The position numbers and the translations under genes were made by a program. The notes under the pieces were generated by a model, which was not told where the DNA came from, did no database searches, and worked only from the letters and a program-made list of their open reading frames with translations. A stretch of 64,000 nt of DNA from Salinivenus sp. Its GTDB lineage: Bacteria; Bacteroidota; Rhodothermia; Rhodothermales; Salinibacteraceae. Within the stretch, counting starts at the first letter, position 1. Each line of letters opens with the position of its first letter. Shown here piece after piece: positions 1 to 64,000 of the stretch. The stretch lies in assembly GCA_018609755.1 (NCBI GenBank), contig JAHENZ010000222.1:22327-86326 (forward strand). The letters run 5' to 3'.

Positions 1-374
1 CTCACCTTCGTCGTCAGGGCAGAGGACATTCAGGCGGGGTTGCTCACAACCACACTCATGGGCGTCGTCGTCTCCGAATACGTAGGGGGCTTCTTCTGAC
101 GGAGATCCTCGTTCTCCTCGTGCCCCCTGCAGCGGTGGGTGTCTGCTGCATCGGCGCCAAGCGTACGTGACACGTGCAGGCAGTTCTCGCCTGGCTCGCG
201 CCGCAGACAATTCTTGTTTGGGGAGAACGCAAGCTACAGGGCCTTGCGCGGTAGCATCAGATCCAGGATCCTGACATGGGTTCGTCCCTAGTCAGCACTG
301 ACATCCAACACCCAAAAGCGCTGGGGAAACGGTCCACAGAAGCATTCGGGAAAACGTCTGGCACGACATACTGA
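1..374 (+). pseudogene. Remnant of a CPA1-type cation/proton antiporter (5' end outside the window)
   Basis: Reading the plus strand gives pieces that align in order with the intact antiporter at 41764-43638. Bases 1-99 encode a stretch sharing AGLLTTTLMGVVV, with two small in-frame deletions. Bases ~96-210 match the later membrane segment (LLTEILVLLV against LLTGILVLLV, then LAWLAP against LAWLAP) in shifted frames with stops. Bases 258-374 match the intact protein's C-terminus (QIQDPDM.SSLVSTD) and end at a TGA at 372. The region between, including the whole Rossmann/RCK part, is missing. The gene therefore has internal deletions, frameshifts and stops and cannot make a working transporter. 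It is followed by a zinc-ribbon gene exactly as the intact copy is. Confidence 0.85.
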
Positions 375-596
375 GAGATGTGAACGGGCTCTGAAAGAAT
401 ACTCGGACCTCGACGCCGCACGGTCTTGGCGATCTAGATCTCCAGCCTCTGAGACCTTCTCTATCGATGAAGTGGTTTTACATACCCGTGCACGAATCAG
501 CACGTAAAAACGAAGAGAGAACCCAAACTCCTCATCCCTTCTGCGTTAGACGGTACATCTTGCAGAGACAGTCATTCGAATTTCGCTTTCGGCAAC

Positions 597-803
597 ATGC
601 CTGAACTTTCCTACCCGTTCACCTACGAGTGCAATTCGTGCGGCGCAGAAACGAGGGTGACGCGAGCCGACGCCCGTGATCGGCATCCGAACCCCGAAAG
701 CCTCGATGCTCCGAAGAACGTTCTTCAGAAGCGAGGGTGGATGCAGCTGCCGATTGGTCGAACCTATTGTCCCTGGTGCACGCCTCCGGAGATGAAAGAC
801 TGA
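597..803 (+). CDS. Small zinc-ribbon protein, copy 1
   Basis: This 68-residue protein carries two CxxC pairs, CNSC near residue 13 and CPWC near residue 59, the layout of a small zinc ribbon. Function is not known to me. A paralogue at 41471-41677 is about 80 percent identical (for example LQKRGWMQLPIGRTYCP is the same in both). The ATG at 597 is chosen because the paralogue has a GTG at the matching codon; DNA similarity continues about 40 bases upstream of it, but the copy-2 TTG further up is TCG here. It sits 220 bp behind the antiporter pseudogene. Unlike its neighbour it has stayed open and conserved, which suggests it is or was recently under selection. Confidence 0.72.
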   Translation: MPELSYPFTYECNSCGAETRVTRADARDRHPNPESLDAPKNVLQKRGWMQLPIGRTYCPWCTPPEMKD

Positions 804-1062
804 GAGACTGTGTGGCGGGACGCTCTATGAACACCCCAGGGCACTTCTTTCCTTCTCAGGGCACCACGACTTCGTGGATCTCGTGTGAGACAGGGAAAGA
901 TCGTATGCCGACACTGACAATCCTTCCCCCTCGTAAAAATAGAGGGCAGGAGATGTGCTTTTTGTCGATCAACAAATCAAAATCAAGACATAGAAGGCCA
1001 GCACGAGAAGGGACTCGGGCCTCTAATTGAAACCGTCAGACGTGACCGTTCCGTGCGAAGGA

Positions 1063-1764
1063 TCACTGGGCCGAGGCTTTGCCATCTCCGTGCGTGCCCT
1101 GTCCGTAGGTCCACTGCACCGCGTACTGCAGCAGCTCCGACACCGTGTCAAACCCGAGCTTCTCCTTCGCGCGGCGGCGGTACGTCTCGATGGTTTTGCG
1201 ACTCAGGCTCAGGCGGTCCTGGATCTCCTGAACACTGTAGCCCTGACCCAGCATTTGAAAGACCGCCATCTCCCGATCGGTCAACTCGTCGATGGCAAAG
1301 CTCGGCTCCGACGTGCGGCCCATAGCGACCTTGTTGAGAATCCGCGACGACATCTTGCGGCTCAGGTAGACCTCTCCTTCGTGTGCGGAGCGAATGGCTT
1401 CGACGATGGTTTTCGTCGGTTCACTCTTCATGAGATAGCCCGCAGCGCCGGCCCGGATGGCCCGCTCAGCATAGACGTTCTCGTCGTACATGGAGAAAAC
1501 AATCATCCGAACCTCCGGATACTGCGAGCGGACGTTCTGGACGAGATCGAGCCCGTGGGCGTCGTTCAGTGAGATGTCGACGATGGCCACGTCGGGCTTC
1601 AATTCTTCAATCTCACGGAAGGCCTCATCAGAAGAGGAGGTTTCCCCGCAAATCTCCATGTCGATGGTGCCTTCGATGGTGTCGCGAATGGCCTCGCGGA
1701 TCGCGGGATGATCGTCGACGAGGTATACGCGGATGTGATCTGTAGAGCGATCGTTCGACGACAT
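1063..1764 (-). CDS. NarL/FixJ-type response regulator
   Basis: Two-component response regulator of 233 residues: an N-terminal receiver domain (acidic pair VDDHP near residue 17, phospho-acceptor Asp about residue 63 in IVDISLND) and a C-terminal LuxR-type helix-turn-helix (LSLSRKTIETYRRRAKEKL). It should bind DNA and regulate transcription when phosphorylated by a sensor kinase, but no kinase lies next to it, so the signal is unknown. The ORF is open 56 codons further upstream. The ATG at 1764 is preferred because the receiver fold starts about ten residues later and the extra N-terminus does not look like coding sequence. Confidence 0.9.
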   Translation of the reverse strand: MSSNDRSTDHIRVYLVDDHPAIREAIRDTIEGTIDMEICGETSSSDEAFREIEELKPDVAIVDISLNDAHGLDLVQNVRSQYPEVRMIVFSMYDENVYAERAIRAGAAGYLMKSEPTKTIVEAIRSAHEGEVYLSRKMSSRILNKVAMGRTSEPSFAIDELTDREMAVFQMLGQGYSVQEIQDRLSLSRKTIETYRRRAKEKLGFDTVSELLQYAVQWTYGQGTHGDGKASAQ

Positions 1765-1929
1765 AGGCGTAGGGGAACTTATGAGCGGACGGGGCAAGAT
1801 CCAAAAGTCATAGGACCACGGGTCCCATAAGATAATGGGACATGCGAGAAAAATAACCCTACCATGATCGTTTTCAAATTTATAGGGGGAATCTCCTACA
1901 CCTGCATCATCTTTTGGATGAGATTGGGC

Positions 1930-1976
1930 CAAAACAAAAAAGAGTGAGGCGACCGGGACCGGTCGACCTCACTCTT
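1930..1976 (-). terminator. Rho-independent terminator of tRNA-Gly
   Basis: On the minus strand an 17-18 bp stem (AAGAGTGAGG then CGACCGG, one bulged base) with a short loop is followed by TTTTTTGTTTT. It begins 5 bases after the tRNA-Gly 3' end, so it should end that transcript. Confidence 0.85.
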
Positions 1977-1980
1977 GAGG

Positions 1981-2053
1981 AGCGGGCGATGGGAGTCGAA
2001 CCCACGACCTTCTGCATGGCAAGCAGATGCTCTAGCCGCTGAGCTACGCCCGC
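1981..2053 (-). tRNA. tRNA-Gly (anticodon GCC)
   Basis: The minus strand folds into a full cloverleaf: acceptor GCGGGCG pairing with CGCCCGC, D arm with AGCTCAGCGGCTAGAGC, anticodon stem-loop CTGC-TTGCCAT-GCAG with GCC at the anticodon, and T arm GTGGGTTCGACTCCCAT. The 3' CCA is not encoded (CCT follows the discriminator). Confidence 0.95.
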
Positions 2054-2086
2054 TTCTGAATTTTAAGCATGGGGTTTGACGGAGCA

Positions 2087-2629
2087 TCAGCTATTCCGTT
2101 CCGACGAAAACCCGATCTTTCCCGATCCTTCGTCGCTTGCGGACGCGTCGGCAACTTCGCCTTCAATCGTAAACGTCATACTGAGCGGGATGGCGTCCTG
2201 CGAGGCCCAGAATGCCCGACCGTCGGCGTTGGAGGTGAGCACGCGCATCCGCACCCGTCGCGCGCCGATTTGGTCGGCCCAGTGCCGAACGGCGCGCACC
2301 AGCTGCGTGCCGTACCCCTGCCGCCGGCTCCCGGGGCGCACGTACAACTCGTCGAGGTACACCTCCGAGCTGTCCTCATAGATGGGCGCGGGCCCCCACC
2401 GGCGGGCCGACGCAAAGCCGACAATCGTATCGTCGTTCTCCGCCACGTAGAGACGGGCGGTGTCGTCGTCGAGCCACATGGGAAAGTCGTTCTCCCACCG
2501 CTCGCGGGCATCTTCTGCCACGCCCACTCGATCGTCCATCTCCGACTGGGAATTCAAAAGCGCCATCCAGAGATCGCCCACCTCTTCCTGGTCGGCGGGC
2601 TGGGCCTGTCGCACGTCGGGGTGGTTCAT
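2087..2629 (-). CDS. GNAT-family N-acetyltransferase
   Basis: A 180-residue protein with the GNAT pattern: an acetyl-CoA binding signature around YVRPGSRRQGYGTQLVRAV (beta4-alpha3, R/QxxGxG/A type) and a preceding VYLDEL strand. The substrate cannot be told from sequence. The ATG at 2629 is chosen because a clear GGAGG lies about 8 bases before it, whereas the longer ORF extends 46 codons without GNAT similarity. It follows asd on the same strand (80 bp after its stop) and may be co-transcribed. Confidence 0.85.
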   Translation of the reverse strand: MNHPDVRQAQPADQEEVGDLWMALLNSQSEMDDRVGVAEDARERWENDFPMWLDDDTARLYVAENDDTIVGFASARRWGPAPIYEDSSEVYLDELYVRPGSRRQGYGTQLVRAVRHWADQIGARRVRMRVLTSNADGRAFWASQDAIPLSMTFTIEGEVADASASDEGSGKIGFSSERNS

Positions 2630-2708
2630 ATCTCGTTCCTCCGATTGTAGAGTGTGTCGTGAGCACGACTTCGCCATCCACCGAAGCGGCGAACCGCCCG
2701 GAGACGGG

Positions 2709-3788
2709 TTATGCGCCCTTCGCCGCCACGGGCGCGGATGCGGGGCGTAGACGTCCTTCCTCCGCAAGCAGCTCCGCGTTCAGAATCGCTCCCCCGGCGG
2801 CCCCACGTACGGTGTTGTGCGACAGCAGGACGAACTTCACGTCGTTAACGGGGCAATCCTGGATGCGGCCCACGGAGACGGTCATGCCGTCGCCGGCGTC
2901 TACGTGACGCTGGGGCTGCGGGGCGTCCGGGGCGTCGAGCACCTGAATGAAGGGATCCGGCAGGCTCGGCAGCGAGCGCCCGGCCAGTGGCGACCGATAG
3001 TCCGTTAGGATCTGCTCCACGTCCGCCGCCTCCACGTCCTCACGGAAGCGGACCGACGTGCAGGCGAGGTGGCCGTTGCGCACCGGCACGCGCGTGCACT
3101 GCGCGCTTACCGTAAGGTCCGCCTGCTCGACGGAATTTCCGTTCAGCGTGCCCAGGATCTTCAGGGGCTCAGTAGCCATCTTGTCCTCCTCGCCGCCGAT
3201 GTAGGGCACGACGTTGCCCACGGCGTCGAGCGAGGGCACGCCCGGATAGCCGGCGCCGGAGAGGGCCTGGAGCATCGTCACCTGCACGGCCTCCACCTCA
3301 AACGCGTCCATCAAGGGCCGCAGGCCGCAGACGAGCCCCACCGTCGAGCAGTTCGGGTTCGTGACGATGAAGCCGTCGCTGCCCCAGTCCTGCTGGTCGA
3401 TGAGCGCCGCGTGGTCGTGATTCACCTCCGGTAGCAGGAGCGGCACGTCGTCGTGAAGACGATAGTTCTTCGCGTTCGAGATCACCGGGAATCCCGCCTC
3501 GGCAAAATCCTTCTCCACCTCACCGGCTATCGACGAGCTGAGCCCCGAAAACACGAAGTCGCAGTCCAATGCTGCCGGCTCGGTCGGTTTTACCTCCAGC
3601 TCCGCCACGTCGGCCGGGATGGGCTTTCCACTCAGCCAGTTGACGGCCTCGCGGTACGATTTTCCGGATGATCGCTCCGACGCCGCCACTTCGACGACGT
3701 TGAACCACGGGTGATCGGAAAGGCGACGGATGAAGGTTTGTCCTACAGCGCCGGTGGCGCCGAGGATGCCGACACGAAAGTTGTCCAT
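2709..3788 (-). CDS. asd: Aspartate-semialdehyde dehydrogenase
   Basis: Reduces aspartyl-4-phosphate to aspartate-4-semialdehyde with NADPH, the branch point to lysine/diaminopimelate, threonine and methionine. The N-terminus has the nucleotide-binding GILGATGAVGQ (residues 7-17). The catalytic cysteine is Cys147 in TNPNCSTVGL, and the active-site histidine lies in NGHLACTS. At 359 residues it matches the length of the longer archaeal/eukaryotic-like Asd type. It is followed by the GNAT gene on the same strand. The start ATG is immediately followed by the conserved N-terminal strand, so there is little doubt about it. Confidence 0.95.
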   Translation of the reverse strand: MDNFRVGILGATGAVGQTFIRRLSDHPWFNVVEVAASERSSGKSYREAVNWLSGKPIPADVAELEVKPTEPAALDCDFVFSGLSSSIAGEVEKDFAEAGFPVISNAKNYRLHDDVPLLLPEVNHDHAALIDQQDWGSDGFIVTNPNCSTVGLVCGLRPLMDAFEVEAVQVTMLQALSGAGYPGVPSLDAVGNVVPYIGGEEDKMATEPLKILGTLNGNSVEQADLTVSAQCTRVPVRNGHLACTSVRFREDVEAADVEQILTDYRSPLAGRSLPSLPDPFIQVLDAPDAPQPQRHVDAGDGMTVSVGRIQDCPVNDVKFVLLSHNTVRGAAGGAILNAELLAEEGRLRPASAPVAAKGA

Positions 3789-4164
3789 AGTTCTTCTCGG
3801 TAGTCTTCGAATTGGATCTCAACGGAAGAAGCACTCGCGCACTGAGGAAGACGCCCCCAACCCTATCGGACCAACGGGCGGTGTGAGCCAAACGTTCTCG
3901 GACCCGTCGGGTCTCCTCGGCGTCCAGTGCAATTCTATCGCGTATTTCGTATTCCGTAGTGCTTGTGATTCGAAATACGCAACATGAAATACGCAATCAA
4001 CAATCTCCTTCTCAGCAGACCGGTTTCGCCGAGCGACGTTCCTTCGTGAAGGAGAATCCAAACAAACCGAATCTCGGCCATTCCCCACCAAAGCTTTGCC
4101 GAGCACCGTTTGGGCTTCGGCGTCGCTTTTGTAGCTTATAACGTGAGTACCGATTACTTCACCA
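3789..4164. other. Divergent intergenic region between asd and folD
   Basis: No gene seen. It must hold promoters for both divergent genes. The only distinct structure is the TATTTCG-type inverted repeat listed separately at 3940-3996. Confidence 0.6.
3940..3996. repeat. Inverted repeat with short degenerate units (GCGTATTTCG type)
   Basis: GCGTATTTCG at 3940-3949 pairs perfectly with CGAAATACGC at 3971-3980, and a further GAAATACGC copy lies at 3986-3994. The left arm continues as TATTCCG, a degenerate repeat of the same unit. A closely similar structure occurs at 20891-20963. Confidence 0.75.
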
Positions 4165-5067
4165 ATGCCGCACGTCATGCCTGCTTCCGACACCGCCGCA
4201 CTCATCGACGGACGCGAGATCGCCCAGTCGGTCCGCGATGAGGTCAAGTCCGCTATCGACGACTGGACCGACGACCACCGCCCCCCGTTTCTCTCCGCCG
4301 TCCTCGTAGGCGACGACCCGGCCTCGAAGGCCTACGTGCGGGGCAAGGAAAAAGACGCCGCCGAGGTGGGCATCGAGACGAACACGCTCCACTTCGACGC
4401 CGACCTGCCGGAGGACGAGCTGCTCAACACCGTGCACGAACTCAACGACGACCCGTCGGTGGACGGCATCCTGGTGCAGCTCCCCCTCCCCGACCACGTC
4501 GACGACCGCGGCGTGATCGACGCCATCGATCCGCAGAAGGACGTGGACGGCTTTCACCCGGAAAACCTGGGACGGCTCCTGCTCGGCAACCCGTCGTTCA
4601 TCCCCGCGACGCCCTACGGCATCGTGGAGATGCTGGATCGCTGCGACCTTGACCCGGAGGGCATGGACGCAACGATTGTGGGCCGTTCGAACATCGTGGG
4701 CAAGCCGCTGGCCAACCTCCTCATGCAGCGAGACCAGAACGCGACGGTGACCGTGTGCCACAGCCGCACGCAGGACCTCGCCGCACACGTCCGCCGGGCG
4801 GATCTGGTGGTGGCGGCCCTCGGCCAGGCCGAATTCATTACGGCCGACATGGTGAAGGAGGGCGCCGTGGTCATCGACGTGGGCATCAACCGCGTGGAGG
4901 ATGCGTCCAAGGAGCGCGGCTACCGGCTCGTGGGCGACGTGGACTTCAACGCCGTAAAGGAGAAGGCGTCTTGGATCACCCCCGTACCCGGCGGCGTCGG
5001 ACTCATGACGCGGGCTATGCTGCTCAAGAACACCATGACGGCGGCCCGCCTGCACGCCTCTGAATAA
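4165..5067 (+). CDS. folD: Bifunctional methylenetetrahydrofolate dehydrogenase / cyclohydrolase
   Basis: Interconverts 5,10-methylene-THF, 5,10-methenyl-THF and 10-formyl-THF in one-carbon metabolism. Family signatures are present: AYVRGKEKDAAEVGI with Tyr57 and catalytic Lys61, GILVQLPLP, the Rossmann segment GRSNIVGKPLANLL, and near the C-terminus PGGVGLMTRAML, where the usual PGGVGPMT proline is Leu. Length is 300 residues, normal being about 285-300. A second in-frame ATG lies at 4177, and either could be used. The mscS gene follows after 32 bp on the same strand. Confidence 0.95.
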   Translation: MPHVMPASDTAALIDGREIAQSVRDEVKSAIDDWTDDHRPPFLSAVLVGDDPASKAYVRGKEKDAAEVGIETNTLHFDADLPEDELLNTVHELNDDPSVDGILVQLPLPDHVDDRGVIDAIDPQKDVDGFHPENLGRLLLGNPSFIPATPYGIVEMLDRCDLDPEGMDATIVGRSNIVGKPLANLLMQRDQNATVTVCHSRTQDLAAHVRRADLVVAALGQAEFITADMVKEGAVVIDVGINRVEDASKERGYRLVGDVDFNAVKEKASWITPVPGGVGLMTRAMLLKNTMTAARLHASE

Positions 5068-5099
5068 TCCCTGCGCTCCCTTCTCGACGGCGGACTCCC

Positions 5100-6131
5100 A
5101 TGGCTCCCCAATCGATCCCCACTTCCCAACCCCAAAGCGCTCCGACTGATACGTCTTCCGTTGGCACGAACGGCGTAAATCAGGCGGTCGACCAGTTTAA
5201 TAATGTATTCAGTAGGGCACTGGAGCACTTCGTGGACGGAAACTGGGAGGCACTCTATACCCTTCTCTCGGAAGGACTCGTGTCGCTCGGGGGAATCTTC
5301 CTTCAACGCGGCCTGCAGGCCATGGCCGCCTTCCTCCTACTCTACCTCATTTACCGGCTCCTTGCAACGACGCTCTTTCGGGTTCTCGACCAGAGCGAAG
5401 GCATCGAGCCGGGCCTCCAGAGCGTCCTCCTCAAAACCTTCCGGGTCGTTACGCTGGTGTTTATCGGCATCATCGTGCTCGACCAACTCGGGCTGAACGT
5501 TACGGTCCTAATTGGTGGGCTGAGTATTGCGGGTGTCATTGCCGGTTTTGCCGCCCGCGATTCCCTCGAAAACTTCATTTCCGGGGTCACCATTCTCGTC
5601 GATCAGCCCTTCCAAGTGGGCGACTACATCGAAATCGAGGACGAGTACGGCCAGGTCGACGAGATTACGCTCCGCTCCACCCGCATCCGCACCGTGCGCA
5701 ATGAGATTATCGTGGTGCCCAACTTGCAAATGATCACCGAGCGACTGATCAATCACACGAAGCGAAATGTGCTGCGCGTGGACGTCGAGTTCGGCATTGC
5801 GTACAAGGAATACCCGGAGGAGGCTCGTGAGGTGCTGCTTCCGCTCACCAAAGACGACGAGCGGATTTTTTCGGAGCCCTCCCCAACGGTGGTCGTCACC
5901 GGCATGAACGACTCCAGCGTGGACATGGCGCTGCGCTTCTACATCCGCGATCCGAGCCAGGAGGTCCCGATCCGCTGGGAGTACACCGAGAAGGTGCGCG
6001 AGACGCTGCGCGAGGCCGACATCGAGATTCCGTTCCCCCACCGCCAGCTGTTCCTGGACGGGGCACAGGCCTTCGAGGGGACGAAGCTACTGTCGCCGGT
6101 TCAGTCCGAGAACGGGGCGTCGGAGGAGTAA
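5100..6131 (+). CDS. MscS-family mechanosensitive ion channel
   Basis: Small-conductance mechanosensitive channel that releases solutes on hypo-osmotic shock, acting in the inner membrane. The 343-residue protein has a polar N-terminal ~50 residues and about three membrane spans between residues ~65 and 155. The last is the Gly/Ala-rich pore helix VLIGGLSIAGVIAGFAARDS (equivalent to TM3), which runs into the conserved beta domain (QPFQVGDYIEIEDEYGQVDEI) and VPNLQM. It lies 32 bp behind folD. A channel of this kind fits an organism facing salinity changes. Gene symbol mscS is not assigned because several paralogue classes exist. Confidence 0.92.
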   Translation: MAPQSIPTSQPQSAPTDTSSVGTNGVNQAVDQFNNVFSRALEHFVDGNWEALYTLLSEGLVSLGGIFLQRGLQAMAAFLLLYLIYRLLATTLFRVLDQSEGIEPGLQSVLLKTFRVVTLVFIGIIVLDQLGLNVTVLIGGLSIAGVIAGFAARDSLENFISGVTILVDQPFQVGDYIEIEDEYGQVDEITLRSTRIRTVRNEIIVVPNLQMITERLINHTKRNVLRVDVEFGIAYKEYPEEAREVLLPLTKDDERIFSEPSPTVVVTGMNDSSVDMALRFYIRDPSQEVPIRWEYTEKVRETLREADIEIPFPHRQLFLDGAQAFEGTKLLSPVQSENGASEE

Positions 6132-6133
6132 AA

Positions 6134-6156
6134 CCGAATCCAAGTGTGGGATTCGG
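6134..6156 (+). terminator. Hairpin just after the mscS stop codon
   Basis: CCGAATCC and GGATTCGG form a perfect 8 bp stem with a 7-base loop, starting 3 bases after the stop codon. There is no clear T run, so it may stabilise the 3' end rather than terminate by itself. Confidence 0.5.
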
Positions 6157-6159
6157 TGT

Positions 6160-6224
6160 GGACGTACGGAGGTGTGGATGTATGGACGCAAAACACGTCC
6201 CACCCTCCGTTCCTCCATACGTCC
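6160..6224. repeat. Inverted repeat with degenerate GTATGGACG-type units
   Basis: GGACGTACGGA (6160-6170) is nearly complementary to TCCATACGTCC (6214-6224). Inner copies TATGGACG and CACGTCC extend the hairpin. It lies between the convergent mscS and the YjbQ-like gene. Confidence 0.6.
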
Positions 6225-6234
6225 AAACTCCAGA

Positions 6235-6651
6235 TCAATCCTGCACCGTGACAACGATCGTCCGCTCGCGCGGCTTCACGTCGCACTCCAGGTGAAAGAT
6301 CTGCTGCCACGTCCCCAGGATGGGATCGCCGTCGCCCACCGGTACGGTGAGGGACGGCCCGAGCGTGGTGGCCTGCACGTGCGAATGGCCGTTGCCGTCG
6401 TGCCAGCGCTGCTCGTGGGCGTAGGTGCGGTCCGGTGGAATGATCTCGTCGAGCAGGTCCGGCAGGTCCCGCTGCAGACCGGGCTCAAACTCGATGGTGC
6501 CCACCGCGCCCGTGCTGCCCACGTTGTGGACGTGCGCGAGCCCCGTCTCAATGCCCGACGCCCGCACGATGTCCGTCACCGCCGCGGTGAGGTCGTGCAT
6601 GTCGCGGTGGCCCGAGGTGGAAATCTCGATGCGGTCCTGATGACTACTCAT
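6235..6651 (-). CDS. YjbQ/UPF0047 family protein (secondary thiamine-phosphate synthase-like)
   Basis: A 138-residue protein of the UPF0047/YjbQ family (COG0432), whose members rescue thiamine-phosphate synthase mutants weakly and whose true role is uncertain. The family core is visible: HVHNVGSTGAVGTIEFEPGL, then HEQRWHDGNGHSHVQATTLG with the clustered histidines, and GTWQQIFHLECD near the C-terminus. The ATG at 6651 is chosen because the family N-terminus (strand ending in DLTAAV) begins there. The ORF is open ten codons further up. The gene is convergent with mscS. Confidence 0.88.
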   Translation of the reverse strand: MSSHQDRIEISTSGHRDMHDLTAAVTDIVRASGIETGLAHVHNVGSTGAVGTIEFEPGLQRDLPDLLDEIIPPDRTYAHEQRWHDGNGHSHVQATTLGPSLTVPVGDGDPILGTWQQIFHLECDVKPRERTIVVTVQD

Positions 6652-6981
6652 GGCGTTGGCAATTGAAGACTGAGCGTGCAAGGACGCGATGGAGGCTCGA
6701 TTACCCGTGATCTACTACGTATATGCGTTTGGGTGTGTGGGCGTGTGGGCGTAGGAACGTCGTGCCTGGAACGACGCTGGAGCCGACTCCGAACTCACGA
6801 AAAGATCGACAGACCCGCGTCCCGGTCGATTGATAGCAGCAACGAACGGGGGTTCGCCCAATTCAACACCGCGACCGAATTCTGACACACTCACTAGAAA
6901 CGACGAACTCCCACACCCACATACGCACGCACTCCTACACGTGGCTCCGTTCGCGGAAGGCAAAGAATCACGAATCCGTCC
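6652..6981. other. Intergenic region between surE and the YjbQ-like gene
   Basis: No gene seen. It contains a long-range inverted repeat: the arm at about 6727-6755 (repeats of GTGTGGGCGT) is complementary to the arm at about 6907-6941 (CCCACACCCACATACGCAC). The ~150 bp between the arms has no recognisable coding sequence. Confidence 0.6.
6727..6941. repeat. Long-range inverted repeat with degenerate GTGTGGGCG units
   Basis: The left arm is built from tandem imperfect copies of a short G/T-rich unit (GGGTGTGTGGGCGTGTGGGC). The right arm holds the complementary C/A-rich units (CTCCCACACCCACATACGC). Same architecture as the other periodic-arm hairpins of this window, but different sequence. 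Confidence 0.6.
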
Positions 6982-7806
6982 TCACGTTTCATTCGTCTCC
7001 GCCTCGTCCTCGTCGGCGCTCCAGTCCCAATCGCGCAGCGCGTCGAGGGCGTCGTAGGCCGTGAGGTCGTGCTGAATGGGCGTGACGGACACGTAGCCGT
7101 CCTCCACCGCCGCCGTGTCGGTCTGATCTCCGTCGTCCAGATCCACGAAGGTGCCGGCAAGCCAGAAATACTGCCGATCGGCCGGATCCGTGCGCTCGTC
7201 GAAGCCCTCCTCCCACCGCGAGTGAGCCTGCCGCGTGACCGCCACGCCCTGAATCTCCTCGGGGAGCAGGGCCGGGACGTTCACGTTCAACAGGATGCCG
7301 GGCGGAAGGCCGGTGCGCAGCACGAGCCGGGTGATGCGCCGCGCCCACTGGCGGGCCGCCCGAAAGTCGTCGGACGACCAGTCGCAGAGCGAGAACGCAA
7401 TGGCGTCGATGCCCAGTATGGAGCCCTCCGTCGCCGCGCTCACCGTGCCGGAGTAGAGCACGTTCACGGCGGTGTTGGGTCCGTGATTGATGCCGCTCAC
7501 CACCAGGTCCGGTTGCTGGTCGAGCAATTCGTGGCAGGCCAGCTTCACCGAGTCAGTGGGCGTGCCGGACACCGCCCAGGCCGGAATGGGCCCCGACGAC
7601 GTGGAGAACTCCACCTCGTGCGCCCGCACAGGATCACGAACGGTGATAGCGTGCCCCACGGCGCTCTGCTCCGATTCCGGGGCCACCACGTAGAGATCAC
7701 CCACCGAGTCGAGCGCCTCGGCGAGAGCCTGAATGCCCGGTGCGGCAATGCCGTCGTCGTTGCAGAGGAGAATGCGCGGAGTGTCTTCGGGAGACGACTG
7801 ATTCAT
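6982..7806 (-). CDS. surE: 5'/3'-nucleotidase SurE
   Basis: Metal-dependent nucleoside monophosphatase of the SurE family. The 274-residue protein opens with the family motif [14 protein letters not shown] (metal-binding Asp pair) and carries SGINHGPN, with the expected length. The ATG at 7806 is used because it lies eleven residues before the NDDG motif; the upstream 34-codon extension is hydrophobic and has no counterpart in the family. The C-terminus is strongly acidic (DEDEAET type), in keeping with a salt-adapted proteome. It lies 55 bp behind panB and is probably co-transcribed with it. Confidence 0.95.
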
Positions 7807-7861
7807 CAATAGACAAGGGGAGAAAAGAAAGAACAACTGGGTCGCCGCGCCGCCGGGGTCA

Positions 7862-8695
7862 TCAGTAGCTTTCCTCGTCGGAGGGGAATGAACAGCTTCG
7901 GACATCACCTACGTACTCCCCGATGGCCTCGGTAATGGTTTCTTCGAGCTCCGCGTAGCGACGGACGAAGCGGGGATTGAAGTCGGTGGAGAGCCCAAGG
8001 GCGTCGTGGGAGACGAGCACCTGCCCGTCCGTGTCGGCCCCAGCACCAATGCCGATGGTCGGGATGGAGAGCGAGTCTGTAACCTCGGCGGCCAACTCGG
8101 CCGGAATCTTTTCGAGCACGATCGCAAAGCATCCCGCCTCCTCCAGCCGCTTGGCGTCCTCGCGGAGCTGCTGAGCTTCATCCTCGTCCTCCGCCCGCAC
8201 CTGATAGGTCCCAAAATTGTAGATGCTCTGGGGCGTAAGGCCCAGGTGGCCCATCACCGGTACGCCCGCCTCCACGATCCGCTCCACGGTGTCAACCACC
8301 GGCGCGCCCCCTTCCAACTTCACGGCGTGGGCGCCCGCCTCCTTCATCACGCGGATGGCGGAGTTGAGCCCCTCTTTCTCATTGCCCTGATACGACCCAA
8401 ACGGCAGATCCACGACGACCAGGGACCGGCTGATGCCCCGCACCACACACTGCGCGTGATAAATCATGTGGTCGAGCGTCATCGGCAGGGTCGTCTCGTT
8501 GCCCGCCATCACGTTTGAGGCCGAATCGCCGACCAGCAAAATGTCGACGCCTGCCTGATCGTAGAGGCGAGCCGACGTGTAGTCGTACGCCGTGAGGACG
8601 GCGATGGGCACCCCGGCGTCTTTCATTTCCTGAATGGTCTTCGTTGTGACGCGGGGCACGTCAGCAACGTCGGGCGGAGTGGAGTCGGAACCCAT
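7862..8695 (-). CDS. panB: 3-methyl-2-oxobutanoate hydroxymethyltransferase
   Basis: First committed enzyme of pantothenate (coenzyme A) synthesis, adding a hydroxymethyl group from methylene-THF to alpha-ketoisovalerate. Motifs seen: [25 protein letters not shown] near residues 34-58, LPFGSYQ, VKLEGG and GHLGLTPQ. Length of 277 residues is normal. The ATG at 8695 begins the protein about 23 residues before the first conserved helix, and the longer ORF upstream is intergenic sequence. Its use of methylene-THF links it loosely to the nearby folD. Confidence 0.95.
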
Positions 8696-8833
8696 ATCGT
8701 TAGCTGAATCCAAAAAGAGAGAGTTTCCCGATCGGGGAACGAAAACAGCGGGCAAGGCGGCACCCAGTGGGGTACTCAACATAGCAAGGAGGACCGCGTC
8801 CTCCAAACGCCCCTGGAAGGGGATTCCAGTGGG

Positions 8834-8990
8834 CTTGCACAACTGAAAAGCGAGAAATCGCGGATATCGTGACGCTGTTTCCGTCTGTATCTCCTGCGCG
8901 GAATATGCTTGGGATCGCCGCTGCCAGCAAACGGGGACGATTGTGGCGTCAGGGGACCGACGCTCAAAACCGCCAGAGTCGTTGTGCAAG
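8834..8990 (-). mobile_element. MITE-like element, copy A (CTTGCACAAC ends)
   Basis: The element begins CTTGCACAAC and ends GTTGTGCAAG, a perfect 10 bp terminal inverted repeat. Its reverse complement matches 36732-36889 over the whole length with scattered mismatches (shared blocks such as GAGCGTCGGTCCCC and AACAGCGTCACGA). It has no coding capacity, so it would need a transposase supplied elsewhere. No clear target duplication is visible. Confidence 0.75.
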
Positions 8991-9160
8991 GGCACTAAGT
9001 GACCAGTCAAGAAGAAGGGGTCGAGGGCAGAATCGAAACCACACACTCCGGATCGTATTCAGGGGGCCCGAAAACCACTCGATACAGAACGGCCTCCCGA
9101 CGCGAAAAACAGGAGGTCCCACCACGTCAGGCCTCCCCCATCTCTCCCCAACATACGGAG

Positions 9161-9186
9161 GGCCGGACCCAATCCCGGATCCGGCC
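9161..9186 (-). terminator. Possible terminator hairpin after ompH
   Basis: GGCCGGA pairs with TCCGGCC around a 12-base loop, 36 bp past the stop codon of the last gene of the bamA-ompH cluster. No T run follows on the minus strand. Confidence 0.35.
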
Positions 9187-9221
9187 TTCACGTAAGATGT
9201 CACCCGGGGACAGAACGTCCG

Positions 9222-9833
9222 TTACTGGCCTCCGCCCTGCGTGGATGGCGTGCCACTCGGCTGCACCGTGGGCGACGGCTCTTCCGGCGCCTGCTGGAGC
9301 TGAATGCCGAGCTCCTGGGCCACGTCCGGCGAAATGTTGACCACCGAACTGCTATTCTCATCAACGTCCAACAGGGCCTGGCTGCGGAGCACCACGTCTA
9401 GATTCTGCTCCGACGACACCGTCTCGATCGCGCTCTGCAGATCTTCGAGCAGAGGCTGCATCAGTTCACGTTCGCGCTTGCGGAGCTCCTGCTGGCGCTG
9501 CTGCGAAGACTTCTGTAGTCTCTGTTGCATCTGACGGAGCTCACGCTCGCGCTCCGCCCGCGCCGAGTCCGAAAGAAGCGACTGCTGCTGTTGATACTGC
9601 TGCATCTTGCGCTGCAGCTCCTTCTGCTCCTTCTGGAGCTCTTGCTGCTGCTGTCGCGCCTCCTGCTGGAGCTGGCGCTGGATGTCGCTCATTTCCGGCA
9701 TGTTGGCCAGCAGGGCCTCCTGATTGGCATACCCAATCTTTTGTCCCTGCGCGGTCGGTAGCAGGAGAAACGAGGTCAGAACCAGTGCGACAACGGAAGT
9801 ACAAACTCGATTAACCATAGTGGTAAAAGACAT
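9222..9833 (-). CDS. OmpH/Skp-family periplasmic chaperone, second copy
   Basis: Skp-like chaperones hold unfolded outer-membrane proteins in the periplasm for delivery to the Bam complex. The protein (203 residues) has a signal peptide ending near VLTSFLLLPTAQGQ, the family start QKIGYANQEALLANMPEM, a long Gln/Arg-rich coiled coil (residues ~55-130), and a small C-terminal domain (SEQNLDVVLRSQALL...VDENSSSVVNISPDVAQEL). A Pro/Ser/Gly tail follows. An ATG five codons in is an alternative start. It lies 54 bp behind the other ompH, forming a tandem pair after bamA. Confidence 0.9.
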   Translation of the reverse strand: MSFTTMVNRVCTSVVALVLTSFLLLPTAQGQKIGYANQEALLANMPEMSDIQRQLQQEARQQQQELQKEQKELQRKMQQYQQQQSLLSDSARAERERELRQMQQRLQKSSQQRQQELRKRERELMQPLLEDLQSAIETVSSEQNLDVVLRSQALLDVDENSSSVVNISPDVAQELGIQLQQAPEEPSPTVQPSGTPSTQGGGQ

Positions 9834-9887
9834 TCTCAGGAAAAGCGGTGTGTCGACAGTAGAAAAATCGTGCTTCGTTCAGCGGGT

Positions 9888-10457
9888 CTACTGCTGCCCG
9901 CTTTGCTGGTCAACATTAATGCCAAGTTCTCGGAGAACCCGGTCACTCAGGTCGTGCTCGTCGCTGGCGTACAAGAAAAGAGCCTCCCCCTTTTGGTCCA
10001 TCACGTAGTCGTACCCGTCAGCAGTCGCAACGCTCTGGGTGGCTTCGAGGATGCGCTCTTGCAGGGGCCGCATGAGCTCCTTCTGGCGCGTATACAACTC
10101 CCCTTCCGGCCCGAAGTACCGCTGTCGGAGTTGCTCGACCTCTTTGCGGGCCTTTTGAATGGCCTGCTGCTTCCGCTTTCGCTCTTCTTCGGTGTATAGA
10201 AGCTCTCGGGCCTCAAATTCCTCCTCAAGCGCCTGGACCTTCTGTCGCCTCTGCTCAATCTCCTTCTGCCACTTCTGCTCGAGCTTGTCGAGCTTCTGCT
10301 GAACCGTGGCGTACTCCGGCATCTCGCTCAGCACGTATTCGGTGTCCACGTAGCCAATCTTCTGCTGTGCGGCCGCCGGCACCGACAGCCCAAGGCCGAG
10401 GATCACCCCGGCAAGAACGGCCTGCAGGGCCCGCGGTCCGAGGAAAGATACCTGCAT
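9888..10457 (-). CDS. OmpH/Skp-family periplasmic chaperone, first copy
   Basis: A 189-residue Skp-like chaperone with a signal peptide ending VPAAAQQ, the family opening KIGYVDTEYVLSEMPEYATVQ, a charged coiled coil (residues ~50-125) and the C-terminal DGYDYVMDQKGEALFLYAS segment typical of OmpH. The ORF track extends to a TTG at 10484. The ATG at 10457 is preferred because it places the signal peptide correctly. The gene lies 89 bp after the bamA stop and before the second ompH, the usual Bacteroidota arrangement. Confidence 0.92.
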   Translation of the reverse strand: MQVSFLGPRALQAVLAGVILGLGLSVPAAAQQKIGYVDTEYVLSEMPEYATVQQKLDKLEQKWQKEIEQRRQKVQALEEEFEARELLYTEEERKRKQQAIQKARKEVEQLRQRYFGPEGELYTRQKELMRPLQERILEATQSVATADGYDYVMDQKGEALFLYASDEHDLSDRVLRELGINVDQQSGQQ

Positions 10458-10546
10458 CCAACGCGGAAGGCGAAGTTGAACCAACAGCCCGTACCGTCGA
10501 CGAAAGAGGACACGCAGTGATCAGTCGATCGCTCACCCCCAAGGGG

Positions 10547-13066
10547 TCATCTTCCTCCCCCGCCCTGCCCCAGCGAGAACTGAAACGTCCAACTTGGAGT
10601 CCCTCCTCCCCCTTGAAGCGGCCTGAATTGATCAAAGTTGTATCCGTAGTTGAACTCAAGCATCCCGACGATCGGCAGGAACAGCTTTACGCCGACGCCC
10701 GCTGAGCGGTACAGGTTCGACGGGTTGTAGGTGTCGAGGCCGCCCCACGCCCCCACCGCGTCGAGAAAGAGGTACGGGCGGGCCTGAAGCTGCTGGGATT
10801 CTACGGCCATCCACCGAAACTCGGACGTGTACTTGTTCAGGATTTGCGCCCCTGCGGGCTCCAGCCCCCTATTCGGGCGCTGGGTCTTCGGCCCGATCAC
10901 CCCGCGCGGATACCCCCGCATGTAGATCGGCTCGGTTCCAAAGTTTCGGCCCTGGTAGTCAAAGGCCGTCCCTCCGACCTCGAACTTCTCGTATTCAACG
11001 TTCTCCCCCGTAATCGACCCAATGTATCCGAAGTCCGTCCCCATTCCGAAGGAGAAGTTCTCTCCCAGCGGCACGTTCCAGTTGGTCGTCAGTTTCCACT
11101 TGTGGTACTGTTCGAAGTCTCCCAGCGGCGGGGCTACCTCAACCGAGAGCCGCACGTTCGACCCCGAGCTGGGAAAGCGGGGATTGTCGAGCGAATTCCG
11201 AGTCAGGCTTTGCTGTACACTGATCGACTGGCTACGTCCCGTCGGGATACTGCCAAAAAGGCCCTCGCTCCGCCGGTTGTCGGCCTGGGTAGAGTCGACG
11301 ACGTATCCTCGATTGTTATACAGGCGGTAGCTGACAGTCGTCCCCGTCTGAAACTTGTCGTCCGGCCAGCCGAGGCGCTGCCGCACGAAGAGGTTGGTCG
11401 ACAGGTTCTGGAACAGCCCATTCTGCACCCTGGACCGCCGGCTCCTGTAAAACCCTCGCGTGTACTTCGAATACGAGACGGACCCTCCAATGGGCGTGGG
11501 CCGCCCCCGAAACCACGGCTCCGTGAATGAGAGCGAGTAGTTCTGATAGTAGCGCCCGTTGGTACGCACGTTTACCGACAGCTTCTGGCCGTCGCCGGAG
11601 GGGAGGGGGCGCCACGCGCTGCCGTCAAAGAGCTTCTGAGCCGAGAAGTTGTTGAACTGGAATCCGAGCTGGAGTACGATGCCGAACTGCCCAAAGGTGC
11701 CAGAGAGTTCCAACTGGTCGCTCCCTACCTCCTTCACATCGTAGGTCAGGTTCGCCTTCTTCTCCTCCTCGTCGACACTGACCGACGGTCCCCCCTTCAG
11801 CGACTGCTTGCTGAAGTAGCTGAGCTGGCTCAGCCGTCGAATCGACTCCTGAATGGCGCTCCGGCTGAAGCGCTCGCCCGGCACCGTGTAGAGCTCCCGC
11901 CGGATGACGTAGTCGTTGGTTTTGGTATTACCACTAATTTGGATGTCGCCGAACTCGTACACGTCCCCTTCCCGGACATCAAAGGTGATGGCAAGGGAGT
12001 CCTCGGCGGTCACCTGCACGGTCGGCTGTACGTTGGCCCGCATGTAGCCGCGGTCCATGTATAGGCCCATCACGTCGGTGCCCTTCCGGTTTCCGCGGAG
12101 ATTTTTCTCCATCGCCACGGCATTGTAGACTTCTCCCTTCCGAAGACCAAGGCGATTGGTGAGCGTCTGGTCCGAAAAGACGGTGTTCCCCTCCCAGTCC
12201 ACCTCACTCACGTAGTACTGGTTCCCCTCCCGCACCGTCACGTCAATGCCAATGCCCTCGTCGCTGACGTAGTAGACGGAGTCGGAGACGATCTGCGCGT
12301 CGTAGTACCCGTGCTCGCGGTAGTGATCGATCACCTTCTGGAGGTCCTCTTCAAACGCGTCCTCCATAAACTTCTCCCCTTTCCAGAACCGCCACCAGCG
12401 GTTTTCCCTCGTCTTCTCCATCGCCCCCCGCAGATCTCCGTCGTCAAAGCGCTCGTTTCCAGAAAATTGGATCCGCTCGACCTCAACCTCTTGTTTCCGG
12501 TCCACCTCAAAGGCAAGGACGACGTTGCCCGTTTCTCGCGTCGTCTTGTCCACCGTGACTTCCGTCCGCCGATAGCCCTTGTCGCTGTAAAAGTCCCTGA
12601 TAATTTGCTTCGTGCGCTCCACATCCGAGGGGCGCACAGGCTGGCCCTGGATGAGGGGGATCTTTTCCTTGAGGTCGTCCTCGTGCCGCCCCTTGATGCC
12701 GTTCATCGTGTAGTTCACGAGGGTCGGCTCCGGCGTGACCTCAATCACGAGGTCGATTCGGTTTCCACTCTGGTTTTCTCGGTAAATGGCCACGTCGGAG
12801 AACATGCCGACCTCATAGATCGACCGAATGGCCTCTGCGACCGTGTCGCCCGAGGGGAGGGTAATGGTCTGCCCCGTAGACAGGCCACTGGACTGAATCA
12901 CGAACTGCCGGGTCCGCTGATTCTCAACCCCCTCGACCCGAATGTTCTTAATCATGTAACTGGGCGGCCCGCTCATTCCCCCCGCCGCTCCCCCCGGCGT
13001 TTGGGCAAACAGGGGCATCCCGCCCACAAACAAAGCAAGTAGGAAAACCGAAAGCGTTGAGCGCAT
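10547..13066 (-). CDS. bamA: Outer membrane protein assembly factor BamA
   Basis: Core of the machinery that folds beta-barrel proteins into the outer membrane. The 839-residue protein has a signal peptide (FLLALFVGGMPLFAQ), then about five POTRA domains over residues ~35-430 (first IKNIRVEGVENQRTRQFVI; each has the beta-alpha-alpha-beta-beta pattern), and a C-terminal barrel ending LEFNYGYNF...WTFQFSL. Other barrel marks are YMRGYPRGVIGP (the loop-6 region, where the family has VRGY/F) and FLDAVGAWGG. The last barrel strand is followed by GQGGGGR, so the usual terminal aromatic is not at the very end. The ATG at 13066 fits the signal peptide. Cluster order is uppS-bamA-ompH-ompH. Confidence 0.95.
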   Translation of the reverse strand: MRSTLSVFLLALFVGGMPLFAQTPGGAAGGMSGPPSYMIKNIRVEGVENQRTRQFVIQSSGLSTGQTITLPSGDTVAEAIRSIYEVGMFSDVAIYRENQSGNRIDLVIEVTPEPTLVNYTMNGIKGRHEDDLKEKIPLIQGQPVRPSDVERTKQIIRDFYSDKGYRRTEVTVDKTTRETGNVVLAFEVDRKQEVEVERIQFSGNERFDDGDLRGAMEKTRENRWWRFWKGEKFMEDAFEEDLQKVIDHYREHGYYDAQIVSDSVYYVSDEGIGIDVTVREGNQYYVSEVDWEGNTVFSDQTLTNRLGLRKGEVYNAVAMEKNLRGNRKGTDVMGLYMDRGYMRANVQPTVQVTAEDSLAITFDVREGDVYEFGDIQISGNTKTNDYVIRRELYTVPGERFSRSAIQESIRRLSQLSYFSKQSLKGGPSVSVDEEEKKANLTYDVKEVGSDQLELSGTFGQFGIVLQLGFQFNNFSAQKLFDGSAWRPLPSGDGQKLSVNVRTNGRYYQNYSLSFTEPWFRGRPTPIGGSVSYSKYTRGFYRSRRSRVQNGLFQNLSTNLFVRQRLGWPDDKFQTGTTVSYRLYNNRGYVVDSTQADNRRSEGLFGSIPTGRSQSISVQQSLTRNSLDNPRFPSSGSNVRLSVEVAPPLGDFEQYHKWKLTTNWNVPLGENFSFGMGTDFGYIGSITGENVEYEKFEVGGTAFDYQGRNFGTEPIYMRGYPRGVIGPKTQRPNRGLEPAGAQILNKYTSEFRWMAVESQQLQARPYLFLDAVGAWGGLDTYNPSNLYRSAGVGVKLFLPIVGMLEFNYGYNFDQFRPLQGGGGTPSWTFQFSLGQGGGGR

Positions 13067-13390
13067 ACCGATGGACCACTTGGTGAAGAATCTCGCAGCA
13101 GACGCTTCGGACACGCGAATGCTCGGCTAAAACTGCCCCCGGAACGGGCAGTTTCACGTTCGCCTGGACGATCACGAGCATAACGGAGCTTCCCCGAGAA
13201 TTATTCTCCGGTCGCCCATTCAATCGAGCCTGGAATCGTGAAATCTCCCCAAAGCACGTTCAAAACGCGATCGTTTATCCTTCGATGATGCCCGAGAGTC
13301 CCCGTCAGAATCAGAGACATACAGACCGCCGATCGGGAAGAACGGGACTCGCCGCTCCCTCGTGCTTCCGTCGAACGGCGAAGACCGGCG
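13067..13390. other. 324 bp gap between uppS and bamA
   Basis: No gene seen. It may hold a separate bamA promoter. I see no strong hairpin or repeat. Confidence 0.5.
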
Positions 13391-14212
13391 TTACGCGTCA
13401 TTCGGGACTTCTTCGTAGGCCGCCTGGGCAACACGACCGAAGCGACGGTCGCGGTCCTGATAGCTGCGCAGGGCGTCGTAGAGCTGCTCGCGCCGGAAAT
13501 CTGGCCAGTAGTCGTCGGTGATAAAGAGCTCGGTATAGGCGCATTGCCAGAGCAAGAAATTGGAGAGCCGGTACTCGCCTCCCGTGCGAATGAGAAGATC
13601 CGGGTCCGGCAGTTCCGCCGTATCGAGCTGCGTGTCGATCAGCGACTCGTCAATGTCGCCGGGTTGAATGTCGCCTTGCTGCACGCGCTCGGCGAGGGCC
13701 TGCATCGCCTGGACGATTTCGGTGCGGCCACTGTAGGACAGGGCAAGCGTGAGGGTCATCCGGTCGTTGTCCGCCGTATCGGCCTTCGTCTGGTCGAGGG
13801 CGTCCTGGCACGAGGAGGGCAACTCCGAAAGATCCCCAATCGTACGCAGTCGGATGTTATTCTCCATCAGGGTGGCCCGCTCTTCCTGAATCGTATGGAT
13901 GAGCAGCTCCATGAGGGCGTTCACCTCGGCGTCGGGCCGCTCCCAGTTTTCAGTACTGAAGGTGTAGAGCGTGAGGTAGTCGATTCCGATTTCTGCGCAG
14001 GCCTCCGTCACCTCACGGACGGAGGTCACCCCCTCGTGGTGACCGCGGAACCGGGCCTTCTCCCGCCGCTGGGCCCAACGGCCATTGCCGTCCATGATGC
14101 AAGCGATGTGGGTCGGGAGCTCTCCGCGGTCCTTCAGCGCGCGTTGCTGCTGTTCGTCGGACGGGGAGGTTCCGTTGGATGACCCATTCGAGGGGTGTCG
14201 GGAAGAGTCCAT
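13391..14212 (-). CDS. uppS: Undecaprenyl diphosphate synthase (cis-prenyltransferase)
   Basis: Makes the C55 lipid carrier for peptidoglycan and other envelope polymers. Signature HIACIMDGNGRWAQ contains the catalytic Asp41; YTFSTENWERP and, at the C-terminus, DLLIRTGGEYRLSNFLLWQ and FITDDYWPDF complete the family pattern. The protein is 273 residues, with a Ser/Asn/Gln-rich N-terminal ~30 residues beyond the usual start. The ATG at 14212 is taken because upstream codons show no similarity and run into the intergenic repeat region. Confidence 0.95.
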   Translation of the reverse strand: MDSSRHPSNGSSNGTSPSDEQQQRALKDRGELPTHIACIMDGNGRWAQRREKARFRGHHEGVTSVREVTEACAEIGIDYLTLYTFSTENWERPDAEVNALMELLIHTIQEERATLMENNIRLRTIGDLSELPSSCQDALDQTKADTADNDRMTLTLALSYSGRTEIVQAMQALAERVQQGDIQPGDIDESLIDTQLDTAELPDPDLLIRTGGEYRLSNFLLWQCAYTELFITDDYWPDFRREQLYDALRSYQDRDRRFGRVAQAAYEEVPNDA

Positions 14213-14724
14213 AGCGTGTGTGGATCCGACCAGGCAAAGACGAGTGAGGAGCGCAAGTACCGGGGGCCTCCCGGCACCGTACGCCCTCCGAATTCCAAAT
14301 GTGGGAGGGCGCCGTTGGAGACGTTCCGGCGAACCAATGGGAACAGCGCAATCCCGAACCGGCAACGGCCCCTAACTTCTGACAACAATGTAACATACGA
14401 GCGTCCCCGGCCGAAGGTCAACGGCGGCGCGTGGACATTGCGTCAACACCCCGTTCTGCACCTCTCAGAACCGATCCTTCGCAACAATTCATCTAGTGCC
14501 GTGTCAATGCTTATTCTTCCTGCGCCCTGCGATCTCAAAATCCAAGGCAGGTCGCTCCGAGCGAGCCAATCTGAGATTGGCATCGAGGAGCCTCCTTGAA
14601 GAGGGCTGCTCCGACTGGAAGATTTCTCGACGTAGGCAATCTCAGATTGCCATGCTCGAAATGACGTGCGCGGATTTTGGATTTTGAGATCGCGCACACC
14701 CGCACAATCACAATTGACGCACCA
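14213..14724. other. 512 bp gap between rseP and uppS holding an inverted-repeat element
   Basis: No gene supported. The part next to rseP contains the nested palindromes described at 14534-14690. The part next to uppS (14213-14500) should contain the uppS promoter. The gap interrupts an otherwise classical dxr-rseP-uppS-bamA order. Confidence 0.6.
14534..14690. repeat. Inverted-repeat element with nested palindromes
   Basis: Outer arms GATCTCAAAATCCAA and TTGGATTTTGAGATC are perfectly complementary over 15 bp. Inside each arm lies a second palindrome (CCAATCTGAGATTGG on the left, GCAATCTCAGATTGC on the right), so the whole ~157 bp can fold as one long hairpin or as two small ones. The right half contains GAAATGAC and GATTTCTCG, words common in intergenic repeats of many bacteria. 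There is no coding potential. Confidence 0.7.
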
Positions 14725-16167
14725 CTAGAGCCGAAGGATGTCGTTGAAAATGAGAAAGGCCATGAAGCCGAGGAGGAGAATCATGCCCACCTGCTGGGCC
14801 ACGAGTCGCACCCGCACCGATGGGCGGCGGCGCGTGACGGCCTCGTAGAGCAAGAACATCAACTGGCCACCGTCCAGCGCGGGAATCGGGAGGATGTTCA
14901 TGATGGCAAGAGTCACGGAAAGAATCGCTACGAGGCGCCAAAACATGATAGCGCCTTGCTGGGCAGCCTCGCTCGTAACCTGCGCAATCATGACGGGGCC
15001 GCCCAGGCTCTCCCGGAAACTGTCCCGCCCGGTGATGACGCGCTTGAGCGTAACCACGATGTTGCGCGTGTTTTCCCATACCGACGTGGCGCCGGCCACC
15101 AGGGCTTCTCCGGGTCCGAAGGACACCTTCTTCACCCCAAGCTCGGAGTAGAGCATCTGCAGCGTCGTGGGATTCGATCGGGGTCCCACCACTCCGAGTA
15201 CGTAGCGATCCTCTTCCTCAAGATGCATCGGCGATGCTGTAGCTTCGTACACGAGCCCGTTCTTCGTTTGCCGCACCAGTACAGCGGGCCCGGCCGACGT
15301 GTCCGCAGTGGCGAGCGAGTCGGGCCGCCGCCAGCGAAAGGTCACCGGCTCGCTCCCTGCATCCTGAATGTATTTGCTCATCTCTTGCCAGAAGCGAACG
15401 GTGTCCCCATCGATGGCAATGATGCGGTCGCCGGTCTGAAGCCCGATCGAGTCGGCCGGAGATCCCTTCCGCACGCCCCCGATGAGGGGGGGCTGGTACC
15501 CGAGCCCAAACCCCTGGTTGTTGTTCTGTGCACGGCTCAGCCGCGTGATAATGTTGGCCGGCCCCACGAGACGCTGCTCCTTTCCGTCCCGCCGGACAGT
15601 GAATGTGAGCGAGTCGGCGGCCACGAGCGCGGACGGATTGATCTGATCGAAGCGCTCGAACGCCCGGCCATTCACCTCCAGAATCTTGTCGCCCGTCCGC
15701 AGGCCGATGTCGTGGGCCACCGACGCCTCTTCCACGTAAATCTGCTCCACATTCTGCGTCGGAATATAGGTATCGCCCTGCACCCACTGAATGCCGGAAA
15801 AGATGATGAGGCCGAGGATGACGTTGAACACGACGCCGGCACTGATGACGACGATGCGCTGCCACACCGGCTTCGCCCGAAATTCCCACGGGTCCGGCTC
15901 CTCTTCTACGTGGTCGGTATCGAGACTCTCGTCGATCATGCCGCTGATCTTCACGTATCCGCCCAACGGCGTGGCCCCGACGACGTACTCGGTATCGCCG
16001 TAGTGCCGCCCAAAGATCGTCGGCGGGAAGCCGATCGAGAAGCGCTCCACCCGCATCCCGAAGTACTTGGCCGTCAGGAAGTGGCCAAGCTCGTGAACGA
16101 ACACCAGGATGGTGATCGCCACGAGAAACCACAGGGTGGACGAGAGGATGCTGATCAAGAGATCCAT
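14725..16167 (-). CDS. rseP: Site-2 intramembrane metalloprotease RseP
   Basis: Zinc protease that cuts transmembrane anti-sigma factors and signal-peptide remnants inside the inner membrane. The active site is VFVHELGHF (His25, Glu26, His29) in the first membrane helix. The second part is NILPIPALDGGQ near the C-terminus, supplying the zinc-binding Asp. Between lie two PDZ-like segments (GLRTGDKILEVNG and GLQTGDRIIAIDG). At 480 residues it is slightly longer than E. coli RseP (450). It begins 71 bp after the dxr stop codon, as in many genomes. Confidence 0.95.
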   Translation of the reverse strand: MDLLISILSSTLWFLVAITILVFVHELGHFLTAKYFGMRVERFSIGFPPTIFGRHYGDTEYVVGATPLGGYVKISGMIDESLDTDHVEEEPDPWEFRAKPVWQRIVVISAGVVFNVILGLIIFSGIQWVQGDTYIPTQNVEQIYVEEASVAHDIGLRTGDKILEVNGRAFERFDQINPSALVAADSLTFTVRRDGKEQRLVGPANIITRLSRAQNNNQGFGLGYQPPLIGGVRKGSPADSIGLQTGDRIIAIDGDTVRFWQEMSKYIQDAGSEPVTFRWRRPDSLATADTSAGPAVLVRQTKNGLVYEATASPMHLEEEDRYVLGVVGPRSNPTTLQMLYSELGVKKVSFGPGEALVAGATSVWENTRNIVVTLKRVITGRDSFRESLGGPVMIAQVTSEAAQQGAIMFWRLVAILSVTLAIMNILPIPALDGGQLMFLLYEAVTRRRPSVRVRLVAQQVGMILLLGFMAFLIFNDILRL

Positions 16168-16238
16168 ACAGCGCAGGAACAGTCAAGGATGAAACGGGGT
16201 CGACAGTTCGCCCCAAATCCGACAGGAACAAGGACTCT

Positions 16239-17432
16239 TCAATTCGACGGTGCGGCGGCACGTTCCTCAACGCGGCGGCGCGCCTCCTCGTCCGCCGCCA
16301 CGAGATCATCGAGAGCCGGCGATTCAACGACCGACATTCGACCGAGGGTCTGCTCGATGAGGCGCGGAATGCCCAGGAAGGAGATTTGTTCGTTGAGAAA
16401 AAGCCCCACCGCTGCTTCATTGGCGGCATTGAGAATAGCTGGGGCCGTGCCGCCCGCGTCGAGGGCGTCGTAGGCGAGGCGAAGACACGGGAATTTGCCG
16501 GTGTCGGGTCGCTCAAAGTCCAGGCGCGTGAGCTCGGCCCAGTCCAGCCGTTCGTGGGGAGCGGGCCAGCGGGCCGGATAGCTAAGCGCGTACTGGATGG
16601 GGACCTTCATGTCGGGTACCCCCAGCTCCGCCTTCACCGCCCCATCTGCAAATGCTACCATCGAGTGCACGATGGACTGCGGATGAACCAGCACCTGAAT
16701 CTGCTCTACGTCGACGTCGAAGAGCCGCTGGGCCTCGATCACTTCCAACCCCTTGTTCATCATGGTGGCGGAATCAATCGTGATCTTCGCGCCCATCGAC
16801 CAATTCGGGTGGTCGAGCGCTTCCTCCACCGTGATGTCGTCAAACGTGTTCGCGTCGCGGGTGCGAAACGGCCCCCCGGACGCCGTGAGGATCAGATTCT
16901 CGACCGTTCGCTCCGACTCCCCCGCCAAACATTGAAAGATGGCCGAGTGTTCGCTGTCGACCGGCAGCAGATGAGCGTCGTGGTGGTCGAGCACGTCGTT
17001 GACGAGCGTCCCGCCCACGACCATCGTCTCCTTGTTGGCAAGGGCCACCGTATTTTCTGCTCGTAGCGCCTCCAGTACCGGCACGAGGCCCGCAAATCCG
17101 ACGACGGCCGCCATCACCACGTCCACGTCGCTTCGGGTCGCCGCTGCACAGAGTCCGTCCTGTCCGACTGACACCTCAACGTCCACGTTGGGGAGGAGCG
17201 TCCGAAACTCGTCTGCCCGCTCCTGCGCCCCCACCGCCACCATCTCAGGCCGAAACTCCCGCACCTGCTCAGCGAGCAATTCCACGTTGCCGTCACAGGT
17301 CAGCGCTCGGACGTCGAACCGATCCGGAAAAAGGCGGACCACCTCCAGTGTTTGGGTCCCAATGGACCCGGTGGCCCCGAGGACCGCGAGGCCGCGAGGG
17401 GTCTCCGACGACGGGAACGTGAAGTCAGACAT
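16239..17432 (-). CDS. dxr: 1-deoxy-D-xylulose 5-phosphate reductoisomerase
   Basis: Second step of the MEP isoprenoid pathway, making 2-C-methyl-D-erythritol 4-phosphate with NADPH. The protein (397 residues) has the NADPH motif LAVLGATGSIGTQTLEVV, the metal/substrate segment LLPVDSEHSAIFQCL, LTASGGPFR and the MNKGLEVIEA helix, all in family order. It heads the cluster dxr-rseP-uppS-bamA-ompH-ompH, and supplies precursors for the lipid carrier made by uppS. Confidence 0.96.
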   Translation of the reverse strand: MSDFTFPSSETPRGLAVLGATGSIGTQTLEVVRLFPDRFDVRALTCDGNVELLAEQVREFRPEMVAVGAQERADEFRTLLPNVDVEVSVGQDGLCAAATRSDVDVVMAAVVGFAGLVPVLEALRAENTVALANKETMVVGGTLVNDVLDHHDAHLLPVDSEHSAIFQCLAGESERTVENLILTASGGPFRTRDANTFDDITVEEALDHPNWSMGAKITIDSATMMNKGLEVIEAQRLFDVDVEQIQVLVHPQSIVHSMVAFADGAVKAELGVPDMKVPIQYALSYPARWPAPHERLDWAELTRLDFERPDTGKFPCLRLAYDALDAGGTAPAILNAANEAAVGLFLNEQISFLGIPRLIEQTLGRMSVVESPALDDLVAADEEARRRVEERAAAPSN

Positions 17433-17687
17433 GAACGGACCAGCTTGTCAACAGCAACAACGAACCGTTTTTCTACTCACGAGGATGGCTCCAATTCCGA
17501 CTGCCTGGAAACGCGACCCTCTGATGCTTCGTACGGAGCCTATCCAATGTGATTCCCGCCACTCCTTCCCTGCGGGGCTCGATTGGATTTCTGACGGCGA
17601 TTTTTTCTATCAGACGTTCCTGTGGTGCAGAACCTGGGTCTCTTTTCCATTTTTTCCAGCGTGGCCTCGTCCCTCCCGCGGTACGGG

Positions 17688-19514
17688 ATGGCTCTCCTTC
17701 TCGTCCTGCTCGTCGCCGGTCCCGTCAGTGATGCCGTACACGCCCAAGCACAGGACAGCACACAGCTCCGACAGTTCCGCAGGGCGGACGCGCACCTGCG
17801 AGCGGACGAGTACGAAGAGGCCATCGGGATCCTCGAATCGCTCTACGACCAGTCGCCGGACAATGCATCGTTCTACCGGAAACTGAAAGACGCCTACGAG
17901 AGCGTCAAGCGCTACGACGACGCGATTGGACTCGTGGAGGATCGGATCGCGGACAATCCCTCGCCCCACCTTATTGCGGAAAAGGGGCGGTTGCTACACC
18001 AAAAGGGGGACGAGCAGGCCGCCGAGCAGGCGTGGATGCAGGCCATTGAAAGTGCCCCCCACCGGGCCTCCACGTATCGCATCGTCTACCAGTCCCTCGT
18101 CGACGTAAGACGCTTTCGGCGCGCCATTGAGGTGTTGCGGCAGGCCCGCGACCGGCTCGACGATGACACGCTGTTTCGAACGGAGCTCGCCTACCTCTAC
18201 GGCCTGGACGGCCAGCATGGGGAGGCGATGAAGGAATACGTCGCACTCCTTTCTAAGTCCCCCGACCGCCTGGCCCTCGTGCGCAACCGGCTGCAGACGT
18301 TCGTCGAGCAGGGAGAAGGCATCCAATCAAGTGTGAAGGTGCTAAAGGGAGCCGTGGAGGAAAATCCGCTGAATCCCGCCTTCCGCGAGCTCCTGGCCTG
18401 GCTCTACATGAACGAGGACAATTACGCGGCCGCGTACGACGTGTACCGCGCGCTCGACCGCCTCCAGCAACAGCAAGGACAATCGCTCATTCGCTTTGCC
18501 CGAAAGGCTGCGGACGCTGACGCGTTCGAGGTGGCCACTACGGCCTTTGAGGCCATTCTGGAGCGCCATCCGGACGCCTCCGTCGCCCCGGACGCCCAAA
18601 AGGCCCTCGGGACCACCTACGAGCGATGGGCAGAATCGAGTGGCGACAGCGCCTCGCCCGATTCCAGTGCCCGCTACGATGCCGCCCGCTCCGCCTACGA
18701 GACGTTCCTGGAAACGTATCCGAACCACGACGCCTATCCTTCGGTGCTGGCCAAACTCGGAAAGCTCCAATTGGACGTCTACCGAAATCTGGATGCGGCT
18801 CAGCGCACGCTCGAGGAAGTCGTGTCTTCCTACACCGACCGCGAGGCCGCGAACGAGGCCCAATACGACCTTGGCCGTATTGCCCTGCTGCGCAGCGACT
18901 TCGATCGGGCACGACTCCTCTTTTCGCGGCTCGCCAAGCAGTTGCGGAGCGGCGAGCTCGCCGATCGGGCCCGCTTTGAGCTGGCGCTTCTTCAGTACTA
19001 CCAGGGCTCGTTTGAGGCCGCCCGCACGCAGGCCAAGGCCACGAGCGCCAATACGTCGGCGGACGTGACCAACGACGCCATCGACCTCAGCGTTCTCATC
19101 CAGGAAAACAAAGGCCCGGACTCGCTGAACACCCCGTTGCGTGAGTACGCCAAGGCCCAGCTCTCCCTTCGCCAGCACCAGTACCAGGAGGCCGCCGCCC
19201 GGCTCGACTCGCTCCTCCAAACCTACGGCCGCCACTCCCTGGCCGACGACGCCCGCTTCCGCCGGGCCGAAGTCGCACTTGCACAGGGCGACACGGCCGC
19301 TGCCGTGCAGCACTACCGCACGCTTCCGCAGCGGCACCCTCGCAGCGCCTTCGCCGATCGGAGCCTCTTTCGCCTCGGCAAACTCCATGAGGCCCAGGGC
19401 AAAACAGAAAAGGCTGCCGCCCTCTATAACCGCCTGCTCACCAAGTATCCGAGCTCGCTACTTGCGAGCGACGTGCGCACCCGCCTTCGGGCCCTACGCC
19501 GCCCGCAGAGCTGA
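17688..19514 (+). CDS. Secreted tetratricopeptide-repeat protein
   Basis: A 608-residue protein with a signal peptide (MALLLVLLVAGPVSDAVHAQAQ) followed almost entirely by TPR-type helical repeats. Examples are ADAHLRADEYEEAIGILESLYDQSPDN near the N-terminus and RRAEVALAQGDTAAAVQHYRTLPQRHPRS and LFRLGKLHEAQGKTEKAAALYNRLLTKYP at the C-terminus. Such proteins are protein-binding scaffolds in the periplasm or at the outer membrane. The ORF track starts at a GTG (17622); the ATG at 17688 gives a proper signal peptide. The AsnB-like gene follows after 24 bp and is probably translated from the same mRNA. Confidence 0.85.
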   Translation: MALLLVLLVAGPVSDAVHAQAQDSTQLRQFRRADAHLRADEYEEAIGILESLYDQSPDNASFYRKLKDAYESVKRYDDAIGLVEDRIADNPSPHLIAEKGRLLHQKGDEQAAEQAWMQAIESAPHRASTYRIVYQSLVDVRRFRRAIEVLRQARDRLDDDTLFRTELAYLYGLDGQHGEAMKEYVALLSKSPDRLALVRNRLQTFVEQGEGIQSSVKVLKGAVEENPLNPAFRELLAWLYMNEDNYAAAYDVYRALDRLQQQQGQSLIRFARKAADADAFEVATTAFEAILERHPDASVAPDAQKALGTTYERWAESSGDSASPDSSARYDAARSAYETFLETYPNHDAYPSVLAKLGKLQLDVYRNLDAAQRTLEEVVSSYTDREAANEAQYDLGRIALLRSDFDRARLLFSRLAKQLRSGELADRARFELALLQYYQGSFEAARTQAKATSANTSADVTNDAIDLSVLIQENKGPDSLNTPLREYAKAQLSLRQHQYQEAAARLDSLLQTYGRHSLADDARFRRAEVALAQGDTAAAVQHYRTLPQRHPRSAFADRSLFRLGKLHEAQGKTEKAAALYNRLLTKYPSSLLASDVRTRLRALRRPQS

Positions 19515-19538
19515 CCCTTCACCGATCCTCGACTGCCG

Positions 19539-20819
19539 ATGTCTGCTCGCCTGTTTCTCTGCGCCGGTCTGGTTGCTCTTCTCGCCTGGGGAGGCCTCGC
19601 CCCCACCGGAACGGCCCAGGACGTGCTCATTCCAATGGACGAAAAGCAAAGCAACCACCTGAAGGCGTACGGGGCCGTCTACAGCACCCTGAAGTCCGGA
19701 CAGAAGGTGGACTGGCTGCTCAATTCCCGGGGCGGATCGTTCCTCACCGGAGCCACAAAGACAGTCAAACAAGAGCTCCGCAGCCGAGGCGTCTCGTTTC
19801 AAGAGGTAAGCGGCGCACAGGCGTCTCAGATCATTGCGGAGGTAGAGTCGGACGGAAGCAACATGGCCGCCGTGCCGTTGGAGAAGGCGCCCAAAATTGC
19901 CGTGTACGCCCCGAGCGGAGCCGTCCCGTGGGACGATGCTGTGCGACTCGCGCTCAACTATGCCGACGTGCCGCACGACGTCATCTACGACGATGCGGTA
20001 CTCAACGGTGAGCTCGATCAGTACGACTGGCTCCACCTCCATCACGAGGACTTTACCGGCCAGTTCGGCAAATTCATCCGCTATCGCAACGAGCCCTGGT
20101 ACATCCAGAAGCAGAAGAAGGCCCGTGAACTCGCTCGTGAGCACGGGTACCGAAAAGTGAGTCAGCTCAAACTGGCCGTCACCCAGCGCATCCGCAACTA
20201 CGTGCGGCGCGGCGGCTTCATGTTCTCGATGTGCTCCGGCACCGAAACGTTCGACATTGCCCTCTCTGCCCGGAAGACGGACATCGTGCCGGATGCGTAC
20301 GACGGTGACCCCGTAGACCCCAACGCCCTCGAAAATCTGGATTTTGGTCCCACCCTCGCGTTTACGGACTTTCGCCCCAACCTGAACGCGCAGGAGTACT
20401 CCCACTCGAACATCGACGTAGGGCCTCCGCCCTCCGAGATTCGCGATCCGTCGCTCGACTACTTCACCCTCTTCGATTTTAGCGCCAAATGGGACCCGGT
20501 GCCCACCATGCTCACCCAAAACCACGTAGCCACGGTGAAGGGGTTCGTGGGCCAAACCACAGCCTTTAAGGAGGACCTCGTGAAGGAAGATGTCGTCGTA
20601 CTCGCCAAGCCGCCCGAGCGAGACCAGGTGCGCTACATCCACGGAACGCTCGGACAGGGCACGTTCACCTTCTACTCGGGCCACGACCCCGAAGACTACC
20701 AGCACTTCGTGGGCGATCCACCGACGGACCTGTCCCTTCACCCCAACTCGCCCGGCTACCGTCTCATTCTCAACAACATCCTCTTCCCCGCTGCCAAGAA
20801 GAAAAAGCAGAAAACGTGA
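19539..20819 (+). CDS. Conserved secreted protein of the family mislabelled 'asparagine synthetase B'
   Basis: A 426-residue protein with a signal peptide (LVALLAWGGLAPTGTAQ). Bacteroidota databases often call this family 'asparagine synthetase B'. I recognise the family by ILIPMD-type VLIPMDEKQSNHLKAYG, VDWLLNSRGGSFL, IAVYAPSGAVPWDDAV and WLHLHHEDFTGQFGKF. It shows no N-terminal catalytic Cys, no glutamine amidotransferase domain and no ATP-pyrophosphatase loop, and it is exported, so asparagine synthesis is very unlikely. The SMCSGTETFDIALSA stretch after a run of helices recalls class-I glutaminase-like folds, but that is only a guess. It lies 24 bp behind the TPR gene. Confidence 0.85.
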   Translation: MSARLFLCAGLVALLAWGGLAPTGTAQDVLIPMDEKQSNHLKAYGAVYSTLKSGQKVDWLLNSRGGSFLTGATKTVKQELRSRGVSFQEVSGAQASQIIAEVESDGSNMAAVPLEKAPKIAVYAPSGAVPWDDAVRLALNYADVPHDVIYDDAVLNGELDQYDWLHLHHEDFTGQFGKFIRYRNEPWYIQKQKKARELAREHGYRKVSQLKLAVTQRIRNYVRRGGFMFSMCSGTETFDIALSARKTDIVPDAYDGDPVDPNALENLDFGPTLAFTDFRPNLNAQEYSHSNIDVGPPPSEIRDPSLDYFTLFDFSAKWDPVPTMLTQNHVATVKGFVGQTTAFKEDLVKEDVVVLAKPPERDQVRYIHGTLGQGTFTFYSGHDPEDYQHFVGDPPTDLSLHPNSPGYRLILNNILFPAAKKKKQKT

Positions 20820-20834
20820 GGGAAAGAGCCTCAC
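20816..20834 (+). terminator. Hairpin at the end of the TPR/AsnB-like operon
   Basis: GTGAGG and CCTCAC form a 6 bp stem with a 7-base loop overlapping the stop codon. No T run follows, so this is only a possible terminator. Confidence 0.35.
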
Positions 20835-20890
20835 CCCAAAATTGGAGCTCCTCTCTGGGAAGTGCCTAACCTGGGGTGCACTGCCTGGAA

Positions 20891-20963
20891 ATATTTCGTA
20901 TTCCGTATTTCGTATCCTCTTCCGAAACTGAGCGTCACGAAATACGCAATTCGCAATACGCAC
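20891..20963. repeat. Inverted repeat with degenerate TATTTCG units
   Basis: The left arm (TTTCGTATTCCGTATTTCGT) is built from copies of a 7-8 base unit, and the right arm (ACGAAATACGCAATTCGCA) is its approximate complement. It is closely related in sequence to 3940-3996. It lies directly before the thioesterase gene. Confidence 0.75.
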
Positions 20964-21010
20964 CGTCCCCCCGACCCCTCACTCGCACAGCGCAACTGCT
21001 TCTCTCCAAA

Positions 21011-21568
21011 ATGGCTGCCCCCTCCCCCTCCTCTAAGCCCGTCTCGGCCTCCACTTGCATGATGACCGAGATCGTGCTGCCGAACGACACCAACAGTCTC
21101 GGCAACATGATGGGCGGACGCCTGCTCCACCTCATGGACAAGTGTGCGGCCATCTCCGCCCAACGGCACGCCAACCGGGTCTGCGTCACGGCCGCCGTGG
21201 ACAACGTCGAGTTTCAGTCTGCCATCCAGGAAGGGGAGATTGTCGTGGTAAAGAGCCGAGTGAACCGGGCCTTCCATACCTCGATGGAAATTGAGCTCAA
21301 CGTGTGGGCCGAAAATCCGCGCGACGAAACGCAGCGAAAGTGCAACCGCGCGTTCTACACATTCGTCGCCCTTGATGAGGAAGGTGCAACTGTTGACGTG
21401 CCGTCGATCGCACCTGAAAATGACGAGGAGTACGAACGATACACCGCGGCAGCCAAGCGCCGCGACATCCGCCTCGTCCTGGCCGGGCGAAAAGATCTGC
21501 AGAACGCCTCCCACCTGAAAGAAGACATGATCACGGCCCTTCAACATTCGTCCGATGCTCTTGAGTAG
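21011..21568 (+). CDS. Hotdog-fold acyl-CoA thioesterase
   Basis: Cytosolic acyl-CoA thioesterase of the YciA/BFIT-like hotdog group, releasing free fatty acid and CoA. Marks are MTEIVLPNDTNSLGNMMGGRLLHLMD (the NxxGxxxGGxLLxxxD motif, catalytic Asn/Asp), AVDNVEFQSAIQEGEIV and NRAFYTFVALDEEG. Length is 185 residues. The ATG at 21011 is chosen over the ORF-track start, which runs through the intergenic inverted repeat. Its last 14 bases overlap the start of the next gene, so the two are translationally coupled. Confidence 0.9.
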   Translation: MAAPSPSSKPVSASTCMMTEIVLPNDTNSLGNMMGGRLLHLMDKCAAISAQRHANRVCVTAAVDNVEFQSAIQEGEIVVVKSRVNRAFHTSMEIELNVWAENPRDETQRKCNRAFYTFVALDEEGATVDVPSIAPENDEEYERYTAAAKRRDIRLVLAGRKDLQNASHLKEDMITALQHSSDALE

Positions 21569-22061
21569 CGCGCTGGACCTCCAGCTTTGGCGGGGAAACC
21601 TCCGACTCGTCATTCTCCTCGCGCTCCTGATTGGAGGTGTTCTATCCAGACCGAGTACTGCGCAACGCGAACCGGGCTCTGTAACGGTCGGACTCGAAGT
21701 CGGCCACCTCGGCGGCGGGACCGCAAAGGTCTACCGCCCGGGGGCGGTCGCCTACAGCTCGCTCCTCACGACCGACGGCGACGACTTTGTCACGCTGTAT
21801 CTCCACCGGCTCCAGGAACGTCCCGTGGCCGACTCCCTCGTGCACCTCTACTACGGACCCGGCCTCTACGGTAGCGGCCAACAACTCGACACGACCCCCA
21901 CCCTCCAGGCAGGCGTTAGCGCGCAGGTGGGCTTCAACTTCTATGACGGTCGATTCGAGGTCTTTCTGCACGCCACCCCAATTCTCCGCGTCCGCCCGTC
22001 GCTGGTGCCACGCCTCGCCGGGAGTGTCGGGCTCCGGTACGATCTCTTTCAGGCAGACTGA
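21555..22061 (+). CDS. Small exported protein, probably outer-membrane associated
   Basis: A 168-residue protein with a hydrophobic N-terminal segment (LVILLALLIGGVLS) that looks like a signal peptide ending near STAQ. The rest alternates polar and apolar residues (VTVGLEVGHLGGG, VGFNFYDGRFEVFLH, LAGSVGLRYDLF), suggesting a few beta strands of a small barrel or lipocalin-like fold. I do not recognise the family. It overlaps the thioesterase by 14 bp, the only strong hint that the two are linked. Confidence 0.7.
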   Translation: MLLSSALDLQLWRGNLRLVILLALLIGGVLSRPSTAQREPGSVTVGLEVGHLGGGTAKVYRPGAVAYSSLLTTDGDDFVTLYLHRLQERPVADSLVHLYYGPGLYGSGQQLDTTPTLQAGVSAQVGFNFYDGRFEVFLHATPILRVRPSLVPRLAGSVGLRYDLFQAD

Positions 22062-22121
22062 CTGGCCCACTGGACGCAACGTGACGGTCCGTATCTCCCA
22101 GATGTCCTCGAATCCGGAGGC

Positions 22122-25100
22122 CTAAGAAGAGAGCTTCTCCTCAGTACGCTGGGCTCGCAGACGCTCTGGATCCCCAAACTGATCGAAGAGGACGGGGACG
22201 ACGACCATATTGAGGACGGTCGAGGTGACGAGTCCCCCAATCGTCACGATGGCGAGGGGGGTCTGAATCTCTTTGCCCGGCTCGCCCCCACCGAGGGCCA
22301 GTGGGACGAGCGCGAGGCCCGCCGTGAGGGCCGTCATGAGGATCGGATTGAGCCGTTCCATCGAGCCCTGCACGACGGCCGTCCGGAGCGAGTTGTCCTG
22401 CTGCAGCAGATCGATGTAGTGGCTCACGAGGAGGATGCCATTCCTCACCGCAATGCCGAAAAGGGTGACGAACCCGACCAGTGCCGCAATGTCGAGCGTG
22501 CCCTCTAGAAACAGGAAAAGGGCGGCCACTCCCCCCGTGAGGGCGAGGGGCAGGTTCACGAGAACCAGCATCGCCGCCCGAGCGCTGCCAAATTCCTGAT
22601 ACAAGAGCAAGAAGACGACGAGCAACGCGACCAGAGAGAGTCCCCCAATCCGCCGGGAGGCCTGCTGGGCGTTTTCGTACTGTCCCCCAATTTCGTAGTA
22701 GTAATTCTCCGGCAGTTCGACCTGATCCCCGATCCGCTGCTGCAGGTCGGCCACAACACTTCCCACGTCCCGCCCGCTGGTGTTGGCCGAGACGACGATC
22801 TTGCGCTGCACGTCTTCCCGGCTGACAGTGTTGGGCCCTCGCTCGTGCTGCACCGTGGCCAAGCGCGAGACCGGCACTTTCGGCCCGGCAGGCGTGTCAA
22901 TGAGGACGTTGCGAATGGACTCGGCCCCGGCCCGCCGGATAGAGTCGAGCTGCACGGTGAGATTGAAGGTCTGCTGCCCCTCGCGCACCTGGGAAACGGC
23001 CTCGCCGCCCACCAGCGCCTCGACGGCGTGGTTGAGCTGGCCCGGTGTGACACCGTACTTGGCCATCTGCTGCCGCTGGGCGTAGAGGCGAAGCTGTGAT
23101 ACGTCGGCCTGCTGCTCGACGGAGAGGTCCACGAGACCATTGGTCCCCGCAATGGCCCCTTGAACCTGCTCTGCAAGGTCGCGCAGTTCGTAGAGGTCCG
23201 GCCCGAAAATCTTTACGGCGATGTCCGTCCGCGTGCCCGACAGCATGTGATCGATGCGGTGTCCGATGGGCTGACCGATCGTGATATTGGTCCCCGGAAT
23301 CGCCGAGAGGCGTGTACGCACGTCGTCGGTAACCGCACGCATGCTCGTGCCCGCGAGGTCGACCTGCACGTCAATCTCAGAGGAGTTGGCGCCCTGTGCG
23401 TGAGCGCTTAGCTCGGCCCGACCGGTGCGTCGGGAGGTGGCCTCCACCGCCGGATGCTCCAGCAGCCGATCCTCGACCTCCTGCGCGATGCCGGTGGAGG
23501 CCTGCAGGCTCGTCCCCGGCGCCGTGACGGCACTGATGACGAGCGTTCCCTCCTGAAAGTCCGGCAGAAAACCACGGCCGAGGAAGGGAAGCACGGCGAG
23601 TGTCACAACCAGGAGAATTGCCGCAGCCCCAAGCACGAACCGGGAGTGCCCCAGTACCCAGTCGAGCGTCGACCGATAGGCCCCGTGCAGCCGCTGCACG
23701 AACCACGTGTCCTCGCCCTCCTGCACCGTCGACGATTCCGGGAGCAGGTAGTAGCAGAGCACGGGCGTCACCGTCACGGCCACGAACAACGAGGCGAGAA
23801 TGGCCACGATGTAGGCCAACCCTAAGGGTTGAAGGAGCCGCCCCTGCACGCCGGAGAGGAAGAAGAGGGGAACGAACACCACGCTGATGATGAGCGTCGC
23901 GTTCAGGATGGGACCGCGTACCTCCATCGACGCTTCGTACACCACCCGGAGAGTGTTCTTCTGCTCCTCTTCGGGCCGTTGTGCATTCTCCTTGAGTCGT
24001 CGGAAGACGTTCTCCACGTCGATAATCGCATCGTCCACGAGCGCCCCGATTGCGATGGCCAGTCCGCCGAGCGTCATGGTGTTGATCGTGACGCCGAGGC
24101 TGTACATCACGACCATCGCCACTGACAACGAGAGTGGAATGGCGAAAATCGAGATCGCGGTCGTCCGTACGTTCCACAAGAAGAGGAACAGGACGAGGAT
24201 GACGAGGAGTGCCCCATCCCGCAGCGCCTCGATCACGTTGTTTACGGCCAACGAGATGAAGTCCGCCTGCCGGAAAATGGAACGGTTGACGTCCATTCCA
24301 GCGGGAAGCTGCTGCTCGATTTGGTCGAGCTCGTCGGCCACTCGCTCGGTGAGTTCGAGGGTGTTGGCCCCGGGCTGCTTCTGGATGGAGACGATCACGG
24401 CCGGCTCCCCATTTACCGATCCCGTCCCGAGACGGGGCCGCTGAGCCCCCACGGTGACCTCCGCCACGTCTCGAAGCCGGATGGGCGTCCCGTCGCGGCT
24501 CGTTACGACCGTCGCTCCGATCTCTTCAATCTCATTGGTTCGTCCAATGCCGCGAACGAGCACTTCGCGCCCGTCTTGCTGATACACGCCCCCCGCCGCA
24601 TTCTCGTTGGATCCTTCCGCCGCCTCCATCACCGCCGACAGGGAAATCCCGAGCGTGCGCATCCGCTCCTGATCGACGATGACCTGATAGGCCTTCACCT
24701 CGCCGCCGTGCGGAATGACCTGTGCCACGCCGTCGACGGCGAGGAGCCGGCGACGCACGACGCGGTCCGCAGCGGTCCGCACCTCGCGCATCGAATGCTC
24801 GTCGCTGGTAACCGAGTCCTCGCGACTCGTTAAGCCGACCAGTAGAATCTCGCCCATGATGGACGTGATCGGGGCCATCACGGGCGCATCCACTCCGTCC
24901 GGCAGCTGGCCGCCGACGAGTTGAAGCTTCTCACTCACAATCTGACGGGCCTGGTAGATGTCAGTGCCCCACTCGAACTCGACCCACACGATGGAGTAGC
25001 CCTGCGCCGAACTGGACCGCACCCGCCGGACGCTCGCCGCCCCGTTCACCGCCGTCTCGATCGGATAGGTCACAAGCTTCTCGACCTCCTCGGGCGCCAT

Positions 25101-25265
25101 GCCGTGCGACTCGGTAATCACCGTCACGCGCGGGGCCGTCAGGTCCGGAAACACGTCCACCGGCATCGTGAAAGCGGCGTATCCCCCTGCCGCAAGCAGA
25201 AGCACGGCCCCGACGAGCGTCGTCAGTCGATTCGTAAGTGCCCACTGAATCGTGCGATCGAGCAT
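22122..25265 (-). CDS. Heavy-metal efflux RND transporter (CusA/CzcA family)
   Basis: Inner-membrane pump that drives export of metal cations through a tripartite system using the proton gradient. At 1047 residues it has the twelve-helix RND layout, with two large periplasmic loops. The N-terminus FTMPVDVFPDLTAPRVTVITE and the fourth-helix motif AIGALVDDAIIDVENVFRRL mark the heavy-metal RND subfamily. The metal cannot be told from sequence: the His-rich partners upstream favour zinc, nickel or cobalt, while copper/silver is not excluded. Last gene of the operon TolC-like > His-rich lipoprotein > adaptor > pump; 149 bp separate it from the adaptor stop. Confidence 0.93.
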   Translation of the reverse strand: MLDRTIQWALTNRLTTLVGAVLLLAAGGYAAFTMPVDVFPDLTAPRVTVITESHGMAPEEVEKLVTYPIETAVNGAASVRRVRSSSAQGYSIVWVEFEWGTDIYQARQIVSEKLQLVGGQLPDGVDAPVMAPITSIMGEILLVGLTSREDSVTSDEHSMREVRTAADRVVRRRLLAVDGVAQVIPHGGEVKAYQVIVDQERMRTLGISLSAVMEAAEGSNENAAGGVYQQDGREVLVRGIGRTNEIEEIGATVVTSRDGTPIRLRDVAEVTVGAQRPRLGTGSVNGEPAVIVSIQKQPGANTLELTERVADELDQIEQQLPAGMDVNRSIFRQADFISLAVNNVIEALRDGALLVILVLFLFLWNVRTTAISIFAIPLSLSVAMVVMYSLGVTINTMTLGGLAIAIGALVDDAIIDVENVFRRLKENAQRPEEEQKNTLRVVYEASMEVRGPILNATLIISVVFVPLFFLSGVQGRLLQPLGLAYIVAILASLFVAVTVTPVLCYYLLPESSTVQEGEDTWFVQRLHGAYRSTLDWVLGHSRFVLGAAAILLVVTLAVLPFLGRGFLPDFQEGTLVISAVTAPGTSLQASTGIAQEVEDRLLEHPAVEATSRRTGRAELSAHAQGANSSEIDVQVDLAGTSMRAVTDDVRTRLSAIPGTNITIGQPIGHRIDHMLSGTRTDIAVKIFGPDLYELRDLAEQVQGAIAGTNGLVDLSVEQQADVSQLRLYAQRQQMAKYGVTPGQLNHAVEALVGGEAVSQVREGQQTFNLTVQLDSIRRAGAESIRNVLIDTPAGPKVPVSRLATVQHERGPNTVSREDVQRKIVVSANTSGRDVGSVVADLQQRIGDQVELPENYYYEIGGQYENAQQASRRIGGLSLVALLVVFLLLYQEFGSARAAMLVLVNLPLALTGGVAALFLFLEGTLDIAALVGFVTLFGIAVRNGILLVSHYIDLLQQDNSLRTAVVQGSMERLNPILMTALTAGLALVPLALGGGEPGKEIQTPLAIVTIGGLVTSTVLNMVVVPVLFDQFGDPERLRAQRTEEKLSS

Positions 25266-25267
25266 TG

Positions 25268-25409
25268 ACTACTTCGTGTGTGGATGTTTGTAAGTATGAA
25301 TGTATGTAGGTGCACCAATTTTGGAAGGGGAGGCGGGGGCGACCGTCCTCAGAGTGACGTCCTCTGCCACTTTCAGACTTACACACTTCCACACCTACAA
25401 ACGCACAAG
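25268..25409. repeat. Inverted repeat between adaptor and pump genes
   Basis: The left arm (GTGTGTGGATGTTTGTAAGT, about 25275-25294) and the right arm (ACTTACACACTTCCACACCT, about 25377 onwards) are complementary in pieces and built from degenerate TGTGGATG-like units. Position inside an operon means the hairpin would be on the mRNA and could tune pump expression. Confidence 0.6.
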
Positions 25410-25414
25410 CAAGA

Positions 25415-27001
25415 TCAATGCGGATGTCCGTGCCCGGCCATTTGGCTGCTGTTGAGGGAGGCGAGGTAGACCTGATAGGCCCCAGCAGTGACGACGTGCT
25501 CGCCCGCCTGAACGCCCCGCTCCACGAGGGTGTACTGCCCATCGGTCGGCCCGAGCTGCAGGCGCCGCCGCTCAAACGATTCGCCGCCGGTTTGCACGTA
25601 GGCTACCGGCTGTCCGTCCTCGGTTTGAATGGCTTCGTTGGGAATGGTGACCCCCGTCCGGTCATCCTCTAGAAGAAGCCGCGCATCGGCCATCATGCCG
25701 ATTTTGAGGGCGCCGTTTGGATTGGGTACTCCAAGCCGAACGGACAGCGTTCGGGTGTCCGTGTCAATCGCAGCGTCCGTCGAAACCACCCGGCTCGCCT
25801 CATAAGTTGTGTCGCTTCCCTCTACAGTGAACACGGCCCCGGTCGCCCCACTCACAGCCCCCGCGTGTTCGGCGGGCACCCGGAGGCGAACCCACACGCG
25901 GCTCGGATCGACGATCGTGTAGAGGACCGTCCCCACCTCCACGCGGCTTCCCGGCGCGAGATGGCGCTCCTGAATCTGCCCGCTGATCGGGGCCTTCAGG
26001 TGGTAATTGAATCCGGAGTCGCCGCTAGCGGTCTCGACGGCGGCCGACGCTGCTGGAGGCTCCGCAATTTCGCCCTCTCCGCCCATCGATTCGAGAGCGG
26101 TCCGTGCCAGCTCCAGGTCGTGTTGCGCCTCCACGAGCCGCTTTCGGGGAATCGCCTCGGCCTCCACCAGCCGCTCGGCACGACGCACCTCTCGCTGGAG
26201 CCGTTCGACACGCCCCTTCAATTCGGCGTAGGAGCCCTCTCCCCCTGACGGGCTGAGGATCCCCAGCGTCTGTCCCTTCCGCACCCGGTCGCCGGGGGCG
26301 GGCATGTTCAGGTTCGCCTGGGCGGGCGTAAGGCCGCTCACCGGGACCGACACCTTCGCGAACTGCCCCGCGACCGGCTCAATCGTCCCGGTCGCCTCGA
26401 CCGACCGCTGCACGGCCCGCTCCTGTGCCTCCGCAACCTCAAACGACATGTCCCATTGCTGCTCCTTGGAGTACGAGATCTCCGCTGAACCGCTCCCGGG
26501 CGTAGGCACTGCCGATGTGCTCTCATAGACGGTGAGGTCGCCCACGTCGATGGTATCTTCCACCTGCGCCCCCTCCACAATCATGAAGAGCCGAAAGGTC
26601 CCCGTCTCCGGAATCGAGGGCTGAGGCGTGAAGATCCCGGGCGAGGACGGCTCCTCAACCGTATGCACGTACGCCGCGCCGTCCGGACGGCGGAAGCGCA
26701 GCGTGAGCGATCCCTCCGTGAGGGGGCGGTACTCGCCCAGGCGAGTCACGTGAACGGCCCAGGGTGCGCTGGTCTCCCCAGCAACCATCGGTGGATGCTC
26801 GGCGAATACCTCAACGGCCTCCGACCACACAGTGGCGGTCACCCCGCTTCCATGGCCGTGCTCCTCCGTCGTCTGCGTTGCGGAGTGGCTGTGGGCGTCC
26901 CCTCCGTGCGAGTGCTCATCGGACGATTCGTCTCCACATCCGAAGAGCAACATACTGGTACTAAGCAAAGCGACGAATGCCAGACGGGACATTAAAGTCA
27001 T
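25415..27001 (-). CDS. RND efflux periplasmic adaptor lipoprotein (CusB/CzcB type)
   Basis: Membrane-fusion protein linking the RND pump to the outer-membrane channel. The 528-residue protein has a lipobox (SMLLFGC) and so is probably anchored by a lipid. A His-rich segment (DEHSHGGDAHSHSATQ...EEHGHGSG) follows and may bind metal before transfer. After that come the usual parts: a barrel-sandwich half (VSVPVSGLTPAQANL..PGDRVRKGQTL), a coiled coil (residues ~255-310), the second half (YHLKAPISGQIQERHLAPGS) and a beta-barrel domain. A second ATG at 26992 is possible. It starts 56 bp after the His-rich lipoprotein. Confidence 0.92.
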   Translation of the reverse strand: MTLMSRLAFVALLSTSMLLFGCGDESSDEHSHGGDAHSHSATQTTEEHGHGSGVTATVWSEAVEVFAEHPPMVAGETSAPWAVHVTRLGEYRPLTEGSLTLRFRRPDGAAYVHTVEEPSSPGIFTPQPSIPETGTFRLFMIVEGAQVEDTIDVGDLTVYESTSAVPTPGSGSAEISYSKEQQWDMSFEVAEAQERAVQRSVEATGTIEPVAGQFAKVSVPVSGLTPAQANLNMPAPGDRVRKGQTLGILSPSGGEGSYAELKGRVERLQREVRRAERLVEAEAIPRKRLVEAQHDLELARTALESMGGEGEIAEPPAASAAVETASGDSGFNYHLKAPISGQIQERHLAPGSRVEVGTVLYTIVDPSRVWVRLRVPAEHAGAVSGATGAVFTVEGSDTTYEASRVVSTDAAIDTDTRTLSVRLGVPNPNGALKIGMMADARLLLEDDRTGVTIPNEAIQTEDGQPVAYVQTGGESFERRRLQLGPTDGQYTLVERGVQAGEHVVTAGAYQVYLASLNSSQMAGHGHPH

Positions 27002-27057
27002 GGGGCAAGAACGTTGTGATCGGAGAGCACCTGGATCCACAGGCGAAGCCGCGTCGG

Positions 27058-27357
27058 CTACTCGTGCGAATGCTCTTCGCCGCCGTGGGAATGTCCCCCC
27101 TCCTCATGGCTGTGCTCGCCCTCGGGTCCGTGGGTGCTGTCGGCGTCCATCCCGGACGTGTCGAGTCGAGTCTTCGAGGTATCCTGGTGGGTGTGGCCGC
27201 CATCTTCGTGGCTGTGCTCGCTCCCCTCGGCGTGCGAGTGTGAGTCGCCGTCGTGCGAATGGCTGCCCCCACTTTCGCTACCGCACGCGGGAAGCCCAAT
27301 GGTGAGCGTAAGGACAAAAAGTACGGTGAAAATCGAGGAGGTCCAGCTGCGGTTCAT
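27058..27357 (-). CDS. Small His-rich lipoprotein of the metal efflux operon
   Basis: This 99-residue protein is hidden in a longer shadow ORF. It has a signal peptide with a lipobox (TIGLPAC) and then a tail with 15 histidines in HSH and HTH pairs mixed with Asp, Glu, Gly and Ser (SHSHDGDSHSHAEGSEHSH). This is a metal-binding composition, most suited to zinc, nickel or cobalt. It lies between the TolC-type gene (46 bp) and the adaptor gene (56 bp) of a four-gene efflux operon. Its tail resembles the His-rich N-terminus of the adaptor itself, so it may be a duplicated domain acting as a periplasmic metal sponge or chaperone. That role is inference. Confidence 0.8.
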   Translation of the reverse strand: MNRSWTSSIFTVLFVLTLTIGLPACGSESGGSHSHDGDSHSHAEGSEHSHEDGGHTHQDTSKTRLDTSGMDADSTHGPEGEHSHEEGGHSHGGEEHSHE

Positions 27358-27403
27358 GGGGGCGATTGTTTGGTGAGTGCGTACGTCGAAACGAGAATAC
27401 GGA

Positions 27404-28759
27404 TTACGGAAGACGGATCGGCTCTCCCATGGCCCGGAGCAGTGCAAAGTAGCGGGTCCAGAGATCGGCTCGAAGATCAACGGTCGTAAGGCGGGCGTCG
27501 CGGTACGCGTCCGCCGCGTCGAGGAGTTCCACGAGAGACATCTCGCCTTCGTCGTAGCTCGTCTGCGCGATGCGGAGCAGATCGTCGGCGCCCCGCAGCA
27601 ACTCGTCGCTGAGGAACTGCGATTGTTGACGCGTGGACGTGTACGCCGCGTGGGCACGGCGCACCTCGTTTCTGATTTCGCGGCGGGCGAGAACCTGCTG
27701 GGTCTGCACCCCCTGGAGCCGAGCGGACTCGGCCTCGGCAGCCCCCCGGTTGCGATCGAAAAAGGGAAGGGGAATCCCAAAACCGAGAAAGGCGCCTTCA
27801 AAGCCATTGGATTGCCGCTTGTATCCAGCCGTGACGGACGGATCCGGCCACGCCTCTCGGCGCGCGGCGTGGAGACCCGCTTCTTGGGCCGCGACCTCTG
27901 ACTGCCAGCGGCGCAACTCCCGACGCTGCCGGAGTGCCGTGCGAAGGGCCTTCCGCTCGGAAATGGCCGGCGGAATCGAGGCGGGAAGCGACGCGGCTGC
28001 CACCGACGGCGCATCGTCGGGTAAAATCAGAAGAGCGAGTTGTCGTCGGGCCGTCCGGGCCTCCAGCCGCGCCGCAGCCAGCCGCTGTTCGTACCGCGCC
28101 CGCTCCAGCCGAATGCGCCGGACGGCGTAGCCGGACGCGTCGCCCTCGTCCTCACGCTCGGCCATGCTGGTGTCGGCCCGCCGAAAAACGTGGGTCACCT
28201 GCTCCAAGCGTCGACGCCGTGTGTCTGCCGTAGCGGCCTCGACGTAGGCCTCCGCCACCTGCTGGGCCAGCCGGGCACTGTCCGCTGCTGCCCGGAGGCG
28301 GGCGGCCCTCGCGGCCTTCTGTGCGGACGCAATTCGGGCAGAGCGACCGCTCCACTCGACCTGCTGACTCAGGTTCAGGTACGTCTCCGACACGCGTTGG
28401 CTTCCTCGCCAGAGCGGCTCGTGTGTGGCCCGAAGGGTCGGGTTGGGATAGGCTCCTGCCTGTCGGGCCTCTCCCTGACGTGCCCGTGCCTCCGACTGAA
28501 GCCGCTCCAGGGACAGATTGTTCTCCCGAAAAAGACGAAGCGCCTCACTCAGCCCGACGACCTCAAGCGAATCTGCCGCTTGTCCTGCAGACGGGGCTCT
28601 CATGAACGCTTCGGAATCGAGCCCGGATCGTTGGGAGAATGAAGAAGAATGATCCTGTGCCTGTGAATGGGTTGGAGTTACGACAACCGCAGCAGCGAGA
28701 CAAGACGAGGCAAGGATTTGAGCAATCGGAACGGGAATGCAGCGCAGGGACAGTGTCAT
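27404..28759 (-). CDS. TolC-family outer membrane channel of the metal efflux system
   Basis: Outer-membrane exit duct for the RND system. The 451-residue protein has a signal peptide (ILASSCLAAAVVVTPTHSQAQ) and the repeated TolC helical pattern: LSEALRLFRENNLSLERLQSE near the N-terminus and the second repeat YTSTRQQSQFLSDELLRGADDLLRIAQTSYDEGEMSLVELLDAADAYRDARL near the C-terminus. The start at 28759 follows the signal peptide. It is the first gene of the operon, so the promoter should lie above 28760. Confidence 0.9.
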   Translation of the reverse strand: MTLSLRCIPVPIAQILASSCLAAAVVVTPTHSQAQDHSSSFSQRSGLDSEAFMRAPSAGQAADSLEVVGLSEALRLFRENNLSLERLQSEARARQGEARQAGAYPNPTLRATHEPLWRGSQRVSETYLNLSQQVEWSGRSARIASAQKAARAARLRAAADSARLAQQVAEAYVEAATADTRRRRLEQVTHVFRRADTSMAEREDEGDASGYAVRRIRLERARYEQRLAAARLEARTARRQLALLILPDDAPSVAAASLPASIPPAISERKALRTALRQRRELRRWQSEVAAQEAGLHAARREAWPDPSVTAGYKRQSNGFEGAFLGFGIPLPFFDRNRGAAEAESARLQGVQTQQVLARREIRNEVRRAHAAYTSTRQQSQFLSDELLRGADDLLRIAQTSYDEGEMSLVELLDAADAYRDARLTTVDLRADLWTRYFALLRAMGEPIRLP

Positions 28760-29119
28760 TCGTGATTGGGTTGGGGTACGAGCGGAATTCCGTATAAGAT
28801 AGTCGTTCCACACTCGACCCCGAATTGTTCACCTCTCCGAACCCGTCCGAAGTCCAGAAGCTGCGCGATAACGTGCAGCAGGTGCGCGCTACCGCACAGT
28901 CAAGTAACGCGGAATTGCCTTCTGCGTGGCGCTAAAGCAATTTGAAGGCAAGACACAGTAGTTTCGACTTGGGATTCGCCGCAATCAACGCCAGGGGACT
29001 GACATCGGAAGGGCCATATGTCTTCTTCTGTTCGTGCAGCAGCACTGGTGAACGGACTGATTCGCCCAAAAGTGGGCGTACATTTTTAGCTAGACACAAA
29101 AGCCTCATGGAAAAATCGG
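28760..29119. other. 360 bp upstream region of the metal efflux operon
   Basis: No gene. It should carry the promoter of the operon and any metal-responsive operator, but I find no convincing dyad. The SDR gene ends at its far side. Confidence 0.5.
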
Positions 29120-29878
29120 CTAATGGACGTAGCTGCCCGCATTTACGTCGATCGTGGCCCCGGTAGCATGGTCAGCGTAGCCGCTGGCAAGGAAGACCAC
29201 GAACGGCGCCACGTCCTCCGGCACCGTCAGGTCGTCGATAGCGAGGTCGCTCGTGGCGTGTGCTTCTCCATACTCGTCGATGAAGTCCTGTGCCATGTCA
29301 GTCCGCACGAAGCCCGGGGCAATCGTGAACGCCTTGACGCCGTCGTCGCCGAAGCCGCGGGCCACCGATCGGGTGAGGGCTACGAGCCCAGCCTTCGAGG
29401 CGGCGTAGGTCATGTAATCCGGCGTGTCTCCCCGGAATGCAGCACGGGACGCAATGCTAATCAGGCGTCCGCCTCCGTGCTCTCGGAAGTGCGGAAGCGC
29501 GTGGCGACACAGCAGCTCCGGCGCCCGCAGGTTTACGTGCATCGTGTCCGTCCAGCTCTCGTGCCAGTCCTCCGTCTCCGCGTCGAGCGGCGTCGGGACG
29601 GCCACCCCGGCGTTCAGCACCAGGGCGTCCACCGGCCCAAATGTGTCCACGACATTTGCGAAGAGCCGATCGGTGGCCTCGAGATCGGAAAGATCGGCCT
29701 GGATCGGCTTCGCCCCGTCTCCGCACTGATCGGCCACCTCCCGTGCCGCCTCTCGACTCTGACCGTAGTGAACCGCCACGGTGGCCCCGGCGTCCGCAAG
29801 AGCGAGGGCCGTAGCGCGTCCTATACCTCGGCTGGCACCGGTGACGAGGATGGTGTGATCGGCGAGCTCCAACTTCAT
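29120..29878 (-). CDS. Short-chain dehydrogenase/reductase (FabG-like)
   Basis: NAD(P)-dependent oxidoreductase. Rossmann motif TGASRGIGRATAL near residue 14, NAG motif LVLNAGVAV, and the catalytic Ser with YMTYAASKAG giving the Tyr-x3-Lys pair. The 252-residue length and the APGFVRTDM segment fit the FabG group, but many FabG-like proteins are not ketoacyl-ACP reductases, so the substrate stays open. ATG at 29878 chosen; 29896 is an alternative. Confidence 0.9.
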   Translation of the reverse strand: MKLELADHTILVTGASRGIGRATALALADAGATVAVHYGQSREAAREVADQCGDGAKPIQADLSDLEATDRLFANVVDTFGPVDALVLNAGVAVPTPLDAETEDWHESWTDTMHVNLRAPELLCRHALPHFREHGGGRLISIASRAAFRGDTPDYMTYAASKAGLVALTRSVARGFGDDGVKAFTIAPGFVRTDMAQDFIDEYGEAHATSDLAIDDLTVPEDVAPFVVFLASGYADHATGATIDVNAGSYVH

Positions 29879-29980
29879 GGGCGAAGTGGGATGCATTCGG
29901 TGTGCAGAGAGGAAGAAGGAAGATGCCTCGTGAAGCGCAAAACGTGATCGGTGAGGTCCCCACGCATTACGTCCTACGCA

Positions 29981-31147
29981 TCACTGGTAGCGCCGCGTCG
30001 TGTAGCGCAGCCCCTTCGACGTGTCGGCCTCCACCACGTCGAACCGGATACGCGCAATGGGACGTCGGTCGGGCGTCTCGACGGTCACGCGCCACTCCCC
30101 CGGATGCACGTGTCGTTTGAAGGTCACCCCGCGGTATCCATTGCGCCGCCCGCCGACCACTCGATACCCAATGCGGTCGGTGTCGACCCAGGTGTCTCGC
30201 TTGGCGTCGTAGTATTGCCAGTGGTGGTAAATTTTGGTCTCGAGGTTCGTCGGGGCAAAGATGGCGGCGAAACAGTGAACCGTATCGCCGGGAGCGTAGT
30301 GAAACGGATCATCGTCGGCCTTCCACGGCTGGTACCAGGCCGGCTCTTCGTATTGGAGCACGAACGCCCCATTCTCACGTTCTACGTCGTGGTACACCCC
30401 TCCCTCCTTCATCGCGAGGGGCACTGGGGGGATCCAGTGATTCACGTAGAAGAGAACGACCAGTCCCAGCAACGCCAGCACCGTGCCCACTGCTCCACTG
30501 AAGGCCCACGACGTCTCAAAAACGTCGTGCCTGTCAAGGTACATAATGAGGCTGATGACGAGTCCCGCACTCAGGAACCCACTGGTGAGGAAGACCCCGA
30601 AGCCCATTTTCCCCAGAACCGTGGGGATGAAGAAGGTGAAGTAGCAAAACACCGCCAGGAAGTAGACACCGAGAAGCAGGTAGGAACTCAGGACGCGGCT
30701 CCAGAGAATCTCGTTTGCCACGAGCAAAACGACCAGCACGAGTAGGAAGAGGGACGCCGTGCTAAACGAGGCACTGCGTGTGTAATAAATCACGTAGGCA
30801 CTGAAGAGCCCGCCTGAAAGAAACTGGATGGCCCCGGGCGCCCAATGGCTCAGCTTTTGCAGCGGACGCGGAAGGGGCCGGTCGTTGCGAGCGAGAGTGA
30901 CCAGCACGACGAAGCCGCCGAGCAACACGAGGTAGCTCCCCAGAATGAGGTTGTCCAGCAGGGCGTCAATGCGCTGGAGCGTGAGGGCATCCCAGGTCAC
31001 CCCTCCCAGGAAAAGACTGGGCGGTACGGCGTGCTCGTGGCGATGCAGAAAGCGCCGTGCCCACCGGTAGCGACGATTGTGCTCCAACGCGTTCAGGAGC
31101 GATCCAAGCCATCCCGTGAGGCGAGTCGTCCAAGCCACAATGCTCAT
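29981..31147 (-). CDS. DUF2914 membrane protein
   Basis: A 388-residue protein of about six membrane helices (residues ~50-240, for example LILGSYLVLLGGFVVLVTLA and ETSWAFSGAVGTVLALLGLV), then a soluble C-terminal DUF2914 domain with its conserved aromatic pattern (IYHHWQYYDAKRDTWVDTDRIGYRVVGGR and HPGEWRVTVET). The function of the domain is unknown; it is often tied to periplasmic or cell-surface proteins. ATG at 31147 is chosen over the upstream extension through intergenic repeats. The gene is bracketed by related CATCACG-type repeat arms. Confidence 0.85.
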   Translation of the reverse strand: MSIVAWTTRLTGWLGSLLNALEHNRRYRWARRFLHRHEHAVPPSLFLGGVTWDALTLQRIDALLDNLILGSYLVLLGGFVVLVTLARNDRPLPRPLQKLSHWAPGAIQFLSGGLFSAYVIYYTRSASFSTASLFLLVLVVLLVANEILWSRVLSSYLLLGVYFLAVFCYFTFFIPTVLGKMGFGVFLTSGFLSAGLVISLIMYLDRHDVFETSWAFSGAVGTVLALLGLVVLFYVNHWIPPVPLAMKEGGVYHDVERENGAFVLQYEEPAWYQPWKADDDPFHYAPGDTVHCFAAIFAPTNLETKIYHHWQYYDAKRDTWVDTDRIGYRVVGGRRNGYRGVTFKRHVHPGEWRVTVETPDRRPIARIRFDVVEADTSKGLRYTTRRYQ

Positions 31148-31149
31148 TG

Positions 31150-31230
31150 AAACGATGCGTGATGCGTCGTGAGTGAAGCGTGAAGAGAACCATCCCCAGA
31201 AGATGGGTCTCACGCATCACGAGTCACGAT
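31150..31230. repeat. Inverted repeat with degenerate GATGCGTGATGC units
   Basis: GATGCGTGATGCGTCGTGA-type units just above the DUF2914 start face TCACGCATCACGAGTCACGA at 31208-31229, which is complementary. A further single arm (CGCATTACGTCCTACGCATCAC) lies at the other end of the gene near 29960-29982. Confidence 0.55.
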
Positions 31231-31806
31231 TCAGGATCCAGGCGACGGGAGATCCGGCTTTTTGACGCCTACGGCGTTGGTGTCGGGCGTCGGCTTGTCC
31301 TCCTGCGGACGGCGCCAAAGAGGGACGGACGAGCACGGCTCCCCGTACATCAGTTTTCGCGCGACAGCTTGCAGCTTCTGCGTGGCCCGCAGGTACGCCA
31401 TCTCCGGCACGACCTCGCTCCCGCAGCCCTTGACTACGACCGGGCGATCCTCATAGGCCGACCAGTCCACGGTATTGAGCGCCTCCACGTAGTATTCGCG
31501 CCGCAGGTCTTCCTCTCGGCCGAGCGTGGTGGAGGCGGACACCTCCTTCAGTTTTGAGGCGATGAGCATGTAGCCCCAGGTGGGGATGATGGCATCCGTC
31601 GAGCAATAGAGCGCCACGTGCTCATCGTCGTACTGGGACCAGTCATGCTCGTCTACCTCCTCCCGGAACGGCTTCTCCTTCAACATGAGCCCCTCCACCA
31701 GAAAGGTGCTGATGTCGAGCTCCGTGACGGGCCGCTCGTCCCAGAGATCCGCTAGGTTGAAAACCTGAATCTCGCTGTCGGCGACACTATTCTCGATGGG
31801 CTCCAT
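31231..31806 (-). CDS. DUF2480 family protein
   Basis: A 191-residue cytoplasmic protein of a family found mainly in Bacteroidota. Family features: opening MEPIENSVADS, FLVEGLMLKEKPFREEV, HVALYCSTDAIIPTWGYML, VVKGCG and LMYGEPCSSVPLW near the end. The conserved Cys residues (YCSTDA, KGCG, EPCS) suggest a metal or redox role, but the function is unknown. It is divergent from the esterase gene. The far longer ORF-track start is not used because it overlaps that gene's region. Confidence 0.88.
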   Translation of the reverse strand: MEPIENSVADSEIQVFNLADLWDERPVTELDISTFLVEGLMLKEKPFREEVDEHDWSQYDDEHVALYCSTDAIIPTWGYMLIASKLKEVSASTTLGREEDLRREYYVEALNTVDWSAYEDRPVVVKGCGSEVVPEMAYLRATQKLQAVARKLMYGEPCSSVPLWRRPQEDKPTPDTNAVGVKKPDLPSPGS

Positions 31807-31965
31807 GATCGGCACGTGGGGGCTGTGAAAAGGACCACTGATCGATGTGCTGAACCAGTACAGTGAGAGGTGGGTTTCCCAGTCCCGCTGAATGCTCCGA
31901 GCTTTGCCAAAAACGAGTCTCCAGGCACGTTTTTTCACGTCTCTGCCCAATTCTCTTCCAGGCAA

Positions 31966-32628
31966 ATGGCCCGACCAGCCTCCCTCTCCCTCACGTCCCT
32001 CCGAGTGCCCCGCACGGCCCGCGTGGCCACCCTCGGCTCGCCGGACGCGGCATCCGAATGGTGGATCGTGCTCCACGGCTACGGCCAGTTGGCGGCCGAC
32101 TTCATCGAACCGTTCGAGGCCGTCGCCACGTCGGATCGGTGCATCGTGGCCCCAGAGGCCCTCTCCCGATTCTACGTCGACGGCCTCGACACGCACGAGA
32201 CGGTCGGCGCCTCCTGGATGACCCGGGACGCTCGTGAGGACGAAATTCAAGACTACCTCCGGTACCTCGACCGCGTCGTCGAGCACCTCCGTCCCCCCGG
32301 AGCCGCGCCGACAATTCGCGTGCTCGGCTTCTCCCAGGGCGCCGCCACCGCCAGCCGATGGGCCCTGCACGGCGACACGACGGTCGACCGTCTCGTACTC
32401 TGGGGCGGTGCACTCGCCCACGACCTCGACCTAGAGGCACATGCCGCTCTCCTTCGACAGATGGATCTGACGCTGGTACTGGGAACGGACGATCCGTACG
32501 TGACGGACGAGCACCGATCCGTCGTGCGCGCTCAACTCGCCCGGCACAACATTCCCGCCACCGTCCACACATTCGAGGGCGGCCATCACCTGAACCGTGA
32601 GATGCTGGTGACCCTCATTGGGAAATGA
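31966..32628 (+). CDS. Alpha/beta hydrolase, phospholipase/carboxylesterase type
   Basis: A 220-residue serine hydrolase of the small carboxylesterase/LPL family. Nucleophile Ser123 in GFSQG, with Asp in LVLGTDDPYV and His in FEGGHHLN forming the triad, and VLHGYG at the oxyanion region. The ATG at 31966 is in front of the family core. It is divergent from the DUF2480 gene and convergent with the first SulP gene, which ends 46 bp away. Confidence 0.88.
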   Translation: MARPASLSLTSLRVPRTARVATLGSPDAASEWWIVLHGYGQLAADFIEPFEAVATSDRCIVAPEALSRFYVDGLDTHETVGASWMTRDAREDEIQDYLRYLDRVVEHLRPPGAAPTIRVLGFSQGAATASRWALHGDTTVDRLVLWGGALAHDLDLEAHAALLRQMDLTLVLGTDDPYVTDEHRSVVRAQLARHNIPATVHTFEGGHHLNREMLVTLIGK

Positions 32629-32674
32629 AGCTCGCTCCCCCTGCCCCACGCTCTCCACTCCCACGCGCCCACGC

Positions 32675-34453
32675 TCACGAAGCCGCCGGCGTGGCTTCTT
32701 TCTTCTCCGGCTCCGTCGTCGAAAAGTAGCGCTCCACTCGATCCCCGTCGTCCTGGGCATCCCACCGTTCCAACACGTCCACCACCGCTTCGTGCGGATC
32801 GAGGTGAAAGTGGTCCTCTCCCAGCAGCCCGTAGAGCCCCGAGCGCCGCACCACCTCGCGCACCGGCCCAATGAGCCCAGTAATGTGCAGCTCAATGCCC
32901 ATCTCTTCTAGCGACTCGATCACCGAAAAGAGCGCTTCGATGGCCGTCGTGTCCAGGTCGTTTATGCTACTGCCGTCTACCACCACGACCTCCACCTTGC
33001 GCCCCTCCCGCTCACTCTTCTCCAGGATAAAGTCTTTGAAGTATTCGGCATTGGCAAACGAGAAGGAGGCATCCACGCGCAGCACCATGATGTCCTTCAG
33101 GCGGACGGCCTGTTCGAAGCGGTCGAGATCGCGGAAGAGCCGTGTGCCGGGCACGTGACCCAGCTCCGCCACGTTGGGCCGGCTGATCCGGAAGAGCACC
33201 GCCACCACCGACGCCCCAATGCCGAGCAGAATGCCTTCCTGCAGGCCAATGAAGAGAATGCAGAATGCCGTAAAGAGCGCAATGTACCCGTCGCGGCGCC
33301 GGGCGCGGAACAGATTTCTGAGCTCGTGGAAGTCGATGAGGCCCAGCCCTGCGACGATGATGATGGCCGCGAGGGCCGGCACGGGCAGGTAGTAGAAGAG
33401 CGGCGTCAGAAACAGGAGCGTCAGGGCAATGACCATCGCCGCAAACACATTCGCCAGCGGGGTCTTGGCCCCGGCCTGGTCGTTCACTGCGGAGCGGGAA
33501 AAACTGCCGGACGTCGGAATGCTCTGGAAGAGACTGCCGAGGAAGTTGCTCACCCCCACCCCTACGAGCTCCCGATTCGCATCGATGGTGTAGCCGTGCC
33601 GCGCGGCAAAAACGCGGCCCAGCGAAACGTTCTTCATAAACTGCACGAGTGCCAGCGTGATCGCGACCGGCAAGAGCGCGTCGAGGTCCGAAACGCTCGA
33701 CGCCCACACCTCCGGCCTCGGCAGGCCGGTCGGGATCGAACCGATAATTTCCACCCCGTACTCGTCAAGCCTGAAGAACCAGCTGGCCAGCGTGGACCCC
33801 ACGACCACCACCAGGGCCTCCGGCACCAGGGGCATCCAGCGCGGCAGGACCAGCAGGAAAACGATACAGATACTTCCGACGCCGAGGGTTAGAAGGTGCG
33901 TGTTCATCACGTTCTGCACCGCTTCCTGCAGCAGCACGTGCACGTACTGCGAGCGGCCCAACTCCATCCCCAGCAGGTTGCCGAGCTGGCTCGTGCTAAT
34001 GATGAGGGCCGCCGCCGCAGTCAGTCCCGCGATGACGGGCCGCGAGAGCAGGTTCGCCACGAACCCGAGCTGCATCATCCCCATGGCCATCTGCATGAGC
34101 CCGACCATGGCCGTTAGCAGAATGGCGAGGGACACGTACCGCTCCGTGCCGACCTGCGCGAGCGCCCCGATCCCCGCCCCCACAATCAGCATGTCGATGG
34201 CAACAGGCCCAAGCGCCATGTGCCGAGAGCTCCCAAAGAGAGGATACATCAGCAGCGGCACGAGCCCGGCGTACAGCCCGTAAATGGGCGGCATCCCGGC
34301 AATCACGGCGTAGGCCATGCTCTGGGGAATGAGCATTACGCCGACGGTGAGCCCCGCCAGGGCATCGGCCCGCAGCGTTTCACCCGTGTAGTAGGGCACC
34401 CACTCTGCGATGTAAAACGCATTCCGAAGAGTTGCCCACACTCGTTGCCACAT
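32675..34453 (-). CDS. SulP-family anion transporter, copy 1
   Basis: SLC26/SulP inorganic anion transporter (sulfate, bicarbonate or similar) with a cytoplasmic STAS domain. The 592-residue protein opens ADALAGLTVGVMLIPQSMAYAVIAGMPPIYGLY, the family signature, and has about eleven membrane helices. The STAS domain covers residues ~455-560 (VVVVDGSSINDLDTTAIEAL). It is paired head-to-tail with a near-identical copy upstream (122 bp before its start). The anion cannot be told; adjacent sodium-type transporters make bicarbonate or sulfate equally possible. Confidence 0.93.
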   Translation of the reverse strand: MWQRVWATLRNAFYIAEWVPYYTGETLRADALAGLTVGVMLIPQSMAYAVIAGMPPIYGLYAGLVPLLMYPLFGSSRHMALGPVAIDMLIVGAGIGALAQVGTERYVSLAILLTAMVGLMQMAMGMMQLGFVANLLSRPVIAGLTAAAALIISTSQLGNLLGMELGRSQYVHVLLQEAVQNVMNTHLLTLGVGSICIVFLLVLPRWMPLVPEALVVVVGSTLASWFFRLDEYGVEIIGSIPTGLPRPEVWASSVSDLDALLPVAITLALVQFMKNVSLGRVFAARHGYTIDANRELVGVGVSNFLGSLFQSIPTSGSFSRSAVNDQAGAKTPLANVFAAMVIALTLLFLTPLFYYLPVPALAAIIIVAGLGLIDFHELRNLFRARRRDGYIALFTAFCILFIGLQEGILLGIGASVVAVLFRISRPNVAELGHVPGTRLFRDLDRFEQAVRLKDIMVLRVDASFSFANAEYFKDFILEKSEREGRKVEVVVVDGSSINDLDTTAIEALFSVIESLEEMGIELHITGLIGPVREVVRRSGLYGLLGEDHFHLDPHEAVVDVLERWDAQDDGDRVERYFSTTEPEKKEATPAAS

Positions 34454-34598
34454 AGAATCGTGGGAGCCAGAAACCAAAAATCGGGAGACTGTCGGAAAAG
34501 GAGGGGCGGACGCAATCGTCCGGAATTCCCCATCCCATGCCTCTCATACTGAAACGAGCCGTAGACTTTTCGTACTCGTTCTACAGGCCGGTGGAGCA

Positions 34599-36377
34599 TT
34601 ACGATGCTGCCGGAGTAGATTCCTTCTTCTCTGGTTCCGCCGAAGAAAAATAGCGCTCCACTCGATCCTCGTCGTCCTGGTCATCCCACCGCTCCAGGAC
34701 GCGAACGATGGCCTCATGTGTGTCGAGATGAAAGTGATCTTCTCCCAACAGCCCGTAGAGCCCCGAACGCCGGACGACCTCGCGCACCGGCCCAATGAGC
34801 CCCGTGATGTGCAACTCAATGCCCATCTCTTCCAGGGACTCGATCACTGAAAAGAGCGCTTCGATGGCCGTCGTGTCCAGGTCGTTGATGCTGCTGCCGT
34901 CAACCACCACGACCTCCACGTTACGCCCCTCCCGCTCACTCTTCTCTAAAATGAAGTCTTTGAAGTACTCAGCATTGGCAAACGAGAAGGAGGCGTCCAC
35001 CCGTAGCACCATGATGTCCTTCAGGCGGACGGCCTGTTCGAAGCGATCGAGATCGCGGAAGCGCCGCGTGCCCGGGACGTGCCCAAGCTCCGCCACGTTG
35101 GGCCGACTGATGCGGAAAAGCACGACAATCACCGATGCTCCAATGCCAAGCAAAATGCCCTCCTGCAACCCGACAAAGAGAATGACAAACGCAGTGAAAA
35201 GAGCAATGGAGCCATCCCGTCGCCGGGTCTTGAAGAGAGCACGCAGCTCCCGTAGGTCAATGAGGCCGATGCCCGCCACGACGATGATGGCGGCCAGGGC
35301 CGGAACCGGAAGGTAGTAGAAGAGCGGTGTCAGGAAGAGCAGCGTCAGTCCAATGACGGCTGCCGCAAACACGTTCGCCAGGGGGCTTCGGGCTCCAGAC
35401 TGGTCGTTGACGGCTGAGCGCGAGAAGCTCCCGGATGCCGGAATGCCCTGAAAAAGACTGCCCAAGAAGTTGCCAGCCCCCACGCCCACGAGCTCCCGGT
35501 TGGCATCGATGGTGTAGCCATGCCGGGTGGCAAAGACGCGGCCCAGCGATACGCTGTTCATGAATTGCACGAGCGCCAGCGTGACGGCCGTGGGGAGAAG
35601 GGTATTCAGGTCCGAAAAACTAACAGCCCAAAACTCGGGGGTTGGAAGGCCATCCGGAATATCCCCCACGACTGCCACCCCGTACTGATTAAGTTCAAAG
35701 AACCAGCTGGCAAGCGTAGCCCCTACGACCACGACCAGCGCTTCCGGGACCAAGGGCATCCAGCGGGGAAACACGACGAGTACGCCGATACAGAGCACCC
35801 CGATGCCGAGCGTAAGCAGATGCGCATTGCCCAGATTCTGGACGGCGTCGATCAGCATCACGTGCACGTACTGTGAGCGCCCCAGCTCCACTCCCAGCAG
35901 ATTGCCGAGCTGGCTCGCACTAATGATGAAGGCCGCCGCCGAGGTGAGCCCGGCAATCACCGGCCGCGAGAGCAAATTGGCCACAAAGCCGAGCTGCATC
36001 ACGCCCATCGCCATTTGGATTACGCCCACCATCGCCGTCAGCAAAATGGCGAGGGCCACGTACCGCTCCGTGCCCCCCTGGGCCAGTGCTCCAATCCCCG
36101 CCCCTACGATCAGCATGTCGATGGCGACGGGCCCGAGAGCCAAGTGCCTTGAGCTTCCGAAGAGGGGATACGTAAGCAGCGGCACGAGCCCGGCGTACAG
36201 CCCATAAATGGGCGGCATTCCGGCAATCACGGCGTAGGCCATGCCCTGCGGAATCAGCATGACGCCCACAGTCAGGCCCGCCAGTGCGTCCGCGCGAAGG
36301 GTCCCCGTCGTGTAGTTCGGGAGCCACTCTGTAATGTAGAGTGCGTTTTCCAGCGTTGCCCACACTCGATGCCACAT
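34599..36377 (-). CDS. SulP-family anion transporter, copy 2
   Basis: Second copy of the SulP transporter, also 592 residues and about 85 percent identical to copy 1 by eye. The identity is uneven: ~100 residues of the STAS domain (from RLKDIMVLRVDASFSFANAE to GEDHFHLD) differ at only one residue, while the middle membrane part (the QNLGNAHLLTLG against QNVMNTHLLTLG region) differs more. It lies directly upstream of copy 1 on the same strand, so both may come from one transcript. Confidence 0.93.
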   Translation of the reverse strand: MWHRVWATLENALYITEWLPNYTTGTLRADALAGLTVGVMLIPQGMAYAVIAGMPPIYGLYAGLVPLLTYPLFGSSRHLALGPVAIDMLIVGAGIGALAQGGTERYVALAILLTAMVGVIQMAMGVMQLGFVANLLSRPVIAGLTSAAAFIISASQLGNLLGVELGRSQYVHVMLIDAVQNLGNAHLLTLGIGVLCIGVLVVFPRWMPLVPEALVVVVGATLASWFFELNQYGVAVVGDIPDGLPTPEFWAVSFSDLNTLLPTAVTLALVQFMNSVSLGRVFATRHGYTIDANRELVGVGAGNFLGSLFQGIPASGSFSRSAVNDQSGARSPLANVFAAAVIGLTLLFLTPLFYYLPVPALAAIIVVAGIGLIDLRELRALFKTRRRDGSIALFTAFVILFVGLQEGILLGIGASVIVVLFRISRPNVAELGHVPGTRRFRDLDRFEQAVRLKDIMVLRVDASFSFANAEYFKDFILEKSEREGRNVEVVVVDGSSINDLDTTAIEALFSVIESLEEMGIELHITGLIGPVREVVRRSGLYGLLGEDHFHLDTHEAIVRVLERWDDQDDEDRVERYFSSAEPEKKESTPAAS

Positions 36378-36731
36378 GGTATTCGACTCGTCAAACGAGC
36401 CGGATGCGCGGAAGAACCTCGCCGGTCTTGAGAGGCCGGGGTTCTATCAAGAACCCGTCTCCGCCGGGCGAGGAGAAGTGCAAATTGTTGAGAAGCGGAA
36501 AATCGGCGGATTGCTCGTTGATCCCCCACCCATGTGAAGTGAATGCAAGAAATTCCTCATCGAGCTGAGAAGACCGTCTGAGAGCTTTTTCAGCACGTGG
36601 ATCGGCCCTCAGTAGTGCCCTACACGTGCACCACGTCCCACCCGAGACGCGATTTATATGTAACAACATAGAATTTTGGGAGCAAGAATTGAACGTGCTG
36701 GAAGCTCCACCAGTCTCTTAGACCTAGTAAT
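36378..36731. other. Upstream region of the SulP pair
   Basis: No gene. A hairpin is possible around 36418-36460 (CCTCGCCGG...CCGG). An AT-rich stretch near 36650-36690 could hold a promoter. The MITE-like copy B follows at once. Confidence 0.45.
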
Positions 36732-36889
36732 CTTGCACAACGTCTCTGGCGGTTTCGAGCGTCGGTCCCCCGACGCCACAATCTTCCGCGTTTGCCGGCA
36801 GCGGTCGATACCGAGAATCCTCCACACAGGAGATACAGGCAGAAACAGCGTCACGAGATCTGCGATTTCTCGCGTTTCAGTTGTGCGAA
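36732..36889 (+). mobile_element. MITE-like element, copy B (CTTGCACAAC ends)
   Basis: Starts CTTGCACAAC and ends GTTGTGCGAA, an imperfect terminal inverted repeat. Over 158 bp it matches the reverse complement of 8834-8990, with scattered substitutions and one or two indels. It ends 40 bp before the AhpD-like gene, so it may supply part of that gene's leader. Confidence 0.75.
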
Positions 36890-36929
36890 CCCACTAGCAC
36901 TCAGATTCTCACACCAGATCAAACCCCCT

Positions 36930-37451
36930 ATGGCTACCACCACCGCCACCAACCACGCCGAACAGGTACACGAGGCGGCCGAGGAGACGTTCGGCTTCGT
37001 GCCCAACCTAATCCCGGAAATGACGAAAGAAAATCCCGCCGTTGGGGATGCGTATCTGAAGGCGCAAACCCTCATCGAAGAAAACGGGATTCTTTCTTCC
37101 GCAGAGCAGCAGGCCGTCCTGTTGGCCATTTCGACCTACAACGACTGTCACTACTGCACGAAGGCCCACGCGGTAGCGGGACAACAGGCGGGGCTCGACG
37201 CCGACGCCGCTGAATCCCTCCTCGCAGGGGGCTTGCCAGAGAACGAGCGCCTGAAACGTCTCGTGCAGGCCACGCGCCGGATTCTTGGCAAACGGGGCTG
37301 GCTCTCCGACGCCGACGAGGCAGAGTTTGGCGATCTCGGGCTGGGACGTCCGGAGCTCTACGAAATTATCGGCCTGATCGGCGTGAAGACGATGAGCAAT
37401 TACATTAATCACATCGCCAAGACGGACGTGGACGAGCCGTTCCAGCAGTAA
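36930..37451 (+). CDS. AhpD-like (carboxymuconolactone decarboxylase family) protein
   Basis: A 173-residue protein of the peroxidase-related AhpD/CMD family. The redox site is CHYCTKAH (Cys73, Cys76, His80) following LLAISTYND, preceded by FVPNLIPEMTKENPAVGDAY. Members use the CxxC pair in thiol-disulfide exchange against peroxides. The ATG at 36930 begins the family N-terminus; upstream codons run through the MITE. A related gene ends at 63930: its KTFSNYVNHVAQTEVD corresponds to KTMSNYINHIAKTDVD here. Confidence 0.88.
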   Translation: MATTTATNHAEQVHEAAEETFGFVPNLIPEMTKENPAVGDAYLKAQTLIEENGILSSAEQQAVLLAISTYNDCHYCTKAHAVAGQQAGLDADAAESLLAGGLPENERLKRLVQATRRILGKRGWLSDADEAEFGDLGLGRPELYEIIGLIGVKTMSNYINHIAKTDVDEPFQQ

Positions 37452-37843
37452 GACTCTACACAACTCGGAAGAAACGCACCGAATTAAAGCGACGATTATT
37501 CGGTCCGAGACGGTTGACGTCGTAAGAGCCTGGGGTGGACGTAGATATATCGCCAAATAGGCTCTACCGCCACACACACACAGAGATCGTGTGCCCTCGA
37601 CGTGGCAGTCGTCGCTCCTTCCCCCGAACCCGCCTCTTTGACCTAAAAGAGGGGACGACATCAAGTCGTTGCCTTTTTCTACGAACGCTCCGTTCGGCCG
37701 AGGCCTGCTGAAACCCACGTTTCGCCGTCGGCTATCAATCCTCATTCAACTCCTCGGTACCACCGTCCTTCTCGGATCCGTCTGCTTCTTCCGGCCGTAT
37801 CTTATGAGGAGCCAGAACGTTACGCGAACCGAGAAGTGCTCTT
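37452..37843. other. 392 bp gap before the SLC13/RCK transporter
   Basis: No gene seen. CCTCTTT and AAAGAGG near 37627-37648 form a small hairpin. The rest should be the leader and promoter of the transporter gene. Confidence 0.5.
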
Positions 37844-39760
37844 ATGAACTTCGATCTCCTTCTGACGCTGGGCGTGCTGGTGGCGATCTTTGGGGCGTTG
37901 ATGTTCGATGTGCTCAGTGCCGATGGGGTACTCTTGGGCGGCCTTATGATCGTGGTTCTCGGCGGCGTGATCGATCTGGAACGCGCCCTGAAAGGATTTA
38001 GCAATTCCACACTCCTCGCTCTCGGTTCTCTCTACGTGGTGGCGGCCGGCCTGCGGGAAACGGGGGCCCTGGATCGAGCAAGCAGCTACGTGTTGGGAGA
38101 TGAGAAAAGCATTCGCCGTCTTCTGCTTCGCATGTGCCCATCCGTGACGGTGTATTCTGCTTTTCTCAACAACACCCCCGTGGTAGCGATGGGCATTCCA
38201 GCCATTCGGGGCTGGTGCCGTCGTCACGGGGTCTCGCCGTCGAAATTGCTGATGCCGCTGTCCTTCGCCGCAATCCTGGGGGGCATCTGCACCCTGATCG
38301 GCACCTCGACAAACCTGGTGGTGCACGGTCTGCTGCAATCGCACGGCATGGAGGGGCTCGGGTTCTTCGAGCTGGCGTGGGTGGGCGTGCCCTGCGCCGT
38401 CATCGGCCTGCTCTACGTGATTTTTATTGCCCCAGCCCTTACCCCCGACCGCGCCGACATCCGGGACGAGGAAGAGGAAGAGCGCGCAGACCTCGTGGAG
38501 GTGGAGCTGGCGGCGGACTCGCCCCTGGTCGGCGAAACCGTGCAGGACGCGAACTTCCGGCTGCTGCCTGGCCTGACCCTGGTGCGGATTGACCGGGGCG
38601 CGGAGGAGATTGCCCCGGTGCGTTCGAACGAGTCCCTTCATCCGGGGGATCGGTTGCTGTTTACCACCACAGCGATGGACCCGGAGGACCGGGACTCTTC
38701 CCCTGATGCTTCTGCCCTCGAACAGATCGATGATGATGGCGACACCCGAAAGATGGAAGACTATGAGCGGGTCCAAGAATCTCCCCGCCGCGATCTGGAC
38801 CTCAGTGCCTTTCCGGGCCTTCGTCTTGCGTACACGGACATCAAGCGGGATCAGGACCGGGAACTTCACCAGGTGGTCGTTCGGGAAGGCTCTTCCCTGA
38901 TTGGAGAAGAAATTGAAGACATCCCGTTTCGACAGCGCTTCGGGGCCGCACTGACTGGACTCCGACGCGGCGGTGAGCGGGTGGACCCCCCGTTTACGGA
39001 TGTTCGCATTCGCCCGGGGGACGTATTGCTCTTGGACACCCAGCGCGGCTTCCGCGAAGCGCACGAGACGTCCGAGGAGTTCTTCGTGACGAGTGAGGCC
39101 GGAGGCGAGACGGAAAAGACCGAGGCGGAAGCCCGCGAACAGCGCGAGGAGATGCGACCGCAGGGGGGCGGGTGGCACCTTCAGTTGTCCGTTGCCGTCA
39201 TCGTCAGTATCGTGGGGCTCGTCGGATCGGGCCTCATGCACGTGGCAGTGGCAGGGCCGCTCGGGGCCTTCGCGATCGTGGCGGCCGGGATCCTCTCCCC
39301 CGGGCAGGCCCGCGAGGCTGTAGACTGGAACGTCCTCATCGTGATTGGCGCCGCCCTCGGGCTCGGCCAGGCGATGGAGGCCAGCGGGGCGGCCCGCTTG
39401 ATTGGACGGGGCATCGTGGACGTCACGAAAGCGCTCGGCCCCTACGGCCTCCTCGCAGGCATCGTGCTCGCGACCGCTATTCTCACAAATATTGTCACGA
39501 ACAATGGAGCGGTGGCCCTCATGTTTCCGATTGCTCTCTCCGTTGCCGAGAGTCAACAACTGGCCCCGCGCGCAATGGTGGTCAGTATTACCCTCGCGGC
39601 CTCAATGGCCTTCATCACGCCCATCGGGTATCAAACCAACCTCATGGTGTACGGCCCCGGCAATTACCGCTTCCTCGACTTTACGCGGGTGGGGGGCATT
39701 CTCCAGGTGCTCCTCTGGATCGTGATCCTCATCCTGGCACCGCTCGTGTGGCCGTTCTGA
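37844..39760 (+). CDS. SLC13-type permease with two RCK-C domains
   Basis: A 638-residue transporter of the divalent anion/sodium symporter superfamily (sulfate, dicarboxylate or similar). Transport domain in two halves: residues ~1-200 (SAFLNNTPVVAMGIPAI, GGICTLIGTSTNLVVHG) and ~440-638 (TNIVTNNGAVALMFPIAL, AFITPIGYQTNLMVYGPGNY), the last being the family signature. Between them lie two cytoplasmic RCK-C (TrkA-C) domains (LVEVELAADSPLVGETVQDA; LHQVVVREGSSLIGEEIEDI) that probably bind a regulatory ligand. The actual anion is not known. Confidence 0.92.
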   Translation: MNFDLLLTLGVLVAIFGALMFDVLSADGVLLGGLMIVVLGGVIDLERALKGFSNSTLLALGSLYVVAAGLRETGALDRASSYVLGDEKSIRRLLLRMCPSVTVYSAFLNNTPVVAMGIPAIRGWCRRHGVSPSKLLMPLSFAAILGGICTLIGTSTNLVVHGLLQSHGMEGLGFFELAWVGVPCAVIGLLYVIFIAPALTPDRADIRDEEEEERADLVEVELAADSPLVGETVQDANFRLLPGLTLVRIDRGAEEIAPVRSNESLHPGDRLLFTTTAMDPEDRDSSPDASALEQIDDDGDTRKMEDYERVQESPRRDLDLSAFPGLRLAYTDIKRDQDRELHQVVVREGSSLIGEEIEDIPFRQRFGAALTGLRRGGERVDPPFTDVRIRPGDVLLLDTQRGFREAHETSEEFFVTSEAGGETEKTEAEAREQREEMRPQGGGWHLQLSVAVIVSIVGLVGSGLMHVAVAGPLGAFAIVAAGILSPGQAREAVDWNVLIVIGAALGLGQAMEASGAARLIGRGIVDVTKALGPYGLLAGIVLATAILTNIVTNNGAVALMFPIALSVAESQQLAPRAMVVSITLAASMAFITPIGYQTNLMVYGPGNYRFLDFTRVGGILQVLLWIVILILAPLVWPF

Positions 39761-39823
39761 TAACAATCCGGGGACGTGCCCCGTGCGAGACCCGCTTTCC
39801 CTTCCCCTTCCTGTCGCACGTCC

Positions 39824-40504
39824 ATGCTTCTGTTCTACGCCGCCCCTGAGGGAATCGACCTCGAGGCTGCCTCACATCAGGGCCTTTCGTCCGACGACGC
39901 GTCGCCCCTTCGGCTGCACGTGTCGCTCGACGCCGCCCGGACGGACGCCACCGGCCCAATCCTGGTCGTCGACGCCTCGGCTCTGCCCTCCCCCCCTACC
40001 GATACGACTGCAACGGGGACGGCCGTACCCCTGGACCACCTTCCCGCGTCGGCGCTCCAGAACGTCGATCCGTACCGCCCCCCCCAGGCCGTTGCCGCCG
40101 GCGGCGGATACGTGGCCCGTCCCGTACCGGAGGACATTGCCCTCCTTCTCATCCACCGGCGCGGGGTGTGGGACCTGCCAAAAGGGCACCAGGACCCCGG
40201 GGAGGACATCGAGTCGTGCGCACTACGGGAGGTGCGGGAAGAAATCGGCATCGACGAGCTCCATCTGCTCCGTCCCCTCGGGACCACGCAGCATGCCTAT
40301 CCCGACGGCGAGACCTACGCCGTAAAAACAACGTACTGGTACCTCATGCGAACGCCGGAGCGCTCCTTTGCACCGGAGCGGGCGGAAGGCATTCGGCGCG
40401 TGGCCTGGGCACGCTGGGCCGTCGCCCGTCGACACGTCGGATACGATACGCTCCGCCGGCACATGGACCGGATCGAAGCCGACGTGCGAAGGGCTCTCAA
40501 ATGA
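39824..40504 (+). CDS. NUDIX hydrolase
   Basis: A 226-residue protein with a complete Nudix box GHQDPGEDIESCALREVREEIGI (metal-binding RExxEE) around residues 123-145. Family members hydrolyse nucleoside diphosphates linked to another group. The ~95-residue N-terminus with acidic and Pro/Ala-rich sequence is not part of the usual domain and is unrecognised. ATG at 39824 is the first plausible one; upstream codons belong to the 63-bp spacer behind the SLC13 gene. Confidence 0.88.
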   Translation: MLLFYAAPEGIDLEAASHQGLSSDDASPLRLHVSLDAARTDATGPILVVDASALPSPPTDTTATGTAVPLDHLPASALQNVDPYRPPQAVAAGGGYVARPVPEDIALLLIHRRGVWDLPKGHQDPGEDIESCALREVREEIGIDELHLLRPLGTTQHAYPDGETYAVKTTYWYLMRTPERSFAPERAEGIRRVAWARWAVARRHVGYDTLRRHMDRIEADVRRALK

Positions 40505-40623
40505 CGAGGAGCGCCGGGCGCGACGTAACAATCTTCTTTCGCCCTCACGTGAGGACACCGGAAGTTGCATTCTCCGGTGCCAATGATGAATATCGGAGTG
40601 GGTGTCTTTATCTTTTCCTCACG

Positions 40624-41199
40624 ATGCGCCGTCTACTTTCAAAGGTCTTTTTGCTTTCCATGCGTCTCGCTCTCTCGTCCCTCCTGGTTCTGCTCCTTTT
40701 TGTCGGTTGCCAAAGCAGCTCGCAGAGCAGCCTTCAGAACCGGATCGATTCCCTGGAGAGGGTCAATCAGAGTCTGGAACGTGAGGCCCGGCTACTTCGC
40801 GATTCCCTTCGCTCGGCGAATCCGTCGGAGCAGACGCTCTCCCCCCCGGTCTACTTTCCCTCCGGAAGTGCGTGGCTCTTCAACGAAGCAAAGGAGCGGC
40901 TCGACCAGCACGCTCAGACGCTGAAGCAGAAGTACCCGGACGCAGGCTTCCGTATTAAGGGCTATACCGATAGCGTGCCCATAGGCCCGACCCTGCAGGA
41001 CACGTATCCCAGCAACTGGTACCTCTCGTCTCAGCGGGCGGCGGCAGTAGCCCATTACCTTGATAAAGAGCACGACATACGGACCAAGTCACTTGAGATT
41101 GAGGCGTTTGGATCCAAAGCCCCCGTCGCGCCGAACGAGACGTCGCAGGGCCGCCGCCAGAATCGTCGCGTAGAGATTGTCGTGGAAGATGCCCCATAG
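40624..41199 (+). CDS. OmpA-family lipoprotein
   Basis: A 191-residue lipoprotein: signal peptide with lipobox LLFVGC, a short coiled coil (SLQNRIDSLERVNQSLEREARLLRDSL), then a C-terminal OmpA/MotB peptidoglycan-binding domain (VYFPSGSAWLFNEAKERLDQHA, IKGYTDSVPIG, LSSQRAAAVAHYL, GRRQNRRVEIVV). It anchors the outer membrane to peptidoglycan. The ORF-track start at 40168 belongs to the NUDIX region in another frame. ATG at 40624 gives the signal peptide; another ATG at 40663 would still leave a lipobox. Confidence 0.9.
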   Translation: MRRLLSKVFLLSMRLALSSLLVLLLFVGCQSSSQSSLQNRIDSLERVNQSLEREARLLRDSLRSANPSEQTLSPPVYFPSGSAWLFNEAKERLDQHAQTLKQKYPDAGFRIKGYTDSVPIGPTLQDTYPSNWYLSSQRAAAVAHYLDKEHDIRTKSLEIEAFGSKAPVAPNETSQGRRQNRRVEIVVEDAP

Positions 41200-41470
41200 T
41201 ACCCCCGACCTTGCTAGCGGACTTACACAACTGACGTAATGCCGAAGCACAGGAGCGCAAGGTCCGGAATAGGAATGAGCAATCCATCCATCGAGGTCGG
41301 CCTCTCGATCAATTCGTGGAGCTGGAGGACGGAGAGCAGAAACTACAATGCCCGGGTACCGGGTCCGGCGAGTGTAAAGCTGTGGTGCACACGAAAGAGC
41401 AGGTCCGGTACCGGTAGTGACCGCACCTTCCCCGCTCCCATACACCCTTTTCATCCGTGCATGGTTCGGC

Positions 41471-41677
41471 TCAGCTTTTCATCTCCGGAGGCGTGCATTT
41501 GGGACAATACGTCCGGCCAATCGGCAGTTGCATCCATCCTCGCTTCTGGAGAACATTCTCCACTGCATCAAGGTTATCGGGGTTTGGGTGACAGTCGCGA
41601 GCGTCGCCTCGCGTTACCCTCGTCTCTGCGCCGCACGAAGTACACTTGTAAGTGAACGGATAAGAAAGTTCAGGCAC
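41471..41677 (-). CDS. Small zinc-ribbon protein, copy 2
   Basis: 68 residues, with CxxC pairs CTSC and CPKC, nearly identical to copy 1 at 597-803. The ORF track starts at TTG 41698. I prefer the GTG at 41677 because it lines up with the ATG of copy 1, and copy 1 has TCG, not a start, where this TTG lies. The gene lies 86 bp behind the CPA antiporter on the same strand, so the two may be co-transcribed. Function unknown; a DNA/RNA- or protein-binding metal ribbon is plausible. Confidence 0.75.
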   Translation of the reverse strand: MPELSYPFTYKCTSCGAETRVTRGDARDCHPNPDNLDAVENVLQKRGWMQLPIGRTYCPKCTPPEMKS

Positions 41678-41763
41678 GTACCCGAAAGAGTAATTCAAAT
41701 GATCGTCTCTGCAGTCTGGCGTAGGTCCCGGCGTGCTGCCTCCCGACTGTCGATGTGCCCGGT

Positions 41764-43638
41764 TTATCCCGCGTTTTCTCTCTGCTGGACGTCAGTGCTG
41801 ACCAGGGATGAGACCATGTCGGGGTCCTGGATCTGGTTTTGCCGCGCAAGGAAGACAACCTGATCGCCGGGTTGGGGCGTTTCGGACTCGACCTCCGACA
41901 GCACAATGAGGTGCTGATCACGGACGATAAACATCGGAAGTATATCCGTCCCTAGTCGCTCGCGCAGGACCTCGAACGAGACCGGAATGTCCGGCTCTAC
42001 GACGTGCAGACGGTCCCCCCGCCGGAAGCGATCGCGGAGGGTCTTGCAGCTTGCATCCTCCCCGAACAGGAGATGACCGCGCAGGTGGCTTGGGAGCTCT
42101 CCTTCCGCGTAGCGATTGTCGGCGTGCGCCGGAAGCTGGAAGATGTCGGTCGTTTCGAACACCTCCGAGAAGTGAAGCGCAACGAGGGAGGCGACCTCAT
42201 CATCCGGAATCGCAATGAGCAGATGCCCGATGCCACTCAAGTCGAGGTCGTCAAGGACCGACTCGGAAAGGATGTCCACCCGCCGGGCGGGCACGCCCTG
42301 CCTCTTGGCCCACTGGACCCGATCGGGGTTCGAATCGATGAGTTGGACCGTAACGCCAAGTCGCTGCAGAGCCGAGGCGACGGTACATACCCAGCCCTCT
42401 GCCCCGACGAAGAGAATGCCCTGCGGATTGAGATCAGCCATTCCCAGCCTACTTGCGAGAAGGGGAGCCGTCAGGCCGTAAAGGGCGACGGTTCCTACAA
42501 TGACGCTGAACACGACGGGAACGAGCGCGTCGGCCGATTCGGGAGCAACCGCCTGCAGGTCAAACGCAAAAAGCGAGGCCATTGCCGCCGCGACGATGCC
42601 TCGGGGGGCAAGCCAGGCCAGAAACGCCTGCTCGCGCCACGAAAGCCCCGTACCAATGCAGGAAACGATCACCGCCACGGGGCGAACGAGCAGAACGAGA
42701 ATTCCCGTCAGGAGAAGCGTTTGCCCGCCTACGTGTTCGAAGACGGCGAGGTCGAGCCGAGCGCTCAACACGATGAAGAGGGTTCCGATGAGGAGGACCT
42801 GGAGGTTTTCTTTGAACTCGATAATGCGCTGAACCGGGACGTACTCTTGATTCGCAACGACAACGCCCATCAGCGTCGTCGTGAGAAGCCCCGCCTCGTG
42901 CTGAATGGCCTCCGCGCCGACGAAGGCGACGACGACAAAGGTGAGAGTGAGCGGATTGCGCAGGAAATCGGGAACGAGCCGCCGGCGGAGCGTGAAGATG
43001 AGAAGTGCGGCGACACTCCCTCCCACGAGGACACTTCCGCCAAGGGCCAATCCTAGGCCCTTAAGAACGTGGAGCGTGGCTCCGACGACGCCGGGCGATG
43101 AGACCGTCGGGTCGTGCAAAAGCAAGATCACCTCCAGGACGAGGACCGACAGGATCGCGCCGATGGGATCGATCGTGATCCCTTCCCACTTGGCGATCGC
43201 CCCAATTCGCCCCTTCGGCCGAATCTGGCGCAAAAGCGGCACGATTACCGTCGGGCCCGTCACGACGAGAATTGCCCCCGTGAGAAGGGAAAGCTCCAGC
43301 CCGAATCCTTCCGTCCCGTACACAGAGGCAGCTCCGAGGACCCAGGTCACGAGAACCCCAACCGAAATCAGGTTCCGGACCGGCGTTCTGACCTCTTTCA
43401 GCTCTTTAAGCCGCAAGTTGAGCCCGCCTTCGAAGAGGATTATTCCGACGGACACGGACACAAAGGGATAGAGCCAGTCTCCCTGTAGCAGGGCAGGGTC
43501 CACAATTCCGAACACCGGCCCGGCCAGAAACCCTGCGCCGAGCAGTAGAAGAATGGAGGGAAGCTGGTACTGCCAGGCGACCCACTGGGCCCCAATCCCC
43601 AGAACCAAAATAAGTGCACCCGAAAAAAGGATTGTCAC
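41764..43638 (-). CDS. CPA1-type cation/proton antiporter with a Rossmann/RCK domain
   Basis: Sodium or potassium/proton antiporter of 624 residues, GTG start. The membrane part covers residues ~1-400, about 11-12 helices, with FEGGLNLRL, VTGPTVIVPLLRQIRP and WEGITIDPIGAILSV, the acidic cation-binding helix. A cytoplasmic Rossmann domain of TrkA-N type (ILFVGAEGWVCTVASALQRLGV) has a degenerate glycine motif, and a TrkA-C-like domain ends near residue 600. Such proteins adjust internal sodium, potassium and pH. A decayed copy of the same gene, also followed by a zinc ribbon, opens the window. Confidence 0.92.
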   Translation of the reverse strand: MTILFSGALILVLGIGAQWVAWQYQLPSILLLLGAGFLAGPVFGIVDPALLQGDWLYPFVSVSVGIILFEGGLNLRLKELKEVRTPVRNLISVGVLVTWVLGAASVYGTEGFGLELSLLTGAILVVTGPTVIVPLLRQIRPKGRIGAIAKWEGITIDPIGAILSVLVLEVILLLHDPTVSSPGVVGATLHVLKGLGLALGGSVLVGGSVAALLIFTLRRRLVPDFLRNPLTLTFVVVAFVGAEAIQHEAGLLTTTLMGVVVANQEYVPVQRIIEFKENLQVLLIGTLFIVLSARLDLAVFEHVGGQTLLLTGILVLLVRPVAVIVSCIGTGLSWREQAFLAWLAPRGIVAAAMASLFAFDLQAVAPESADALVPVVFSVIVGTVALYGLTAPLLASRLGMADLNPQGILFVGAEGWVCTVASALQRLGVTVQLIDSNPDRVQWAKRQGVPARRVDILSESVLDDLDLSGIGHLLIAIPDDEVASLVALHFSEVFETTDIFQLPAHADNRYAEGELPSHLRGHLLFGEDASCKTLRDRFRRGDRLHVVEPDIPVSFEVLRERLGTDILPMFIVRDQHLIVLSEVESETPQPGDQVVFLARQNQIQDPDMVSSLVSTDVQQRENAG

Positions 43639-43701
43639 GAGGGTCTCGCAGCCATTTGCATGTGTGCAAACACGAACGTGAACGCCCGGCAGCGAGGGCT
43701 C

Positions 43702-43926
43702 TCAGGACTCAGCGGGCACGTCTGTGCTGTCGATGACGACGTACTCAGAAGAACACGTATCGGTTACGTACTCATCAATGCTGTCCGGTCCGGACAACAG
43801 TACGGCGAGAAAGACACTCGCGTATGTCAGCGTAGGCTTGATCCCCCCAACACCCAATCCGATCAGGGAAGCACCCGTCCCGGAGAGAAGGGAGCAAGCA
43901 GTCTCCAGCGGAAAACTACCCCCCAT
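43702..43926 (-). CDS. Small hydrophobic protein overlapping the 84-residue gene
   Basis: A 74-residue ORF starting ATGGGGGGTAG, where the TAG is the stop codon of the gene before it (11-base overlap). It has a Gly-rich hydrophobic run (GASLIGLGVGGIKPTLTYASVFLAVLLSG) that could be one membrane helix or a helical hairpin, then an acidic tail (DSIDEYVTDTCSSEYVVIDSTDV). No family recognised. Evidence for being real is the overlap and composition, so confidence is low. Confidence 0.4.
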   Translation of the reverse strand: MGGSFPLETACSLLSGTGASLIGLGVGGIKPTLTYASVFLAVLLSGPDSIDEYVTDTCSSEYVVIDSTDVPAES

Positions 43927-44170
43927 GAATCGCAACGAGCGGCCGAAAGTCGATCGCTGCCACGGCATCTTCCTCCTCGTCAGTCGTCTGGTACTGGTAG
44001 GTTTCAACAGCCGAGCGCTCTGCTTCAGGGCTATCGTCGGAGCTACCGTTGGCCCATTCCTCAAAGTCCTCGACAATTGTGGTGGCCTGCTCGGCCGGGA
44101 CGTTGTAGAGATCCCGAACGTAGTACTCGTCGGCCTGATTGAGGGGTTTGTACACCAGAGAAAGGCGCAT
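43916..44170 (-). CDS. Small acidic hypothetical protein
   Basis: An 84-residue ORF, very acidic in its second half (DSPEAERSAVETYQYQTTDEEEDAVAAID), with a more regular N-terminal region (LVYKPLNQADEYYVRDLYNVPAEQATTIVEDFEEW) that looks like two helices. No family recognised. It overlaps the 74-residue gene downstream by 11 bases. Acidic composition fits this organism's proteins better than the opposite-strand ORF. Confidence 0.45.
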   Translation of the reverse strand: MRLSLVYKPLNQADEYYVRDLYNVPAEQATTIVEDFEEWANGSSDDSPEAERSAVETYQYQTTDEEEDAVAAIDFRPLVAIHGG

Positions 44171-44424
44171 GAGTAGGCTTTGGCTTCGGTCGTGACAACA
44201 AACAGTGTAGAGTCTCCAGTCTTGAAGAAGGTAAGAGAGATGCGTAACGTCAATCGACGTAGAACAAGGTACGGTCAAGACGATATGGCCAAAACAAGAA
44301 ATTGAGGACGCGTAACACGACACCACCGGGGTCTTTCTGCTCTCGGCTTGAGCGAGACGTCGTGGCTACGTCCGTCTCTCATTCGGTTGAATTCATCCGA
44401 CCCAACGTAAACAACCTACCGGAT

Positions 44425-45060
44425 ATGCGCGCACTTCTCATCATTGACCTCCAGAACGACTTTTGTCCCGGCGGAGCCTTGGCCGTACCGGAGGGCGACG
44501 CCATCGTCCCCACGGTGAATAAGCTGCTGGGAAATTTCGAGCACGTGTTGATGACGCAAGACTGGCACCCGGAGGGGCACCGGTCCTTCGCGTCGTCGCA
44601 TCGGCATTACGAACCCTACGACGTGATCGAGATGGACTACGGCGAGCAGGTGCTGTGGCCCGACCACTGCGTGCAAGGGACCGAAGGAGCCGAGTTTCAC
44701 CCGGACCTCGACACCACGCATTCAGAACTCATCCTCCGCAAGGGCTTTCGCCCCGAGATTGACTCCTACTCGGCCTTCTACGAAAACGACGGCGAAACGC
44801 CAACGGGCCTGGCCGGCTATCTGCACGAGCGGGGCATCGACACGCTCTACCTCTGCGGTCTGGCCACCGACTTTTGCGTGAAGTGGTCGGCCGTGGACGG
44901 GTGCGAGGAAGGCTTCGACATGTATGTGATCGAGGACGCCACACGGGGCATCGACCAGGACGGCTCTCTCCAACAGGCCTGGAGGGAGATGGAAGAAGCC
45001 GGGGTAGAGGCGATCTCTTCCCAAGACGCCGTCAGCAATCAATACCCAAGCGTTTTGTAG
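44425..45060 (+). CDS. pncA: Nicotinamidase
   Basis: Hydrolyses nicotinamide to nicotinate, first step of NAD salvage. The 211-residue protein has the catalytic triad Asp8 (LLIIDLQNDF), Lys106 (RKGFRPEIDSYSAF) and Cys151 (GLATDFCVK). Metal ligands Asp46, His48 and His81 are in TQDWHPEGH and WPDHC. The ATG at 44425 precedes the family start. It is convergent with pncB, which uses its product. Confidence 0.96.
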   Translation: MRALLIIDLQNDFCPGGALAVPEGDAIVPTVNKLLGNFEHVLMTQDWHPEGHRSFASSHRHYEPYDVIEMDYGEQVLWPDHCVQGTEGAEFHPDLDTTHSELILRKGFRPEIDSYSAFYENDGETPTGLAGYLHERGIDTLYLCGLATDFCVKWSAVDGCEEGFDMYVIEDATRGIDQDGSLQQAWREMEEAGVEAISSQDAVSNQYPSVL

Positions 45061-45167
45061 ACGGCAGTCTGCTGCCACTTTGATTGAAGAGACCAACGTA
45101 CCGCGTAGTGCAGCGTCAACTATGATTTTTCCGGTAGGTCAAATTCGGAAGAGCGACACGTTTTGTA

Positions 45168-45190
45168 GCGCCGTTGGAGTCCAACGGCGC
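45168..45190. repeat. Perfect palindrome between pncA and pncB
   Basis: GCGCCGTTGGA-G-TCCAACGGCGC: 11 bp arms around a single base. It lies in the gap between convergent genes and may be a bidirectional 3' end structure, although the T runs flanking it are poor. Confidence 0.6.
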
Positions 45191-45337
45191 CACAGGGGCG
45201 ATTTCGGACAGAATCGCCAAACATGTACGCGACGTGTCGCGACTCTTACGTCCAAACATTGAGAGTTGACGTAGCAGTAGGGGCTGTACCTGCGTCCCAT
45301 GGTCTCCTTATACCAGGTGGGGAGTTCCGAAAACAGG

Positions 45338-46729
45338 TCACATTGTACGTTCGAGGCGCTGTCGCGTCTCTTCGAGGCGTCCTTCCATCGCGTCACTAAG
45401 AGCCACGTCGTAGCCTTTCTCGCTGCGGTCGAGAGCGCGCAGTCGGTCTGGAAGTTCGGCCACGCGGGCGGCGGCGTGCTCGCGGATCGATTCGAGCGGG
45501 CGGGGGACGCCGGCCTCCGTCCGGGTCCCCCGCGCCATCACTCGTTCAAGAAGGGACGCGCCGGGAGGCGGGTCCTCTACGGTCGCGATGACGTCGCGCA
45601 CCGCCGTCCCGTTCTCGTACTGCCGAATGACCTGCTTCCGCCCCGGCAGGTTTGACTTCTTGGAGGAGAGCTTCATGCGGGGCGTGCCCGCATAGCCGCA
45701 CAGCTTGTAGGCGCTGTCGAGCGTGGGCTGGTCGGCCGAGGTCCCCATCTTCGTCCCCACCCCGAAGCCGTCGATCGGGGCCTCCCGGTCGAGCAGCCCT
45801 CGAATCTTGTACTCGTCGAGACCACTGCTGGCGAAGATCATCATGTCAGTGAGTCCGGCCTGGTCGAGAAGACGACGTGATTCCTTGGCCAACTCCGCCA
45901 GGTCCCCGGAATCGAGCCGGATGCCCCGCACCTGAAAGTCGTCGCCCTTCTCCTCCGCAAGCTCGATCACCTTCTTCACTCCAGAAATCGTGTCGTAGGT
46001 GTCGACCAGCAGGATCGTCTCCGGATACAGCTCCGCAAACTCGCGGAAGGCGTCCATTTCGGAATCGTGAGCCTCGATGTAGCTGTGCGCCATCGTGCCG
46101 GTAATGGGGAGGTCGTAGGCCTGACCAGCGGCAACGTTGGAGGTGGCGTCCACCCCGGCGATGTACGCGGCGCGAGCTGCCTTCATCGATGCGTCCGTGC
46201 CATGCATGCGGCGCATGCCGAAATCGGCCACCAGTCGCTCGCTGTCCCCACCCCGCGCCGCCTCCACCACCCGGACCGCCTTCGAAGCGATCATCGTCTG
46301 GAACGTAATCTGGTTCAAGAGAAACGTCTCGGCCAGCTGCGCCTCCCCAATCGGGGCCACGACCTCCACGAGCGGCTCGTCCGGGAAGACGGGCGTCCCC
46401 TCCGGCACGGCGTACACGTCGCCGGTAAACTCGAAGTCTTCCAGCCACGTCAGAAAGTCGTCCGAAAACTGGTCCTGTGCCGCGAGGTAGGTTAGCGCCT
46501 CCTCCGAAAAGGAAAGCTCTTCCAGATACTCCAGCGCCTGCTCGAGCCCGCAGGCCAGGAGGTAATTGCGGTCCTTGAGGCGGCGCACGAAGAGATCGAA
46601 CACTGCCGTCTCGTCCATGCCCTCCCGCCAGTAGGCCTGGAGCATCGTCAGCTGGTACAGATCCGTATACAACGGAGCAGTTTCCTCGCCGAACGTTCCC
46701 GGAAACGGTGCAGCGTCAGAATTCATCAT
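45338..46729 (-). CDS. pncB: Nicotinate phosphoribosyltransferase
   Basis: Makes nicotinate mononucleotide from nicotinate and PRPP, second step of NAD salvage. The 463-residue protein has LYTDLYQLTMLQAYW, the catalytic region ITGTMAHSYIEAHDSEMDAF, and DTYDTISGVKK, and the phosphate-binding RLDSGDL. Two ATGs in a row (46729 and 46726) precede the family N-terminus; either may be used. It is convergent with pncA, so the two salvage genes share their intergenic region at their 3' ends. Confidence 0.95.
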   Translation of the reverse strand: MMNSDAAPFPGTFGEETAPLYTDLYQLTMLQAYWREGMDETAVFDLFVRRLKDRNYLLACGLEQALEYLEELSFSEEALTYLAAQDQFSDDFLTWLEDFEFTGDVYAVPEGTPVFPDEPLVEVVAPIGEAQLAETFLLNQITFQTMIASKAVRVVEAARGGDSERLVADFGMRRMHGTDASMKAARAAYIAGVDATSNVAAGQAYDLPITGTMAHSYIEAHDSEMDAFREFAELYPETILLVDTYDTISGVKKVIELAEEKGDDFQVRGIRLDSGDLAELAKESRRLLDQAGLTDMMIFASSGLDEYKIRGLLDREAPIDGFGVGTKMGTSADQPTLDSAYKLCGYAGTPRMKLSSKKSNLPGRKQVIRQYENGTAVRDVIATVEDPPPGASLLERVMARGTRTEAGVPRPLESIREHAAARVAELPDRLRALDRSEKGYDVALSDAMEGRLEETRQRLERTM

Positions 46730-46789
46730 AATCGATGCCTTCAGCTTAGAAAACAAAACGCCTGTTCGAGTCTGTGCTTCCCCCGGAGA

Positions 46790-47251
46790 TTACTCCGACG
46801 AAAGGTGGTCGGCGAGAGCCTCTAGAACGGCAATGGAAAGCGGACGGCTGTGCAGCGTCTCTCCGGAAGAGGGGTCGTAGGACCGCCACTGGACCCCGAT
46901 AAAGGACTTTTCCTCGGGGCTCTCGACGAGACTTCCGGCTGGATTCACCTCAAAGGAGACTCTCGTATCCACAAAGTCTCCAACCAGCATCTCCTGAACA
47001 GTGAGGCTCATTCCTGTCGGGTCGTGGTCGCTCATGTCCCCGTAGTAGAACTTCCCCGGCCAGGGGCACTCGTGCACCTGCACCTGAAGGGAAGGGACGA
47101 GCTCCTCGGCGTTTTGAAACGCCTCCACACACGCAAGCACTTCCTGGAGGTCCTTCAGGGTGAAGACGATCCCGAAGTACCCGAACGGCGTCTTCACCGG
47201 AGCCGGCTTGTCGAGTTCGAGAAGCACTTCCTTCGCGCGAACGGAATCCAT
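46790..47251 (-). CDS. Hypothetical protein next to pncB
   Basis: A 153-residue protein with no family I recognise. It has mixed alpha/beta composition (LLELDKPAPVKTPFGYFGIVFTLKDLQEVLACVEAFQ) and a conserved-looking aromatic and acidic centre (VQVHECPWPGKFYYGDMSDHDPTGM). The ATG at 47251 is used; the upstream 59 codons in the track have no coding character. It lies 60 bp ahead of pncB on the same strand and behind the NAD-kinase-like gene (200 bp), so it may belong to a NAD-metabolism group. Confidence 0.7.
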   Translation of the reverse strand: MDSVRAKEVLLELDKPAPVKTPFGYFGIVFTLKDLQEVLACVEAFQNAEELVPSLQVQVHECPWPGKFYYGDMSDHDPTGMSLTVQEMLVGDFVDTRVSFEVNPAGSLVESPEEKSFIGVQWRSYDPSSGETLHSRPLSIAVLEALADHLSSE

Positions 47252-47451
47252 GGTAGAGAAAAGACGAAAAGGAGAGGGTATACGCGACTTAGAGACTGTT
47301 TTGATTTCACATGCTGGCGTCAGGAGCCTCACGTGACGACTGCAACCTGGTCGATTCCAGCCATTCTTCGCTCCAACATTCCTCGCGAGCCCTCTCGGGT
47401 AAAACGGAACGGCATCGTTAATGAACACGACTCAAAAATCAAAACAGTCTC

Positions 47452-48576
47452 TCAGCCCCTGTGCCAAGGAGAAACGCGGCCGCCCAGGCAATCCTCCGGC
47501 GACGCTGGGTTCCGAGCTGTCCGACATCGAGGAAAGGAAACGCTCTCGCGGAGACGGTCTGCCGTGGAAACGGGGGCGAGCCCCAGTCTTTCCGTTTTGC
47601 CTATTTGCTCCCCTGATCCCTCCGCAGCCGAGTTTGTGTTTTCAAAGGTGGGCCTGCAATTGGTGTCCCTGTGATTCTCGTTCCCTTTCCCAGCGGGAAC
47701 TGCCAGCCGAAGATCGCCGCTCTCTTGACGGATCGTAATGGTGTCGCCGTTTTCAATCAGGCACGTTGAACGGTCGACCCGGAAGAACGCCCGGCCACTG
47801 CGGCTGTAAACGTGGGCCTCAACAATCGAGGCCCCCGGTACGAGCATCGGCCGGGTGGCAAGCGTGTGAGAGGCTACCGGTGTCACGAGCAGGCCGTCTG
47901 TACCGGGAACGACGAGAGGCCCGCCGGCCGAGAGGGATCGGGCCGCCGAGCCGGTGGGCGTGGAGATGACGAGCCCATCGGCTTCGTAGCTCGTAAGTGG
48001 GCGGTCGTTTACCGACAGGTCGATTCGAAGAAGGGCGTCGTTTTCACTTCGCCGGAAGACAACCTCTTCTGCCCCGACGTAACCTTCATTCGAGTTTGAG
48101 ACATCCTCTTGATTCGGCTCCAAGCTACGTTTCTCTTTTCCTCCTGGGCTCTCCTTCTCCGGGTTCAAACCGGCCCCGAGGAGCATCCGGGAGTCGAGAA
48201 CACCTTTCCCCCCGAGAAGCTGTCCTACTGCTTCTGTGAGCTCCTCCTCCCCGATCGCCGGAAATCCTTTTCCTTCTCCGACGAGAAGAACGATCGGGCC
48301 ATGACGAAAAATGAGCCTCAGGCGGCGAAGGAGGGCCTCCGTTCCTCCCCACAGCACGAGAAGGTCGGCTGCGAGGGCCAGGGGCTTTTCGTCACACGCG
48401 TAGAGAGCCCCGATCGAAGCAGGGGAAAGAGCGTCCCGCTGGTGCTGAAAAAACGCCTCGGAAAGACTTGGTCCTCCGTACAGGTCGATGTCACGATCGT
48501 CGAGCCGTTCGATGAGCTCCCATACCTGTACCCATCCCTCCTCTGTCTGTGGCATCCCCCAAAGCCCAATCTTCAT
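47452..48576 (-). CDS. NAD-kinase-like protein with degenerate active site
   Basis: A 374-residue relative of ATP-NAD kinase. The second half matches the family well: YEADGLVISTPTGSAARSLSAGGPLVVPGTDGLLVTPVASHTLATRPMLVP. The first half does not keep the key motifs. The family GGDGT is here LWGGTEALL (residues 76-83), lacking the catalytic Asp; the GVNxGxLGF segment is VGEGKGFPAI; and the NE that usually precedes VV is EE (AEEVVF). A ~25-residue low-complexity insert (PGGKEKRSLEPNQEDVS) and a ~75-residue non-matching C-terminus follow. It is either a pseudoenzyme or a decaying gene. Fits the neighbourhood of NAD salvage genes. Confidence 0.7.
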   Translation of the reverse strand: MKIGLWGMPQTEEGWVQVWELIERLDDRDIDLYGGPSLSEAFFQHQRDALSPASIGALYACDEKPLALAADLLVLWGGTEALLRRLRLIFRHGPIVLLVGEGKGFPAIGEEELTEAVGQLLGGKGVLDSRMLLGAGLNPEKESPGGKEKRSLEPNQEDVSNSNEGYVGAEEVVFRRSENDALLRIDLSVNDRPLTSYEADGLVISTPTGSAARSLSAGGPLVVPGTDGLLVTPVASHTLATRPMLVPGASIVEAHVYSRSGRAFFRVDRSTCLIENGDTITIRQESGDLRLAVPAGKGNENHRDTNCRPTFENTNSAAEGSGEQIGKTERLGLAPVSTADRLRESVSFPRCRTARNPASPEDCLGGRVSPWHRG

Positions 48577-49124
48577 GGCAGGTCGCGTCTTTGAGGATCA
48601 CGAGTTCACATCCCCCCACGATATTCCTCGGTCGCCCGGTGCCTGCGACCGTCTCCCTCAAAGGGTAAGACAACCTTCCGAGAAGACGTAACAGATTTGG
48701 CTATCAGTCCGGGATAAAGCGCTCATTTCGCGAACAATTAACGCTAAAAGACGAAATGATAATTCCGTTTTGTCTACAAACGGCGTAACAGTCTTCGGAC
48801 GTATTCCCCCGACCCAGGCCCTCGTTTGTTTTCGTAGCCGCCCTCACTTGAGATGAGCCTGACCTGCTTTCGCCACTTCGGGGCCCTAGAGGGAGCTCCT
48901 CCTCTTCCGGACGCACCTCGCCGACCGGCCCGAAAAAGGCGCGTTCTTCTTTTGAGGGAGGGTCCCTTCGAAGAGGTGGGCCGCCCCCGGACGTTTCTGC
49001 CCTACTGCAGGAAGGCCGGAGCCTCGATTCGATCGATCCACTGGGCCCCGAAAAGCAAAAGCGTCGATTGCTCGTTCTTCTCTGCGGGACCGAAAATAAG
49101 TGAGGTCCTCCGGATTCTGAGCAC
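48577..49124. other. 548 bp gap, possibly holding a gene remnant
   Basis: No supported gene. Plus-strand bases ~48909-49101 read as a continuous stretch ending LLQEGRSLDSIDPLGPEKQK and a TAG-like stop, without a start codon, which might be the end of a lost gene. The ORF-track protein at 48704-49147 on the minus strand is low complexity and not convincing. No repeat or hairpin stands out. Confidence 0.4.
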
Positions 49125-50333
49125 TTAAGCGGTCGGAAGCTCTTCATATTCGCGTCGCTCGGCGGTCGTCGCCTTCGGCGGATCGGTCAAAAGCTCCGAA
49201 TGCACCTCTCTCTTGCCGACGTGCAACGCGGTGGCGACTTCCGACACGGTGGCCGTGCCCGACTCGACCGACCGGCGCGCCTGCTCCAGAATCGAGAGGG
49301 GATAGCGGCTGAGACCGAGGGTCTCCTCTGATCCGACACGGAACTGCCAGGGGTGAAACCCGATGCGACGGGCGAGCCCACTTGGGCTGTAGCGACGCAT
49401 CTCGGCGTGCTCTTCCTCCGTAACGTGGCGCTCGGCGAGAAGGCGTCGGAGGACTGTTGGGTAACTAACCCGGAAGTGAGAGGCCAGCTGGAGGGCCTTA
49501 TACGGGTCGAGCCCTTCTCCCCCCGTCACGTTTGTAACCATTTCTCGCAACTGCTTCCGGGGAACCAGGAAGTGGGAAGCAAAGGTGTTGGCAAAGCGCT
49601 CTACTCGCGCGTCCGCCCCGCGCTCACAAACGATGCCTCGCTCTACGTAGTGAAAGATGGCGTGGGCGTAGGCATGGGCCATCGCGAAGGTTTGGCGACC
49701 GGGACTGGCCGAGGCGTTTACTAACACGCAGAAGCCGAGTTGGGGATGGTTGTAGAACGTGCCGGCCACGCTGGGCTCTTCGTGAAGGGGGCCGAGGGGC
49801 ACCCGGCACGTAAGCACACCGTGTTCGTCGAGGAACGTCCATAGGTTTGGGAGGGCATTTCTGCCGAGCCCGTAATGGTCACGCACCTCGTCGGCCAGGG
49901 TCGGAGCCCGACGGGCGTCGAGGATTGTCTTGCCTCGATCAAGGGAACGAGGAGGCTTGTCGGGTCCCGACGATTTCACGGCGTGTGCCGCTGAAAACTC
50001 AGCCCATCGGTCGAGAAACTCGGTCCACTCTTCGATGCCGCGTTCCGCTTTCGGAGAGTCAGGAACGTCCGAGAGGAAGTCAACCTGCTCCCACTCAGAA
50101 ATAGGCGTCTTTCCTATAAGGAGCCGCTCGGGAACCGAAAGCACGTCTGCCAGCCGCTGACACTGGCCCGGGTTCGGGGTTCGAGACCCGTTTTCCCACA
50201 TGGAGACCAGCTCGCGAGGCACGTCAAGCTGAGAGGCCACCTGCTTCTGCGTGAGGGCCGTGCGAGTCCGAATCGCACGAAGGGCCTCCCCATCAAGGGC
50301 CAGCGATGGGCTCGTAGGGGAGTCAGCTGGCAT
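49125..50333 (-). CDS. XRE regulator fused to an ImmA/IrrE-type domain with altered protease motif
   Basis: A 402-residue two-part protein. The N-terminal XRE helix-turn-helix covers residues ~12-75 (LTQKQVASQLDVPRELVSMWENGSRTP). The ImmA/IrrE-like part is at residues ~140-300. Proteins of this design cut a partner repressor or a stress regulator; the protease motif is HExxH. Here the motif reads AMAHAYAHAIFH: both zinc-binding His (220, 224) are kept, but the catalytic Glu is Ala221. The third ligand region (ERFANTFASHFLVPR, Glu246) is kept. C-terminal ~100 residues have a second helix-turn-helix-like segment. No toxin or phage gene lies next to it. Confidence 0.88.
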   Translation of the reverse strand: MPADSPTSPSLALDGEALRAIRTRTALTQKQVASQLDVPRELVSMWENGSRTPNPGQCQRLADVLSVPERLLIGKTPISEWEQVDFLSDVPDSPKAERGIEEWTEFLDRWAEFSAAHAVKSSGPDKPPRSLDRGKTILDARRAPTLADEVRDHYGLGRNALPNLWTFLDEHGVLTCRVPLGPLHEEPSVAGTFYNHPQLGFCVLVNASASPGRQTFAMAHAYAHAIFHYVERGIVCERGADARVERFANTFASHFLVPRKQLREMVTNVTGGEGLDPYKALQLASHFRVSYPTVLRRLLAERHVTEEEHAEMRRYSPSGLARRIGFHPWQFRVGSEETLGLSRYPLSILEQARRSVESGTATVSEVATALHVGKREVHSELLTDPPKATTAERREYEELPTA

Positions 50334-50556
50334 GGTCAGTCGACGAAAAGCATTGTCGGAGGAGTTGGCGCTTTCCCTTTTTCCGTTGACCGGATAGTCT
50401 GAACCTGGCTTGCAATGGGCAACTCTTCTTTCGGCGTCACTAGAAACGAGCTATGTGAAGGCTCTGAGCCCCCCAATTAAATCCACTTAGTGCTACGAGA
50501 CGACTCTCTAGAGGATTCTTCTCTTGGAAGGAGGATTCCTTTTCAAGCAGAGGGAC

Positions 50557-50688
50557 GCTAGTGCTGCGTCACGTTTTCCGTGTCGGGTTGAGCGTTTGAC
50601 ATCGAATCGTACCTTTGTAGCAGACAACGACCTCCAGACACAGAGTACGATTCGACACTCGACACCCTCAGCTTGACTGAGCACTAGC
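50557..50688. mobile_element. TA-flanked inverted-repeat element (MITE-like, 132 bp)
   Basis: The ends GCTAGTGCTGCGTCA and (reverse complement) GCTAGTGCTCAGTCA match at 13 of 15. Inner arms include ATCGAATCGTAC facing GTACGATTCGA. The TA inside GCTAGTG and CACTAGC could be a target-site duplication, as produced by IS630/Tc1-type transposases. It has no coding capacity. Confidence 0.6.
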
Positions 50689-50741
50689 TTCCAGCCAGAT
50701 TGCCACGTGGTGAGGGGACTTGAAAAATGGCTCCAGAATAC

Positions 50742-50773
50742 GAAAACGGCTCCCGCCATGCAGCGAGAGCCGT
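50742..50773 (-). terminator. Rho-independent terminator of tRNA-Pro
   Basis: On the minus strand ACGGCTCTCGC pairs with GCGGGAGCCGT (one mismatch) around a 6-base loop, followed by TTTTCG. It lies 11 bases after the tRNA 3' end. Confidence 0.8.
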
Positions 50774-50784
50774 GTAATGTTCTG

Positions 50785-50858
<74 letters not shown>

Positions 50859-50969
50859 AGGATCCGAAATTGCGTCTATTATAGCCGTCCTACCCGGTCG
50901 GGATCCGACCAACCTCTCCCCTCCGGAACCGTGAACCGGGAGTTCAACGCGAATCCACACGACAGGACT

Positions 50970-51050
50970 GAATGCGGATTGAGGAATGTGGAGTGGGGAG
51001 TTGCATTCTCGTCCTCAAATTCCGCATTCCCTATTCCGCACTCCCCACTC
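50970..51050. repeat. Inverted repeat with degenerate ATTCCGCATTCC units
   Basis: GAGTGGGGAGT (50991-51001) is perfectly complementary to ACTCCCCACTC (51040-51050), and ATGCGGATTGAGGAATGTGG faces TTCCGCATTCCCTATTCCGC. Same architecture as the other periodic-arm hairpins, with a different unit. It begins directly after the fadD stop codon on the minus strand, so it could serve as its 3' end. Confidence 0.7.
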
Positions 51051-51051
51051 G

Positions 51052-52944
51052 TCACTGTCCAAATTCTTCGTACATCGCGTCGATGCGGTCGGCATAGCGC
51101 TCCGTGATGACGTTGCGGCGGAGTTTGAGCGTGGGGGTGAGCGTGCCGTCCTCGACCGTAAACGGCTCGGCGAGAAGGCGAAAGTTGCGAATCTTCTCGT
51201 GGGCCGCCGCCTCCCGATTGAACTCGGTGAAGACCTGATCGATGGCGTCCTGCACGTCGTCGTGCTCGATCAGCTCGTCGTCGCTGTAGGCAGACTCGTC
51301 AATCCCGTGATCTCGGGCGCGCATGCGAAGGGACTCAAAGTCCGGCACCACGAGGGCGGAGAGGAACGGCCGGTCCTCCCCGATCACGATGACCTGATCG
51401 ATCCAGGCTTTCGTCTTGAAGGTTTCCTCGATCGGCCCGGGATAGATGTTCTTCCCCCCTCGGGACACGATCATGTGTTTGATGCGGTCGGTAATCTTGA
51501 GGTAGCCGTCGTCGAACCGCCCCACGTCGCCGGTATGATACCAGCCGTCCGGATCGAAGGCGGCCCGCGTCTCCTCGGGGCGCTCCCAGTAGCCCTTCAT
51601 CACGTTGGGCCCTTTCACCAGAATCTCCCCTTCCTCCGTCGTGGGACGGGTGGGGTAGTCGTTGCCGTTGACCTCTGCGATCCGCTCCTCACTCTCCAGC
51701 GACTGTATGGCCACGGACACGCCCGGCAGGATGTGCCCCACGGTGCCGTACCGGGGGGCATCGAGTGGATTCACGGAAAGCACGGGCGCAGTCTCGGTGA
51801 GACCGTAGCCTTCGACGATGGTCACGCCCGCCGCCTGGAAAAAGGTGCCGATGTCTTCGGGGAGCGCCGCCCCGCCCGACACAGCGAAACGGAGGTTTCC
51901 CCCCAGCTTTTCGTGGAGGGTCGAGAACACGAGCCGGTGCGCCACCGCCTTTTGCGCTTTCAGGAATGGCCCCGCCCCCCCGTTCTGCTCCGCCTCGGCG
52001 TGCTTCTCCCCGGTGCGCACCGCCCACTCGAAGAGCTTTTGCTTCACCGCTCCGCCCTCCCCTACCTTCTTCGTGACCCGGTTATAGACTTTCTCAAACA
52101 TTCGGGGCACAGAAATCATGACGGTGGGCTGCACCTCCTTTAAGTTTTGACTCACCGCCTCCACGCTCTCTGCGTAGCTGATGGTGGCCCCGGCGGCCAG
52201 CACGGCGATGTGACCGGCCGTGCGCTCAAAGGCGTGAGCGAGGGGCAGAAACGACAGGTGGTGATCGTCTTCTCCAAACGGCACGCGCTGGAGTGCCGCC
52301 TTCACGTTCGAGCAAAAGTTGCGATTCGTGAGAATCACACCCTTGGGCTCGCCCGTGGTGCCACTGGTGTAGATGAGCGCACTCGGATCGTCGGGCGTCA
52401 CCTCGTCGGTCAAAGCGTTGAGCTCTGCCTCGTGGGCGTCCCAGTAGTCGCGCCCCGTCGCCAGCGCCTCCTCCCAGTGCATCATGTACGACGGCGGGTC
52501 GTCCGGCAGCTCACTCATCACAATGACGGTCTCGAGCTCCGGGCACTCGTCTGCGATTTCCTCGATCTTCTTGCGCTGCACAGGCACGGACACGACACAG
52601 GCCTTGGCCCCAGAGTCGCGAAGGATGTACCCCACCTTTGAGGGCGGAAGCGAGGTGTAAATGGAAACGTTCACGCCCCCGATGAGCTGGGCCCCGAAGT
52701 CCGTAACGGCCCACTCCGGACGATTTTCGGAGAGCAGGGCCACCCGATCCCCCTTCCGGATGCCACTCTGATGAAGAGCCCCCGCGAGGGCCTCTGCCCG
52801 CGCCTCCACCTCTTCCCAGGTGTGATCATGCCATCCCTCTCCCCGCTCCTTGTGACGCAGCATCGGACGGTCCTGTCCGTGGTAGCGCTTACAAAGGCGG
52901 CGAAACAACTGAGGAATGGTGTCGAACTCGACCTGCGCAGGCAT
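51052..52944 (-). CDS. Long-chain fatty acid--CoA ligase (AMP-binding)
   Basis: Activates long-chain fatty acids to acyl-CoA with ATP. The 630-residue protein has the AMP-binding motif ALIYTSGTTGEPKGV, VEGYGLTETAPVLSV, and WYHTGDVGRFDDGYLKITDR with the C-terminal Lys-containing domain (MIVSRGGKNIYPGPIE). Length and motif order fit the FACL/FadD15 group. It is on the same strand as pyrD but 121 bp away. An inverted repeat marks its 3' end. Confidence 0.93.
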   Translation of the reverse strand: MPAQVEFDTIPQLFRRLCKRYHGQDRPMLRHKERGEGWHDHTWEEVEARAEALAGALHQSGIRKGDRVALLSENRPEWAVTDFGAQLIGGVNVSIYTSLPPSKVGYILRDSGAKACVVSVPVQRKKIEEIADECPELETVIVMSELPDDPPSYMMHWEEALATGRDYWDAHEAELNALTDEVTPDDPSALIYTSGTTGEPKGVILTNRNFCSNVKAALQRVPFGEDDHHLSFLPLAHAFERTAGHIAVLAAGATISYAESVEAVSQNLKEVQPTVMISVPRMFEKVYNRVTKKVGEGGAVKQKLFEWAVRTGEKHAEAEQNGGAGPFLKAQKAVAHRLVFSTLHEKLGGNLRFAVSGGAALPEDIGTFFQAAGVTIVEGYGLTETAPVLSVNPLDAPRYGTVGHILPGVSVAIQSLESEERIAEVNGNDYPTRPTTEEGEILVKGPNVMKGYWERPEETRAAFDPDGWYHTGDVGRFDDGYLKITDRIKHMIVSRGGKNIYPGPIEETFKTKAWIDQVIVIGEDRPFLSALVVPDFESLRMRARDHGIDESAYSDDELIEHDDVQDAIDQVFTEFNREAAAHEKIRNFRLLAEPFTVEDGTLTPTLKLRRNVITERYADRIDAMYEEFGQ

Positions 52945-53065
52945 GGGACCACGTCACATCAGAGAAGAAAACGGGGGTGCGCGTCATAACCACGCGGATC
53001 TACAAACGAGCCCGATCGCTGTTTCTCCTTCTCCCCCCTTCCCCGTCCCAAACGCTCAAAGCGCT

Positions 53066-54166
53066 CTACGCCTTCGTCCCCACCGCATCCTCGACGGACA
53101 CGTGCCCGTCCTCCCGCAACCGGTCCACCAGTCCCTCCTTGATCTGCTTCACGAGGCCGGGGCCTTCGTACACCAGCGCCGTGTAGAGCTGTACGAGAGA
53201 CGCCCCCGCCTGAATCTTCTCGTACGCCGAGTCCGCATCCCGCACGCCGCCCACGCCGACAATCGGAATTTCGCCGTCCGTTGCCCGGTAGAGATAGCGC
53301 ACCAGACCAGTGGCCCGGTTTGCGAGGGGCGGCCCGCTGATGCCTCCCTCCCCGAGCGAGTCCAGTGTAGACGAAGGCGTGTCCAAGCCCTTGCGGTCCG
53401 AAGCCGTGTTGGAGACAACAAAGCCATGCACTCCATGAGCTTGCGCGACCGAGATGATGTCCTCGGTTCGGGTGTCAAAGATGACCCGCTCACTCACCGG
53501 CGGACTCAGCTTCACGAGTACGGGGATTTCCAACCCCGGCGCCTTCTGTTCCGAAAAAATGGTTGCGAGCAAATCGTCGAGGGCACGTGGGTCCTCAAAG
53601 GTCTGCCCGTCACTCGTGTTGGGGCAGGAGACGTTGAGCACTACGTAGCTGGCCTGCGGCGCTAGGAGACGGAAACTCTCTCGAAAGTCTTCCAGGGCCG
53701 CGTCCCCCATCACCCCGGGGTCATGCGTCTTCACCAGATTGATGCCCAGCGGGCGGCTCCGATCGTTCCGCCCAGCCTCCAGCCGCTCGGCCACCGAGGC
53801 AGCGCCCTCGTTGTTGAGCCCCATCCGGTTCAGGAGCGCCTGATCCTCCGGCAGACGAAACGCGCGGGGCTTCGGGTTGCCGTTGGACGCCATCGCACTC
53901 ACGGACCCCACCTCCACAAACCCGAACCCGACGGCCTCCCAGAACTGCACGAGCTTCGCATCCTTGTCTACGCCCGCCGCGAGCCCCACGGGATTGGGAA
54001 AGGTCGTGCCCCAAAGCCGCTGCTTGAGCCGCTCGTCCTCAAAGTGATACTGAGGCTCCACGAACGACGGGGCGATACTTTGTACGAGCTCGGCCGTCCG
54101 GAGACTGACGTCGTGCGCCCGTTCAGCATCCAATTTAAAGAGCAGGGGGCGGAGGAACCGGTACAT
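53066..54166 (-). CDS. pyrD: Dihydroorotate dehydrogenase (quinone), class 2
   Basis: Oxidises dihydroorotate to orotate in pyrimidine synthesis, passing electrons to quinone at the inner membrane. The 366-residue protein starts with the class-2 N-terminal helix (MYRFLRPLLFKLDAERAHD), then FPNPVGLAAGVDKDAKL, catalytic Ser in YVVLNVSCPNTSDG, and IVGVGGVRDADSAYEKI for FMN binding. The ORF track starts at 54952, far upstream in unrelated sequence; ATG at 54166 is right for the family. It is divergent from the PhzF gene. Confidence 0.95.
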   Translation of the reverse strand: MYRFLRPLLFKLDAERAHDVSLRTAELVQSIAPSFVEPQYHFEDERLKQRLWGTTFPNPVGLAAGVDKDAKLVQFWEAVGFGFVEVGSVSAMASNGNPKPRAFRLPEDQALLNRMGLNNEGAASVAERLEAGRNDRSRPLGINLVKTHDPGVMGDAALEDFRESFRLLAPQASYVVLNVSCPNTSDGQTFEDPRALDDLLATIFSEQKAPGLEIPVLVKLSPPVSERVIFDTRTEDIISVAQAHGVHGFVVSNTASDRKGLDTPSSTLDSLGEGGISGPPLANRATGLVRYLYRATDGEIPIVGVGGVRDADSAYEKIQAGASLVQLYTALVYEGPGLVKQIKEGLVDRLREDGHVSVEDAVGTKA

Positions 54167-54316
54167 GTGCGTCTGGTGGTTCAGGCCTGGAAAAAAGGAG
54201 TTGGGGAGGCAGGGCGCACAATCCCATGTCTGCATCGTCCCTCTGTTGGACCCGGACCGGGGGCATTTCGTTTCTCTCTGCGTCGTGATCGTCTCTTCGA
54301 ACAACAGAGACCGCTC

Positions 54317-55123
54317 ATGTCTCTCCTTCTTTACCAGGTAGATGCCTTTACGAGCGCCCCGTTCGCCGGAAATCCGGCGGCGGTTTGTCTTCTCTCCTCT
54401 CCACGGTCCGAAGAGTGGTACCAGAACGTCGCCGCAGAGATGAATTTGTCGGAGACGGCGTTTCTTCGGCCACAGCCCGACGGCTCGTACCGGTTGCGGT
54501 GGTTTACGCCTACCCACGAGGTCTCCCTCTGCGGTCACGCGACCCTCGCCAGCGCCCACGTGCTCTGGACGGAGGGCCTCCTTTCGCCAGAGGCGGCCGC
54601 TCAATTCGACACCGAGAGCGGTCGCCTCACCGCACGACGGGACGAAAAGTGGACGACCCTGAACTTTCCCGCCGATCCAGTGACGCCGGCGGAGGGGCCT
54701 CCACCAATTCTGAGTGGACTCAACCTCTCCGACCCGGCATTCACCGGGTACGGCAGCCGGGACTACCTCGTGTGCTGCGACGACGCCGCAACGGTCCGCC
54801 GCCTCAGTCCGGACATGGACGCCCTGGCCGACATCGACAAGCGGGGCGTGATCGTGACGGCACCGGCCGACACAGACGCGGCCGATTTCGTGTCGCGGTT
54901 CTTTGCCCCGGGCGTGGGCGTACCAGAAGATCCCGTCACGGGCTCGGCCCACTGCACGCTGGGCCCCTACTGGGCCGAACGAACAGGCCGCACGTCACTA
55001 ACCGGCCGGCAAATCTCTGATCGCGGCGGAACCGTGCGGATCCACCTCGACGCTCCCGACGCCGACCGAATCACCCTCGCAGGCCAGGCCGCCACCGTCG
55101 TTCGGGGTCGCCTAGACACTTGA
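54317..55123 (+). CDS. PhzF-family isomerase-like protein
   Basis: A 268-residue member of the PhzF (phenazine biosynthesis-like) isomerase fold. Motifs: FTSAPFAGNPAAVCLL, catalytic Glu46 in MNLSETAFL, WFTPTHEVSLCGHATLA and VPEDPVTGSAHCTLGPYW, all in family order. The substrates of most members are unknown; phenazines are not implied. The ATG at 54317 begins the family sequence; the ORF-track start runs back through pyrD. Confidence 0.92.
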   Translation: MSLLLYQVDAFTSAPFAGNPAAVCLLSSPRSEEWYQNVAAEMNLSETAFLRPQPDGSYRLRWFTPTHEVSLCGHATLASAHVLWTEGLLSPEAAAQFDTESGRLTARRDEKWTTLNFPADPVTPAEGPPPILSGLNLSDPAFTGYGSRDYLVCCDDAATVRRLSPDMDALADIDKRGVIVTAPADTDAADFVSRFFAPGVGVPEDPVTGSAHCTLGPYWAERTGRTSLTGRQISDRGGTVRIHLDAPDADRITLAGQAATVVRGRLDT

Positions 55124-55240
55124 CCGACGAGCGACGACAGCCTCCTTCCTTCTCCCACTCTCACACCTCCACTCAACTCGACGGGGGAAAGGCGTCGGAC
55201 ATAGAAGAGTGCCAACGCCCCCGAGGTTCTCTCCCCAATA

Positions 55241-58200
55241 TCACCACCCCGGACGCAGAATGACCCCAAAGTCCCACGGCTGAGAGCGCTGGAAGGTACG
55301 GGCATAAAACATCTCGAAGACGATAGCCCCCAGCAGATTCACGCGGGCCGACACGCCTGCGCTCGTCACCGGCGTCGCGTTCACCACTCCGGATACCCCG
55401 CCCGACTGCTGAGAGGGGACACTGGTGCGGAGCGCAAGGTCGTCGAAGCTTTCCTCCGTCCAGGCAACGCCGGCATCGGCGAAGAGAACGAGATCGGTCG
55501 GCACGTACTCGAAGGTCGAAAGCCCCAGCACCTCCGGCCCCAGCAGCGGCACGCGGATTTCTGCACTGCCCAAAGCCACCCGCGTCCCGTACAGCCGCTC
55601 AATGCCGCAGGAACCGCTCCGGTTGGCCCTGCAGGACGGCTGGTTGTAGAGGGAGTTGAAGCTGTAGCCTCGCACGAAGGCAAGCTGGTAGGGATCTCCC
55701 AGGGTCTCGCGGACGAAGAGGTCTTCATACCCGTTGGTCAGTCCATCATCCGAGTTCGTGCCGTAATTTCCCTGGTGCAATCCGCGGATGGCAAACGTGA
55801 ACGGCTCCCGATAATAGTAGCGGCGGTAATCCGCGAGAAAAGAAACGAAGTTTCGAGAGCCGAACTGGGGCGTCACTTGGAACCGGTAGCGCCCCCCCTG
55901 GAGGGGTGAGGTCAACCCCGAGTTCGAAAAGTCCCCCACGTACGCCAACCCCACCTGGCTCAGGTAGAACGGCTCCGGCAGGCCGCCTCCGAAGCCACCC
56001 TGAACGGCGGACGGGTCAATTTCTCGCCCAAACCGGTCGCGGACGGTAATCCCGAACCCGTACCGTGTCCCCCCCGCGCTAAGCTCAAACCGATTCCGCT
56101 GAGAAAGGGGATAGCTAGCCTGTGTTACAACCTGGGACCGGTAGACTCGCTGGACGACCTGGACGAGTCGGGACCGTCCCTGACTGTCCTGGATGATCCC
56201 GAAATTGCCGAACGCAGAGGGAAGATGTGACACTCCCACGCCGTAATTCATGCGGTTGCCCCGATCGGAATAGAAGGCCCCTCCCCCGATGTCCTTAACG
56301 GTCCCGTTGGCCTGCACCACTACGTTCAAGTTCTGATTGCCCAGGATGTCGCTGAAATAAAACCCCACGCCCCCGGACACCTGCGTACCGAAGGGCCCGC
56401 CCACAGACGTGCCCACGGTAGGCGGAGCAATGCGGTCAAGATAGAGTCGCTCGCTAGCCTTCGACACATTCACCGATTCGAGTTCAGGAAGGCCCGTTAG
56501 CGGATCCTTGAGGTAGTTGCCCACAATGCCAGTTTCCGTCGACTGCACGGGCGGCAGGAGGCCGGCCACCTCCGTTTCTGCAAACGAGGCTGGAGACGTA
56601 ACCTGCTCCCCGTCCGTTTCTCCTTCTGGCAGGGAAACGATCGAGTACCCGCTGTTGGAGAAGACCGAAAACATCATCCGTCCACTCTGTCGGGCCACCG
56701 ACATGGCAGGCGAGGTGGCGGTGATGCCACTCACCCCCGTTTGCAGCTTCGTCACCCGGTAGATGGCCTGTTCATCGAGGCTGTACCGGTAGATGTCCTT
56801 GAAGCCGTCGTGGTCAGAAATGAAGTAAAGGCTCTGCCCGTCGGGGCTAAACTGCGGATTGTGCTGCATTCCCCGGTCGAAGGGGCGAACCGTGCGAACC
56901 TCCTTCGACTCGACGTCGATCAGGCCGAGACGATAGTCGCCGTACTCCAGTGTCCCGAAATTCGTGCCGCCGGGCCCGCGATCCGTCGTGAACGCCAGCG
57001 TCTCCCCATCGGGCGACCAGGTGGGCTGCAGCTCCGCGTACCGGTCGTTGGTGAGCTGGCGGACTTGCTCGTTCTGCAAATCATACAGATAGAGGTCGCT
57101 TAGGCCCCCCTCCAGCCCAGAAAAGGCAATGAACCGGCCGTTGGGCGACCACGCGAGGTTTTGAATGGCCCCCACGCCCTTCACCGCCGTCCGTGTCTGA
57201 ATTTTTCCGGTCTGGACGTTGAACGTATTGATTTCGTTGGTGCCCTCCGCAAACGTCACGAACGCAAACCGCTGCCCGTCCGGCGACCACGAGCCCGCCG
57301 AGTCAATGAACCGCAGCGCGTCGAAGTGCGGATTCGAGCGCGTGCCCTCCAGTTCCTGAACGATTTTGCCCGTCTCCGTATCCGCCACGAAGAGATTGGT
57401 GTTGAAGATATTGCGGCGCGAAATGAAGGCCACGTAGCGCCCGTCCGGACTCACCGCCGGGGAAATGTTCAGTTGATTGTCCTCACCCGGCGTCCCAATG
57501 ACGGCGTTCCCAATCGAATCCACCGACGTTCGTCCCTTGGTCTTCGGCAAGTAGGTATCGCGAACGGACTGTTTCCACTCCGCCGAGAGCGAATCGGTGG
57601 TGATGCCCAGACTATAGACGAAGGCCGAGTCCACCCCTACGCGGCCACTCAATTTGTAAAGGTCCGTGACGGCTGCATCGCCATACTTGCCCCCAACGTA
57701 CGCCATGTACGCCTGTCCATACCGGTAGGGGAAGTAATCCCGCATGTTGCGCGTCATCTGGCGAATCGTGGGCAGATCCTCGCGCAGCGCCGCGTCGCGC
57801 AACCACATGGCGGTGTGCGGGTCCCGGCTTCCAACCGACAGATACTCAGCCATTCCCTCCACCATCCAGAGAGGGAGGTTTCGAAGCGAAAAGCCGCGGG
57901 AGTCCTTGCGAAGTGCAATGTCGTACTGGAAGGAGTGCACGAGCTCATGCCCAAGCACGTGATCGGTCTCCTTGTAGCTCCCGGTGAGGGGCATAATCAC
58001 CCGCTCCTTAATGCTCTCTGTCACCCCTCCGGTCCCTTGTCCGATCTGCCCGCTGATCGCATTCGTCTGCTGAAAATCTGCGCTGTTGGCGTAGAAGATT
58101 AGCGGCTTGCGTTGCTTAAACTCCCGAAGAAACGTGCGCGAATGCCGCTGATACCAGCGCTCGGCCATGCGCCCGGCATCCATTACCGCCTGGCGCTCCT

Positions 58201-58366
58201 CCGGATAAAAATAGATGTCGAAGTTGTCCGTGCTGAACGTCTTGAATTCGAAATTGTCGTACTGCACCTTATTCTGACCGAAGTACTGGGCCGAGGCGGT
58301 CGACGCCCCCCCGAATACCACGAGCACGGCGAGAGCAAGGACAGTGCGCATCGTGAGTCGTCGCAT
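55241..58366 (-). CDS. Peptidase-MA / beta-propeller / outer-membrane barrel protein
   Basis: A very large exported protein (1041 residues) in three parts, counted from this start. Signal peptide (AVLVVFGGASTASAQ), then a gluzincin-like metallopeptidase domain (residues ~30-260) with VLGHELVHSFQYD (HExxH at 140-144) and the third zinc ligand in WMVEGMAEYLS. Residues ~310-600 form a TolB/PD40-type beta propeller (repeats such as SPDGRYVAFISR, SPDGQRFAFVTF, SPDGETLAFTTD). Residues ~650-1041 are an outer-membrane beta barrel ending WDFGVILRPGW, a C-terminal aromatic as needed for Bam. It probably sits in the outer membrane with the rest on one side. Separate in transcription from mrdA (divergent, 475 bp). 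Confidence 0.88.
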   Translation of the reverse strand: MRRLTMRTVLALAVLVVFGGASTASAQYFGQNKVQYDNFEFKTFSTDNFDIYFYPEERQAVMDAGRMAERWYQRHSRTFLREFKQRKPLIFYANSADFQQTNAISGQIGQGTGGVTESIKERVIMPLTGSYKETDHVLGHELVHSFQYDIALRKDSRGFSLRNLPLWMVEGMAEYLSVGSRDPHTAMWLRDAALREDLPTIRQMTRNMRDYFPYRYGQAYMAYVGGKYGDAAVTDLYKLSGRVGVDSAFVYSLGITTDSLSAEWKQSVRDTYLPKTKGRTSVDSIGNAVIGTPGEDNQLNISPAVSPDGRYVAFISRRNIFNTNLFVADTETGKIVQELEGTRSNPHFDALRFIDSAGSWSPDGQRFAFVTFAEGTNEINTFNVQTGKIQTRTAVKGVGAIQNLAWSPNGRFIAFSGLEGGLSDLYLYDLQNEQVRQLTNDRYAELQPTWSPDGETLAFTTDRGPGGTNFGTLEYGDYRLGLIDVESKEVRTVRPFDRGMQHNPQFSPDGQSLYFISDHDGFKDIYRYSLDEQAIYRVTKLQTGVSGITATSPAMSVARQSGRMMFSVFSNSGYSIVSLPEGETDGEQVTSPASFAETEVAGLLPPVQSTETGIVGNYLKDPLTGLPELESVNVSKASERLYLDRIAPPTVGTSVGGPFGTQVSGGVGFYFSDILGNQNLNVVVQANGTVKDIGGGAFYSDRGNRMNYGVGVSHLPSAFGNFGIIQDSQGRSRLVQVVQRVYRSQVVTQASYPLSQRNRFELSAGGTRYGFGITVRDRFGREIDPSAVQGGFGGGLPEPFYLSQVGLAYVGDFSNSGLTSPLQGGRYRFQVTPQFGSRNFVSFLADYRRYYYREPFTFAIRGLHQGNYGTNSDDGLTNGYEDLFVRETLGDPYQLAFVRGYSFNSLYNQPSCRANRSGSCGIERLYGTRVALGSAEIRVPLLGPEVLGLSTFEYVPTDLVLFADAGVAWTEESFDDLALRTSVPSQQSGGVSGVVNATPVTSAGVSARVNLLGAIVFEMFYARTFQRSQPWDFGVILRPGW

Positions 58367-58841
58367 GGCGCTGAGGGATCCGGAAAAGCTTAACGAAAAA
58401 TGCACGGCGGAAGGAACGTCCTTTACAATTTCGTGGCCGGGAAAGTTCGACTGTTACGCCCCTTCAGGACGAGTGGCTCGGAACCTCCGTCCCGATCCGG
58501 CAGGATTTTCGCAGGCTCCTCCCATCCAGATAGAGGACTACACTTAAAGAGAAGCAAACGGCCACAAATTCAGGATAAAACCAAAGAAGGTACCCATGCT
58601 TCTTCCTTTACATCGGCTGAGGCTCTGGACGAGGACGCTTAGGTTAGATTTGTCTAACCTCCGGATTTCGCCGATGGTCCGGGCAAGATGGAACGCGTGT
58701 GTATTATGACCCTGCGCATCTGGTCGTGCGCACGCGCGCAACTCACCGCCCAGCCCTCCGTTCGAGAAGAATCCTCGTTCAGAGTTTCGCCCTTCGTGCT
58801 TTCGCTCTACATCACCGGTTTCGCCTGCTCTCCAACGTTCC
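58367..58841. other. 475 bp divergent region before mrdA
   Basis: No gene seen, and no mreB, mreC or mreD. It contains a strong dyad at 58641-58660 (listed separately) and no other hairpin I trust. It should carry the promoter for mrdA-rodA on one side and for the peptidase-barrel gene on the other. Confidence 0.5.
58641..58660. promoter_or_regulatory. Dyad AGGTTAGA-TTTG-TCTAACCT, possible operator
   Basis: Perfect 8 bp arms around four bases. The half-site TTAGGTTAG and its partner CTAACCT resemble those of DtxR-family metal regulators (consensus TTAGGTTAGGCTAACCTAA), but the spacing between half-sites is wider than in that consensus. It lies ~180 bp upstream of mrdA and ~275 bp upstream of the divergent barrel gene. 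A terminator is less likely since no T run follows on either strand. Confidence 0.4.
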
Positions 58842-60791
58842 ATGGATGAATATCGACTTCGAGTACGGATCTACGCCGGGGTCGTCCTCACGGTCTTTCT
58901 GATCCTGGGGGTGCGGCTGGCACAGCTCCAGCTCACTGGAACGGATGGCGCGTCGGTCGCCGCCACCAATGCCGTCCGAGAGCGTCCGGTCGAGGCGGCC
59001 CGGGGCGCCATCTACGGTCGCGACGGCACGCTTCTGGCCGACAACCGACCGTCGTACACGATCATGTTGACGCCTCGGTACTTCGATCCATCGAAGGTCC
59101 CTTTGTTGGCGGATCTGCTGGAGGTTCCCGATACGACGGTGCAGCGCAAACTGGAGGAGGCCCGCGAGTGGAGTGCGTTTCGGCCCAGCCGGGCGTTCCG
59201 GGGCGTGTCGTTCGAGACGTTTAGTCGGGTACAGGAACACAAATATGAGCTTCCAGGCGTCTCCCACGAGATCGAACCCCGGCGGCGCTACCACACGAAG
59301 GCACACGCCACCCATGCCCTCGGATACGTTCGGGAGATTGGGAACGCGACCCTCTCCCGCCTGAAGGCTAAGGGCTACCGCCCCGGCGACTACATCGGAA
59401 AGACGGGATTGGAAAAATCGTACGAGTCTTCTCTGCGGGGCGAGCGGGGGAGCGAGTTCGTCTTGGTCAATGTGCGCGGCACGGAAGTCATGCCCTACCG
59501 CAACGGACGTCAGAACGAGCCGCCCGTGGGAGGGTACGATCTCCACCTCGCCCTCGACCACCAGGTGCAGGCCCTCGCCGAATCGCTCTTCGTGGGCAAG
59601 CGAGGCGCCGCTGTGGCCCTCGACCCGGACAATGGGGAGATCATTTCATTCGTCAGCAAGCCGGACTTTCCACCGTCCCTCTTCTCCCGTTCCGTGAGCG
59701 ACGCCGCCTGGGACAGCCTCCAGTCGGCCCGCACCGACCCACTCTACAACCGCGCCACGCGGAGCGGCTTTCCCCCGGGATCGACGTGGAAGCCGTTCAT
59801 GTCGCTCGTGGCTCTCGAAACAGGCCAGATTACCAAACACGAGAAGCTGGACTGCCCGGCGGGCTATCGCATTGGGCGACGCGTCTTCAAAAACCACGGG
59901 GGACAGGACGAGGGCATGATCTCGGTCCGCAAGGCGATTGAGGTGTCGTGCAACACCTTCTTCTACAAGCTGATGGACGAGATGGACCTGGACACTTGGC
60001 ACAAGTGGGCGAAGGAATTTGGATTCGGGCAGAAGGTGCCACTCGACATTGGCGAACAGGCCTCGGGCATGATCCCGGATTCCTCATACTTCGACCGCGC
60101 GTACGGCCGCTGGACGCAGGGCTACACCATCAATCTCGGCATCGGACAGGGCGACATGTCCGCCACGCCGTTGCAGCTGGCCCGGTACGCGGCCGCGCTC
60201 GGCAACGGCGGGACGCTCGTCAGCCCGCACTTTGTACGGAAGATGGTGCATCCCCAAACCGGCACCGTGCGCCGCCCCGACGTGCCCCCTGCCGATCACA
60301 TTCCGATTGACTCTGCCCATTTCGAGACCGTACAGCAAGGCATGCACCGCGTGATGACGGACGGCACGGGCCGATGGGTCCAGATTCCGGGAATCAAGAG
60401 TGCGGGGAAAACCGGGACGGCCCAGAATCCGCATGGGAAGGACCACTCGCTCTTCATCATGTTCGCGCCGTACGACGACCCGGAGATCGCTATTGCCGTG
60501 GCCATCGAAAATGCGGGATACGGCGCCACGGCGGCCGCCCCCATCGCCAGCCTGATGGCCGAACAGTACCTGAACGGGGAGATTGCGGACGAGTGGATGC
60601 GCCAGCATTGGATCCAGCGCATGCGCGACTCGGTGCGGAGCGCCCCGCCGAAGGGCTTTGGCGGGGGCGTGCCGGATAGTACGGAGGCGCCCGTCTCGCC
60701 CCCGGTCGACCGCGTCGACACGGAGACGCCTTCCGATCCTCCCTCCGACACTGTGAGCACTGCGGCGGCCACGTCCCGACGCAACGAATAA
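58842..60791 (+). CDS. mrdA: Penicillin-binding protein 2 (elongation transpeptidase)
   Basis: Cross-links peptidoglycan during cell elongation, together with RodA. The 649-residue protein has one N-terminal membrane helix (YAGVVLTVFLILGVRLAQL), the dimerisation domain and the transpeptidase domain. Catalytic motifs: S314-x-x-K in FPPGSTWKPF, S369-x-N in VSCNTF and K523-T-G in SAGKTGTAQ. A C-terminal ~60 residue tail rich in Pro, Ser, Thr and Asp has no family counterpart. rodA follows after 23 bp. Confidence 0.96.
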   Translation: MDEYRLRVRIYAGVVLTVFLILGVRLAQLQLTGTDGASVAATNAVRERPVEAARGAIYGRDGTLLADNRPSYTIMLTPRYFDPSKVPLLADLLEVPDTTVQRKLEEAREWSAFRPSRAFRGVSFETFSRVQEHKYELPGVSHEIEPRRRYHTKAHATHALGYVREIGNATLSRLKAKGYRPGDYIGKTGLEKSYESSLRGERGSEFVLVNVRGTEVMPYRNGRQNEPPVGGYDLHLALDHQVQALAESLFVGKRGAAVALDPDNGEIISFVSKPDFPPSLFSRSVSDAAWDSLQSARTDPLYNRATRSGFPPGSTWKPFMSLVALETGQITKHEKLDCPAGYRIGRRVFKNHGGQDEGMISVRKAIEVSCNTFFYKLMDEMDLDTWHKWAKEFGFGQKVPLDIGEQASGMIPDSSYFDRAYGRWTQGYTINLGIGQGDMSATPLQLARYAAALGNGGTLVSPHFVRKMVHPQTGTVRRPDVPPADHIPIDSAHFETVQQGMHRVMTDGTGRWVQIPGIKSAGKTGTAQNPHGKDHSLFIMFAPYDDPEIAIAVAIENAGYGATAAAPIASLMAEQYLNGEIADEWMRQHWIQRMRDSVRSAPPKGFGGGVPDSTEAPVSPPVDRVDTETPSDPPSDTVSTAAATSRRNE

Positions 60792-60814
60792 CCCCTCACG
60801 CAGCACTCGTTGTC

Positions 60815-62077
60815 ATGCGCAGCTGGAAACAAAATCTTGACGCCTGGACGCTGCTCACGTGGGTGGCGCTCGTTGCGATTGGGCTCCTTGCACTTTACAG
60901 CACCACCCACGGCCCTGCCGCCGAGTACCTGAGCCAGGGCGTGCGGGACAACTTCTACCGCCAGCTGATGTGGGGCGGCCTCTCGACTATCGGCATCGGT
61001 ATCGTTCTGCTGCTGCCAGTGCGGGTTCTGCGGACGCTGGCATACCCCATCTACGGGGTGACCCTCCTGCTGCTCGTCCTTGCCCTCATCTTTGGGGTCG
61101 AGGTACACGGCACGAAGGCGTGGCTCGCACTGGGGCCCCTTCGCCTCCAGGTGTCGGAGTTCGCGAAAGTGGGCACAGTCTTGGCCGTTGCCCAACTTCT
61201 CTCCGAGCGGCACACACACGCGACGGAGAACCTGAGCTACGCCCTGAAGGCAGCTGGTCTCATTGTCGTCCCAGCCCTTCTCATCGTCCTGCAAAATGAC
61301 CTGGGGACGGCTCTCGTCTTCTTCGGCCTCGTCCCCATCATGCTCTTCTGGAGTGAGCTGCCCATTCCGGTCATTCTGCTCCTTATCTCTCCGGCGATAG
61401 CGGGGTACCTGGCCCTCCTCTCCATGCCCGCTGCCATCGGGTTCGCCCTTGTGTTCACCCTCGGCCTGTGGTGGATGTCCGGCCAGCGCGTCATCGGGGC
61501 ACTCGCGGCGACCTTCACCGGCGGCGTGACCGCCATCGTGTCGTTCGTGCTCACCAAAATCCTGCAGCCCTATCAGGTGGACCGCCTGCTCTCCTTCACA
61601 AATCCAGGGGCCGAGCAATTTCGTCAGGGCGTGGGCTTCCACCTCGTGCAGTCGAAGGCCGCCGTCACGTCCGGCGGGCTCTGGGGCATGGGCTTCATGC
61701 AGGGCACCCAGACGCAGGGCGCGTACGTGCCCGAGCAAACGACGGACTTCATCTTCAGCGTGATTGCGGAGGAGTTCGGATTTGTGGGCGCTATTATCGT
61801 TCTGGGCCTCCTGGCCACCCTTCTCCTTCGTCTCGTGAAGCTGGGCTCCGACGTGAAGCATCCGTTCGGAAGCATCGTCGCGGCCGGGGCCGTCGGGGTC
61901 TACCTCCTGCACATCTTTATCAACGTGGGGATGGTGACGGGCATACTGCCGGTCATCGGACTCCCGCTGCCCTTCCTCTCGTACGGCGGCTCGGCCATGC
62001 TCGCCAACACGGCGCTCCTCGCCATCGTGCTCAACACCCACATGCGGCGCGACGACCTGTCGATCTACGGGTATTGA
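60815..62077 (+). CDS. rodA: RodA, SEDS-family peptidoglycan glycosyltransferase
   Basis: Polymerises lipid II into glycan strands for cell elongation in complex with PBP2. The 420-residue, about ten-helix protein shows the SEDS features: GVEVHGTKAWLALGPLRLQVSEFAK, QNDLGTALVFFGLV (the catalytic Asp of the family is in this type of loop), QTTDFIFSVIAEEFGFVGA and the C-terminal GLPLPFLSYGGSAMLAN. Directly behind mrdA. Confidence 0.96.
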   Translation: MRSWKQNLDAWTLLTWVALVAIGLLALYSTTHGPAAEYLSQGVRDNFYRQLMWGGLSTIGIGIVLLLPVRVLRTLAYPIYGVTLLLLVLALIFGVEVHGTKAWLALGPLRLQVSEFAKVGTVLAVAQLLSERHTHATENLSYALKAAGLIVVPALLIVLQNDLGTALVFFGLVPIMLFWSELPIPVILLLISPAIAGYLALLSMPAAIGFALVFTLGLWWMSGQRVIGALAATFTGGVTAIVSFVLTKILQPYQVDRLLSFTNPGAEQFRQGVGFHLVQSKAAVTSGGLWGMGFMQGTQTQGAYVPEQTTDFIFSVIAEEFGFVGAIIVLGLLATLLLRLVKLGSDVKHPFGSIVAAGAVGVYLLHIFINVGMVTGILPVIGLPLPFLSYGGSAMLANTALLAIVLNTHMRRDDLSIYGY

Positions 62078-62540
62078 GCCCGAGACAATCGTATGTTCAG
62101 ACGTTGCCTGAGCGGTGGGGGCTCGTCTGCCATGTCTCCTTCGCCTGTGCCGAGTGGTGTGTCCGTATGTGCCGTGCGTCGCCAAAGGTGCTTCGCATAA
62201 AGGACACATCCGAGGCTCCCGCCAAGATGTGATTGCCGTGACGTCCCGGCAAATCGAGGCCCCCAGACGGACGCTCGGTTGTCCGTACCCAATGAACCAG
62301 AAAGCAAAAAAACGCGTGAGGTCGCAGGGGCGCCACCCTTCTTATTCAAGATAATGTCTAATTAACACTGAGGCATAACTATGCTGTTGAATTACTTAAT
62401 TTGAAGTCTATACATTTCGGGTGATCAGACGACTGTGCCGCAACGGAAAACGGACACCCGACCCGTCCCGCCTCCAACGCACAGGCGAACGCCACTTCTC
62501 TTCCGCGCTATTCTGCCCGCCCAGATTTTCTTCCACTTCC
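62078..62540. other. 463 bp gap behind rodA
   Basis: No gene seen. The first part (62078-62330) shows no clear structure. Bases ~62340-62420 are AT-rich (TAATTAACACTGAGGCATAA) in contrast to the rest, as expected of a promoter for the exported-protein gene that starts at 62541. Confidence 0.45.
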
Positions 62541-62955
62541 ATGCGTTCTCGACAATCCTCTGCGCTTTGCCTTGCGCTTCTGTTAAGTGTCGCGTTCGCT
62601 CTCCCTTCTCTAACACGGGCCCAAACCCCAGATGACGGCCCGACATCGGTCGGATTTGCGTCGCCCGACAGCACGCAGCCCATTCGCGACTACCGGCTGC
62701 CCTCGTGGCGATGGTCGCGGTGGACGCTGGACGCGAACGGGGGATCGACGTACCGAGAGTCCTCATTGGGTCGTAACCCGACACGCCGGGAACGGAGTGG
62801 CTATGCAGCCAATCTCTCGCTCCGCCCCAACTACCGCTCGTTCTGGGAAAGTGAGACGCGGCGAGCTCACGTTCGTGTGTCTCCGTCCCTCTCCTTCAAT
62901 CATTCCGGTGATACTGCCTCCTTTCCAGACTCCTCGTCAGAGCACGATCGATCTA
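62541..62955 (+). pseudogene. Exported protein gene truncated by an IS5-family insertion
   Basis: A reading frame with a signal peptide (LALLLSVAFALPSLTRAQ) then a region rich in Tyr, Arg and Ser (RDYRLPSWRWSRWTLDANGG) that looks like the start of an outer-membrane protein. It is cut at 62955 by the left end of the IS, after about 138 codons; the track's reading frame then runs briefly into IS sequence. Past the IS there is no continuation but the tail of another gene on the opposite strand, so the rest of the gene was lost. Confidence 0.7.
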
Positions 62956-63021
62956 GGCACTGTTTGAAAAAAGACTCGTTGGCGACACCAGGGTTCTGGT
63001 TCACCAACTTGACTCCTTAGG

Positions 63022-63411
63022 ATGGCACGTCGACGTTTCGAACTCACCGACGAGCAATTTGAACAGATCGAGGACCTGTTGCCAGAGGTTGATGGTCGTG
63101 GACGTCCGTACGAGGACCACCAGAAGATCGTCAACGGCCTTTTCTGGATTTTACGCACCGGGGCTCCGTGGCGAGATCTGCCCGACCGATACGGCGAGTG
63201 GCAGACCGTATATGACCGCTTTCGGACGTGGACACAGGACGGCACGCTTGATCGCATCCTCGATCGGCTCCAGCAAGAGCTCGATCTCAGAGATGAGATC
63301 GATTGGGAGCAATTCAACGTGGACGGTACGACGGTTCCGGCCAGCCGCGCCGCCGCGGGTGGGCCGACCGACGATAAAAAGGGGACCGAATCCAGCGAGA
63401 CGAGGAGGTAG
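63022..63411 (+). CDS. IS5-family transposase, N-terminal frame (orfA)
   Basis: A 129-residue protein starting MARRRFELTDEQFEQIEDLLP, with the IS5/IS427 N-terminal domain: GRPYEDHQKIVNGLFWILRTGAPWRDLPDRYGEW, and the first catalytic Asp in WEQFNVDGTTV. It ends at a stop shortly after an A-rich stretch (GATAAAAAGGGG at 63373-63384). A -1 slip there joins it to orfB to make the full enzyme, as known for related elements. Confidence 0.85.
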   Translation: MARRRFELTDEQFEQIEDLLPEVDGRGRPYEDHQKIVNGLFWILRTGAPWRDLPDRYGEWQTVYDRFRTWTQDGTLDRILDRLQQELDLRDEIDWEQFNVDGTTVPASRAAAGGPTDDKKGTESSETRR

Positions 63412-63890
63412 AAGAAGCAGGTTCAAGTCCTGCGCTCGGGTATGGGCGGGGAGGGTTCTCTTCGAAAATCCACCTCGTGACCGATGGAAACGGTCTTCCG
63501 CTCGGGGCCGTGATCAGCGGCGGACAGCGCCACGAATCGGCGTTCTTTACTGACGTGATGAACACCGTTCGGGTGCCTCGGCCCACCGGACGGCCAAAAA
63601 CGCGGCCTGAATCGGTGGCTGGAGACAAAGGCTACGATGCCGCCTGGATCCGACAATGGTGCCTACAGCGAAATATCGAATCGGTGATTCCCGCCCGAAA
63701 GAACACGCGAGAGGGGCCGGGGCGTCCACCGACTTGCGACGAGGAAAAATATAGAGATCGCAACGTCGTCGAGCGGTGCGTGGGGCGTTTGAAAGAGTGC
63801 AGACGGATTGCGACCCGCTTTGAGAAGAAGGCCAGCCACTACAAAGCGATGCTCAAGTGGGCCTTCGTGGCCGATTACCTGAGTCGATAA
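63378..63890 (+). CDS. IS5-family transposase, C-terminal frame (orfB)
   Basis: Continuation of the transposase in the -1 frame relative to orfA. It carries the RNase-H-like core: GYGRGGFSSKIHLVTDGNGLPL, VAGDKGYDAAWI (second catalytic Asp) and VVERCVGRLKECRRIATRFEK with the conserved Glu of the DDE triad. The frame is open from a stop codon at 63375. Internal GTG at 63477 is listed in the track but translation by frameshift from orfA is more likely. Confidence 0.8.
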   Translation, partial: KGDRIQRDEEVEEAGSSPALGYGRGGFSSKIHLVTDGNGLPLGAVISGGQRHESAFFTDVMNTVRVPRPTGRPKTRPESVAGDKGYDAAWIRQWCLQRNIESVIPARKNTREGPGRPPTCDEEKYRDRNVVERCVGRLKECRRIATRFEKKASHYKAMLKWAFVADYLSR

Positions 63891-63929
63891 TTCTCAAACA
63901 GAGCCTAGTAGGGGAATCACGTACGGGGC

Positions 63930-64000
63930 TTACAGCTCAAACTGCGGGTCGACCTCCGTCTGGGCCACGTGGTTCACGTAGTTGCTAAACGTTTTGATGC
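63930..64000 (-). CDS. AhpD-like protein, C-terminal end (cut by the window edge)
   Basis: The last 23 codons of a minus-strand gene ending IKTFSNYVNHVAQTEVDPQFEL and TAA. It aligns with the C-terminus of the AhpD-like protein at 36930-37451 (VKTMSNYINHIAKTDVDEPFQQ), so it is probably a paralogue. The stop codon lies 25 bp from the IS right end. Confidence 0.7.
   Translation of the reverse strand, partial: IKTFSNYVNHVAQTEVDPQFEL

Follow-up and report, generated by a model that had tools for sequence, protein, structure and literature searches.

Remains of a second antiporter and zinc-ribbon gene block in a Salinibacter-group genome, with probable decay of the transporter and retention of its small neighbour

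We analysed a window of 64,000 nucleotides (G000:C222:22327-86326) on an 86-kb contig within the 5.0-Mb draft genome of a halophilic bacterium of the Salinibacter group, together with the adjoining 10 kb on the left (L005; subtracting 10000 from an L005 position gives the window position). The combined results make it very likely that positions 1-803 preserve what is left of a second block of antiporter and zinc-ribbon genes, in which the transporter has decayed and the small gene has been kept. The block would have been inserted next to a tRNA-Gly, in the space that separates two paralogous response-regulator genes, inverted with respect to the intact copy 41 kb away; the homology and this setting were observed directly, and from them we infer copying within this genome. 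The extra antiporter has decayed without constraint, through the deletions, frame changes and stops that are visible in it. A TA-flanked, MITE-like repeat, recognised by its match to other copies, may subsequently have landed between the relic and the zinc-ribbon gene and decayed in its turn, while the zinc-ribbon gene and its 36-bp leader appear, on statistical grounds, to have remained constrained.

The intact locus, from whose type of antiporter the relic derives, holds the following genes:
41764..43638, minus strand: intact cation/proton antiporter, 624 aa, with the Pfam domains Na_H_Exchanger and TrkA_N; source type of the relic
41471..41677, minus strand: zinc-ribbon copy 2, 68 aa, GTG start, directly downstream of the intact antiporter

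The intact antiporter scored 117.9 bits with Na_H_Exchanger (PF00999; cut-off 26.2) and 36.8 bits with TrkA_N (RCK; cut-off 23.8), and both domains predict a cation/proton antiporter. It reached none of the NCBIfam equivalog cut-offs, and with the PRK05326 potassium/proton antiporter equivalog it scored 108.6 bits, below the curated cut-off of 309. An extra antiporter would have been redundant, since the same genome has two more intact antiporters besides that of the window (L094 9601-11436 and L095 2720-4549). Downstream of the C87 antiporter of this genome lies an amino-acid permease-like gene, an arrangement shared with the nearest relative, G009, and no zinc ribbon is found there. The gene region at window positions 45364-46686 has a second copy in the same assembly (G000:C170:671-1996; 90% identity), which could be a paralogue or the product of a mixed bin.

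BLASTN against the reverse-complemented intact locus revealed four collinear pieces of the antiporter at the left edge of the window, in the same order and on the same strand:
-22..79 (1..79 inside the window), plus strand: piece A, antiporter nt ~678-789, residues ~227-263; 68% over 113 columns, E = 2e-7
59..209, plus strand: piece B, antiporter nt ~884-1042, with an in-frame TGA; 70% over 159 columns, E = 8e-17
172..258, plus strand: piece C, the weakest, antiporter nt ~1529-1614; 66% over 87 columns, E = 1e-5
242..328, plus strand: piece D, antiporter nt 1788-1875, the C-terminal end, with an in-frame TAG

The BLASTN match of piece D extends over 242..380, with 72% identity over 148 columns including the 3′ spacer (E = 2e-14) and 83% over the first 69 bases. 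Pieces A and B share a short overlap of microhomology, such as a deletion joint would leave. The pieces scored 74.6, 67.0, 43.6 and 37.3 bits, and 300 dinucleotide shuffles gave at most 30.6 bits, ruling out chance similarity to the antiporter. TBLASTN recovered residues 227-267, 318-349 (with one TGA) and 597-619 (with one TAG), and the frame changes between the first and second segments. About 400 of the 1875 nt of the antiporter survive (about a fifth, ~80% being deleted); no match to the first ~226 codons turned up in the 10 kb left of the window. These data bear out the proposal of the first-pass annotation, made from the letters of the window, that ordered antiporter fragments with deletions, frameshifts and stops lie at this edge, and the nucleotide alignment to the intact locus is significant well outside the zinc ribbon. 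It had placed the fragments at 1-374: the homology there is real, but the relic starts 22 bases outside the window and its gene part ends at 328. Nor is the C-terminal end the exact one it had described, as the TAA stop of the intact gene aligns to GAA at 326-328 and is therefore lost.

No different working gene was found to enter 1-374 from the left: the next gene on that side encodes a response regulator and lies on the other strand, and no intact frame extends into the relic. Among eight antiporters compared, the relic was closest to the intact one of the window; the other seven came from this genome and relatives, and C87, C213 or their relatives were rejected as the source on the basis of weaker, incomplete matches. 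When changes were polarised with the C87 antiporter as outgroup, those on the relic branch were spread over codon positions 1/2/3 (22/26/19), whereas those on the intact branch fell mostly at third positions (3/2/15). Collinear homology above chance, a broken frame and loss of codon-position bias on its own branch class the relic as a pseudogene.

A zinc-ribbon gene follows the relic, as had been noted, in the order of the intact locus, but not directly, since a decayed repeat intervenes:
369..503, plus strand: decayed MITE-like repeat, TA-flanked, with ends CTGATACGTG / CACGGATCAG and ~35 extra internal bases; repeat model R1, 35.4 bits, E = 3.8e-10
561..596, plus strand: conserved zinc-ribbon leader, 29/36 bases identical to the intact locus
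597..803, plus strand: zinc-ribbon copy 1, 68 aa, cysteines 12, 15, 58 and 61; 85% amino acid identity to copy 2

The spacer between relic and zinc ribbon has an excess of ~180 bp (about 381-560), which is largely this repeat, the only copy in the window; none lies between the zinc ribbon and the antiporter of the intact locus. Better copies measure ~100 bp and run from TA and CTGATACGTG to CACGGATCAG and TA, with TA at both ends in most of them. At E ≤ 0.01, a sequence model found 47 copies here and 95 in G008, whereas G009 has 2 and every other genome searched has at most one. Its short length, multiple copies, inverted ends and, in most copies, TA target-site duplication identify the family as putative MITEs. 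The family, with loci L114-L117 and L119-L148, includes in this genome a group of weaker, similar copies that sits at contig ends. A second dispersed repeat, at window positions 45104-45283, has TA-flanked inverted ends (approximately GTGCAGCGTCAACT / AGTTGACGTAGCAG) and several copies here and in G009. A structured RNA at 369-503 was rejected given only weak folding (z = -2.5 and -1.7 for two better copies, +0.3 for the window copy), and the search for known RNAs in the spacer returned only tRNAs and sub-threshold noise. No published account of the MITE-like repeat or of the zinc-ribbon family in Salinibacter was found in the literature searched.

A profile search across 346 genomes sampled in the phylum detected the zinc-ribbon family in only three others, all of this genus, and a search of the genus added G004 and a weak match in G005. 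The family also occurs on the Salinibacter ruber plasmids pSR10, pSR11, pSR31 and pSR60, the last of which (L112) carries two copies, one interrupted by a stop codon, and on two virus contigs, one of which (L108) has genes for a tail tape measure protein, an integrase and ParA next to it. The plasmids so named put the genus of the window at or near Salinibacter. Three element-borne copies (on virus contig L108 and on plasmids pSR10 and pSR31; loci L108, L109 and L110) come after a ParA gene and a small second gene; in L108 and pSR31 this second gene weakly resembles ribbon-helix-helix proteins. The plasmid zinc-ribbon genes mostly lack annotation in the plasmid table used. The zinc ribbon is near a tRNA-Ala in G003, G010 and G004, and near a tRNA-Gly, 3.6 kb from a tyrosine integrase, in G007; this last region (L043 5015-12929) contains the integrase, a PIN-like protein and the zinc-ribbon relative, and its tRNA is orthologous to that of the window. 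G003 and G010 have three zinc-ribbon relatives each, two of them divergent (L105, L106, L044, L045). In S. ruber, tRNAs and XerD or phage-related recombinases are known to border genomic islands (PMC6060240). Elsewhere, across the relatives, plasmids and viruses examined, the zinc ribbon had no antiporter beside it. A less sensitive scan of further genome contigs with copy 1 returned a single partial match, which fell within a longer unrelated frame and which we judged to be due to chance. This distribution indicates an unnamed family of very small zinc-ribbon proteins that is restricted to the genus and carried by plasmids and viruses of Salinibacter.

The two zinc-ribbon copies of the window align by BLASTN in an ungapped block of 244 bp (561..804), comprising the gene and the 36 bases before it, and share 82% DNA and 85% protein identity, clearly short of the near-identity at first ascribed to them. 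Their differences by codon position are 6/6/23 (23 of the 35 changes at third positions) with no indel, and the dN/dS comparison gave 0.13. At the rate of the relic, 12 or fewer changes in the 134 sites of positions 1 and 2 would be expected with P = 0.005, a conservative test given that the rate was taken from the pieces that can still be aligned. Small indels number ~9 in ~440 bp of relic pieces versus 0 in the zinc-ribbon block. Statistically, these comparisons indicate that copy 1 is under purifying selection. One could argue that copy 1 is instead a young pseudogene, open by chance, as it is short and has some changes at positions 1 and 2, and as members of this family do decay, judging from the interrupted copy of pSR60. 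The lack of indels, the predominance of third-position changes, the low P value and the retention of all four cysteines nevertheless make this very unlikely. The even pattern of changes in the relic, set against that of the intact gene and the constrained zinc ribbon, directly supports the view that the transporter decayed neutrally while the 68-residue neighbour stayed open under constraint, in agreement with the initial reading. Constraint on the gene and its leader argues that the small protein has a use that does not depend on the antiporter. The claim that the small gene has a value of its own thus holds in so far as it is constrained and occurs without an antiporter elsewhere, but that value may be to a mobile element and not to the cell. 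The arrangement provides a within-genome control, in which two neighbours from one block, of the same age and in the same place, differ in that one was probably released from selection and the other not.

The surroundings of the block are as follows:
L005 8413-9249, strand opposite to the relic: response regulator RR1, a paralogue of RR2; left border of the gap holding the block
1063..1932, minus strand: response regulator RR2 (Response_reg and LuxR-type HTH; PF00072, PF00196); right border of the gap
1979..2053, minus strand: tRNA-Gly (gcc), by ARAGORN and Rfam; 1.2 kb from zinc-ribbon copy 1

The order RR1-RR2-tRNA-Gly is kept in six relatives (G009, G012, G001, G018, G016 and G014), and neither an antiporter nor a zinc ribbon was found in the syntenic RR1-RR2 gap of any of them, so the block most likely entered there in this lineage. 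A precise empty-site joint could not be drawn against these relatives because the intergenic DNA is too diverged. The dS of the zinc-ribbon pair was 0.73, compared to 0.68-1.24 for flanking orthologues with G009, which dates the split of the two copies as old and near the divergence from the closest relative compared. The antiporter tree places the copy of the window outside the C87/G009b pair, suggesting an old paralogue or a foreign type, and this type is absent from G009; one or both copies may be foreign. Synteny of the intact locus with G009 holds on one side only, up to ~41186.

The two-gene block that had been called duplicated is indeed present twice, and duplication within this lineage is the likeliest and simplest reading. 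Separate acquisition of two antiporter and zinc-ribbon pairs from related donors (xenologues), one antiporter decaying afterwards, would accommodate a pair dS close to the species-level distance, the mobility of the zinc-ribbon family and the lack of this antiporter type in G009. However, the pair is absent from every other genome, plasmid and virus examined, so two independent arrivals need more events than one copying, and we regard them as improbable. A plasmid donor of the antiporter was rejected, the best-ranked matches having less than 40% identity. As to the direction of copying, a tentative case, somewhat short of even, can be made that the pair resided first at the tRNA-Gly site and that the intact locus (41471-43638) is the derived one: in G007 the orthologous tRNA-Gly has a zinc-ribbon relative 2.8 kb away, with side and orientation both as in the window, and the intact locus sits at the synteny break with G009. 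Against this, six other relatives with the RR1-RR2-tRNA-Gly order have neither gene there, and the G007 zinc ribbon is nearer to the tRNA-Ala copies of other species than to those of the window. Read as a duplicated block with one decayed gene, the left edge of the window is biologically an ordinary gene relic, of modest interest for the small mobile family that it exposes.

Among 14 members of that family, C12, C15 and C58 are invariant and C61 is present in 13, forming two CxxC knuckles. The two copies of the window matched Pfam Zn_ribbon_8 only below threshold (13.0 and 17.5 bits; cut-off 34.4). A small structure model built from three sequences had a pLDDT of 84.6, and the PDB search with it gave no match at E ≤ 0.001 and hence no fold-based clue to function. 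The four cysteines in two knuckles and the confident small model agree with a putative zinc-binding domain. We tentatively suggest that the protein might be a small zinc-binding adaptor that binds a nucleic acid or protein partner for mobile elements. A rather unlikely variant is that it is a cargo protein of Salinibacter plasmids and phage-plasmids, acting together with or beside ParA partition cassettes, which came to rest on the chromosome by an antiporter and is retained there independently of it, for instance so as to interfere with similar incoming elements.

Compared to known systems, the relic is no different in kind from other pseudogenes that follow duplication of a gene block, where a redundant gene is lost by stops, frame changes and deletions and its neighbour is kept; here the neighbour is very small and a MITE-like repeat lies between them. 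The intact gene resembles the NhaP2/PRK05326-type antiporters with RCK (TrkA_N) in having both domains above the Pfam cut-offs, and differs in falling below every NCBIfam equivalog cut-off. TA-targeting MITEs are of the IS630/Tc1-mariner type, and the repeat is like them in its ~100 bp, its inverted ends and the TA at both ends of most copies. PHROG 17873, a family of 69-residue phage proteins, is matched by the pSR31 relative over its length (E = 8e-7), whereas the copies in the window show at best a marginal match to it. Single-domain zinc-finger micro-proteins of fewer than 70 residues have been studied in Haloferax volcanii (PMC6562870), and the Salinibacter proteins are comparable to these in size, four-cysteine zinc-binding pattern and halophilic host; in contrast, they are bacterial, share no sequence family with them and are linked to mobile elements.
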